A stretch of 36,947 bases of DNA, taken from positions 1 to 36,947 of the IMG/VR virus record IMGVR_UViG_3300042556_002430. One strand, given 5' to 3'. The notes beneath the pieces were generated by a model. That model had not been told where the DNA came from. It saw only the letters and a program-made list of their open reading frames with translations, and made no database searches. Positions 1-36,947 of this stretch are shown one piece after another; positions within the stretch are counted from its first letter, which is position 1, and each line of letters opens with the position of its first letter. The position numbers were made by a program, and so were the translations under genes. Origin of the DNA: a virus.

Positions 1-1218
1 ACGGATCTTAAAACCTTCCCATGGTCCGAGTTTCACGGCCGCGTGGACATCCTTTCTTTCGGATATCCATGCCAGCCGTTTTCAGCCGCCGGCAAGCGCC
101 TCGGCGCTGAAGACCCACGACACCTTTGGCCGTTTATCGCAGCCGGAATTGCTGCAATGCGACCAAGTGTCTGTTTCGCTGAAAACGTCGAGGGACATAT
201 CAGCCTTGGGCTTCCCGACGTGCTGCAAGACTTGGCAGGAATGGGTTACCGAACGACGTGGGGCGTGGCGTCAGCGAGTGAATGCGGTGCGCCTCACCAG
301 CGGAAGCGGGTCTTTATCTTGGCCCACGACCAACGGCAGGGATTGGAAAGATTCAACGAATACTGTGCCGCCATCGGTTGGCAAAACCAGAGGCTACAGC
401 CTGGGGATGGCGGTAGCAGAGACGAACTGGCCGACAGTCTGCGCCAGCGAAGTGCGTCAGGGCTTTCAAGATCGCTCGCGGGGCATGAAGGGTTCGCAGG
501 AATCGCTGACGACTGCGGTGGTGAAGGATGCGGCGAATTGGCCGACAGCCACGGCGACCAACCGAGTGCGCAGCGAGGAGACGATGGCCAAGTGCGCAGC
601 CTTTCGGAAGCGCAATGCAAACCAGAACACAGTGCCGCTTTATCTGGAGGAGGTTGTCTTGCGGGAGCAACTGCATGGCCAAGCCGCCCCGGCGAGCAGC
701 AGTTCGCTTGGGAGCCGCCAAGGGTTGTCTTGGGCAACGCCGCGAGCAACGGAGGCAAAGCTAGGCAGGCGCTACACGCCGGGAATGACTGGCAAGGATC
801 TGACCAAGGACGTGATGCAATGGGGCACGCCGGCAGCCAACGATGCGAACAAGCAGAATGTCATGTGCGAGGTGAACAGCAAGCAAGCGGGCCTACCGAA
901 GATTGTGGGCTTGGAGTTGCAACGCCCATGGATGACTCCCAATGCGAGAGATTGGAAGGGAGCGCACGGCGAGCACTTCGGGGATCGCGCTCGCACACAA
1001 TCGCTGAACAACCAAATGGAGGCGATTGGCAACAAGGGAGCCAAACTCAATCCTCGTTGGGTGGAAGCCTTAATGGGCCTGCCAATCGGCTGGACGATGC
1101 CGTCCTGCACGTCACCACAGACAATCGCACCGATGAGCTGCGACTCCTCGGCAATGGAGTTGTGCCAGCCACCGCAGAGCGGGCTTTTAGAGTGCTGATG
1201 GAGGAGTTGATGCCATGA
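1..1218 (+). CDS. Cytosine-5 DNA methyltransferase, allele A (5' end cut by contig start)
   Basis: This methylates cytosine at C5 in DNA, probably protecting phage DNA from host restriction. The frame is open from base 1 and the gene lacks its first ~61 residues, including motif I, because the contig begins inside it. Visible motifs are IV (PCQPFS, catalytic Cys), VI (ENV), VIII (HQRKR) and, at the C-terminus, X (LLGNGVVPATA). Between VIII and X lies a long variable target-recognition region of 'ELADS'-like units, also open in the +1 frame. It matches the full copy at 35750-36892 almost exactly at both ends but differs in the middle and is 259 bp longer. It ends 4 nt into the primase gene, suggesting translational coupling. 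Confidence 0.9.
   Translation, partial: TDLKTFPWSEFHGRVDILSFGYPCQPFSAAGKRLGAEDPRHLWPFIAAGIAAMRPSVCFAENVEGHISLGLPDVLQDLAGMGYRTTWGVASASECGAPHQRKRVFILAHDQRQGLERFNEYCAAIGWQNQRLQPGDGGSRDELADSLRQRSASGLSRSLAGHEGFAGIADDCGGEGCGELADSHGDQPSAQRGDDGQVRSLSEAQCKPEHSAALSGGGCLAGATAWPSRPGEQQFAWEPPRVVLGNAASNGGKARQALHAGNDWQGSDQGRDAMGHAGSQRCEQAECHVRGEQQASGPTEDCGLGVATPMDDSQCERLEGSARRALRGSRSHTIAEQPNGGDWQQGSQTQSSLGGSLNGPANRLDDAVLHVTTDNRTDELRLLGNGVVPATAERAFRVLMEELMP
2..1198 (+). CDS. Overprinted +1-frame protein with W-x-T modules (allele A, partial)
   Basis: This frame is open from base 2 to 1198, entirely inside the methyltransferase gene. It has six units beginning WPT, WPT, WPT, WAT, WGT and WMT (Trp codons at 320, 428, 539, 731, 821 and 929), several continuing as PxAxDWK. 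It ends with LNPRWVEALMGLPIGWT. I recall such WPTPxAxDWK...LNPxWVEWLMGFPxGWT proteins as common in phages and mobile elements, usually annotated vaguely. Comparison with allele B shows amino-acid conservation through synonymous codon changes at 1046-1093, evidence that this frame is translated and selected. Function unknown; its full overlap with the methyltransferase suggests a related DNA-modification or anti-restriction role, which is inference. Confidence 0.5.
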   Translation, partial: RILKPSHGPSFTAAWTSFLSDIHASRFQPPASASALKTHDTFGRLSQPELLQCDQVSVSLKTSRDISALGFPTCCKTWQEWVTERRGAWRQRVNAVRLTSGSGSLSWPTTNGRDWKDSTNTVPPSVGKTRGYSLGMAVAETNWPTVCASEVRQGFQDRSRGMKGSQESLTTAVVKDAANWPTATATNRVRSEETMAKCAAFRKRNANQNTVPLYLEEVVLREQLHGQAAPASSSSLGSRQGLSWATPRATEAKLGRRYTPGMTGKDLTKDVMQWGTPAANDANKQNVMCEVNSKQAGLPKIVGLELQRPWMTPNARDWKGAHGEHFGDRARTQSLNNQMEAIGNKGAKLNPRWVEALMGLPIGWTMPSCTSPQTIAPMSCDSSAMELCQPPQSGLLEC

Positions 1219-2111
1219 CCGACAGCAAATTCCTCGCCTGGTGCCGAAACCCGAACAAGCGCAAGCGGCAGGCGTCCAGCCTGCACGGGCAGATTTATGC
1301 CTGGGCCTGTATGCTGCGCGATGACGGGATCGGCCACGCCCGCGCCTATCACATCATCCGGCGGATGGTGGATGCGGTGCGGGAAGACAATGGCGGGCGG
1401 TTCACGCCTGACCGCGAAATCCTGTCGGCCATCCAGTATGCCTATGAAGTGACGCCGAGCACGGGGACGGCGCGGGTGCGGCCGTGGCCGGTGCCGAACA
1501 AGACTTTGCAGGCGGAGTGCCGTCGGCTGTCGAAGCGGCGGGAATGGTCGCTGGAGAAGCTGCGGGAGGCGTCGGCGCTGGATGCTGCGGCAATGGCGAC
1601 GACCTCGCCTGAGTGGTTCCTTGGCTCATTGCTTGGGGGCAAGGTGGGGTTGGTGTGCGCCGGAGAAAATGTGGCGAGCTTCCGAACGGCTCCGATGGAT
1701 GACTTTTGCGGCTTTTTGAATCGGTATGAGTTTGTCGTGCCGAACGCGATGTCTGCCCTTGAGGGCAAGCGCAAGTCGGACGGCGAGTTATCCGCGCACA
1801 CTTTGGACAACACGGGGCCGCGTCAGAACATCGTGGTGGAGTTCGATGACGGTGCCACGCCGGACGAGCAGGCGGCGCGGCATATCTGGCTCTCGGAGTT
1901 CCGCGATCTGCGGATGGTGGTCTTTTCGGGCTCAAAGTCATTGCACGGCTGGTATCGGGCGACTGATGAGGCCAGTGACCGGAAGTTTATGGAGGAGGCC
2001 GTCCGCCTGGGCGGCGACCCGAAGACGTGGCTCAAGTCGCAGTTCGTGCGGATGCCGAACGGGCAGCGGGAGAACGGGACAATTCAACGAGTGGAGTTTT
2101 TCGATGCGTAA
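1215..2111 (+). CDS. Putative DNA primase, archaeo-eukaryotic (PrimPol-like) type
   Basis: This probably makes primers for phage replication. In 298 residues it has an N-terminal helical region (1-130) and an AEP-like core. The core has VVEFDD (207-212), whose acidic residues fit metal-binding positions, then SGSKSLHGWY (238-247), typical of AEP primases, then QFVRMPNG with a following GTIQRVEFF strand. The ATG overlaps the methyltransferase stop. The next gene is a RepA-like ATPase, giving a primase-helicase pair as in RepB'/RepA systems. Family assignment is by motif recognition; the exact subfamily is uncertain. Confidence 0.7.
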   Translation: MTDSKFLAWCRNPNKRKRQASSLHGQIYAWACMLRDDGIGHARAYHIIRRMVDAVREDNGGRFTPDREILSAIQYAYEVTPSTGTARVRPWPVPNKTLQAECRRLSKRREWSLEKLREASALDAAAMATTSPEWFLGSLLGGKVGLVCAGENVASFRTAPMDDFCGFLNRYEFVVPNAMSALEGKRKSDGELSAHTLDNTGPRQNIVVEFDDGATPDEQAARHIWLSEFRDLRMVVFSGSKSLHGWYRATDEASDRKFMEEAVRLGGDPKTWLKSQFVRMPNGQRENGTIQRVEFFDA

Positions 2112-3300
2112 TGTTCACAAAGCACAACCGGCGGGCTTTCAAGCCTTCAAGGAAACCGAACACATGGACGCGGCCGACGAGCCGGCCAATGTCCACAAGC
2201 TCGAGGTGGCGGATGACCCGCCGGAATCTGACTCACTGCCGCCTTGGGTCAACGGCAATGAGCTCTTGGCCTTCGAGGAGGAGGCGCCACAGGTGCTGAT
2301 CTGCGGGCCGGATGGCTCGGAGGAGGGCGCGGTGCTGCGGCTGGGCTCCAAGTTGGTGGTGGGCGGCGGCTCGAAGATGGGCAAGACGTGGTGCCTGGTG
2401 GATCTGGCTTTGGCCGTGGCCTCGGGCGGGAAGTGGCTCGGGCATTTCCAGTGCAAGCAGGGGGCGGTCTTGTATGTGAATCTGGAGCTTCGCCGGCACA
2501 CCGCGGGCCGCCGGGTGCGGTGGATCGCGGAGAAGCGGGGGCTGTGCAAGGGGACGGGGCTTAGGCCCGAGGTCAGCGCGGCCATCCACACATGGAATCT
2601 GCGGGGCAAGTGCTACGACTTGGTGACGATGCTTTCGACGGCGCGGATGCGGTTGAAGGAGGAGGGGGCGCCAAAGTTTGCCCTCATCATCCTCGACCCG
2701 ATCTACAAGACCTACGGGGACAAGGACGAGAACTCGGCGGGGGATATGGCGGCCTTGATGCTGGAGATCGAGCGGTTTGCCGACGAGCTCGGGGCGGCCA
2801 TCGCCTTCGCGGCGCACTTTTCCAAGGGCAACCAAAGCGGCAAGGAGGCGATGGACCGGATCTCGGGCAGTGGGGTCATGGCGCGCGATCCTGACGCCAT
2901 TATGACCTTTACCAACCACGAGGAGGAGGATTGCTACACGCTGGAGGCCATCCTGCGGGAGTTTGCCCCGATCCCGCCGCTGGTGCTGCAATGGGAGGCG
3001 CCGGTGATGAATCCGCGGAGCGATCTGGACCCGGCGAAGTTGCGGCAGCCAGGGAAGGTGGTTGATACATTCGGGCCCCGTGCTGATGCGATTTTGGAGG
3101 TTTTACAGAAAGCCGGGCGGCCCGTGCCGAGCAGCGAATTGATCGTCAGGGCGCGGGAAATCACCAAGGACAAGTTCAGCGATGGCGCCTGGAAGCAGTC
3201 GATTAATCGGCACCTCGACAGGCTTCGGAGGATGGGCATTGAGAAGGTAAACAACGCAACAAAGGAGGCCGTTTTTCGGATTAACAATGACCCGTTTTAG
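2104..3300 (+). CDS. RepA-like AAA ATPase / replicative helicase
   Basis: A 398-residue ATPase of the RepA (AAA_25, RecA-fold) type, likely the replicative helicase or its loader. Walker A is GGGSKMGKT (87-95) and Walker B is FALIILDP (192-199). A later AAHFSKGNQS segment fits the sensor strand of this family. The last ~75 residues look like a winged-helix domain. I chose the ATG at 2104, overlapping the primase stop by 8 nt; the upstream open frame is only a shadow of the primase. A second in-frame ATG at 2164 is possible. Confidence 0.8.
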   Translation: MRNVHKAQPAGFQAFKETEHMDAADEPANVHKLEVADDPPESDSLPPWVNGNELLAFEEEAPQVLICGPDGSEEGAVLRLGSKLVVGGGSKMGKTWCLVDLALAVASGGKWLGHFQCKQGAVLYVNLELRRHTAGRRVRWIAEKRGLCKGTGLRPEVSAAIHTWNLRGKCYDLVTMLSTARMRLKEEGAPKFALIILDPIYKTYGDKDENSAGDMAALMLEIERFADELGAAIAFAAHFSKGNQSGKEAMDRISGSGVMARDPDAIMTFTNHEEEDCYTLEAILREFAPIPPLVLQWEAPVMNPRSDLDPAKLRQPGKVVDTFGPRADAILEVLQKAGRPVPSSELIVRAREITKDKFSDGAWKQSINRHLDRLRRMGIEKVNNATKEAVFRINNDPF

Positions 3301-3359
3301 GCCCTCCAGCTTCATTCATCATCATATAAGGAAAATAGTGATGTATGAAGCACTCCAAT

Positions 3360-3402
3360 CAGTCTTGAGGACAGACAGAAAGTCCTGTCCGTCTCAAGAC
3401 TG
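3360..3402. other. Long hairpin in replication-module gap
   Basis: Arms CAGTCTTGAG (3360-3369) and CTCAAGACTG (3393-3402) pair perfectly. An inner GACAG/CTGTC extends the stem after a 3-nt bulge. The right arm contains GTCTCAA, the core repeated many times at 4875-5150. No T-run follows, so it is more likely a protein-binding or structured site than an intrinsic terminator. The rest of the gap 3301-3432 shows nothing else I can name. Confidence 0.5.
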
Positions 3403-3432
3403 TTGGGCCGCTAACAATCTGCTATCAAATCA

Positions 3433-3630
3433 ATGAAAAAAAGAAGAATCAAGCTGGCCGAACTACGAAGCGGCCTACCCGTATTAAACAATGGCCATCC
3501 GGCCGAATGGCTGGTGCAGGCCGTAGGGACGGAGGCCGCCCATGCGGCCGTGCTGTTCGATGCGCCGGCCGTGGAACTGCTGCCGGAGGGTGTTGTGATC
3601 CGGCTGAATGAGGCAAGGAGGGCGGCATGA
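3433..3630 (+). CDS. Hypothetical protein, 65 aa
   Basis: A small protein with a basic N-terminus (MKKRRIKLAELRSG) and a short beta-rich remainder. I do not recognise it. It is the first gene after the hairpin-containing gap and its stop overlaps the ATG of the next small gene (ATGA at 3627-3630), so it starts a coupled group running to 4871. Role in DNA metabolism is inferred from position only. Confidence 0.55.
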   Translation: MKKRRIKLAELRSGLPVLNNGHPAEWLVQAVGTEAAHAAVLFDAPAVELLPEGVVIRLNEARRAA

Positions 3631-3797
3631 GCATCCCGAAACCCTTACCCAAAAACGCCGGGCATTACGGACGAAGCCCTATCAGGCCGATTGGAACGCG
3701 ATTGGCGCGCAAGCGGACAAAACGCAAACACGACCGCGCCAAGGCCAAAACCAGACGACTTATGCAAAAACTAAGCAGACGGAGGAACCGCAGATGA
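3627..3797 (+). CDS. Small, highly basic protein, 56 aa
   Basis: The ATG at 3627 is preceded by a strong AAGGAGG (3614-3620) and overlaps the previous stop (ATGA). Its own TGA overlaps the next ATG at 3794 (ATGA). The product is exceptionally basic, with runs such as ARKRTKRKHDRAKAKTRR and a KLSRRRNRR end, so it probably binds nucleic acid. The perfect overlaps on both sides are the best evidence that it is real. No family recognised. Confidence 0.65.
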   Translation: MSIPKPLPKNAGHYGRSPIRPIGTRLARKRTKRKHDRAKAKTRRLMQKLSRRRNRR

Positions 3798-4312
3798 TTG
3801 ACATTCGACGCTTCGCCAGCATGGGCGAAAACCCCTTAGACAAACTTGAAACATCGTATCGGCCAGATATGGCCGGCGAGATCGACACACTGGCTGACGA
3901 ATGGGCCGACCAGCTTGATCTGGCCGAATGGCAGCATAAGGCTTTGGTGTTGCTGATGGCGGAACATCAGATGCGGGAGGCGCGAGAGACAGCCAGTAAA
4001 ATGCTGATCCCGATTCTGACCTACCTCAACGAGCCGCGCGGCAATAAGACGTTGCGCTATTACGCTTTCTTGCTCGCGGCCGGGGATACGTCGATCACGT
4101 TGGCGCACAGCTATTCGGAGCTGGCCCGCAAGATCGGGGTGACGCGGGCGGCGCTGTCGAAGGCTGTGATCGAGATGCAGGAGAAGCTGGGGCTCAAAGC
4201 ACACAACAATTTCCAGAAGTCGGACGAGGCGCGCGAGAGTTCGCGCATGGCCGCGCACCGCTCCTGGCAGAAACGACACAACGAGGAGAACACACATGAG
4301 CAAAGAAATTGA
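3794..4312 (+). CDS. HTH-containing protein of replication module
   Basis: 172 residues. The start at 3794 has GGAGG 10 nt upstream and overlaps the preceding TGA; the frame is open further upstream but that part is shadow. The segment YSELARKIGVTRAALSKAVIEM (about residues 113-134) fits a helix-turn-helix, followed by a basic tail. The N-terminal half is helical and unidentified. It could be a replication initiator or regulator; the call rests on the HTH and position. Confidence 0.6.
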   Translation: MIDIRRFASMGENPLDKLETSYRPDMAGEIDTLADEWADQLDLAEWQHKALVLLMAEHQMREARETASKMLIPILTYLNEPRGNKTLRYYAFLLAAGDTSITLAHSYSELARKIGVTRAALSKAVIEMQEKLGLKAHNNFQKSDEARESSRMAAHRSWQKRHNEENTHEQRN

Positions 4313-4871
4313 ACTGAAGGCGGCTGATGATTTGGCCGCGCAAATTAACAACGACCACGCCGAGATCATGGCTAAGGTGGACGCGGTGAAGGCCACGGCA
4401 GCCGAGATCGGGGCGATGGCGAATCACGTTGGTATGCTGCTATCGAGCGCCCGCGATACGGTAGGCGATGCGTTCCATCATTGGCTGCGGGAGAAAGTGG
4501 AGATGCCGACGGTCACGGTTGAGCGATACATTCGCCACCATCGGAACTATCAGCCGGGGCAGCTATTCCTGCCCGGATTCAAGCCAGTCGAGGACAGGGC
4601 CAGCGTTCAAGCGCAGGCCGAGGCCAACGCAGAGACAGCGGATGGCGACACGCCGACCAAGGACGAGGTGCCAGAGGTGAGCGTGCGCGACATCGCGGCT
4701 GGGTGGGTGTATGATGCACGGCGGTGGTTCAGCCAGCTATTGGTCAAGATGCCGCCTGAGAAGATGAATGCCGAGCAGATCGAAGAGACACTGAGGGTTG
4801 TCCGCCCGGTGAGGGATGCGATCTATGCTTATGAGCGGCGATATGTTCAACTCAAAGGAGGCGCGTCGTGA
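4296..4871 (+). CDS. DUF3102-like phage protein
   Basis: 191 residues. The first half (two long helices, then LLSSARDTVGDAFHHWLREK and TVERYIRHHRNYQ) resembles the DUF3102 pattern 'G..L..AK......F..WL.......R.A..Y.R', thought to bind DNA. The middle (105-130) is an acidic linker and the C-terminus is helical. It overlaps the previous gene by 17 nt and is the last gene before the GTCTCAA repeat block. Family assignment is by pattern only. Confidence 0.55.
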   Translation: MSKEIELKAADDLAAQINNDHAEIMAKVDAVKATAAEIGAMANHVGMLLSSARDTVGDAFHHWLREKVEMPTVTVERYIRHHRNYQPGQLFLPGFKPVEDRASVQAQAEANAETADGDTPTKDEVPEVSVRDIAAGWVYDARRWFSQLLVKMPPEKMNAEQIEETLRVVRPVRDAIYAYERRYVQLKGGAS

Positions 4872-4874
4872 CCG

Positions 4875-5150
4875 GTCTCAATAAGGGGGGCTTTGATAGT
4901 CTCAATATCATTTTGTGGTCTGTCTCCAGTCTCAATAAGCGCCTCTGTAAAGACCCCTTTTTGAGACGGGGCAAGGAATCTCTTGAGATGGCTGAGCGCG
5001 AGGAGCTTACGACTCGCGGAAAATGGGTGCAATTTTTGTGCGTTTTTGGGCTAGTGAAACGCCCGTCTCAAAAGCCAGTCTCAATAAGGCTTTTTGAGAA
5101 TGAGACGGCGCACAATCTCAATTTGCAGTCTCAATAAGCCCTAATTGAGA
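4875..5150. repeat. GTCTCAATAAG repeat cluster upstream of terS (candidate packaging site or origin)
   Basis: Direct copies of GTCTCAATA(AG) lie at 4875-4885, 4899-4907, 4929-4939, 5078-5088 and 5128-5138, with a variant GTCTCAAAA at 5065-5073. Inverted TTGAGA(C) copies occur at 4961-4967, 4983-4988, 5094-5106 and 5144-5149. An 89-codon open frame crosses the block, but its translation mainly repeats 'SLNK'-type strings from the repeats, so I do not call a gene. The position just before the terminase small subunit gene fits a cos or pac site bound by TerS. An iteron-type origin is the alternative. Confidence 0.65.
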
Positions 5151-5171
5151 AAGTGGCTAAATTTGACCACA

Positions 5172-5720
5172 ATGACCCTAACCCAACTTGCCCAAAGCCT
5201 CGAATGCCGCAACGCGCAAATTACAAAGTGGAAAGCCGAGGGGATGCCGACCACCTCGGCGGAGGCCGCGTCGGAGTGGCTGACAGCTCAGGGGGTCAAG
5301 AGGAGAAGACCGCATTATCAAAACAGGGAGAAGCTGGAAGCTCCCGCTCTGGAAGGATTGCAAAGAGGCGCAAAAGCTCGACTCGAAAGGGCCGAAGAGG
5401 GGGAGACTCGGCACTACGAGCTGTGGAAAACGGCGGCCTACGGCAAGACGGACAGCAAACAGGTGGCCGAGCTGGCAGCAGCCTGGAGGGACATGAGGAA
5501 AGCGGCGGCGACAGCGGAAACAGAGTATCACCAGTTCTGTGCACAGAATCAGATAACGATAAACCGAGCGGAGACGCTGGCAGCATTTCGGGGGTTGATA
5601 GCGGCAGCGGTGCAGGATTTCTCAACGCGAGGGTGGGGGGCGGAGGCGACGGCGATTCTGAACAAGCACTTGGGGACACTGCCCGCGTCATTGAGGATGG
5701 GAGCACCTCAGAAGCCATAG
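5172..5720 (+). CDS. terS: Terminase small subunit
   Basis: 182 residues. The N-terminus (LTQLAQSLECRNAQITKWKAEGMP) is a helix-turn-helix typical of terminase small subunits that recognise the packaging site; a helical oligomerisation region follows (about 60-150). It lies directly between the repeat block and terL, as expected. I prefer the ATG at 5172; a TTG at 5145 is in frame but adds residues before the HTH. The C-terminus overlaps the start of terL. Confidence 0.75.
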   Translation: MTLTQLAQSLECRNAQITKWKAEGMPTTSAEAASEWLTAQGVKRRRPHYQNREKLEAPALEGLQRGAKARLERAEEGETRHYELWKTAAYGKTDSKQVAELAAAWRDMRKAAATAETEYHQFCAQNQITINRAETLAAFRGLIAAAVQDFSTRGWGAEATAILNKHLGTLPASLRMGAPQKP

Positions 5721-7417
5721 CCGAGTTCTTTGAGGCAGCTAGAGAGACGACCACCCCGCCCCCCAAGCCGAGCGTGGTCGAGTGGGCAGAAAGTAGCCTC
5801 AAGCTATCTGAGCGCATAACGAATCTACCCGGCACTTACTCCACGGCGCGGACGCCGTATGTGCGGGAGGTGCTGGAATGCTTCGCCGATGATCGCGTTC
5901 GGCGGCTGGCGTTGGTTTGGGGAGCGCAGACCAGCAAGACCACGGCCATCATCGTCGGAATGGCCTACAAATTGGACAACGCCCCGGCACCTTGCCTTTG
6001 GGTTATGCCTTCCACGCATCTGGCGCGGTCATTTTCTGAGACACGGTGGATGCCGTTGATCGACCAAAACCCGAGTCTTGCCCGCCACAAGCAGGCCGAT
6101 CCTGACAAATACCGGCTCTTGGAACAGCACTTTGACCGCATGAGCGTGTGGTTTACGGGCAGCAACTCGCCGGCCTCGTTGTCTTCAAGGTCGATAGCCG
6201 CCCTGTGCATGGATGAGCTGGATAAATTTCCGCAGCGCGGGGGCAAAGAATCCGCCCCGTTGCAGTTGGCCGAGGCCCGCGTGGCGACTTACCCGCAGCA
6301 CATCATCGTGACCACCTCGACTCCCACCTACGAGGATGCCGCGATCTGGACCGAATGGATCAAAGGCGACCAACGCAGATATTTTGTCCCGTGCCTTGGC
6401 TGTGGAGAACCTTGGGCGCTCGAATGGGAGCACATCCGCTGGGACCAGACGGCCAAGCAGGACGAGGGTTGGAATATGGAACAAGTCGCCGCATCGGCGC
6501 GGTGCGTCTGTCCCGCCTGCGGCCATGCACACGAGGAGGCCAACAAGCCCGCCATGCTGGAGCGTGGCGAGTGGCGGGCTACCGAGCTGGCCGCCGAGCC
6601 GGGGAGGCGCAGCTACCACCTTTCCTCGCTCTACGCTCCGTGGCGCAAGTGGGCGGACTTGGCGGTTAAGTTTCTGCAAGACCGCGATGCACCGGGCGGA
6701 TTGCAAGACTTTAACAACCGCGAACTGGCCCTGCCGTGGAAGCCTGACGGGGCGATGATCTCCACGCAAATGATCCGTGACCGTGTGGATGCCTCGCCTC
6801 GCTACACGATGGGCGAAGCGCCCGAAGGCAAGATGCTCGGCCGCCTCATGTCCATCGACGTGCAGCAGACCGAGATGTGGTGGATCGTGCGCGAACTGCA
6901 CGAGGACGGCAGTAGCTACCTGCTAGATTATGGGGCGATGGTCGGGTGGGACGGCATCATGGACAAATTCAAGCACTACAAATGTTATCGCGGCATTGTG
7001 GATGCGGGGTATGCGGCCAAGACCCCGGCAGGCGTCTATGATTTCGTCGCCAAGTCCAGCGGCCTCTTTGTCGCCGCCAAAGGCCGAACCGTTAGCCAAG
7101 GATTGCGCGAGCCCTACAAATTCCAGCAAATCGTTTCCGCCGGTCATGTGCTGTGGGCGGTGCAGTTCGACGCGCATTTTTGGCAGGCGCGGCTTTACCA
7201 CGACATTCTGCGCGAAGGTCGGGGGCGGTGGCATCTGCCGCGCGATATTGCCAAGGACTACGTTTCACAGTTGCAAGGCGAGGCGCTGATCGAGAAAGAC
7301 GGCGAGGCCAAGTGGCAACGCCTTGGGCCCAACCACCTTGCGGACTGTGAAAAAATGTGTCTTGTTCTTATCGATTCCATCATGGCCCAATATCGGGCAA
7401 CCAATGAAAACCATTAG
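5633..7417 (+). CDS. terL: Terminase large subunit (lambda gpA family)
   Basis: The packaging motor and nuclease, about 594 residues. The ATPase has VWGAQTSKT (Walker A-like, 95-103) and LCMDELDKF (Walker B, DE at 194-195). A cysteine cluster (CLGCG...CVCPACGH) and a C-terminal nuclease with SIDVQQTEMWW fit the GpA family. The frame is open back to 5153, but the upstream part is a shadow of terS and contains no convincing ATG; GTG at 5633 is a guess and the true start may differ by tens of codons. It overlaps terS by 88 nt or less. Confidence 0.88.
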   Translation: MGGGGDGDSEQALGDTARVIEDGSTSEAIAEFFEAARETTTPPPKPSVVEWAESSLKLSERITNLPGTYSTARTPYVREVLECFADDRVRRLALVWGAQTSKTTAIIVGMAYKLDNAPAPCLWVMPSTHLARSFSETRWMPLIDQNPSLARHKQADPDKYRLLEQHFDRMSVWFTGSNSPASLSSRSIAALCMDELDKFPQRGGKESAPLQLAEARVATYPQHIIVTTSTPTYEDAAIWTEWIKGDQRRYFVPCLGCGEPWALEWEHIRWDQTAKQDEGWNMEQVAASARCVCPACGHAHEEANKPAMLERGEWRATELAAEPGRRSYHLSSLYAPWRKWADLAVKFLQDRDAPGGLQDFNNRELALPWKPDGAMISTQMIRDRVDASPRYTMGEAPEGKMLGRLMSIDVQQTEMWWIVRELHEDGSSYLLDYGAMVGWDGIMDKFKHYKCYRGIVDAGYAAKTPAGVYDFVAKSSGLFVAAKGRTVSQGLREPYKFQQIVSAGHVLWAVQFDAHFWQARLYHDILREGRGRWHLPRDIAKDYVSQLQGEALIEKDGEAKWQRLGPNHLADCEKMCLVLIDSIMAQYRATNENH

Positions 7418-7781
7418 CCTATTTATTCTGGCCGCTGCTCTGATGCTCTGTGCCGGCAAAGCAGAAGAGGATTATTCCGGCGTTTACGTGGGGAAAAACG
7501 GAGACTTAGAGCACACGCTTGATTTGGCCACCGGCGGGCAGGTGATGCACACCATCAATGTGACGACATCTAAAAAGCCCGAAGTGGTTGAGATTTTTAA
7601 GAGTTTCGAGCTTCTGCGCGGCAAATGGAAAGAGATAAATGGAAAAATAAAAATCTTGGGCTTCTATAAAAAATCAACCGGCGAGGAGACGGACGCTCTG
7701 TGGGTTTTGGAGATTGAACCGAATGGCGACCTCATCCGCCATGATGAGCAGGGAACTTTTGTTCGCTTCCAGAAAAGGTAG
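7404..7781 (+). CDS. Small secreted protein inserted between terL and gpW (moron-like)
   Basis: 125 residues. A clear signal peptide (KTISLFILAAALMLC, cleavage near AGKA/EE) is followed by a small beta-rich, lysine-rich domain. Its 5' end overlaps terL by 14 nt. It is AT-richer than its neighbours and is out of place in a conserved terL-gpW-portal row, all signs of a later insertion. Secreted proteins encoded in such positions often alter the lysogen's envelope (for example superinfection exclusion), but that role is inference. No family recognised. Confidence 0.65.
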   Translation: MKTISLFILAAALMLCAGKAEEDYSGVYVGKNGDLEHTLDLATGGQVMHTINVTTSKKPEVVEIFKSFELLRGKWKEINGKIKILGFYKKSTGEETDALWVLEIEPNGDLIRHDEQGTFVRFQKR

Positions 7782-7787
7782 CTGCCC

Positions 7788-7810
7788 TTGACACCGCCCG
7801 CGAGGGCATG
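7788..7810 (+). promoter_or_regulatory. Start-associated sequence 1
   Basis: TTGACACC, then GCCC-GCGA-GGGC (4-bp stem with a GNRA-type loop), directly before ATG 7808. TGA to start is 19 nt. Here the TGA does not terminate the annotated upstream gene. Confidence 0.6.
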
Positions 7811-8068
7811 ACCGACGCCGCGATGCTGGCCCGTGTGTTCACGGCCGGCGAATTGTCCCAACTCAAAGCCTCCTGCAAGGCGCAGATTCTTGCGGGCGGG
7901 GCTTCGCAAGCCTTTGTCGTGTCCAGTTCGGTGGGCGGGCGCTCGGTCACGCTGCAACAGACCTACAACGCCTGGGATATGCTGGGCTTGATCGAAACCG
8001 CGCTGGCTATCAACGCCGGCGACATTGGCAACGACCGGGCCACCCGCGCGCAATACGGAGTTTACTGA
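7808..8068 (+). CDS. gpW-like head-tail joining protein
   Basis: 86 residues, matching the small size and position (between terL and portal) of lambda gpW, which closes the packaged head and accepts the tail. It has two helices (about 1-30 and 55-72) separated by a beta hairpin (SQAFVVSSSVGGRSVTLQ), the gpW fold pattern. Translation appears to use the start-associated sequence rather than a strong Shine-Dalgarno site. It stops 1 nt before the portal ATG. Confidence 0.65.
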   Translation: MTDAAMLARVFTAGELSQLKASCKAQILAGGASQAFVVSSSVGGRSVTLQQTYNAWDMLGLIETALAINAGDIGNDRATRAQYGVY

Positions 8069-8069
8069 A

Positions 8070-9623
8070 ATGGCAAAACTGATCGACAAAATCGCCGGCA
8101 AATTCGGATTCAGCCGCATGGTGGAAGCCGCCAACTGGCGACCCGAAGAGCGCGCTTGGGTGCAGGCACAGGCGCAAGACAGCAAGGTGGACATCAGCAA
8201 CGGCGACCGCGTGCGCCTCCTCGGGCTATCCCGCAAACTTTTTTACAACAACGCCATCGTCCGCGCTGCAATCCGCGACATGGCAACGTATTCCGTCGGC
8301 TCGAGCATCACGCCCCAGGCGAATAGCGGCGATCCCGCATGGGACGATGCAGCGGAGGCATGGTGGGCCGAGTGGTCGAAGTCTCCAGAAATCAGTGGAC
8401 GCCACGATATGCGCCGGCTGCAAATGTTGGTTTCTGAAGCCATCGACCGCGACGGCGAAATTTTCTGCATTCTCACGAGCAAAAAAACCGGCGACGGCAT
8501 GGGTTTTGTCACGCCGTCCGTGCAAATCATTGAATCTCACCGAGTAGCCAACCCCCCCGACAAATTGGACGAGATTGTGGATGGCGTCACGCTCGACAGT
8601 TACGCCCGCCCGTTGGCGTATCACGTGGTAGAGGGCGACACCTTCAGCCAGCGCACCAGCCGCAGCATCCAAGCCGATTTGATGCTGCACGTTTACGAAC
8701 CCGAGCGCCCGGACCAAGTGCGCGGTTATCCCGCCGTGGCCGTCGCGTTGAACAACCTCCTCGACCGCGACGAACTTCTGCGCTTCGAGATGCAGGCCGC
8801 GAAGATCGGCAGCAGCATCGGCCTTGTCGTGCAAAACGCCCAAGGGGGCGTCGGCGCGGAAGGATTCTTTGGCGACTTGAGCAAAAACAGCGGCGAGTCC
8901 CTCACCCGTGAAACCGTTTTCGGCGCCGGCATGATCCCCCGCCTCAAAGCCACCGAGCGCATCGAGTCGTTTATGATGAACCGCCCCAACGAAAAGTTGG
9001 ACGCGCACCTCGAGCAATACATTCGCGCCGCCGCCCTTGGCCTAAAACTGCCGTATGAGTTTATCTGGGACACGAGCGCCGTCGGTGGCGTGGCCCAGCG
9101 GTTCATCTTGCAAAAAGCCGCGCGCGCCTTTGCCGCCCGGCAGGATGTGCTCATCTCATCTTTCTTGGGCAAGCTCTGGAACTACGCCATCGCCAACGCC
9201 ATTCGCAGCGGCCAGCTCCCCATGAACCCCAACTGGCGCAACGTCCATTGGCAGACGCCGCGCAGCATCACCGTGGATGTCGGCCGCGAAGCCGCCGCCC
9301 GCCGCGACGACGTGAAAGCCGGACTTATGACCTTGGCCGACTTTTTCGGCGAGCAGGGGCTCGATTGGAAAACCGCCATGCAGGAAATCGCTGCCGAGCG
9401 CAAATTTGCTGCCGAGCTGGGCATCATCGTCGGCGTCGAGCGCACCGAGGGGGCGACGGTTATCGACCCTGCACCCATTGCAGGGGACGGCGGTTCAACT
9501 CCGCCCGCCTCCACCCCGGAAGAAATGGAATCGGCAGAGCCAGCCACCGAACTTTCCGCCCGAGCCCGCAAAAAGAAGCGCATCTACAAGCGCAAGAAAG
9601 CCGAGCCGAAGATCGACGTTTGA
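8070..9623 (+). CDS. Portal protein (lambda gpB family)
   Basis: 517 residues, forming the dodecameric vertex through which DNA enters. Family signs are an N-terminal ARAAIRDMATYSVG-like stretch (actual 'AIVRAAIRDMATYSVG', 71-86), the DRDGEIFCIL segment, ESHRV, and the C-terminal RFILQKAARAFAARQ region, in the usual order. It follows gpW and precedes the protease-scaffold gene as in lambda. The ATG at 8070 is chosen because upstream codons overlap gpW. The C-terminus is basic (KKKRIYKRKK). Confidence 0.88.
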   Translation: MAKLIDKIAGKFGFSRMVEAANWRPEERAWVQAQAQDSKVDISNGDRVRLLGLSRKLFYNNAIVRAAIRDMATYSVGSSITPQANSGDPAWDDAAEAWWAEWSKSPEISGRHDMRRLQMLVSEAIDRDGEIFCILTSKKTGDGMGFVTPSVQIIESHRVANPPDKLDEIVDGVTLDSYARPLAYHVVEGDTFSQRTSRSIQADLMLHVYEPERPDQVRGYPAVAVALNNLLDRDELLRFEMQAAKIGSSIGLVVQNAQGGVGAEGFFGDLSKNSGESLTRETVFGAGMIPRLKATERIESFMMNRPNEKLDAHLEQYIRAAALGLKLPYEFIWDTSAVGGVAQRFILQKAARAFAARQDVLISSFLGKLWNYAIANAIRSGQLPMNPNWRNVHWQTPRSITVDVGREAAARRDDVKAGLMTLADFFGEQGLDWKTAMQEIAAERKFAAELGIIVGVERTEGATVIDPAPIAGDGGSTPPASTPEEMESAEPATELSARARKKKRIYKRKKAEPKIDV

Positions 9624-9643
9624 CATGAGCCGCCGCGTATATG
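9619..9643 (+). promoter_or_regulatory. Start-associated sequence 2
   Basis: TTTGACAT, then GCCGCC, a short AT-rich loop containing the ATG (9641), and GGCGGC, forming a hairpin that spans the start. TGA, here the portal stop, lies 20 nt before ATG. Confidence 0.55.
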
Positions 9644-10492
9644 GCGGCACTCAAATTTGCAGGAATCAGCGTGGCCACGGTCGGCCCCGCGCTCGGTCAC
9701 GAAATGTTCGTGGACGATGTGACCTTGCTCCAAGCCGAGCAGGCAGGCGTGGCCGGCAGCCCGGTCAAAGTTTTCGTCGATCACGACGAGTCGATTGATT
9801 CGCTCATCGGTTTCTTGTCCGGCTTCCGCATCGAGGAGGACCAACTCCGTGCCGACCTCGAGCTACTTTCCGCGCACCCGCAGGCTGAGTTTTACGCCGA
9901 GATTCTGACCAAAGCCCCCGGTCGCGTCGGCTTCAGCATGACCTTCAGCGGCAAACCCGAGGAAGTCGGTGATCAGCGACTCGCCCGCGTCGAAAACCTT
10001 GTCTCCGTCGATCTAGTGAGCCGTCCGGCGGCCAATCCCGACGGCGTTTTCAAGGCCGGCAAAGTGGCTGCCGTTGACATCGAGCCCGTGGGCATGGACG
10101 AACAAAACGCTCCTCAACAGTTCGACGCGAAAGCAGCCATTGAAAATCTGGCTGCCGAACTCCGCGCCGAGATCGCCGCCGCTTTGGCCGAAAAAGCCGA
10201 GGCCGCACAATCCGAAGAAGTTTCCGAAGAAGCCCCCGTTGTCGAAGCCAAGGCCGAAGAGCCGGCCGTTGAGAGCGAAGCCCTTGCCGCGTTGTCGGCC
10301 AAGGTCGCCGAACTCGAAGTGGCTCTGGCCGCCAAAGGCAGCGCGCCCGTCGCCAGCTCTGGTGCCGCCAGCGAAGACCCGGTGGAGCAGTTCAAAGCCG
10401 CCAGCGAGTCGAAGGACTGGAAACGCTGCGCCTCAATTTTCAAGGCACACAAGGCCGCCATCATGCGCGCCCGCAACCAAAACAATTTCTAA
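9641..10492 (+). CDS. Prohead protease with C-terminal scaffold domain
   Basis: 283 residues. The N-terminal ~150 residues resemble phage prohead serine proteases: FVDHDESIDSLIGF and, near 127-140, VSVDLVSRPAANPDGVF with the catalytic-Ser-like SxDLV..PA. The rest (151-283) is Ala/Glu/Lys-rich coiled coil ending RARNQNNF, typical of scaffolding proteins. A protease-scaffold fusion before the coat gene matches the lambda C/Nu3 arrangement. An internal start at 10094 would give the scaffold alone. Confidence 0.75.
   Translation: MAALKFAGISVATVGPALGHEMFVDDVTLLQAEQAGVAGSPVKVFVDHDESIDSLIGFLSGFRIEEDQLRADLELLSAHPQAEFYAEILTKAPGRVGFSMTFSGKPEEVGDQRLARVENLVSVDLVSRPAANPDGVFKAGKVAAVDIEPVGMDEQNAPQQFDAKAAIENLAAELRAEIAAALAEKAEAAQSEEVSEEAPVVEAKAEEPAVESEALAALSAKVAELEVALAAKGSAPVASSGAASEDPVEQFKAASESKDWKRCASIFKAHKAAIMRARNQNNF
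10074..10096 (+). promoter_or_regulatory. Start-associated sequence 3, internal to the protease gene
   Basis: TTGACATC, then GAGCCCGTGGGC and ATG 10094. TGA to ATG is 19 nt, the same as sites 1, 4 and 5. It sits inside coding sequence and points at an in-frame Met at the protease-scaffold boundary. Confidence 0.55.
10094..10492 (+). CDS. Nested scaffold protein (internal start in protease gene)
   Basis: In-frame ATG 10094 would give a 132-residue protein (MDEQNAPQQF...) made only of the coiled-coil scaffold part. The boundary coincides with the end of the protease domain, and the start carries the same upstream sequence used by at least eight other genes here. Lambda makes Nu3 from inside gene C in the same way. 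The separate product is inference; the start signal is seen. Confidence 0.5.
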   Translation: MDEQNAPQQFDAKAAIENLAAELRAEIAAALAEKAEAAQSEEVSEEAPVVEAKAEEPAVESEALAALSAKVAELEVALAAKGSAPVASSGAASEDPVEQFKAASESKDWKRCASIFKAHKAAIMRARNQNNF

Positions 10493-10547
10493 GGGCCAAC
10501 CCCCTCAAGAAAACCCCAACAACCAACAACAAAACTAAACCAAAAAT

Positions 10548-11396
10548 ATGGCAAACGTATTCGATTCAGCACTCGTCGTAGCGACGATCTCTGAGCAAGT
10601 GCAAACGGTGCTGGCTAACAGGTTGGCCCCGCTTCGCATCATGAGCACGGATTTCAGTTCTGAAGTCCGCAAACCCAAGGACACCATCCAGGTGCCCCTC
10701 GTGACCGACACCTCGGCCACTTCCACCAACCCGACCGATTTCACTCCGGCTTCCAACGTCACTGTTGGCAAGGCCACCGTGACGCTCGACCACTACGCAC
10801 AGTTCTTCGGCATCACCCAAGCCGAGCTGGCCAACGGTCATCGTCTGGAAAACTTGGTCCGCATCAACCTCAACGCCCTCGCCGACAAAATCTTTTCGGT
10901 GGCGATCACTCCGATCACCACGGTCAATTTCGGCGCGGCCACGGTCACCACGACCAACATCACCCCCGGCAGCGGCCACTTGGCGACTCTTTGGAGCGCC
11001 ATCAGCAAAGCCGACCGCAAGGGCTTGGTTGTCACCCCGGAGATCTACAGCAAGTTGATCCCCACCAACGCCGACTTCCTCCCGCTCCAGAACGGAGCCT
11101 ACGGATTCGACCAGGGCATCTACTACGCCAACAGCTTCAGCGGTGCAGTTTCGGGCCTCGATGGCTTCGCCATTTCGCCTGAAGCGATTGCGGTGGCCTC
11201 GGCCATGCCCGCCGTCGATCCGGCTGTCGCCAACCTGCTCTACGTCTCGGATTCCGTGACGCTCGACCAGCTCGGCATGACCATCATGTACAACATCACA
11301 GCCTCGCAGAGCACCCGCACGGTCACTGCCTCCTGTGAAGTCATGTTTGGCTCGGCCGCCGGCCTCACTTCCGGCACCTGCGCGCTCATCGTCTAG
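10548..11396 (+). CDS. Major capsid protein
   Basis: 282 residues, directly after the protease-scaffold gene and followed by a strong hairpin, as expected for a highly expressed coat protein. The N-terminal part has a helix (FDSALVVATISEQVQTVLAN), then a Thr/Val-rich beta region, then helical and beta alternation compatible with an HK97 fold. DHYAQFFGITQAELANG is coat-like. The 55-nt leader is A-rich and has no strong Shine-Dalgarno site. Identified mainly by position and pattern. Confidence 0.75.
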   Translation: MANVFDSALVVATISEQVQTVLANRLAPLRIMSTDFSSEVRKPKDTIQVPLVTDTSATSTNPTDFTPASNVTVGKATVTLDHYAQFFGITQAELANGHRLENLVRINLNALADKIFSVAITPITTVNFGAATVTTTNITPGSGHLATLWSAISKADRKGLVVTPEIYSKLIPTNADFLPLQNGAYGFDQGIYYANSFSGAVSGLDGFAISPEAIAVASAMPAVDPAVANLLYVSDSVTLDQLGMTIMYNITASQSTRTVTASCEVMFGSAAGLTSGTCALIV

Positions 11397-11410
11397 TTCG
11401 TGTGTTCATC

Positions 11411-11440
11411 CTCCCGGCGGTTTGAGTGGCCCGCCGGGAG
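11411..11440 (+). terminator. Strong hairpin after the major capsid gene
   Basis: Perfect 10-bp stem CTCCCGGCGG / CCGCCGGGAG with a 10-nt loop, 14 nt past the capsid stop. No T-run follows, so it may stabilise the capsid mRNA or attenuate read-through rather than terminate fully. Confidence 0.6.
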
Positions 11441-11456
11441 TCACATCTTGGGTTTC

Positions 11457-11489
11457 GACCCGAAGGGTCACGGCTTCCACTCGGCCGTG
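11457..11489 (+). other. Two further small hairpins before the glycosyltransferase gene
   Basis: GACCC-GAA-GGGTC (11457-11469) and CACGGC...GCCGTG (11469-11489) follow the capsid hairpin. Together the 110-nt gap 11397-11506 is nearly all structured, which may set the ratio of capsid to glycosyltransferase expression. Confidence 0.4.
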
Positions 11490-11506
11490 GCCCTTTCCTT
11501 TTACCA

Positions 11507-13228
11507 GTGGCAAAAATTCATCTTGGCATCATTTGCGGCAACGAGGCGGAAATGCTCCCGCGTTTCCTCGACAGCCTTCAGCCGCACGTGGATTCCATTT
11601 CCGTAGTCCGCGCCATCGGCACGGCCCAGCCGGATGCCACGCTCGACATCGCCAAGGCGCGCGGATGCCTGACCGGCGAATATCTGAACGCCCCCGATCA
11701 CCCATGGGAGCACATCGACAACTTCGCCGCCGCCCGTAACCAGAGCTTTGCCTTGGCCCCCGAAGGCACGGACTTCCTCATGTGGGCCGATTGCGACGAT
11801 CTGCTGGGCGACACCGGGGCCGCCGTGCTGCGAGCTTTGCGCGACGGCAAAGACCCCGAGGCCGATGTGATCTATGCGCCCTATGTGACCAGCGCCAGCG
11901 GCAGCTACGCCCGCCGCGTGCGCCTGCTCAAAGCCAGCGCCTACGACAAATGGATCAACGCCGTGCATGAGGACATCGAGCACCAGCCCGGCAGCAAACT
12001 CACTTGGGCGGCCGAACTGCAAGTGATCCATATGCCGCACAACAACAAGCGCAGTAGTGTGACGCGCAACCGCCGCATCCTTGAGGCCATCCCGCCCGAA
12101 AACCGCACCGGCCGGGAATGGTGGTTCCTCTTCCGCGAATGCGAGGTGCAGCAGGACATTCCCAAAGCGATGGAGGCCGCCGTCATCGCCACCGCGCGCG
12201 AGGATCTCGGTGATGAGGAAAAGTTTTTTGCCTATCAAACCATCGGCCGTTGGCTCAAAGACCCCGAGGAGGCCGAGCGTCCGCTCCTCGAGGCCGTGCG
12301 CCTCATGCCGCACCGGCGGGAAGGCTATGCCGAATTGACCAAGCTGCACTTGGCACGCGGCAAAGCAGCCAAGGCGCTGGCCTACGCCAACGCAATGGAA
12401 GCACAGCCTATGCCGGACGAACCGTCATGGACACACGACGCCTCGCTTTTCGGTTGGAGGGCGCATGATTTGAAAGCCTTGGCCTTGGCCAAAGCCGGCC
12501 ACCCAAAAGAAGCCGAGCGCCTCCGCAAAGACTGGCTCAAACGCCTCAAGCCCCGCATTGCCGTAGGGCACCCGGCGGGCAGGGGGGCCAAGGACATCGA
12601 AGTCCGCAACCTTTGGCTGGAGCGTGCCGCGCACCCGGAGCGCGTGGCGTATTATTTCGGCATCTGCGAAAGCGACACGGAAGTTGTCGAGCAGTTGCAG
12701 CACTACCCGCACGGATTAGCGCCCGCAGTTCCCGAAGGCCACAGCAGCGCCGTGGCGAACTACAATGCCGCCGCCCGCGCGGCGACCGCTTCCGGGGCGC
12801 GCATCTTTATCATGGCGCAGTCGGACGTGTATCCGCCGCACGGGTGGGACGAGCAGGTGATCCAAGCCATGACGCCACACATGGACAAGCCGACCGTGCT
12901 GCACGTTTCGGACGGCTTTGATCAGCCGGGACAAAAGCTCATGACCATCATGACCTTCAACTGGCGCTGGTGGCTGGGGCGCGAGTGGTTGCTGTGTCCC
13001 GAATACGACGGTTATTGGTCGGACACCGAGTTTTCTTTCCGCGCTTACCGCGACGGGTTCGTTCAAGATGCCCGCCACATCAAGTTCTATCATGACCACC
13101 CGCTGTTCACCGCCGCGGCGACCGACGAGTGTTATCGACGCCAGCAAAACCCCGAAGCCAACGAGCGGGGAAAAGCCGTCTTCAAGCGCCGCAACCCTGA
13201 CGCCGTAGCGCAAGGGTGGGTGCCATGA
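11507..13228 (+). CDS. Two-domain glycosyltransferase with central TPR-like region
   Basis: 573 residues. Domain 1 (1-~170) is GT2/GT-A-like: KIHLGIICGNEAEMLPRFL at the start and WADCDD (93-98) as the metal-binding DxD-type motif. Residues ~200-370 are helical repeats. Domain 2 (379-573) resembles another GT-A fold: YYFGICESDTEVVEQL, a YNAAARAA segment, MAQSDVYPPHGWDE (SDV near 440), and late acidic SDTEFSFRAYRDG. I use GTG 11507 because it begins the conserved strand; upstream codons overlap hairpins. It probably modifies a virion protein or surface glycan; the substrate is unknown. Confidence 0.7.
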   Translation: MAKIHLGIICGNEAEMLPRFLDSLQPHVDSISVVRAIGTAQPDATLDIAKARGCLTGEYLNAPDHPWEHIDNFAAARNQSFALAPEGTDFLMWADCDDLLGDTGAAVLRALRDGKDPEADVIYAPYVTSASGSYARRVRLLKASAYDKWINAVHEDIEHQPGSKLTWAAELQVIHMPHNNKRSSVTRNRRILEAIPPENRTGREWWFLFRECEVQQDIPKAMEAAVIATAREDLGDEEKFFAYQTIGRWLKDPEEAERPLLEAVRLMPHRREGYAELTKLHLARGKAAKALAYANAMEAQPMPDEPSWTHDASLFGWRAHDLKALALAKAGHPKEAERLRKDWLKRLKPRIAVGHPAGRGAKDIEVRNLWLERAAHPERVAYYFGICESDTEVVEQLQHYPHGLAPAVPEGHSSAVANYNAAARAATASGARIFIMAQSDVYPPHGWDEQVIQAMTPHMDKPTVLHVSDGFDQPGQKLMTIMTFNWRWWLGREWLLCPEYDGYWSDTEFSFRAYRDGFVQDARHIKFYHDHPLFTAAATDECYRRQQNPEANERGKAVFKRRNPDAVAQGWVP

Positions 13229-13791
13229 AGCTGGAAATTCTTATCCCGACGATGCCGGGGCGCGCGGCCATGCTGCAAAAGCTGCTGGCCGTGTTGCAGC
13301 CACAACTAAAGCGCGGCGTCCGCATCAGCACCGACGACGGCCCCGGTTCTATCGGGGCCAAACGCCAGCGCATGATTGAGGCGGCTACGGGCGACTACAT
13401 CGCGTTTGTGGATGACGACGATATGGTCGCGCCGGATTACATCGCGCGCATCTTGCCTTGCCTCAAAACCAAGCCCGATTGCGTCGGCATCACCATGCAC
13501 GTTACGATGGATGGCCGAGACTGGCACCCATCACCCATTTTCCGCCACAGCCTGCGCTTCCGCGAAAACCATCACTGGCAAGGCCAAGACCGCACCCCGC
13601 ACCATCTCTGCCCGCTACGGCGCGACATGGCGCTGAAAAGCCGATTTCCCGATATGATGTGGGGCGAGGACTACAACTATGCCCTCGGCCTGTTGCCGCA
13701 TTTGCAGACCGAGGAATGGAGCGGCGACGAACCCATCTATTTTTACCACTACGTCACCAAGCGAGGCGACCCCGGCGTGGCTGCGCTTTGA
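13225..13791 (+). CDS. Glycosyltransferase family 2-like protein
   Basis: 188 residues, a compact GT-A domain: MKLEILIPTMPGR at the N-terminus, GAKRQRMIEAATGDYIAFVDDDD with DDDD at 63-66 (sugar-nucleotide/metal site), and a later WGEDYNYAL that supplies the catalytic acidic region. The ATG overlaps the previous stop (ATGA), so the two glycosyltransferases are coupled. The short length suggests a single-domain enzyme acting with the preceding protein. Confidence 0.75.
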   Translation: MKLEILIPTMPGRAAMLQKLLAVLQPQLKRGVRISTDDGPGSIGAKRQRMIEAATGDYIAFVDDDDMVAPDYIARILPCLKTKPDCVGITMHVTMDGRDWHPSPIFRHSLRFRENHHWQGQDRTPHHLCPLRRDMALKSRFPDMMWGEDYNYALGLLPHLQTEEWSGDEPIYFYHYVTKRGDPGVAAL

Positions 13792-13810
13792 CTCGCCACC
13801 TTAGGGCATG
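13787..13810 (+). promoter_or_regulatory. Start-associated sequence 4
   Basis: TTTGACTCGCC, then TTAGGGC and ATG 13808. The TGA (13789) ends the glycosyltransferase gene and lies 19 nt before the start. Confidence 0.55.
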
Positions 13811-14143
13811 GCGAACCAGTTAGACACCGCGCACATCTTGGGCGTGGCCGCGATCACCGATGTCGGCGGCGAATATGTGACCATCGGCGGCACGCAACTC
13901 AAATGCGTGATCGGCAGCATGGATCTGCGCGACGAATTGGCCGAGGGTGGCGTGCGGCAAATCCGCAGCGTGCAACTGGCTATCCCGCGCAGCGAGTTCA
14001 ACCGCCGGTTCAGCTTGGGCGGCAGCATCGAGATTCCCAAAATCTGGAGCCGCCTGACCGTGCGCGGCATCGAGCTTCAAGTGCTCTCAGTCTCACAAGA
14101 CGCCGCTGTCATCGAAATCACGGCCGGCGGACTGGCGGAGTAA
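13808..14143 (+). CDS. Neck / head-completion protein (putative)
   Basis: 111 residues, mostly beta strands (EYVTIGGTQLKCVIGS; WSRLTVRGIELQVLSVSQ; AAVIEITAGG). Size, fold pattern and position between the head and tail genes fit a head-tail connector. No diagnostic motif; position is the main evidence. Confidence 0.5.
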   Translation: MANQLDTAHILGVAAITDVGGEYVTIGGTQLKCVIGSMDLRDELAEGGVRQIRSVQLAIPRSEFNRRFSLGGSIEIPKIWSRLTVRGIELQVLSVSQDAAVIEITAGGLAE

Positions 14144-14147
14144 CGTT

Positions 14148-15008
14148 ATGGCGGCGGGCGTTTCCATCAAAGTGGATCTCTCCGAGCTGGGAGATTTCTT
14201 GCCCAAGTTTGCCCAGGCGACCAGGCAGAGTTTGGCCGAGGTCGTGCGCCAGCAAGCCCGTCTTTTGTTGCGAGACGAGGGCGGCAACGGCATCATCAAG
14301 TTCACCCCACCAATCGGCGAGCAGGAGGCCAAGGCCAAAGGGGACGCCACGATCCGCCGCGACATTCATCGTGTCTTTCTCACTCGCGCCAGCGCCTTGG
14401 AGATCGCCAAGCGCAGCAACGTGCGCGGCCTCAAGGCCGCCTTTCGCAACAACGACCACGCGAAGATTCTCGATCTTTTGAATAAAACGCAGCCCGGTAG
14501 CGTGCGCGTCAAAGGTTATGAGCGCAACGGCAAGCAGGTCGCCGGTTACACGCAGACCCGCCCCGTCAGCAGCCTCAATAACAATCGCTTGGGCTTTCTT
14601 AGCAGCGTGTCTGAAGCGCCCGACCGCGCTGTCCACAAGTCCCGCCAAGACATCAACAAACACGTTCGCCGCAACCGCTGGAGTCAGTTGGTTCTCAGCA
14701 AGGGCGCGCTCACGGCCTACATTTCCGAAATTCAAAAACGTGTCGGCACGATGAAAGCCGGTTGGCGTCCTGCCGCCCGTGCCTTGCAACTCAATGTCCC
14801 GAGCTTTGTCGCCAATGTGCAGCGCGCCAGCGGCTCGGTTAAGATCGAGCTGGGTGGCGACAACCCTTCCGTCACCATGATTAACTCCACGCCCCGCGCC
14901 GACCGCGTGGCCGCCAAAGCCATCGACTTTGTGCGCGCAGGCCGCGAACAGGCCATGAAAACCAACTTGGAAAAAATCTTGGCCGTCCAAGCCTCCAAAC
15001 TTCCATGA
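14148..15008 (+). CDS. Tail completion / minor tail protein (gpZ- or HK97 gp10-like)
   Basis: 286 residues. The N-terminus (VDLSELGDFLPKFAQATRQSLAEVVRQQARLLL) is the amphipathic helix seen in gp10/gpZ-type neck proteins that join tail to head. The remainder is basic and mixed alpha/beta. It begins 4 nt after the previous stop and overlaps the tail terminator gene by 4 nt, the standard order neck, completion, terminator. Confidence 0.55.
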   Translation: MAAGVSIKVDLSELGDFLPKFAQATRQSLAEVVRQQARLLLRDEGGNGIIKFTPPIGEQEAKAKGDATIRRDIHRVFLTRASALEIAKRSNVRGLKAAFRNNDHAKILDLLNKTQPGSVRVKGYERNGKQVAGYTQTRPVSSLNNNRLGFLSSVSEAPDRAVHKSRQDINKHVRRNRWSQLVLSKGALTAYISEIQKRVGTMKAGWRPAARALQLNVPSFVANVQRASGSVKIELGGDNPSVTMINSTPRADRVAAKAIDFVRAGREQAMKTNLEKILAVQASKLP

Positions 15009-15883
15009 TTTACCGAGAATTAGAATCCGCCTTTGCCGCCTATCTTGCCGCCGCCCGCGCCGGAACCGCCCTGGCTGCCGTGCCCGTGCGCCATGCCGTG
15101 CCGGCCGATCCCCTCGGTTTTCCCTGTGTCATCGTTTCCGCCGCCTCGGCCGAACTGCTGGAAGGTGGCGTCCGCTCCGCCACCCGCGCCACTATGGATT
15201 TTTCCGTCATCACCGCCGCTCATTCCGGCGTGAATTGGCAGGTGGCCCACAAGGACCGCGTGGCTGCGCTCTCGCGCCTCCTCGACGACACCAACACCAA
15301 CAGCGCGCTGGCCGCCATCCACGCCGGGCAAAACAGTTTCACCCTCTACGGCTGGCACCTTACCGAAATGGCCAGCGAGACCGCTGCCAATTACCAGACC
15401 GATTCCCTCCGCATCAGCCTCGTGGCCGGCCAACGCATCGCCACCGCTCCCACCGGCCCCGTCGCCACCCCGCAAAACTACAGCCTCCGCCACGAGATCG
15501 AGCAAATCGTCGCCGCCCACCTCGCCAGCGAATTGCCCGCGTCTGCTTCCGACCATTATACCGTCTATCCTTACTATTCTGAAACCGCTGCTCCAGCGCG
15601 CCGCATTGTCGCCGCGTGCTCTTCAGCCACCCGGCCCTTTCCTCAGCTCGCCCGATGGACTGCCTCCGCATCCATCCATGTCGTGACGCCCGGTGAATCC
15701 GCCCGGCAGCACGCCGATGTCGTGCAGCTCGTGCAAGCATCCTTGCGCGGCATCGTCGCCTCCGATTTTACCACGGCCAATGTCACCGTCGCCGGCCTTT
15801 TGGAGGCGGGACACACGAGCACGCCGGGGGAAAACCGCCTGACCGACGTGCTTTCATTCAACCTTTTCTGCCAGCAGAATTGA
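15005..15883 (+). CDS. Tail terminator-like protein with internal duplication
   Basis: 292 residues, twice the usual ~130-150 for a tail terminator. The halves (1-~150 and ~155-292) share one layout: an N-terminal helix (YRELESAFAAYLAAA / LRHEIEQIVAAHLAS), a strand-rich middle with MDFSVIT / SASIHVVT, a helix with KDRVAALSRLL / ADVVQLVQASL, and a final strand pair ending DSLRISLVAG / DVLSFNLFC. This suggests a tandem duplication of the terminator fold. Terminators cap the tail tube; two copies per chain would give a hexamer ring from three chains (inference). Confidence 0.55.
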   Translation: MIYRELESAFAAYLAAARAGTALAAVPVRHAVPADPLGFPCVIVSAASAELLEGGVRSATRATMDFSVITAAHSGVNWQVAHKDRVAALSRLLDDTNTNSALAAIHAGQNSFTLYGWHLTEMASETAANYQTDSLRISLVAGQRIATAPTGPVATPQNYSLRHEIEQIVAAHLASELPASASDHYTVYPYYSETAAPARRIVAACSSATRPFPQLARWTASASIHVVTPGESARQHADVVQLVQASLRGIVASDFTTANVTVAGLLEAGHTSTPGENRLTDVLSFNLFCQQN

Positions 15884-15902
15884 CACGCCCCGCGAGGGCA
15901 TG
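15880..15902 (+). promoter_or_regulatory. Start-associated sequence 5
   Basis: TTGACACG, then CCCCGCGAGGGC and ATG 15900, almost identical to site 1. The TGA (15881) ends the upstream gene and is 19 nt before the start. Confidence 0.6.
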
Positions 15903-16454
15903 AGCTTAACTTACGGTTCCCCCAGCGGATTTTCCGTCACGACCAGCAAGAATTTTGAGCGCCTGATTGTTTTGGGCAAAGATGGGGCACTCGCCACTGG
16001 CGGCAACATCCTCAAATACACCCGCACCGAAACCTCGACGGAAACAGTGGCTTCGACTTTTGGTTGCCCTGTGATCGGAAGCAACGAAGTTCTCGACGCG
16101 ACTGTTGTTTATTCTGTCGACGAAACCATTGTCGAACCATCGTCTGCTGGTGCAGTGCCGCCCTCTGCCCGCACCTACAACCCCCGCGCGGAAGCCACCG
16201 CCACCGTCTTGGGCGAGTTTACCGGCGCAACCTTCAGCCTCGACAACATCACCTTCACCACCGATTCCCACGAGAAAAGCGCAACCAGCGGCGATGTGGT
16301 CAAGACCACCTTGCGCGGCACGTCCTATGGTCAAGCAGGCGACTTGACCGTCGGCGCTATTCAAGCTGGCGGCACCATCCGTAAAGAAAAGCGTTTCAGC
16401 AATACCGATTTCGTCCGCGAAGTCACCACGCTTGTTGCCTTTGCAGCCTCCTAA
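15900..16454 (+). CDS. Major tail tube protein (putative)
   Basis: 184 residues, rich in Thr, Ser and Val and mostly beta, as in tail tube proteins. It lies between the tail terminator and the tail assembly chaperones, the usual tube gene position, and has a strong start-associated sequence. Segments such as FTGATFSLDNITFTT and a final FVREVTTLVAFAAS are consistent, but there is no unique motif. Confidence 0.6.
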   Translation: MSLTYGSPSGFSVTTSKNFERLIVLGKDGALATGGNILKYTRTETSTETVASTFGCPVIGSNEVLDATVVYSVDETIVEPSSAGAVPPSARTYNPRAEATATVLGEFTGATFSLDNITFTTDSHEKSATSGDVVKTTLRGTSYGQAGDLTVGAIQAGGTIRKEKRFSNTDFVREVTTLVAFAAS

Positions 16455-16457
16455 ACC

Positions 16458-16715
16458 ATGAGCAAAAACGAACAAGTCGAACGTCTGTGCTACAAATACA
16501 GCACGCTGGCGGAAATGAACCATGAGAACTTGGCCTACCGCATCAAGTTTGAGGCACTCGGCAAGTCCGACCCCGACAAGCTTGCGGCCAAACTGCTCGC
16601 CCTCAAAGACGGCGCCAAGGTGGACGCGAAAGCCCCCGAAGATGAGTCCATCTGGTCCGAGGCCATGCTGACCCTTTTGCCGCTCCCAGCCGCCAAAAAA
16701 TCAGCCGATGAATAG
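16458..16715 (+). CDS. Tail assembly chaperone, first protein
   Basis: 85 residues, helical and Lys/Ala/Glu-rich, sitting between the tail tube and a second chaperone-like gene before the tape measure, as lambda gpG does. It ends with an amber codon (16713-16715). The next gene starts 9 nt later in the same reading frame, so read-through rather than frameshifting would be needed to fuse them. Assignment is positional. Confidence 0.5.
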   Translation: MSKNEQVERLCYKYSTLAEMNHENLAYRIKFEALGKSDPDKLAAKLLALKDGAKVDAKAPEDESIWSEAMLTLLPLPAAKKSADE

Positions 16716-16724
16716 GGAGGCGGC

Positions 16725-17288
16725 ATGGATGCACTCGCCGCCGAATCGTTTCTAAACGCCGAGCACCGTATCTACGGGCGCTTGATGCGTCCGCTCTCAC
16801 TCGGCCACGCCTTTACCCTCGAAGCCCTCGGCAACCCTTTCTACCACGGCCGCGTCGGCACCGCCGATGAATTGCGCGTGGCCGCATGGATCTGCTCCCG
16901 TCCGCCACTGGCCCTACCCGCCATGCACGGCTGGCGCTACGACCTCTGGCGCTGGGGCACAGACACGGCCGACTTCCGCTCCGAGGTCGCCGCGTGGAGT
17001 GCCTATGTGGCCGACTATGTGGCACCACCGCAGTTGTGGAAAAAGCAGCCCAAGGCCGGCGAGCAGCCGGGCAAGCCCAGCCGTATCCCCACCAACCTTG
17101 CCACCGCCGTGCGCTTGATGCGTCTTGGCTTCAGCGAAGATCGTGCCTGGGCCACTCCCGTCGGGGTGGCCGCCTGGTATGAAGCCGCCGCTTACGAGGC
17201 CGATCACGGCGCGCAGCTCGACATCGTTACCGATTCGGAGCGTCTTGCCATCATGAAACAAAAACTCAAGGAGGCGCAAAATGGCTGA
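16725..17288 (+). CDS. Tail assembly chaperone, second protein (gpT-like position)
   Basis: 187 residues, Trp- and Ala-rich and helical (LRVAAWICSRPPLALPAMHGW; WSAYVADYVAPPQLW). GGGAGG lies 5 nt before ATG 16725, so it can be translated by itself. The last residues overlap the tape measure start. Some phage chaperones of this type resemble 'bacteriophage tail assembly, DUF-type' proteins; I cannot name the family. Confidence 0.5.
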   Translation: MDALAAESFLNAEHRIYGRLMRPLSLGHAFTLEALGNPFYHGRVGTADELRVAAWICSRPPLALPAMHGWRYDLWRWGTDTADFRSEVAAWSAYVADYVAPPQLWKKQPKAGEQPGKPSRIPTNLATAVRLMRLGFSEDRAWATPVGVAAWYEAAAYEADHGAQLDIVTDSERLAIMKQKLKEAQNG

Positions 17289-18921
17289 AGTAAAAGTCAA
17301 AGTCACCGCGCAGAATGAGACGCGCACCGGCTTCCAGCAGGCCCTCAACGATGCCAAACAGTTCGGCAACGAGGCCACCCGCAGCGTCACTATGGACGAC
17401 GAGGCCGCGCTCGCCCCCTTACGCAAACTGCAGCAACAACTGCGCGACGTTCGCACCTTGGCCAGTTCGCCGGTGCAAGCGTCCGAGGTCGATCTGGGGG
17501 GCGGCGAGGAGTTCGCCAGCGCCAGCACCAGAGGGGCCGCCGCTATTCGCGGCTTGGCCACCGACTTGGCCGGAGCGACCAGCGCCGGACAGGTCTTTGA
17601 AGCCATCATCAAACGCATCAGCACCGCGTTCGGGGGCCTTATCGCCGCCACGGCCGGCTTTGCTATTGGCTCGGTTATCCGCAGAAGCCTGGAAGATGCG
17701 GCTTCCGGGCTCAACGACCTCATAGATCGCGGTGAAAAACTCAGCGAAACCTTATCCGCCCTGTCTGCACCCACGACAAACTTCGATCAATTTGCATCCA
17801 CCTTGGCCAGCGTAAAAACGCAAATTGAAGATTTGCAAAAAGCGACCGAAGCCTACAAATCGAGCTTTTCCAACATCGCTGTCGATTTTGCCACGCAGGG
17901 CGGCAACAATCCTCTCGACGCACTTTTGGCGGGCGCAGCACCCGGAGCAGCTTTTATCAAGAAAATCATCGACCGCTTCCGTGGCGAACAAGGGGCGCTT
18001 TTTGATGCGGCCGATGCCAGCGAAGAAGCCAAACTTGGCGAGTCTCGACTCGCCATCCGCAAGGCCATCGCGCAGCAAATAGCCAATGAGGTCGCCCTTT
18101 CTCAGCAGTCCACAGACGAGGGTAGAAAACAGCTAGCCTTCGAGCAGGAGCGACTCAAAGAGCGCAAGCGTCTTGAAGCCACGCTAAAAGAAGCAAAAGC
18201 CCCCCAGGAAGAAATAAGCCGCAACCTCTCGCAGTTTGATCGTCTCACGCAATTAAAGCCCGACCGCGAGGCCGCCGACCGCGAACGCAGCCTGCAAGCC
18301 CAAGCCGACAAACAGCGCGCCATCAACGAGGACAACAAGCGCAGCCTTGAAGATCGCCTGACCCGAGAAAAGCAGGGCTTGGCCGACCTGGAACAATTCG
18401 GCGGGGCCGGCGTGGAATTACAGCGCGAACAAGCCGTCTCCCGCATCGCCGATCTGGAGCGCCAGATCGCGTCGGAAAAAGAACGTGCTGCCGACAAAGC
18501 GCAGCGGGAAGCGGAGCAGCGGGAAAAAGCTGCCCAAAACGCATCCCAGTCCATTGCCGCCGCCATCGAAGAGCGCCAATTCGCCGGACTTTCGCCCGCC
18601 GAGAAGCAAGCCAAGATCGCCGCCGACCAGGCCGCTCTCGTTACTGGAGTCGAGTCCGGCGCGATCAGCCCTGCCGACGCAGCACAGCGCGCCCTTGAGC
18701 TGGCCCGCCGTGAAGATGCTCTGGCCGGGGGCACAGGCGGCTTTGCCGGCAGCAGTGGCGCATCCTCGCTCCAGCGCATTGGCGGTGCGTCCAATGAGTT
18801 TTTTCGCACCCTGCCGAGCAAGGTTGAGGCAGACACGGCGAAGTCCGCGCAATTTCTCAAGCAAATTTACGACGTTCTCAAACAAGGCGAGCCGCTGGTG
18901 CTTGCCGCAAACACCAAATAA
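17281..18921 (+). CDS. Tail tape measure protein
   Basis: 546 residues. It has an N-terminal Lys/Val strand segment, a hydrophobic stretch (FGGLIAATAGFAIGSVI, about 119-135) common in tape measures, then long coiled coil (about 260-450) rich in Glu, Gln, Arg, Ala and Lys. It follows the chaperone pair and overlaps by 8 nt. At about 1.5 angstroms per residue this predicts a tail near 80 nm, if the rule holds. Confidence 0.75.
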   Translation: MAEVKVKVTAQNETRTGFQQALNDAKQFGNEATRSVTMDDEAALAPLRKLQQQLRDVRTLASSPVQASEVDLGGGEEFASASTRGAAAIRGLATDLAGATSAGQVFEAIIKRISTAFGGLIAATAGFAIGSVIRRSLEDAASGLNDLIDRGEKLSETLSALSAPTTNFDQFASTLASVKTQIEDLQKATEAYKSSFSNIAVDFATQGGNNPLDALLAGAAPGAAFIKKIIDRFRGEQGALFDAADASEEAKLGESRLAIRKAIAQQIANEVALSQQSTDEGRKQLAFEQERLKERKRLEATLKEAKAPQEEISRNLSQFDRLTQLKPDREAADRERSLQAQADKQRAINEDNKRSLEDRLTREKQGLADLEQFGGAGVELQREQAVSRIADLERQIASEKERAADKAQREAEQREKAAQNASQSIAAAIEERQFAGLSPAEKQAKIAADQAALVTGVESGAISPADAAQRALELARREDALAGGTGGFAGSSGASSLQRIGGASNEFFRTLPSKVEADTAKSAQFLKQIYDVLKQGEPLVLAANTK

Positions 18922-18923
18922 AT

Positions 18924-19595
18924 ATGGCACAAGTTGAAACAATCGGCGGCGGCGAAAGTTTTGCCGATGGGAAGCGTATTACACGCAAGGTCTACGTACT
19001 CACGGAGGGACAAAGCTCCCTCTCTCTTCCTTCCGGGTTCGGCGTTGTCTCTGGTCTTGATGTTCAAGAAGGCGAGGCGGGCACCAAGCGTGTTACGGTG
19101 CAATGGACCGCAGGCGCTATTGGCGGCGGAAGCGGAAGCTCTGGGGAGACCCTGGAGCTTATCGGGGGTTCGCGCGAAGTCCCGATTCAAAGTCACCCGA
19201 CCTTCAAAGAGGTCACTGATGTTCAGCGCACCGAGATCGAGCGAGCGATTCAAGAAAACGTCAAGCCCGACACGTCAAAAGTTCCAGCGGGCAGCAAAGC
19301 CGAAAAGCTCTACAAGCAACTTCTCAAAAAATTTGAGTTTTACCTTGTGCCAGCCGTTTCCTTGCGTCTTACCACATACAGTAGCACGCTGCCGTCATTG
19401 CGCGAGCTTTGCACCATAAACGCACCATCACAGGGGCCTCCGGTTGGGGGTAAACAAAACTGGCTTCTTACCGCAATTAATGCGCGCTCAACCCCGCAGC
19501 CGACCGGCGGCATTCAATATGAGATCACACGCGAATGGACGCTCTCGGACAACAACGGCTGGGACCCCGACACCCTTGTTTACTCGGGCACTTAA
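18924..19595 (+). CDS. Tail-tip structural protein (unidentified)
   Basis: 223 residues, directly after the tape measure, where distal tail or baseplate proteins are encoded. The first ~75 residues are beta-rich and Gly-rich (TAGAIGGGSGSSGE linker near 63-76), the middle is helical (VTDVQRTEIERAIQ), and the end is mixed beta. No recognised family; role inferred from position. Confidence 0.5.
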   Translation: MAQVETIGGGESFADGKRITRKVYVLTEGQSSLSLPSGFGVVSGLDVQEGEAGTKRVTVQWTAGAIGGGSGSSGETLELIGGSREVPIQSHPTFKEVTDVQRTEIERAIQENVKPDTSKVPAGSKAEKLYKQLLKKFEFYLVPAVSLRLTTYSSTLPSLRELCTINAPSQGPPVGGKQNWLLTAINARSTPQPTGGIQYEITREWTLSDNNGWDPDTLVYSGT

Positions 19596-19598
19596 GTC

Positions 19599-20228
19599 AT
19601 GCCTACGCTGCCCGCAAAGTTTCAATCGGGACGCCCGCTGCTTTCCGAGATTTCGGCAGATCGGCTCAATGCCATCCTCGACGAAATCCGCCGCAACAAA
19701 CCGCTGCCCGGCAAAGGACTCACCACACGCGTCACGGGCAGCGGCACCGTCCTCGATGTTACCAAAATCGGACAAGGCGGCGGCGCGGCGGCATCGGCTA
19801 CCATCCAGCCGTGGGATTTGCTGGCGCAGCCCGATCCCGACAGCACGGCGGAGAACCCGCCTTACAAAATCAAGGTGCAGCCGGGGACGCTTAACGGCAT
19901 CTTGCCATCGAATTGGGATGCGGAGTTCACCGCGCAGCCGACAGGCGTTTATTACGCCAAGGCCAAGATCACGACGGACGGCGAGGCCGTCACAGGCGTC
20001 AGCATCGAAATCGACACCACACCGCCAGCCGTGCAAGAGCCGGTGGAGTTTGGTATTCAGACGGATATTGAATATCTGTTTGGGTTGTTCACTGAAGGTA
20101 GTGTTTGGCGGGTCATTGGAGCTGGGCACATTCGGCTGGCCCCGCGCGCATGGTTGGCGGAAGACGTGCCAAATCCCGAACCCGGCGTCAGCCCCTATAC
20201 TATTTATTATTACCTTGGACCGTCATGA
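19599..20228 (+). CDS. Tail/baseplate-associated protein (unidentified)
   Basis: 209 residues. An N-terminal helix (LLSEISADRLNAILDEIRRNK) resembles the short trimerising helices that begin some phage fibre or hub proteins. A long beta-rich part with conserved Pro/Gly turns follows. Its stop overlaps the next ATG (ATGA). Position between the tape measure and the fibres supports a structural tail role; no family recognised. Confidence 0.5.
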   Translation: MPTLPAKFQSGRPLLSEISADRLNAILDEIRRNKPLPGKGLTTRVTGSGTVLDVTKIGQGGGAAASATIQPWDLLAQPDPDSTAENPPYKIKVQPGTLNGILPSNWDAEFTAQPTGVYYAKAKITTDGEAVTGVSIEIDTTPPAVQEPVEFGIQTDIEYLFGLFTEGSVWRVIGAGHIRLAPRAWLAEDVPNPEPGVSPYTIYYYLGPS

Positions 20229-22339
20229 TCTCGTGGAGGATACCCACAACTTACGAGGGCTTGAGTTCCTCCAGCTTTATTTCGCGCACCGAATCATGGT
20301 CACGCTCCAGCACGCTTAGCAACAGGCAGACCACTACTTACAGCGGGCAGACGGCAACGGGCTCGGGGAGCAGCAGCAGTGAATCCACGTTTTATTCCTA
20401 CGAGTATTCCGGCTACGGGTTTCAATCAACCGAGTATTCCAGCAGTTACTCCAGCTCCAGCACGGCCACCAGCTCGTTGATCGCAACGCAAGAAATTATC
20501 AGCTACGACGAGAGCGACAACGAAGTCACAGAAACGGAAACCTACACCGAGGCCACCAGCGGTTCGGACTCTTATTCTACAAGCGAAACCTTTTCTTCCA
20601 CCTATCAGCTTACGTCTTACGCGCAGACCTCGACCACGACGACCGCCGCCTACGCCGCCTATTCTCTTTCCTCAAGCACGGCTGAAAGGGTGGCCGATGA
20701 ATACTTTGCCATTGGTATTGTCACGACTTGGACGACTTACACTTTTTCCAATTCTTTTTTGCAAACCACCGGCATTGATACCAGTTCCGGCATGGCGGAT
20801 GCTTACTGGTTTTTAACTTTTACCACGTATAGCGCCATTGCCAGCGTCACGATTGAAAAAGCCGACACAACAACGCAGGCCAGCACTTCCGAAGGGGTTA
20901 ACTACGACGATGACGGCAACGAGTTTACAGAAGCGGTAAATTATGCCGCAACTGTCAGCAACCCCAATTCGGAAACCGTAACTTACCACACATGGGCCAC
21001 TGTCGTGCAGGCGGCGGAAGATGAGGTCATCTACCACATCGCCAATCCGGGCTCGGACTGGGACGGTTATGCCGAGGCGCGGACATTAGCCGCGTCTGCA
21101 ACGCGCATCACGCTCTATCCGACCGCTGCCGTCACAGAGGGCATCCTTTCAGCGTCAGACGTTACGACCACATCGAGCTGGTCATCGCCCGGACTCTCCA
21201 GCAGTTTGTCCCTCAAAACGCTGTCGCTCAGCTCTTTTTCGCTGGCCCGACCGGCCAACACCACAGTCATCCCGCCGAGCACTACGACGGTGCGCTTTGA
21301 TCGTTTTACGACACAATCGACATCCCAGAGTTACCAGATATTCGATTCTTCAACTTCCAATACTTGGGGCATTGGAAAATCGACCACGGACGTTCCTCGG
21401 TTTGGCTTCTTGCCGGAAACGGTATTTCAGCAATGGCAAAACGTGGCCTATGACGCAGTAGTGGCAACCAAAACGACCAGCTCGCACACCACTTATACAA
21501 TCGGCGCTTATGTGACCAGCGAGACCAGCACGACAGAGGCTTTCCCTGACAGAACTCCAAGCTCAGCTTTTGATCCGCTTACTTTTGTAACCATATTTGA
21601 AGGTGCTGGCGCAGACGTTACGAGCAGTAGCGCGCAAGAAGAAAAACGAGAATACAGCTACGCCACTTTGCCGGGGGGGAACACTACGCTATCGACTGTG
21701 CAAATTGGCGTGGGTGGCATCGGCTTTCCTGTCACGACGCGGCAATTTCGCTGGGGCACGGCAGGCGTAGCGGTCGGCAACAGCACGGGGGGCTGGTTTA
21801 CCGCAGCCCAGACTTTTACTATGGGGTTTGCTTATACTGCGGCCGATGGCTCGCGCAGGCGCGTCTCTACTTTGGCCGTGACCAGCAACTCGACATGGAC
21901 TTTGAGTTCAAACTTTTTGAGCTACACGACATTGAGCGGCACCGACACTACGACGACCACCGCGTTAGTCGGGGTGTCGGGTAGCACATTCATCCAAGAG
22001 GACGGCACATCTCGACCGGCTAGTGCTTACCTACATTTCGGGGGCGGGCCTTTTGCGGCGGGGTGGACGGTAGTCGATCACGTTGGGGTCGGCGCGTATT
22101 CCGATATTATCGGAAACCAAACCACATTTTTTACTGGAGAGGATACCGTTTATACCGCCGGTGAAAGCGCGGCGATTAGTCGCTTTGTTCTCATTCCAAA
22201 TGTAAACCCGCCCGCGCCAGTGAACCAAAAAAACGGCATTTATTGGGTCGAAAAGAAAAACAGCTATTACAGCCTTTACCTTGATCAGGCTCTTGTCGTG
22301 GATACGGGGCGGATGGTAGATGCCGAGGTTGGTCTTTGA
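20225..22339 (+). CDS. Large Ser/Thr/Tyr-rich tail protein
   Basis: 704 residues. Of the first 100, 46 are Ser or Thr, with many Tyr, and the bias continues through most of the protein. There is no coiled coil or standard fibre motif. The C-terminal ~250 residues are less extreme, with beta strands and YWVEKKNSYYSLYLDQALVV-like character. It is likely a tail-tip or adhesin protein. The Ser/Thr bias and the following glycosyltransferase and cupin genes suggest O-glycosylation; that is inference. The ATG at 20225 overlaps the upstream stop. Confidence 0.6.
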   Translation: MISWRIPTTYEGLSSSSFISRTESWSRSSTLSNRQTTTYSGQTATGSGSSSSESTFYSYEYSGYGFQSTEYSSSYSSSSTATSSLIATQEIISYDESDNEVTETETYTEATSGSDSYSTSETFSSTYQLTSYAQTSTTTTAAYAAYSLSSSTAERVADEYFAIGIVTTWTTYTFSNSFLQTTGIDTSSGMADAYWFLTFTTYSAIASVTIEKADTTTQASTSEGVNYDDDGNEFTEAVNYAATVSNPNSETVTYHTWATVVQAAEDEVIYHIANPGSDWDGYAEARTLAASATRITLYPTAAVTEGILSASDVTTTSSWSSPGLSSSLSLKTLSLSSFSLARPANTTVIPPSTTTVRFDRFTTQSTSQSYQIFDSSTSNTWGIGKSTTDVPRFGFLPETVFQQWQNVAYDAVVATKTTSSHTTYTIGAYVTSETSTTEAFPDRTPSSAFDPLTFVTIFEGAGADVTSSSAQEEKREYSYATLPGGNTTLSTVQIGVGGIGFPVTTRQFRWGTAGVAVGNSTGGWFTAAQTFTMGFAYTAADGSRRRVSTLAVTSNSTWTLSSNFLSYTTLSGTDTTTTTALVGVSGSTFIQEDGTSRPASAYLHFGGGPFAAGWTVVDHVGVGAYSDIIGNQTTFFTGEDTVYTAGESAAISRFVLIPNVNPPAPVNQKNGIYWVEKKNSYYSLYLDQALVVDTGRMVDAEVGL

Positions 22340-22360
22340 CACGCCGTCCGCCCGCGAGTG
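22335..22360 (+). promoter_or_regulatory. Start-associated sequence 6
   Basis: TTTGACACGCC, then a GC-rich stretch ending GCGA and GTG 22358. The TGA (22337) ends the Ser/Thr-rich gene, 21 nt before the start. Confidence 0.55.
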
Positions 22361-23398
22361 CTGGCGATTTCCACATACGCGACTAAGAGTTATTTCCATT
22401 GCTGGCCACAATTTTTGCGGCGCATCGCCGCCGCTGCCGGGCATCATGCTGAGGCTCATTTCATTCTGGCGACCGATCAGAGCAAAGAGGCGAAGGACGC
22501 CATCGAAGCCGCCAAGATCGAGCTGCCCGAAGGGTGGCGGATTCAGTCGCTGAACCTTCCGCTGAACGACGGCGGGAAGGACGGCAAGGACTACAAAGAA
22601 CCGGCGCAAATGCGAATCGCCGCTTTGCAGGGCGCGGCCTTTGCTGCCGCGCGCAAGATTCGTGCGTCCGCCCTGTGGTCGGTCGAGTCCGACAACCTCG
22701 TGCCTGCCGATGCGCTGCGTGTGGCGGAATGGACGCTACAAATGCCGCAGGCGGACGGCTCACCGTATTACGACATCGCCGCCGTCACGTATCCGAATGG
22801 CTTATTCTTGGGCGGATTCGGCACACCGCAAAATCCCATTGCCGAGGACTTCACCGAGAAGGAACGCAAGCTGCCGCCGCGCCTCGTGCGGGCCTTGGAA
22901 GCCTGCCGTGCGCGGCTCAAGGACTGCAAAGATGCCAAGACCGGCGAGCGCGAAGGCAAGCGCATGGGCCGCCTCATGGAGCGCGTGAAACGCTGCCCGC
23001 CGGAAGGCAACGTGTGGGAAGTCACGGCCAAGCACGGCTGGCGGCGGCGCGGGTGGATGGATTTCGCTTATCCCGGAATCGGTCGCGGGAGCATTGTGCC
23101 GTCCGACTGGTGCGGTCTCGGCTGCACGCTCCTATCGGCCAAGGCGCTGGCGCTGGCGACCTTCGAGGGCTATGACGGCAGGGGAACCCAAGACCTCTTC
23201 CTCTGCTGGCACCGCTGGCACCCCGCCGGGCTACGCATCGCGGCCATCCCGCACACGGCGGCGGACCATGTGAAGCACAAGCCGAAAGACGCCCCGAAAG
23301 ACGCCCCGCCGATCATTCATTACCGCGCCTTCCACGAAACCGAGGGCGAATATCGCGGCCATCTCCGCGTGCGCCAACAACCTTGGTTGCCATGTTAG
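22358..23398 (+). CDS. Glycosyltransferase-like protein (GT-A fold, putative)
   Basis: 346 residues. The start (LAISTYATKSYFHCWPQFLRRIA) and the strand SALWSVESDNLVP, with an acidic ESD where GT-A enzymes place DxD, followed by ADALRVAEWTLQMP, fit a glycosyltransferase. A later YDGRGTQDLFLCWH supplies a candidate catalytic acidic segment. GTG is used as start, following the start-associated sequence. It overlaps the cupin gene by 7 nt, which supports a shared sugar-related job. Confidence 0.55.
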   Translation: MLAISTYATKSYFHCWPQFLRRIAAAAGHHAEAHFILATDQSKEAKDAIEAAKIELPEGWRIQSLNLPLNDGGKDGKDYKEPAQMRIAALQGAAFAAARKIRASALWSVESDNLVPADALRVAEWTLQMPQADGSPYYDIAAVTYPNGLFLGGFGTPQNPIAEDFTEKERKLPPRLVRALEACRARLKDCKDAKTGEREGKRMGRLMERVKRCPPEGNVWEVTAKHGWRRRGWMDFAYPGIGRGSIVPSDWCGLGCTLLSAKALALATFEGYDGRGTQDLFLCWHRWHPAGLRIAAIPHTAADHVKHKPKDAPKDAPPIIHYRAFHETEGEYRGHLRVRQQPWLPC

Positions 23399-23820
23399 CC
23401 ACCCTGCGACCTCTCACCGCACACCTCGACGAGCGCGGACGCCTTACCGAAATCTTCCGCGCCTCCGATGATGCTCACGGATTCGGCCAATGCTATGTGA
23501 CCACTTGCGCGGCAGGCGTGGTCAAAGCCTGGCACCGCCACCGCGAACAACTCGACCGCTGGTTTTGCGTATCCGGCGCGGCCAAGGTCGGCATTTACAA
23601 CACCGAGACGGGCCAGAGCCAGACGATCATCCTCGCCGCCGATCACCCGCAGTTGCTGGTGATCCCCGCCGGGCTATGGCACGGGTTCACGCCCTGCCAC
23701 GGACACCGCGGGGCCGCGATCCTTAACCTGCCAAGCCGCGAATACAATGCCGCCGCGCCGGATGAGGAGCGCCGTGGCCCGTGGAGCCTGCCGTTTCGCT
23801 GGGATGTGCGCTCGGGGTAG
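23392..23820 (+). CDS. RmlC-like sugar epimerase/isomerase (cupin)
   Basis: 142 residues with a cupin core like dTDP-4-dehydrorhamnose 3,5-epimerase or WxcM-type 3,4-ketoisomerases: WHRHREQLDRWFCVSG (His pair plus strand), AKVGIYNTETG, LLVIPAGLWHGF, and NLPSREYNAAAPDEERRGPW near the C-terminus. It would alter a nucleotide-sugar used by the neighbouring glycosyltransferases. It is shorter than typical RmlC (~180). I choose ATG 23392 over 23383 because the first motif strand starts soon after. Confidence 0.7.
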   Translation: MLATLRPLTAHLDERGRLTEIFRASDDAHGFGQCYVTTCAAGVVKAWHRHREQLDRWFCVSGAAKVGIYNTETGQSQTIILAADHPQLLVIPAGLWHGFTPCHGHRGAAILNLPSREYNAAAPDEERRGPWSLPFRWDVRSG

Positions 23821-23822
23821 GG

Positions 23823-23848
23823 TTTGACACGCACGCCGTGGCTATATG
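23823..23848 (+). promoter_or_regulatory. Start-associated sequence 7
   Basis: TTTGACACGC, then GCC-GT-GGC, TAT and ATG 23846. The TGA (23825) is 21 nt before the start and is not the stop of the upstream gene, which ends at 23820 in another frame, so the conservation is not a by-product of a stop codon. Confidence 0.6.
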
Positions 23849-24631
23849 CGCGTTTACGTCGATCTGGATTCACGGGCCTTTGTCGTCTCGCCGACGCTTT
23901 TGCAGCGCGTCAGCACTATGTTTTTCACCCGCCGGGACGCGCTCCCGCTGGAAGTGCAGTTTGTCCGCAACGGCGCTGTCGTGGAACTCGCCTCTGGAGC
24001 CACGGGCAAATTCGGCATCAAGGCCGCAGGCAGTTTTGACGGCGCATTTTTGGCCTACGCCGGTTCATGGACAAAAACCGGCACCACGACCAGCACGGTT
24101 TACACTCTCACGCTCAACGTCAATTCGACCGAACTTGACGAGCTGTTCCCCGGCGATGATGAGGAAAGCGTAAGCGGCGTTTGCGAGCTGGAATGGACCG
24201 TTGGCACGACCGTCAGCAGCACGCTTCCTTGTGCAGCCACGATCTACAATGACGTGATCCGCGAGACGCAGACCGGCAGCGACGGCGTTGCCAATGTGCG
24301 CCTGACCATTTTGCAGGGTTCGACTTTTTCGCAACAGTTTGTGTGGAAGACAGGCGACCCCGCGACTCCTGCCGACCTCACCAGCTACACAGCCCGCGCC
24401 CAAGCCCGCGCGACCTATACGTCATCCACCGCCATTTTCGATCTCACGACAGCGAATGGCGGCATCACTTTGGGGGGAACGGCAGGAACCATCACCCTTG
24501 CCCTAAGCTCGACCGCCACCGCCGCGCTTACGCCCGGCAACTACGTGTGGGATTTGGAACTAACCCTCGGCTCGACAGTCCGCCGCTTGATCGCGGGCAA
24601 ACTAACCGTCTCCCCCGAAGTCACCCAATAA
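23846..24631 (+). CDS. Tail fibre / baseplate upper protein (putative)
   Basis: 261 residues, two beta-rich domains: 1-~130 ends around NDVIRETQTG, then ~140-261 (VRLTILQGSTFSQQFVWKTG...ADLTSYTARAQARA...). The second domain resembles the BppU-like or 'phage fibre upper' pattern in which an incoming polymer property is declared by repeated strands. It sits between the cupin and the main fibre gene. Assigned by pattern and position. Confidence 0.5.
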   Translation: MRVYVDLDSRAFVVSPTLLQRVSTMFFTRRDALPLEVQFVRNGAVVELASGATGKFGIKAAGSFDGAFLAYAGSWTKTGTTTSTVYTLTLNVNSTELDELFPGDDEESVSGVCELEWTVGTTVSSTLPCAATIYNDVIRETQTGSDGVANVRLTILQGSTFSQQFVWKTGDPATPADLTSYTARAQARATYTSSTAIFDLTTANGGITLGGTAGTITLALSSTATAALTPGNYVWDLELTLGSTVRRLIAGKLTVSPEVTQ

Positions 24632-24632
24632 C

Positions 24633-25703
24633 ATGAGCGACGTCATCGAAATACTCACACCCGCCACGCCCGAAGTCGTCGAGGTGATCCAACAAGGCCC
24701 GCAGGGGCCGACGATTGACGATGCGTCATTGCTCACTACCGGCACCCTCGCCGATGCCCGCTTGAGCAGCAACGTTGCCTTCAAGACGCAATCTTCCGAC
24801 ATGGAAATTACCGACAACACCAAGGGTCTTATCCTCAAATCGCCCAACAATACCCGCTGGCGTCTGACCATTAACGACGACGGCACGCTCTCCCGCGCCG
24901 CGCTGGCGCTCATGACTCTGCTGGCCTTTGCTGCCAGCGGCATGGCTCAAGTGCGCGACATGGTGACCGACACCAACGGCAACATTGTGACGGGCCGCAC
25001 CGGAACACTCACATGGGCCAACGCTCTGGCCTTCGGCACCAACGCCGCGACGACTCGCACCAACCTAGGCCTCGGCACCGCTGCGACCAATGAAGCGAGC
25101 GCCTTCCAGCCTGCCAGCGCCAACTTGACCAACCTTGCCTCGAACAACGCGGCCAGCCTCACCAATTTCCCCGCGCTCCTGCTTCGCACCAACGGCAGCG
25201 CGGCGGGGCTGACGAATTTTCCCTCGCTCAACCAGAACACCACCGGCACGGCGAGTAACGTCACCGGCGTGGTGGCCATTGCCAACGGCGGCACCGGAGC
25301 GACCAACGCCAGCAATGCCCGCACGGCTCTGGGGCTGGGCGAGACGAACAACGTCACCTTCTCCAACGTCACCGCCAACGGCACGTTGACCGTTGGCAGC
25401 ATCGCCACGACCGCGCCGGTGTCTTGGGCACTCGATGCCGTGCAAACCGCCGCCGACACCAATGGCGTGCTCGACCTGCCACTCACGGCCAACGTTTTGC
25501 GAATCACCAACGCCAACACCATCTCGACCATCGCCAACGGTCGCCTCGGCGCGTTTTACTTCCTGCTTAACCAAAGCGGCACGAACCTCGTCATTTCCAA
25601 CAGCGCGACCATCACCGCGCGCGGCGCGACAAACTTGACGCTCGGAGCCAACCAATCGGCCACCCTCATTTCCACCACGGCCACCAACGCCACTGTTCAC
25701 TGA
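24633..25703 (+). CDS. Tail fibre protein with GGTGATN repeat and internal signal-like segment
   Basis: 356 residues. The N-terminus has a collagen-like GPQGPT (22-27). AIANGGTGATNASNARTALG is the familiar phage fibre repeat. The protein is very rich in Asn, Thr and Ala. Residues 88-106 (SRAALALMTLLAFAASGMA) look like a complete signal peptide with an AxA-type end, odd inside a virion protein, suggesting a fusion of a phage N-terminal part to a once-secreted protein. It starts 1 nt after the previous stop. Confidence 0.7.
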   Translation: MSDVIEILTPATPEVVEVIQQGPQGPTIDDASLLTTGTLADARLSSNVAFKTQSSDMEITDNTKGLILKSPNNTRWRLTINDDGTLSRAALALMTLLAFAASGMAQVRDMVTDTNGNIVTGRTGTLTWANALAFGTNAATTRTNLGLGTAATNEASAFQPASANLTNLASNNAASLTNFPALLLRTNGSAAGLTNFPSLNQNTTGTASNVTGVVAIANGGTGATNASNARTALGLGETNNVTFSNVTANGTLTVGSIATTAPVSWALDAVQTAADTNGVLDLPLTANVLRITNANTISTIANGRLGAFYFLLNQSGTNLVISNSATITARGATNLTLGANQSATLISTTATNATVH

Positions 25704-25706
25704 CCG

Positions 25707-26513
25707 ATGATTATCTCCGCCAACAAATGGGAGCACGACGTTCAAGCCTACTTGAACATCTGCAACATCACCGACACCACCCCGCGCAAGCAAATCCGCG
25801 ACTTCGCCGCTGGGGTGAACGACCTCGGCCTCTGGTCCAACATGGTCTGCTGGCCCCTCCGCAGCACCCAAAACGCAGGCACCGGCACCACGGCGTATTC
25901 GCTGGGTGGGTTGGGGACGTTTAATGGGACGCTGACCAATGGGCCGACTTGGGGAACGGATGGGATTACATTTGCCAATGCCTCGTCGCAATACATTTCG
26001 CTGGGCGGCACGCAGATTATCGGCGGCAATTCGGACTATACGGTCATGGGCGTGGCGCAGTTGACCAATGTGGCGGCGATTAACCTGGCTGTTATTAGCT
26101 TTGGCAACAACCGAGCGGCACTTATTGGCGTGGCATCCAATGGATCTACGCAAATTCGCAACGCTCAATGGACGGTAGCGAATGCGTTTTCCGGGGCGCA
26201 ACTAGCCAACGGGCCAACAACGTCGATGTTCGCAGGGTTTGTCTCTGGAGACGCAACGAACGCCAAAAATTATATCAACAGCGGAACGCCGTATAGCACG
26301 CTCACCGCTGATTATCGGGTAAACCCATCAGCGACAACTCTACCACAGATCGGCGCACTCAACATTGTCGCGTCTCCAAACACCTCCGCCGTTTTTTGGA
26401 ACGGAGACATCGCCGTTGGCGCAATATGGAACGTCAAGCTGACCGACGCCCAAGTCGCCAGCGTGTTTAGCCTCTACAAAGCCACCCTCGGCACCGGCCT
26501 CGGCCTCCCATGA
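25707..26513 (+). CDS. LamG/ConA-like lectin domain receptor-binding protein (putative)
   Basis: 268 residues. The central and C-terminal part (ITFANASSQYISLGG, YTVMGVAQLT, AVFWNGDIAVGAIWNVKLTDAQVASVF) has the strand order and FxGxIA..xI.xxxLTxAQV ending of LamG-type concanavalin A folds, common in receptor-binding phage fibres. Residues 1-~50 are a helical adaptor. It follows the fibre gene directly, supporting a host-binding role. Confidence 0.65.
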   Translation: MIISANKWEHDVQAYLNICNITDTTPRKQIRDFAAGVNDLGLWSNMVCWPLRSTQNAGTGTTAYSLGGLGTFNGTLTNGPTWGTDGITFANASSQYISLGGTQIIGGNSDYTVMGVAQLTNVAAINLAVISFGNNRAALIGVASNGSTQIRNAQWTVANAFSGAQLANGPTTSMFAGFVSGDATNAKNYINSGTPYSTLTADYRVNPSATTLPQIGALNIVASPNTSAVFWNGDIAVGAIWNVKLTDAQVASVFSLYKATLGTGLGLP

Positions 26514-26863
26514 GCTACGAACTGACCAGCCGCACCATCGCCGTAGCGCCCGAAGCCGTGGCGACACTTTTCCCTGCGCTTCTCGCCCAATACGGCGAGC
26601 CGTTGCCAGACGGTTCGGAGAGCGTGCTAACCATCGGCGGGCATTGGGACGACGCCGCCCAGACCCGCCTGCGTGCCGCCTCGCTGCACAAAGGCACGAT
26701 CACGGGGCAACCCTTGAGCGATGGCCGCGTGGCCTATACATGTCTTTGGCAAGCCGACCTCGCCGCCGCTTTCGACGCGGGCGACATCGAGGGTGTCGAA
26801 CAACTCACCGAGCAGCAGCTCGCCGACCTAACCCCGCAACCAGAAGCACCAACTGAGCCATGA
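26510..26863 (+). CDS. Hypothetical protein after receptor-binding gene
   Basis: 117 residues, overlapping the previous gene by 4 nt and the next by 4 nt. It has an acidic, Pro-rich C-terminal tail (QPEAPTEP). The first part (ELTSRTIAVAPEAVATLFPALL) suggests a small alpha/beta domain. No family recognised; it may be a fibre chaperone or accessory protein. Confidence 0.45.
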   Translation: MSYELTSRTIAVAPEAVATLFPALLAQYGEPLPDGSESVLTIGGHWDDAAQTRLRAASLHKGTITGQPLSDGRVAYTCLWQADLAAAFDAGDIEGVEQLTEQQLADLTPQPEAPTEP

Positions 26864-27039
26864 GCTTCCACGACCCGCTTGATTTTCTTTCCCGCCCGGT
26901 CATCGGCGTTTCCACTTCACTCGGCAGCGTGCTCGTCAGCCTGCTCCCGATGCTCGAAACGGGCATGAGGGTCTCCGCCTTAGCCCTCGGCCTGTTTGTG
27001 GCCGTCCTCGCCGCGCGCAAGGCTTGGCGCGAACGGTAG
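26860..27039 (+). CDS. Small membrane protein, holin candidate 1
   Basis: 59 residues with two hydrophobic segments (VIGVSTSLGSVLVSLLPML; VSALALGLFVAVLAA) and a basic C-terminus (RKAWRER), as in small holins. It begins the lysis group by ATGA overlap. It ends with an amber codon; read-through would add 11 residues in frame before a TGA at 27073, probably chance. Confidence 0.55.
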   Translation: MSFHDPLDFLSRPVIGVSTSLGSVLVSLLPMLETGMRVSALALGLFVAVLAARKAWRER

Positions 27040-27070
27040 GCGTTCGCCATTCCCGAACCGCGAACGCGGC

Positions 27071-27093
27071 TTTGACACCCCGCCGCAGGCATG
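27071..27093 (+). promoter_or_regulatory. Start-associated sequence 8
   Basis: TTTGACACCCC, then GCC-GCA-GGC and ATG 27091, with TGA 18 nt before the start. It lies in a true intergenic gap, past the TAG stop of the upstream gene. Confidence 0.6.
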
Positions 27094-27255
27094 GACTACC
27101 TGCTTGCCCGCCTCAAAGAACCTAGCACCTATCTCGGCTTCGCCGCCATCGCCACCGGCATCGGCCTCAAGCTCGAACCCGAAGTTGTCCAGGCATTCGC
27201 CGCTTTGTTTATCGCTGCCGTTGGCGTCTACGAGGTTCTCCGCAAGGCGAAATAA
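27091..27255 (+). CDS. Small membrane protein, holin candidate 2
   Basis: 54 residues: LLARLKEPSTYLGFAAIATG, then a hydrophobic helix (VVQAFAALFIAAVGVY) and a basic end (LRKAK). 'RLKEPSTY.G' with one or two membrane helices matches a widespread phage holin-like family. Its TAA overlaps the next ATG (TAATG). With the preceding gene it makes a possible holin pair. Confidence 0.6.
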   Translation: MDYLLARLKEPSTYLGFAAIATGIGLKLEPEVVQAFAALFIAAVGVYEVLRKAK

Positions 27256-27437
27256 TGCGCTGGTATTGCCTCATCGCCGCCCTCGCGCTCACCGGCTGCG
27301 CCGGATGGGACGCCGTGAATTTCGGCCTCTCCGTCGCCAACGCCGACACGACCATTTCTATCGGCCAGCGCGACGGCAAAACCGTCCTCTCTGCCGAGCA
27401 GGACGGGCAAAAAATCTCCGGGCATTTCAAAAGGTGA
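27255..27437 (+). CDS. Small lipoprotein in lysis cassette (Rz1-like position)
   Basis: 60 residues with a lipoprotein signal: YCLIAALALTGC, lipobox LTGC, acylated Cys at 15. The mature part is about 45 residues. Such small lipoproteins beside endolysin genes can be o-spanins for outer membrane disruption, which implies a diderm host. No matching i-spanin was found, so the spanin role is uncertain. Confidence 0.55.
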   Translation: MRWYCLIAALALTGCAGWDAVNFGLSVANADTTISIGQRDGKTVLSAEQDGQKISGHFKR

Positions 27438-28012
27438 AGCTCCTCACATGGTTCCTAAAACTCTTGCAAAGGCCATCGCAGGATGGCCAACCGGCGACCT
27501 CGCCGACCTCCTCAACCTCATCCACGGAGAGATCCATCGCCGCGCCGACGAGCAGCGAAGCAAAAGCAAGCGAGTGGCAAGCCGACCCGCGAAGCGAGCG
27601 GAACCTCGCAACGCTTGATCCGACCACGGCCAAGCTCGCCCGAGAGCATTTGCGCTGTCTCGCCGCCGAGGGCTACACATTCAAGATCACCAGCGGCACC
27701 CGCACCTTCACCGAACAAGCCGCCCTCTACGCCAAAGGCCGCACCGCCCCCGGCCCCAAGGTCACAAACGCCAAGCCCGGCAGCTCGTGGCACAACTTTG
27801 GCCTTGCCTACGACCTCACCCTTTTCCAAGGCGACAAAAACCCCGTGTGGGAGCATCCTGCCTACGCCGTCGCCGGTCGCATCGGCAAAGAACTCGGCCT
27901 CCGCTGGGGAGGGGACTTCAAAAGCATTGTCGATCGCCCTCACTTCGAGCGTCCTATCGGTTTGTCACTTGCCGAGGCACGTCAGAAATACCCGCTCGGT
28001 CGCGTGGCGTAG
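27434..28012 (+). CDS. Endolysin, peptidase M15 (VanY-like)
   Basis: 192 residues. Catalytic domain 80-192: SGTRTFTEQAALYAKGRT, SWHNFGLAYDL (zinc ligands H120 and D127), and DRPHFE (H170). This is the LAS/M15 arrangement that cleaves peptide cross-bridges in peptidoglycan. Residues 1-12 are hydrophobic-basic and 15-45 are a Ser/Thr/Pro linker, so it may be membrane-associated. GTG 27434 overlaps the lipoprotein stop (GTGA). It ends the rightward late genes. Confidence 0.8.
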   Translation: MKLLTWFLKLLQRPSQDGQPATSPTSSTSSTERSIAAPTSSEAKASEWQADPRSERNLATLDPTTAKLAREHLRCLAAEGYTFKITSGTRTFTEQAALYAKGRTAPGPKVTNAKPGSSWHNFGLAYDLTLFQGDKNPVWEHPAYAVAGRIGKELGLRWGGDFKSIVDRPHFERPIGLSLAEARQKYPLGRVA

Positions 28013-28071
28013 CTTGGCGGGGTGCCGCCTGTCGGCCCGATGCGGGTTCAAAGCCCGGCCCCGCCCTTTTT
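28003..28071 (+). other. Degenerate tRNA-like element with terminator-like T-run
   Basis: GTGGCGTAGCTTGG (28003-28016) matches the D-arm region of tRNA-Pro. GCGGG-TTCAAAG-CCCGG (28042-28058) has exact T-arm geometry with a 7-nt TTC loop (one outer mismatch). CCCCGCC (28059-28065) could be an acceptor 3' strand, followed by CTTTTT. GGCGGGG at 28016-28022 pairs perfectly with CCCCGCC and could instead form a terminator stem. The anticodon arm is missing, so this is a relic or mimic. It overlaps the endolysin stop. Confidence 0.45.
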
Positions 28072-28090
28072 CTCATGGCTTCATTGAGCT

Positions 28091-28140
28091 ACCGAGGATT
28101 CCTCGGTAGATGGCATCATTTTCGTGGCGTCACGAAAATG
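28091..28140. other. Two perfect hairpins in the convergent gap
   Basis: ACCGAGG-ATT-CCTCGGT (28091-28107) and CATTTTCGTG-GCGT-CACGAAAATG (28117-28140), the latter a perfect 10-bp stem with a tetraloop. Confidence 0.5.
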
Positions 28141-28234
28141 GTCTGTTTGACGCGCGCCCATCATCCGCAACTTGTGGCAAACTGTATGCTTCTGCACACA
28201 AAGTAATACATTTTGCAACGTGTCGCCGCTCGGC

Positions 28235-28306
28235 AACATTCCCGAGCGGGTCTAAATCGCCACAGGGCGACAACATTCTACCCGCTTGCGCCCGAGCGGG
28301 AATGTT
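28235..28306. other. Long inverted repeat enclosing a hairpin
   Basis: AACATTCCCGAGCGGG (28235-28250) and CCCGAGCGGGAATGTT (28291-28306) pair except at two central bases. Inside lies TCGCC-ACAG-GGCGA (28257-28270). A possible structured RNA or terminator; otherwise the 28141-28358 stretch shows no gene. Confidence 0.45.
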
Positions 28307-28358
28307 TGGTCTGGCGGCGGCAGATAGAGCCGCGCTTAATTAACAACGGCGCGAATTA

Positions 28359-28395
28359 AACACGTTCCTGCAACGTGTTCAAAAACACGTGTTTT
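28359..28395. terminator. Bidirectional terminator between convergent operons
   Basis: AACACGTT-CCTGC-AACGTGTT (28359-28379) is followed at once by the palindrome AAAACACGTGTTTT (28382-28395). The A/T tracts on both sides suit termination in both directions: after the late genes (+) and at the end of the minus-strand operon. Confidence 0.6.
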
Positions 28396-28623
28396 TTAGA
28401 CACTACGGTTGGCCGAAGGATACTCAATCGCCAGCAGCAGTTCTAAACAATGAATGGCCTTCTCGATGTCCTGCCGCCCGTTCTTTTGCCCGTGCCGCGA
28501 GATATACCGAACGACGCAGCTTTCGAGGTAGGGGAGGCGGTTGCGCTGGCAAAACTCGGCGGGCTGAATAGCCATGCCCTTGTAATGCGAACCGGCGACC
28601 TGTTTGTCTAATGCTGTGCTCAT
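28396..28623 (-). CDS. DUF3310 (SaV-like) protein
   Basis: 75 residues with the family signature: KQVAGSHYKGMAIQPAEF..., RYISRHGQKNG..DIEKAIHCLELLL. This small phage family has been linked to nucleotide kinase-like annotation but its activity is uncertain. The start at 28623 overlaps the upstream gene's stop (ATGA). It is the last gene of the four-gene minus operon. Confidence 0.75.
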   Translation of the reverse strand: MSTALDKQVAGSHYKGMAIQPAEFCQRNRLPYLESCVVRYISRHGQKNGRQDIEKAIHCLELLLAIEYPSANRSV

Positions 28624-29042
28624 TGTGTCTTTAAGGTCTTGCGAAAATACAACGCCGCCGAGCCGCCCCACCGATGCTCCGGGCGATACAAGCGAAAGCC
28701 GCAGGCGATCAAAGAATTGGCCGAGGCGAGGTTCTCCGGCACGCAATACGTCACAACCTCGTGCATCCCGAGCCGCCGCGCCTCCCGCAGCCGCGCGCGG
28801 ATCATGCGCTTTTGCAGCCCGCGCCCACGATGCGAACTCAACACGCCCGCCCGTGAAAGAAACGCCAGCCCGCGATTGAACGGCTCCCGGCAAGGACGCA
28901 GACCCGCATAGGCCACCGTCGCCCCCTCGTCACAAACGACCCACCACGAACTTTCCTCGGGCTTCACCCTCTCATCTGCCGGGAAACACACCGCATCGAG
29001 CGCAACGATCAGGTCGTGGTTCTGCTCGCGGCGAAGTTTCAT
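28620..29042 (-). CDS. GNAT-family acetyltransferase
   Basis: 140 residues. The acetyl-CoA binding loop is present as SSHRGRGLQKRMIRA (R-G-R-G-L motif), preceded by the strand RAGVLSSH and followed by the ENLASANSLIACGFR segment typical of GNAT motif B. The start at 29042 overlaps the previous stop (ATGA). Substrate unknown; such enzymes in lysogen-expressed operons may modify a host protein or small molecule (inference). Confidence 0.75.
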   Translation of the reverse strand: MKLRREQNHDLIVALDAVCFPADERVKPEESSWWVVCDEGATVAYAGLRPCREPFNRGLAFLSRAGVLSSHRGRGLQKRMIRARLREARRLGMHEVVTYCVPENLASANSLIACGFRLYRPEHRWGGSAALYFRKTLKTQ

Positions 29043-29299
29043 TTTACCCTTTTGTAATGCGGCACAGGAAACGGCCCGCGCCCGGTCACGATGCGAAATT
29101 TCTTCTTCTCCACCTCGCCGCGCTTTAAGGCGCGCCGCATCAAAACGGAAACTTGCGGGATGCTCTTGCTCATTTTCTCCGAAAGCTCCGCGATAGTCGC
29201 CCATCCCGGCGGAACGGATTCAGCACAAACGGCCGGAGCCCCCAACACGCGACACCACTCGGCCAAATCTGCATCGGCTTTGACGGGTTTCTTTTTCAT
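29039..29299 (-). CDS. Small winged-helix-like protein
   Basis: 86 residues. TIAELSEKMSKSIPQVSVLMRRALKRG (about 36-62) fits a helix-turn-helix and KKKFRIVTGRGPFPVPHYKR is the wing-like beta hairpin. It is basic at the N-terminus. It overlaps both neighbours by 4 nt. It may be the regulator of the minus operon. Confidence 0.55.
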   Translation of the reverse strand: MKKKPVKADADLAEWCRVLGAPAVCAESVPPGWATIAELSEKMSKSIPQVSVLMRRALKRGEVEKKKFRIVTGRGPFPVPHYKRVK

Positions 29300-30036
29300 A
29301 GCGGCAGCCGGTAGTGCGGGGAGAGCGTGACGAGGTTGACCGTGGTCGCTGTGTCGCAATACTCGCCAAAGGCAAAACCGTGCGCCCAGCCAAGGGTTTG
29401 CCGACGACTTTTGGCATAGCCGACATCAAGCCGGATGCCGCAACCGATATTGTAGCCAACCACAGGCCGCTGCGTGCGTGCCTGCTCTTGGGCTACCCGG
29501 TGCGTGTGACCAAAAACACAGTTCATGCCCAGCGCCTCGGCGTGATCGCGGGCGGCGGACACATTGTAGAGCACCCCATGCAAAAAGAGTGTGTCGCCCA
29601 ACTGTGTGCAGGCCGAGGGACGCAAGCCATCGTAAGGCAGCAGCTTGGCCCTCATCGCCTTCGCCGTGTCCTCGATCTCCCCGAGCACCCGACTGGCCGC
29701 ATAGCTCACCACGGCATTGCCCGAGTGCGTCAGACCACAAAGCCGATCCTCATGGTTGCCCATGTTAATGTGCGTCGGCTCAAGCTCCCGAAGAAAGCCA
29801 AGCCCGGCCAGCAAATCGTCCATAATGTTCGACGCGCGGTCTGGATCATCCGCATCCCGCCGCGCACCAGAGCGCAACGCGGCCATGTCCGTAAAATCTC
29901 CCAGATGCAAACAAGCGTGCGGCTTATACGCCGCGCGGAATTTCAACATCGCATCCAAAGCCCGCCGATCCGCCTCATGACCATGAGTGCAAGACACCGC
30001 CAAAAATCGCTTCCACTTTCGGGTAATCGCGGCCAC
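29296..30036 (-). CDS. Metallophosphoesterase (calcineurin-like), motif I Asp replaced by Cys
   Basis: 246 residues with ordered motifs: SCTHGH (15-20) at motif I where families have DxH, LGDFTD (45-50), GNHEDR (93-98), LHGVLYN (152-158, H153) and FGHTHR (175-180). The other metal ligands are intact, but the first Asp is Cys16. It probably hydrolyses a phosphodiester such as a nucleotide or RNA end. GTG 30036 is chosen because a start-associated sequence lies before it. First gene of the minus operon. Confidence 0.75.
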   Translation of the reverse strand: MAAITRKWKRFLAVSCTHGHEADRRALDAMLKFRAAYKPHACLHLGDFTDMAALRSGARRDADDPDRASNIMDDLLAGLGFLRELEPTHINMGNHEDRLCGLTHSGNAVVSYAASRVLGEIEDTAKAMRAKLLPYDGLRPSACTQLGDTLFLHGVLYNVSAARDHAEALGMNCVFGHTHRVAQEQARTQRPVVGYNIGCGIRLDVGYAKSRRQTLGWAHGFAFGEYCDTATTVNLVTLSPHYRLPL

Positions 30037-30056
30037 GCCCCGCCGGACGTGTCAAA
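30034..30056 (-). promoter_or_regulatory. Start-associated sequence 9 (minus strand)
   Basis: Reading the minus strand: TTTGACACG, then TCC, GGCGGGGC and GTG 30036; TGA to start is 18 nt. No gene ends at this TGA, so the motif exists independently of upstream coding sequence and on the opposite strand. Confidence 0.6.
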
Positions 30057-30134
30057 GTCATTGTCATATTTTTGGCCTTAAAAATGCCGACCTGCTGATA
30101 AAACAGCTGATTGAAAATCAGACGACAAGGGGTA

Positions 30135-30151
30135 GGGCACCGGAGGGCACC
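30135..30151. repeat. Left integrase arm-type repeats
   Basis: Two direct GGGCACC copies (30135-30141 and 30145-30151), 10 nt apart, one helical turn. The same heptamer occurs right of the attP core. Probably bound by the N-terminal domain of the integrase. Confidence 0.6.
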
Positions 30152-30178
30152 AGCCCTATTTGGACAGAGAGAAAAGTA

Positions 30179-30226
30179 TGATTTGTAATCAGCAGGTCGT
30201 CGGTTCGAGCCCGACTGCCGGCTTAC
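30179..30226 (+). other. attP core: 3' half of a tRNA-Thr(TGT)
   Basis: From TGATTTGTAATCA on, the sequence is the 3' part of the anticodon arm (loop TTTGTAA, anticodon TGT), then the variable loop AGGTC, a perfect T-arm GTCGG-TTCGAGC-CCGAC, and an acceptor 3' strand TGCCGGC. No D-arm or 5' half lies upstream, so it is not a functional tRNA but the fragment that restores the host tRNA gene on integration. An inverted CGACCTGCTGAT occurs at 30088-30099. Confidence 0.75.
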
Positions 30227-30236
30227 TCTAAAAAAG

Positions 30237-30275
30237 CCCGCGAATGCCGATAAAATAAGGCTTCGCGGGTTTTCT
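30237..30275 (+). terminator. Rho-independent terminator downstream of attP
   Basis: CCCGCGAATGCC and GGCTTCGCGGG pair with one bulged T, followed by TTTTC. It lies right after the tRNA fragment, so it may be the host tRNA's own terminator captured with the core, and would insulate the integrase from transcription entering attP. Confidence 0.7.
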
Positions 30276-30319
30276 GTGTCTTGACTATTTCGGCACGATG
30301 AGACACCTTGAGGCACGTT

Positions 30320-30349
30320 GGTGCCCTAAAAAAGGGCACCAAGGGCACC
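30320..30349. repeat. Right integrase arm-type repeats
   Basis: GGTGCCC (30320-30326), an A-rich 7-nt spacer, GGGCACC (30334-30340) and GGGCACC (30343-30349), the last ending 11 nt before the integrase ATG. The first two form a hairpin that could mask the ribosome site, giving autoregulation by binding or structure. Confidence 0.6.
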
Positions 30350-30360
30350 AAGAAGGCAAA

Positions 30361-31332
30361 ATGAAAATCTCCAGAGTAAATAAGAATGGCCGCGAAATGT
30401 GGCGGGTGAACGTGCCGCTGACGTTTGCGGGGGCAAGAAAACGGAAGTTTTTTGAAACAAAATCGGCCGCCCAAGTCTGGATCGCGGAGGCGCGGAGGAA
30501 TGTGCGGGAGACAGGTCGAATGGAACCGGTGCAGGGGGTGACGGTGGCGGATGCGCTGGATGATTACCTCGAGGCGAAGGCGGAGGTGGGGCCACGCCAT
30601 CGGCGCACGATGCTGTGGTATGCGGGGAAGATCCGCGCGGCGTTTGGCCCCCGTTTGCTTAATTCGGTGTCGGTATTGGAGTTTAACAAGTGGGTGAATC
30701 GTCCCGAATGGGAGGCGGCGGCGAGCCGAGCCACAGCGAGGCGGTATTGCCTGGGCTTTTGGAATTGGTGCGTGCGTTGTGAACTGCTTGAACGCAACCG
30801 GCTGCTGGGGTCGGAGGTGCAGGGGGGGAAGAAAAAAGCGATGGAAGTGTTGCCGGTGGACAAGTGCCGCCAGTTGCTCGAGGCTTCGGAGGGAAGACTG
30901 CGCGCGGTGATGGTGCTGCAAATGTTTGCGGGGCTGCGGACGTGCGAGGTGATGGAAGCGACGGCCGATTGGATCAGCCTCGAGGACAGGGAGCTGGTCG
31001 TTTACGACTCGAAAAAAACTACGGGCATCCCGCGCCGGACGGTGCGGTTGCGTGATGCGTTCCTGCGGTGGTGGCCGAAGGGAGTGAAGGGCAAGGTGTG
31101 GCCGGCCAATGAACGCAACTTGAGGGTGCACCGGCGGAAACTTTTTGACCACTTGGGCTGGCGGCTGCCGCAAAATACGCTTCGCCACACCTTTGCAAGT
31201 TACTTGCTGGCGGGAGAAAAGTCGGCCGGCGTGGTGGCTTTAGAGCTGGGCCACGGGAGCGAGGCGATGGTTCGCAATGTCTATGGCCATGCGGTGAAGG
31301 CAAAAGAGGCTGAGGCGTTTTGGAGGCTGTAA
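30361..31332 (+). CDS. int: Tyrosine integrase
   Basis: 323 residues. Site-specific recombinase: N-terminal arm-binding region (1-55), core-binding domain (60-145), catalytic domain with R193 (GLRTCEV), a Lys in DSKKT (218-219), LRHTFAS (R275), H298 (ELGHGS) and nucleophile Y308 (NVYGH). The usual His of HxLRH is Asn272, a tolerated but noticeable change. ATG 30361 is preferred over the upstream 30298 ATG because the codons between lie in the arm-repeat/hairpin DNA. Adjacent attP confirms function. Confidence 0.9.
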   Translation: MKISRVNKNGREMWRVNVPLTFAGARKRKFFETKSAAQVWIAEARRNVRETGRMEPVQGVTVADALDDYLEAKAEVGPRHRRTMLWYAGKIRAAFGPRLLNSVSVLEFNKWVNRPEWEAAASRATARRYCLGFWNWCVRCELLERNRLLGSEVQGGKKKAMEVLPVDKCRQLLEASEGRLRAVMVLQMFAGLRTCEVMEATADWISLEDRELVVYDSKKTTGIPRRTVRLRDAFLRWWPKGVKGKVWPANERNLRVHRRKLFDHLGWRLPQNTLRHTFASYLLAGEKSAGVVALELGHGSEAMVRNVYGHAVKAKEAEAFWRL

Positions 31333-31382
31333 GGTGAGGGGTGAGACTGTGGATGTCCTAAACCAAGGTTTATTCTTCATGC

Positions 31383-31616
31383 ATGAAAGACGACTTTGTT
31401 ATAAAAATGATATTATATGTTGCAGAAAATGAGGGACTTACGCCTGAACAGGTGTTATGGGGTATAGTGCCCATTGAAAACCGTCATATTGTGTATGACG
31501 GTTGCCTATATGAACAAGAAACCGAAACAAAAACGAGATCGAGCGGCGAACAGGATTCGCAAGACGATCCCATTTCCAGACAGTTTGGCGGCAGATATTC
31601 AGCGGGTCGCCGATGA
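31383..31616 (+). CDS. Hypothetical small protein (overlaps RHH gene)
   Basis: 77 residues. The first part (DDFVIKMILYVAENEGLTPEQVLWGIVPIENRHIVY) looks like a real small helical domain. The last 35 residues overlap the RHH gene in another frame and cross its operator. The surrounding DNA is AT-rich, as in promoter regions. It may be a genuine leader gene or noise. Confidence 0.4.
   Translation: MKDDFVIKMILYVAENEGLTPEQVLWGIVPIENRHIVYDGCLYEQETETKTRSSGEQDSQDDPISRQFGGRYSAGRR
31479..31503. promoter_or_regulatory. Operator O1
   Basis: Perfect inverted repeat AACCGTCATA / TATGACGGTT around 5 nt, ending 6 nt before the RHH1 start. Shares the ACCGTC/GACGGT half-sites with O2 and O3. Confidence 0.65.
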
Positions 31617-31731
31617 AAAATATCACGGTGATTTCACACGTGCGGTGATTGCCGAAATGGCAAGCCATTACCCTTCGGCGCGAGAGTTTTTGCGGACGAA
31701 CACCACGTTCAAACACTCGGCCAAAAAATAA
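31510..31731 (+). CDS. Ribbon-helix-helix (CopG-like) regulator 1
   Basis: 73 residues. RIRKTIPFPDSLAADIQRVAD is the strand and first helix of an RHH fold, followed by the second helix FTRAVIAEMASHYPSAREFL. The basic N-terminus (KKPKQKRDRAANR) would contact DNA. Palindromic operators beside this and the next two genes suggest autorepression and lysogeny control. ATG 31510 is preferred; the longer frame begins inside the operator. Confidence 0.65.
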   Translation: MNKKPKQKRDRAANRIRKTIPFPDSLAADIQRVADEKYHGDFTRAVIAEMASHYPSAREFLRTNTTFKHSAKK

Positions 31732-31745
31732 TTGAAAAACTTGCT

Positions 31746-31778
31746 TGACCGTCTGACGGTTGGTGTTTAAAACACCAA
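31746..31778 (+). promoter_or_regulatory. Operator O2 with likely promoter and second palindrome
   Basis: TTGACC (31746-31751) could be a -35 box with TAAAAC near 31769 as -10. Overlapping it is ACCGTC-T-GACGGT (31748-31760), then TTGGTGTTT-A-AAACACCAA (31760-31778). Binding here would block the promoter of RHH2. Confidence 0.55.
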
Positions 31779-31782
31779 CAAG

Positions 31783-31953
31783 ATGCAGTCAGTCACACGC
31801 AAAACAATTTCGTTTCCCCTCGCACTTGCCGAGGATCTTGCGAAGGAAGCAGCAGCAGAGCGTCGTCGGTTTTCTCCGCACGTAATAAAAAAACTGGAAG
31901 ATATTTTTTGCGCTTCAAACCGTCAGACGGTTCAACGCAAACGGAAAAAATGA
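31783..31953 (+). CDS. Ribbon-helix-helix regulator 2, 56 aa
   Basis: A short RHH protein: VTRKTISFPLALAEDLAKEA (strand and helix 1), then FSPHVIKKLEDIF (helix 2), and a basic end QRKRKK. It resembles RHH1, so the two may be duplicates. The stop overlaps the next ATG (ATGA). Operator O3 lies inside its last codons. Confidence 0.65.
   Translation: MQSVTRKTISFPLALAEDLAKEAAAERRRFSPHVIKKLEDIFCASNRQTVQRKRKK
31918..31932. promoter_or_regulatory. Operator O3
   Basis: AACCGTC-A-GACGGTT, a perfect palindrome around one base, 18 nt before the excisionase-like gene's ATG and within RHH2 coding sequence. Confidence 0.6.
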
Positions 31954-32141
31954 AAACCCTCATGACAAGCGAACAACTGGCCGAGCGGCTGCACGTGGGC
32001 CGGGTGGCGGTGCAACGGATGGCGCAGCAAGAGCGCATTCCCGCCATGCGGGTTGGCAAGCAATGGCTTTTCGACTGGAACGACGTGGAGCGCGTTCTGG
32101 TCGCCCGAGGAAACAAGCTCCAGCAGGAGATCACTCGATAA
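31950..32141 (+). CDS. Excisionase-like HTH protein
   Basis: 63 residues: MTSEQLAERLHVGRVAVQRMAQQERIPAMRVGKQW, the MerR-type HTH_17 pattern of excisionases and small regulators, with a wing ending in DWNDVERVLV. Near integrase and attP, it is a good excisionase candidate, and O3 would place it under RHH control. It could also be a Cro-like switch protein. Confidence 0.7.
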   Translation: MKTLMTSEQLAERLHVGRVAVQRMAQQERIPAMRVGKQWLFDWNDVERVLVARGNKLQQEITR

Positions 32142-32142
32142 C

Positions 32143-32352
32143 ATGGACACATTAACAATCATTGCAATGTTGGGCGGGGCGGTGGCGTTTGCTGGCCTTT
32201 TGTATCTCTCGGCTTTCGAGGCTGGGAGGAAGTCGGGGCGGCGGATTGAGCGCGTGCTCGCGGATCGTCGGGTTAACGGCGTGCTGGCGGAGATGAGTCA
32301 ACTGCCGAAGTTGACTAAAACTCCGAAGCGCAAACGGAGGGCGAGCAAGTGA
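32143..32352 (+). CDS. Small membrane protein, 69 aa
   Basis: One N-terminal transmembrane helix (IIAMLGGAVAFAGLLYLSAF), then a basic cytoplasmic tail (KRKRRASK). It starts 1 nt after the excisionase-like gene. Function unknown; it begins a group of three or four tiny membrane proteins. Confidence 0.5.
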   Translation: MDTLTIIAMLGGAVAFAGLLYLSAFEAGRKSGRRIERVLADRRVNGVLAEMSQLPKLTKTPKRKRRASK

Positions 32353-32540
32353 GCGTCGTTCTTTGCGTGCTGTCGGTCGTGTCGGCCCTCGTGGCGACCT
32401 ATTTCGGCCTGTGCTCGCTGCAAGCGTGGCAGCAAACGCGGCGGATCGCGGACGCATTAACGCGCGGGGCGCGGGAAAGCGAGGCCATGCGCGTGGCTAT
32501 CGCCGCTGCGATGGCGAAGAAGCACGTGATTAACAACTGA
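32349..32540 (+). CDS. Small membrane protein, 63 aa
   Basis: GTG start overlapping the previous stop (GTGA). An N-terminal membrane helix (VVLCVLSVVSALVATYFGLCSL) and a helical, basic tail. No family recognised. Confidence 0.5.
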   Translation: MSVVLCVLSVVSALVATYFGLCSLQAWQQTRRIADALTRGARESEAMRVAIAAAMAKKHVINN

Positions 32541-32550
32541 CCACACGCCC

Positions 32551-32643
32551 ATGCACGCACCCGACCCGGCTCTGATCGCGCTCGGCCTTATCGCCGCCGC
32601 ATGGATGGCCTTCACTTGGGCGCTTACGAATTTCTGGAAATGA
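32551..32643 (+). CDS. Tiny membrane peptide, 30 aa
   Basis: 30 codons, mostly one membrane helix (ALIALGLIAAAWMAFTWAL). Its TGA overlaps the next ATG (ATGA at 32640-32643), which supports reality despite its size. Function unknown. Confidence 0.4.
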   Translation: MHAPDPALIALGLIAAAWMAFTWALTNFWK

Positions 32644-32927
32644 CAAAAACTTTGCAGACACGGAGCACGAAGGGATTCCTCGGCAAGCCGACTTTCTCGT
32701 TTGGTCGGCGGAAGCGGGGAACTAACACCCTTCGCCGTCCTGCGACCGGCGAGGCGAGTAAAAAAGGTGTGGTTACCTGCGCTGCTCGCTCTCGCCGTTC
32801 ATATTTTGCCACCGGCTGCGTGCTGTTGGTGGCGGAGGTTTGCCGAGGCACGGCGACTTATCACGATGCGCTGGTGCTGCTCGATGCAGCGAGGGCGATT
32901 GATGCGAAGAGGGAGAAAAAAATATGA
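32640..32927 (+). CDS. Hypothetical basic protein, 95 aa
   Basis: Basic N-terminal half (TFSFGRRKRGTNTLRRPATG) and a helical C-terminal half (YHDALVLLDAARAIDAKREKK). Both ends overlap neighbours by 4 nt. Another frame at 32701-32952 is open but runs past the next start, so I prefer this one. No family recognised. Confidence 0.5.
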   Translation: MTKTLQTRSTKGFLGKPTFSFGRRKRGTNTLRRPATGEASKKGVVTCAARSRRSYFATGCVLLVAEVCRGTATYHDALVLLDAARAIDAKREKKI

Positions 32928-33493
32928 GCGACTACACGCTGGGCAAAATTGAATTTGAGCGGCACGCCGATGCCGTGATGACTTCGCTGGCCGATTCGGT
33001 CGTTCGGCACATGGCCGAGCTGGAAGAGGCGAATGCACGCATTGCGGTGCTCGAGGAGGAGCAGAAGGTTTTGAAGAGGGAGCGGGATAACGCTTTGGCG
33101 GCGGTCACTGAGGGCTGTGCTGGAAATTCCGGGGCAGAGCGACCTGAGCCGTCGCCACATTTTTCGGAAACCGTGGCGTTTTTGCGTACGTTTAACCGCT
33201 GGCGGCGGGGGGATGAAACGCTTGAGCAACCTTGCCCGGAGGTGGTCGGCGAGGCGATTAACGCTGCGTGTGACCAGATTGAGCGGCTAGAACGTGAGCG
33301 AGACGAGGCGCGGGCGGCTTTGCTTTGGGCGGTTGAGTGGCTGGACACGATCACGGGCCGGTTCCCGGAGGATGGCTCGGTCAATGAAATGTTTGCTGAG
33401 TTGGCGAAAGATCGGCTCACGAACACGGCGCTCGACGCTGCTTGGGATCAAGTCGGGTGGACGCAGGCGGTGGCCAAGGAGGCAAGGGGATGA
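32924..33493 (+). CDS. Coiled-coil hypothetical protein
   Basis: 189 residues. Strong coiled coil at ~27-60 (AELEEANARIAVLEEEQKVLKRERDNAL) and again near 110-130 (IERLERERDEARAALL). The C-terminus has an acidic helical part. This layout is common among phage early proteins of unknown function. It overlaps the next gene by 4 nt. Confidence 0.5.
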   Translation: MSDYTLGKIEFERHADAVMTSLADSVVRHMAELEEANARIAVLEEEQKVLKRERDNALAAVTEGCAGNSGAERPEPSPHFSETVAFLRTFNRWRRGDETLEQPCPEVVGEAINAACDQIERLERERDEARAALLWAVEWLDTITGRFPEDGSVNEMFAELAKDRLTNTALDAAWDQVGWTQAVAKEARG

Positions 33494-33879
33494 GTCGGAT
33501 GAGCCGAGAAAAGGGGAAGCGCGGGGAGCGCGAGTTTTGCGAACTGTTGCGCGAGCATGGATTCGACGCCAGGCGTGGTCAGCAGTTTGCAGGGGGCAAT
33601 GACTCGCCGGATGTCGTGACCGATCTGCCTTGTCATGTGGAGGTCAAACGGACTGAAACTTTTTCGCCATCCTATCTGCTCCAAGCCGAGCGTGACGCGC
33701 ATCCGGCTTTGCAGCCGGCGGTTTTTTGGAAGCGCAACGGGTGGAAGTGGTGCGCGTTTGTTTGCGCGCATCACTACGTGGCGATGTGGAAGGAACTTTT
33801 GGCCTTGCGGGAGGAAGTCGAGCGACTTCGCCACGGGCAAAACAGCGAGATGCCTGGTGCGCCGGATCGCTGCATCTAA
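33490..33879 (+). CDS. PD-(D/E)XK nuclease / Holliday-junction-resolvase-like
   Basis: 129 residues. GKRGEREFCELLREHGFDARR gives the first helix with its Glu, then QQFAGGNDSPDVV (Asp), then HVEVKRTE (the E-x-K). This order matches Hjc-type resolvases and restriction-like nucleases. It lies beside an SSB-like and an exonuclease gene, a recombination set. The start at 33490 overlaps the previous stop. Confidence 0.65.
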   Translation: MSRMSREKGKRGEREFCELLREHGFDARRGQQFAGGNDSPDVVTDLPCHVEVKRTETFSPSYLLQAERDAHPALQPAVFWKRNGWKWCAFVCAHHYVAMWKELLALREEVERLRHGQNSEMPGAPDRCI

Positions 33880-33909
33880 CTAAGCACCAATAAAGGAAAG
33901 AACACACAT

Positions 33910-34440
33910 ATGGCTAAGATACCTGAAAGCAGTGGCAGCGGACTCGCGGACATGGGGCCGCCGCCGCCGGCCGGAACCTACCTCGCGGTTTGCGTGGACG
34001 TGCTCGACCTCTACGGGGTTGATCGCAAGAAATACGAATCGGAGGAGATGGAGAAGGTGGACGTGACGCGGTTTGTCTTCGGCGTGAAGACGAAGAGCGG
34101 CCAACTCCACAAGATCGCCACGAAGGAAATGAAGATCACGGGCGGCCCGAAGGCCAACCTGACCAAGTTCCTCAAGGCGTGGACGGGCGAGAATCCGAAG
34201 CCGGGTCTGGACACTGAGACGCTAAAGGGCAGCGGCGCACAGATCACGGTGACGGCCGAGGAAGCCCGCAACGGCAAGACGTATAACAACATCACGGGGA
34301 TCGCCCCGGTGTTGGAGGACTACGCGGACAAGGTGCCTGCGGTCAATGCGTTCGCCAATGTCGGCGGACAATCGGCCAAGTCGGATGATTCGGACTTGGA
34401 GTTTCTCGGGGCGGCCAAAGACGGCAACGACCCGTTCTGA
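33910..34440 (+). CDS. ssb: Single-stranded DNA-binding protein (putative)
   Basis: 176 residues: N-terminal Pro-rich start, a beta-rich domain (YLAVCVDVLDLYG..., VTRFVFGVKTKSG, AQITVTAEEARNGKTYNNI), then an acidic linker ending DGNDPF, like the C-terminal tip DDDIPF of SSB that recruits partners. AAAGGAAAG precedes the ATG. Together with the following exonuclease it suggests a recombination/replication module. Confidence 0.6.
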   Translation: MAKIPESSGSGLADMGPPPPAGTYLAVCVDVLDLYGVDRKKYESEEMEKVDVTRFVFGVKTKSGQLHKIATKEMKITGGPKANLTKFLKAWTGENPKPGLDTETLKGSGAQITVTAEEARNGKTYNNITGIAPVLEDYADKVPAVNAFANVGGQSAKSDDSDLEFLGAAKDGNDPF

Positions 34441-34447
34441 GGAAATA

Positions 34448-34504
34448 GGGGCGGGAGCGCAATCGAGGACGACTTTCGACGGAAATCCTCAAGCGCCCCG
34501 CCCC
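34448..34504 (+). other. Long hairpin between ssb-like and exonuclease genes
   Basis: GGGGCGGG-(A)-GCGC pairs with GCGC-CCCGCCCC over 12 bp with one bulge; inside, GAGGA/TCCTC (34465-34469, 34486-34490) extends it. No T-run follows. It ends 18 nt before the exonuclease ATG and may regulate its translation or stop read-through. Confidence 0.5.
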
Positions 34505-34522
34505 GCAACCTAGGAGATTGCA

Positions 34523-35365
34523 ATGGCGATTATAACGAAGGCTCCGCAAAGCGGAAGTCATTGGTATCAGCTGGACGGCAAGCCGTGCCACACGGTGCCG
34601 ACTAAGGATGGTGACGGCGTGCGGAATACGACGATCCGTGACGCGAAGAAGATGGGCTTGTTGCCGAGTGTGACCAACATCATCGGCCTGTTGGACAAAC
34701 CGCAACTGACGAAGTGGAAGATGCGGGAGGCGGCGAAGGCGGCTTTGGCCGTGCCTCCGCCCCAAGGCGAGGAGCCGCTAGATCGGTTTGCGGATCGGGC
34801 CATCGAGCACGCGATGACGCAGGTGGGTGAGGCGGCCGATCTGGGCAGCCGGATTCATGCGGCGATCGAGAACATCATTCGCGGCAGCGCGGATGTGGCA
34901 CCGGAGGATATTCAGCCGTTTGTGAAGCCGGTGGTGGCGTGGATGCGCGAGAAGGGCATCCGCGTGACGCATTCGGAGATTGTCCTGGTGAATCCTATCC
35001 ACGGCTTTGCCGGGCGGGTGGATGCGCTGTTCACTTGGGGGCCGAACGATGCGCCGAACATGGGCATCCTCGACTTCAAGACAAAGAAGACCAAGCCCGA
35101 CGAGAAGGTCGAAGCCTACGATGAGCACACGTTGCAACTCGCGGCCTACGCGGCCACGCATTTCGGGGCCGAGTATCTCGACCGCGTGCTGGCGGCCAAT
35201 CTGTTCATCTCGAGCACGGAGCCGGGGCGCATGGAGGTGGTGAAGCACGACAAGACGCGGCTGGTGGAGGCTTACCATGCCTTCACGCAGATGTGCGCGG
35301 TGTGGCGCTTCCGCAAGGGGTATGACCCGCGGCCGGAAGAATACAGGGAGAGGAGGGCGGCGTGA
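34523..35365 (+). CDS. RecB/Cas4-like PD-(D/E)XK exonuclease
   Basis: 280 residues. Motifs follow the family order: a GSRIHAAIE-type helix (108-116), SEIVLVNP (E152), GRVDALF (D167), GILDFKTKKT (D184, K186) and LQLAAYA (Q205...Y209). It degrades or resects DNA ends, likely for recombination with the SSB-like partner. GTG of the next gene overlaps its stop. Confidence 0.8.
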   Translation: MAIITKAPQSGSHWYQLDGKPCHTVPTKDGDGVRNTTIRDAKKMGLLPSVTNIIGLLDKPQLTKWKMREAAKAALAVPPPQGEEPLDRFADRAIEHAMTQVGEAADLGSRIHAAIENIIRGSADVAPEDIQPFVKPVVAWMREKGIRVTHSEIVLVNPIHGFAGRVDALFTWGPNDAPNMGILDFKTKKTKPDEKVEAYDEHTLQLAAYAATHFGAEYLDRVLAANLFISSTEPGRMEVVKHDKTRLVEAYHAFTQMCAVWRFRKGYDPRPEEYRERRAA

Positions 35366-35559
35366 GAAATATAATACGCGACGAACAGGTGGCCGCGAAT
35401 ACCACGCATTTTATCGATGAGTGCTTACGCAAGATAAAGGGCAAACAGTCAGGATATGATTGGTATAATGAAGAGGAGATTCCGAGCGCAATAATTGCTG
35501 CTGCAATCATTTATGGTTGCAACGAAATAGCTCGTGCAATTCGGGGGGCGTCAAAATGA
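35362..35559 (+). CDS. Hypothetical protein, 65 aa
   Basis: GTG start overlapping the exonuclease stop (GTGA), stop overlapping the next ATG. Helical with a hydrophobic stretch (PSAIIAAAIIYGCNEIARAI). AT-richer than its neighbours. No family recognised. Confidence 0.5.
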   Translation: MRNIIRDEQVAANTTHFIDECLRKIKGKQSGYDWYNEEEIPSAIIAAAIIYGCNEIARAIRGASK

Positions 35560-35747
35560 GCGCCCGCACCCACACCATCGACAGCGCCATCCTGCGTCTG
35601 GCCAAAGAGCGCAACGAGGCGAGGGAGTTGTGCAAGCGGCTGTTCTACTGCCTGCCCGCGCAGGGCGGGGAAAAGGACGAGGACGCGATCAATGCGGCCT
35701 ATTACCAATACCTTGAGGCTTCGAGACGGTGGAAGGGAGGAGAGTAG
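35556..35747 (+). CDS. Hypothetical helical protein, 63 aa
   Basis: Start ATG 35556 overlaps the previous TGA. Mostly one long helix (SAILRLAKERNEARELCKRLF). It ends 3 nt before the methyltransferase start region, whose ribosome site (GGGAGGAG, 35735-35742) lies inside its last codons. Function unknown. Confidence 0.5.
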   Translation: MSARTHTIDSAILRLAKERNEARELCKRLFYCLPAQGGEKDEDAINAAYYQYLEASRRWKGGE

Positions 35748-36872
35748 ATGTGGATTCTGCCTCGCCAATTACACACGTCTCCCTTTGTGCCGGATACGGA
35801 GGCATTGATCTCGGACTTAAACGAGCAATCCCAAGCCTGCGCACAATCGCTTTTAGTGAGATCGAAGCCTTCGCCTGCGCGAACTTGGTCTCTAAAATGG
35901 AAGCGGGACTCTTGGACGCAGCTCCTATCTGGACGGATCTTAAAACCTTCCCATGGTCCGAGTTTCACGGCCGCGTGGACATCCTTTCTTTCGGATATCC
36001 ATGCCAGCCGTTTTCAGCCGCCGGCAAGCGACTCGGCGCCGAAGACCCAAGACACCTCTGGCCGTTTATCGCAGCCGGAATTGCTGCAATGCGACCAAGT
36101 GTCTGTTTCGCTGAAAACGTCGAGGGACATATCAGCCTTGGGCTTCCCGACGTGCTGCAAGACTTGGCAGGAATGGGTTACCGAACGACGTGGGGCGTGG
36201 CGTCAGCGAGTGAATGCGGTGCGCCTCACCAGCGGAAGCGGGTCTTTATCTTGGCCTACGATGGGAACAACGCAGGCGCACATCTCTGGCCAAGGCTCAT
36301 CGACAGTCGAGGAGGTTGCACGCCAGAAGACCTTTCATCTCAAGCAGCGAACCAACAAGCATGGCGAGGTAGTAACTCGCGGCGATGGCAAGACGCACCA
36401 AGCGACTTTGGCGTCAGCGGTAGTTGGAGTGCAGAACTGGCCGACAGCCAATGCGCGGGACTGGAAGGATTCCGGGCCGACCCAGGGCAATCGACAGAAT
36501 CCCAACTTGGGGACTGCGGTGGTGAAGGATGCGGCGAATTGGCCGACACCGAACGCCAACGAGATCCAGAATCCCAACAAGGAGTATCGGTCGCCGTGCA
36601 ATGCATATCGAGGCGACAAGAAGGTGCAGCCGATGCTGTGCGATGCAGTGCATCACTATGGCCAAGCCGCCCCGGCGAGCAGCAATACGAGTGGGAGCCG
36701 CCAAGGGTTTGCCATGCGATTGAATCCAAGATGGGTCGAAGTTTTGCAAGGACTTCCGGTCGGCTGGACGATGCCGTCCTGCACGTCTCCACAGACAATC
36801 GCACCGATGAGCTGCGACTGCTCGGCAATGGAGTTGTGCCAGCCACCGCAGAGCGGGCTTTTAGAGTGCTGA
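35748..36872 (+). CDS. Overprinted +1-frame protein with W-x-T modules (allele B, complete)
   Basis: 374 residues in the +1 frame of the methyltransferase, starting with ATG 35748, 2 nt before the methyltransferase GTG, behind the same GGGAGGAG. It has three WPT units (Trp codons at 36252, 36438 and 36540; the second reads WPTANARDWKD) and ends LNPRWVEVLQGLPVGWTMP. The first half has no recognised fold. Conservation with allele A in this frame at the 3' end, but not the 5' end, indicates that at least the C-terminal part is a real protein. An internal start just before the modules is possible. Confidence 0.55.
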   Translation: MWILPRQLHTSPFVPDTEALISDLNEQSQACAQSLLVRSKPSPARTWSLKWKRDSWTQLLSGRILKPSHGPSFTAAWTSFLSDIHASRFQPPASDSAPKTQDTSGRLSQPELLQCDQVSVSLKTSRDISALGFPTCCKTWQEWVTERRGAWRQRVNAVRLTSGSGSLSWPTMGTTQAHISGQGSSTVEEVARQKTFHLKQRTNKHGEVVTRGDGKTHQATLASAVVGVQNWPTANARDWKDSGPTQGNRQNPNLGTAVVKDAANWPTPNANEIQNPNKEYRSPCNAYRGDKKVQPMLCDAVHHYGQAAPASSNTSGSRQGFAMRLNPRWVEVLQGLPVGWTMPSCTSPQTIAPMSCDCSAMELCQPPQSGLLEC

Positions 36873-36892
36873 TGGAGGAGTTGATGCCATGA
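35750..36892 (+). CDS. Cytosine-5 DNA methyltransferase, allele B (complete)
   Basis: 380 residues from GTG 35750 (a longer GTG start at 35729 is possible but would place the ribosome site inside the gene). Motif I is SLCAGYGGIDLGL (11-23), then the IV motif PCQPFS with C85, ENV (122-124), HQRKR (160-164) and C-terminal LLGNGVVPATA (X). The region between VIII and X is variable 'ELADS' units and WPSRPGEQQYEWEPPRV. It is identical at its flanks to the partial copy at 1-1218 and shorter by 259 bp. It likely protects phage DNA. Confidence 0.9.
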   Translation: MDSASPITHVSLCAGYGGIDLGLKRAIPSLRTIAFSEIEAFACANLVSKMEAGLLDAAPIWTDLKTFPWSEFHGRVDILSFGYPCQPFSAAGKRLGAEDPRHLWPFIAAGIAAMRPSVCFAENVEGHISLGLPDVLQDLAGMGYRTTWGVASASECGAPHQRKRVFILAYDGNNAGAHLWPRLIDSRGGCTPEDLSSQAANQQAWRGSNSRRWQDAPSDFGVSGSWSAELADSQCAGLEGFRADPGQSTESQLGDCGGEGCGELADTERQRDPESQQGVSVAVQCISRRQEGAADAVRCSASLWPSRPGEQQYEWEPPRVCHAIESKMGRSFARTSGRLDDAVLHVSTDNRTDELRLLGNGVVPATAERAFRVLMEELMP

Positions 36893-36947
36893 CCGACAGC
36901 AAATTCCTCGCCTGGTGCCGAAACCCGAACAAGCGCAAGCGGCAGGC
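35934..36947. repeat. Right end of contig: allele B of the terminal overlap
   Basis: This matches bases 1-1273 at both edges, up to the exact last base of the window (36947 corresponds to 1273). Genome length is then 35,933 bp measured from the left alignment or 35,674 bp from the right. Confidence 0.85.
36889..36947 (+). CDS. Start of primase gene (second occurrence, truncated by contig end)
   Basis: These 59 bases are identical to 1215-1273 and encode the first 19 residues of the primase. The window ends here because the contig wraps around. Confidence 0.85.
   Translation, partial: MTDSKFLAWCRNPNKRKRQ

Follow-up and report, generated by a model that had tools for sequence, protein, structure and literature searches.

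A conserved TTGAC element 20 nt before an in-frame internal ATG points to nested scaffold synthesis within a phage protease gene

Does the gene that lies between the portal and capsid genes of this phage encode one protein or two, and if two, what would direct the ribosome to the internal start? The DNA analyzed, referred to here as the window, is an IMG/VR virus record of 36,947 bases in which the open reading frame (ORF) 9641-10492 sits between the portal gene (PF05136, 8025-9623) and a probable capsid gene (10548-11396, an assignment that is a weak PF25209 match in a Pfam search). A first-pass annotation had placed a start-associated motif before an in-frame ATG inside this ORF, exactly where a protease domain was thought to give way to a coiled-coil scaffold. 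Position and frame proved right: TTGACATCGAGCCCGTGGGC occupies 10074-10093 and is directly followed by ATG 10094, in frame with the ORF. The distance from the first T to the A of this ATG is 20 nt and becomes the 19 nt originally given only if counted from TGAC. The same annotation held that the motif appears once within coding sequence, which is so for the full motif, but one other TTGACA is found at 3798, where it spans codons 2-4 in a gene with a Shine-Dalgarno site and seems to be there by accident. The features discussed below are collected in Table 1.

Table 1. Protease-scaffold gene, predicted nested product and TTGAC elements of the window (d, nt from the first T of TTGAC to the start codon)
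Feature	Position	Strand	Remarks
Element before 86-aa gene 7808-8068	7788..7807	+	gene directly upstream of portal gene (gpW-like position)
Element before the protease's own ATG 9641	9620..9640	+	TTGACATGAGCCGCCGCGTAT, d=21; its TGA is the portal gene stop; conserved in relatives
Protease-scaffold gene	9641..10492	+	283 aa/283 codons; residues 1-128 modelled with T4 gp21/assemblin fold; 163-279 helical scaffold
Nested start element	10074..10093	+	TTGAC at 10074-10078, 15-nt spacer, then ATG
Predicted nested scaffold protein	10094..10492	+	132 aa, 13.8 kDa, pI 4.6, starts MDEQNAPQQ; start codon conserved as ATG or GTG
Element before 111-aa gene 13808-14143	13788..13807	+	
Element before 184-aa probable tail-tube gene 15900-16454	15880..15899	+	
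Element before GTG start 22358 of 346-aa gene	22336..22357	+	d=22; conserved in G346, G347
Element before 261-aa gene 23846-24631	23824..23845	+	d=22
Element before 54-aa holin-like gene 27091-27255	27072..27090	+	d=19
Element before GTG start 30036 of 246-aa gene	30037..30055	-	d=19; conserved in three relatives

The protease-scaffold protein gave no match in a Pfam search, and hence not the Peptidase_S49 domain of lambda prohead proteases, nor was a match found in a PDB sequence search. A structure model built from 21 homologues had a mean pLDDT of 66.7, with values of ∼80 over most of residues 1-128, and the best structural match of this part was T4 gp21 (Z 9.0, rmsd 3.7, 122 residues aligned, 10% sequence identity over the aligned part), while herpesvirus assemblins matched with Z scores of 5-7 (7.0 for the KSHV protease). 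Foldseek run on the protease model gave an E value of only 0.01 with coverage of one domain. By model comparison, this part therefore shares the fold of the T4 gp21 and herpesvirus assemblin prohead proteases, and because of these matches we consider its designation as a protease domain by fold to be well founded. His20, His48, and Ser99 are invariant across the 21 homologues and are candidate catalytic residues. The model extends the protease fold to about residue 128, followed by disorder at residues 131-160 and helices from residue 163, with the nested Met at residue 152, which places the nested start within a disordered linker ahead of the scaffold helices. The proposed domain boundary is thus borne out, with only helices, not a coiled coil, seen in the model. 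A single ORF between the portal and major capsid genes hence combines a protease domain and then a scaffold domain, as in genes of the lambda C/Nu3 type.

The N-terminal peptide of the predicted nested scaffold would be MDEQNAPQQFDAK, and those of relatives would be (M)TESSVTEQ and (M)TENSSVAK. All of the first-found relatives in which the junction is covered keep the nested element. In a wider scan, TTGAC and a start codon were present in 72 of 74 distinct homologues, at identities as low as 35%, spaced as TTGAC-20 nt-ATG in 69, TTGAC-20 nt-GTG in two, and TTGAC-23 nt-ATG in one; loss of the internal ATG in relatives, which the first-pass annotation had named as grounds for giving up its proposal, is therefore not what the family shows. 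The other two, distant homologues (L067, 33% identical, and L085), lack both TTGAC and a start codon at the junction, and the nested arrangement is therefore not obligatory in the wider family. Linker, spacer, and flanks around the nested element vary in both sequence and length. Nested sites are spaced at 20 (or 23) nt; a spacing of 19 or 22 nt does not occur among them and would bring the TGA of TTGAC into frame.

Conservation of this kind could also arise at the protein level if VDTxxxGM were a protease linker or self-cleavage motif and the likeness of the DNA were incidental; indeed, VD and GM are the sole conserved residues in an indel-rich linker. The codons argue otherwise. At Val146, 40 of 40 sequences use GTT, a codon that makes up 30% of Val codons, and this column is the most constrained of 138 conserved columns, which indicates selection on nucleotides beyond that on the protein alone; the Gly codon is likewise GGC in 40/40. 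Furthermore, the Met is replaced by Val (GTG) in L385 and L387 and the Gly is lost in L363 and L375, in all four cases with TTGAC and the spacing unchanged, and the same DNA is present before non-nested genes and in unrelated proteases. We therefore regard a purely protein-level constraint as highly improbable. The swap of ATG for GTG at a fixed place points to use of this codon as a start codon.

Other genes of the phage carry the element as well. An unprompted repeat search grouped 7788, 10074, and 15880 as direct-repeat family D13, each member ending on ATG, with a looser copy of this type of motif at 13788. Across the window, an ATG lies at 19-22 nt after eight of the 27 plus-strand TTGAC sequences, compared to 1.6 expected (binomial P of about 1e-4), and after none of the 20 on the minus strand, one GTG-started gene apart (element at 30055). 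This last gene probably encodes a metallophosphoesterase, judging by its sequence motifs. In 18 of 41 gene clusters, the gene ahead of the element ends on the TGA inside TTGAC (9621, 13789, 15881, 22337, and relatives). Stop-start reinitiation through this TGA was considered and rejected, as the nested and other cases do not have it.

The probable capsid gene at 10548 is preceded by neither TTGAC nor a Shine-Dalgarno sequence; it has a long A/C-rich leader (10500-10547; anti-Shine-Dalgarno dG +2.0), which brings the kinds of start apparently in use in this phage to at least three. DNA methyltransferase genes are present at both contig ends (43-1218 and 35729-36892), sharing a 99% identical 300-nt stretch (1-300 versus 35933-36232) and a 93% identical one before they diverge. 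Either the two are tandem paralogues of a genome that is circular or permuted, or the assembly overlaps at its ends.

Alignment over gene clusters showed strong conservation only of TTGACA(C) and the start codon, with nothing conserved upstream of TTGAC. What is essential is TTGAC(A) followed, 19-22 nt after its first T, by the start codon, and, beyond what the first-pass annotation had proposed, the conserved parts can be narrowed to TTGAC(A)(C) and the distance only. A GGGC before the ATG is common but dispensable and was rejected as a core feature: it is lost in L363, L375, and many families, and its frequency is partly exaggerated by the search pattern used. Among loci fetched by protein similarity (L001-L050), TTGAC lies 19-22 nt before ATGs of open frames 99 times versus 4.6 expected, whereas control IMG/VR phage contigs gave three versus 10.2 expected, and control motifs of the same composition showed no such peak, except for words overlapping TTGAC. 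With the spacing tied to start codons both here and in the window, the suggestion that the motif is a translation start signal gained support. A scan of all IMG/VR contigs with the pattern TTGACAC-N-GGGCATGA recovered at least 118 stretches with a start distance of 20 nt and 105 with 19 nt, compared to 30 for a mis-spaced control (25). The element was found in several unrelated phage groups. The phage collection searched contained no close isolate relative, a scan of genome contigs with the protease found no prophage, and the hairpin pattern matched genome contigs at chance level only.

The pattern search also found the nested element in protease-scaffold genes of the ClpP type (L174, L179, L210, L226, and L237; L127; L236) and of the S49 type (L058, L071, and L119); the L119 family carries a Peptidase_S49 domain (Pfam) and is separate from the protease family of the window. 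At the ClpP-type junctions, the residues around the nested start (after the slash) are FDTPAKG/MTGILSK, FDTKTSA/MSILDK, and FDTFAQG/MTQQPE. In each S49 or ClpP case, the nested start lies 4-24 residues past the Pfam protease domain (residue 274 after S49 120-262, 217 after ClpP 55-194, 304 after 162-299, and 306 after 122-281). A protein-based scan of the S49 family detected a nested TTGAC-20 nt-ATG at the junction in 71 of 71 distinct ORFs, 61 of which carry a further TTGAC 19 nt ahead of their own GTG start. All well-populated nested clusters at distance 20 were scaffolds, with a single tape-measure case (L168). In that tape-measure protein gene (L168:3161-5617), the element lies inside the coding sequence (FDTLRKG/MKQIA), which suggests that a C-terminal tape-measure product is made from a nested start.

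The sigma-70 -35 consensus hexamer reads TTGACA as well. The element could be a promoter, in which TTGACA serves as a -35 box or belongs to a phage promoter of an unusual type, and the scaffold would be made from an internal transcript, as for herpesvirus UL26.5 within UL26. In the Verrucomicrobia phage P8625, several late genes have TTGACA ∼36 nt ahead of them, and a TAT-like box follows 17 nt further downstream. In the window phages, however, TTGAC lies only 19-22 nt from the start codon, and a -10 box and the transcript start would therefore fall inside the gene. Moreover, no conserved hexamer is found up- or downstream of TTGAC, and the spacing is locked to the ATG/GTG start codons and not to a second DNA box. 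A sigma-70 promoter in particular was rejected, as the place of a -10 hexamer 16-18 nt downstream is taken by the first codons and is not conserved, and no upstream element is present. We consider a promoter unlikely. As for P8625 itself (an isolate, L300), the sites near 5448, 10772, 15594, and 17541 combine TTGACA and the TAT-like box with an inverted repeat of the GTATC type just before the ATG, a layout that likely represents promoters with very short leaders or operators.

An action on translation initiation would account for the variation between ATG and GTG at a fixed place, the spacing tied to the start codon, the free spacer, and the lack of a promoter partner. By its sequence, the element is not a Shine-Dalgarno site, since anti-Shine-Dalgarno pairing at 10094 is weak (dG -2.6 kcal/mol) compared to that of Shine-Dalgarno genes in the same phage (-7 to -11), and the complementary purine stretch ∼5-10 nt before the start is missing there. 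No complement to UUGAC was found in the 3' tail of one planctomycete 16S rRNA, and base pairing with the 16S 3' tail was set aside on the basis of that single sequence. Phage-encoded bS21 was not found in 24 phage records. Some Verrucomicrobia are listed as Shine-Dalgarno scarce (PMC10783764). A contig of 3.3 kb in a planctomycete genome bin (L485; G241:C123), the binning of which is uncertain, encodes a distant homologue (E 1e-47) with one element 22 nt before the start of its gene and a nested one at 23 nt. In ∼220 kb of the same bin there is no excess of TTGAC before starts (4 versus 3.7), which, given that the contig may be mis-binned, hints weakly at a phage-specific signal.

In a different role at the same place, the element would be bound by a DNA- or RNA-binding regulator of the phage or host that happens to cover start codons, such as a translational repressor or activator of late genes, and the nested ATG would be controlled and not simply marked. 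This would suit the presence of the element on a subset of genes, mostly structural, its not being a general signal in the genome bin holding a relative, and the hairpin that several gene families have in the stretch from TTGACAC to ATG. The hairpin does not hold as a general feature, however (mean z -0.43 over 34 gene clusters and -0.24 at the nested site), and the spacer sequence is free, making a regulator site, in our view, very unlikely. The hairpin was accordingly rejected as a core feature; it is strong in holin-like, tail, and a few other families. In some gene families, GC-rich hairpins such as GCCC-GCGA-GGGC and CCCC-GCAA-GGGG fill the spacer just before the ATG (7788-7807, 15880-15899, and holin-like genes of relatives).

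Taking together the element, its spacing and conservation, the codon-level constraint, the domain boundary, and the recurrence in unrelated proteases, we think it quite probable that gene 9641-10492 encodes two in-frame proteins through an internal translation start at 10094 that is set by the TTGAC element without a Shine-Dalgarno sequence. With sequence as the sole evidence, the case for this nested scaffold start could hardly be much stronger. Translation from ATG 9641 would give the protease-scaffold fusion and independent initiation at ATG 10094 the 132-aa scaffold alone, which would be made in excess over the protease because of this independent initiation. The scaffold would then co-assemble with the fusion via the shared C-terminal part, and the protease would remove it as the head matures. 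At 10094 and at eight other genes, initiation would be set by TTGAC(A)(C) followed by ATG or GTG after 14-17 nt, and the signal would be read on the mRNA. We also lean, more cautiously, toward the broader view that UUGAC(A)(C) 19-22 nt before ATG/GTG may constitute a distinct class of non-Shine-Dalgarno start signal, present in several unrelated lineages of uncultured tailed phages, read by some ribosomal or phage factor and strong enough for nested scaffold synthesis inside protease genes.

Nested scaffold synthesis itself is already known from lambda. The novelty lies in a single short DNA word that, at a constant spacing, precedes starts in three unrelated protease families as well as in many further phage genes, apparently in the absence of Shine-Dalgarno pairing. 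The start signal appears to be undescribed in the literature searched, where no description of a TTGAC start motif was found; subscription journals were outside this search, and the absence is weak evidence. If it is a true start signal, gene prediction tools trained on Shine-Dalgarno sites may place starts wrongly and overlook nested genes in such phages, and TTGAC with its spacing provides a simple search pattern for nested scaffolds. It also raises the question of which ribosome part or phage protein reads UUGAC.

Like Shine-Dalgarno sites, clear examples of which precede some other genes of this phage, the element is a short mRNA motif with a set spacing ahead of the start, but it reads UUGAC and lies at -19 to -22, where a Shine-Dalgarno site has GGAGG at about -8, and it has no complement in the planctomycete 16S 3' tail examined. 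T4 gp21 is the closest structural counterpart of residues 1-128 despite the low sequence identity, yet the T4 scaffold, gp22, is encoded by a separate gene. In herpesviruses, the scaffold is encoded alone within the fusion gene UL26, with UL26.5 arising from an internal transcript. The window gene resembles UL26/UL26.5 in its protease fold, by model comparison, and in a scaffold encoded alone within a fusion gene, and would differ in relying on internal translation. In lambda, C/Nu3 is an S49 protease gene with an in-frame nested scaffold, and Mu I/Z is a second case. The likeness to C/Nu3 drawn by the first-pass annotation extends to the gene order (gpA-type terminase, small gene, portal, protease-scaffold, capsid) and to a conserved in-frame scaffold start near the protease-scaffold junction, but not to the protease, which has the T4 gp21/assemblin fold and not that of S49, nor to the start signal, which is of the TTGAC type. 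Lambda B, C, and Nu3 form an initiator complex (PMC3224144). The S49 relatives L398-L476 combine the protease family of lambda with the TTGAC-type signal.
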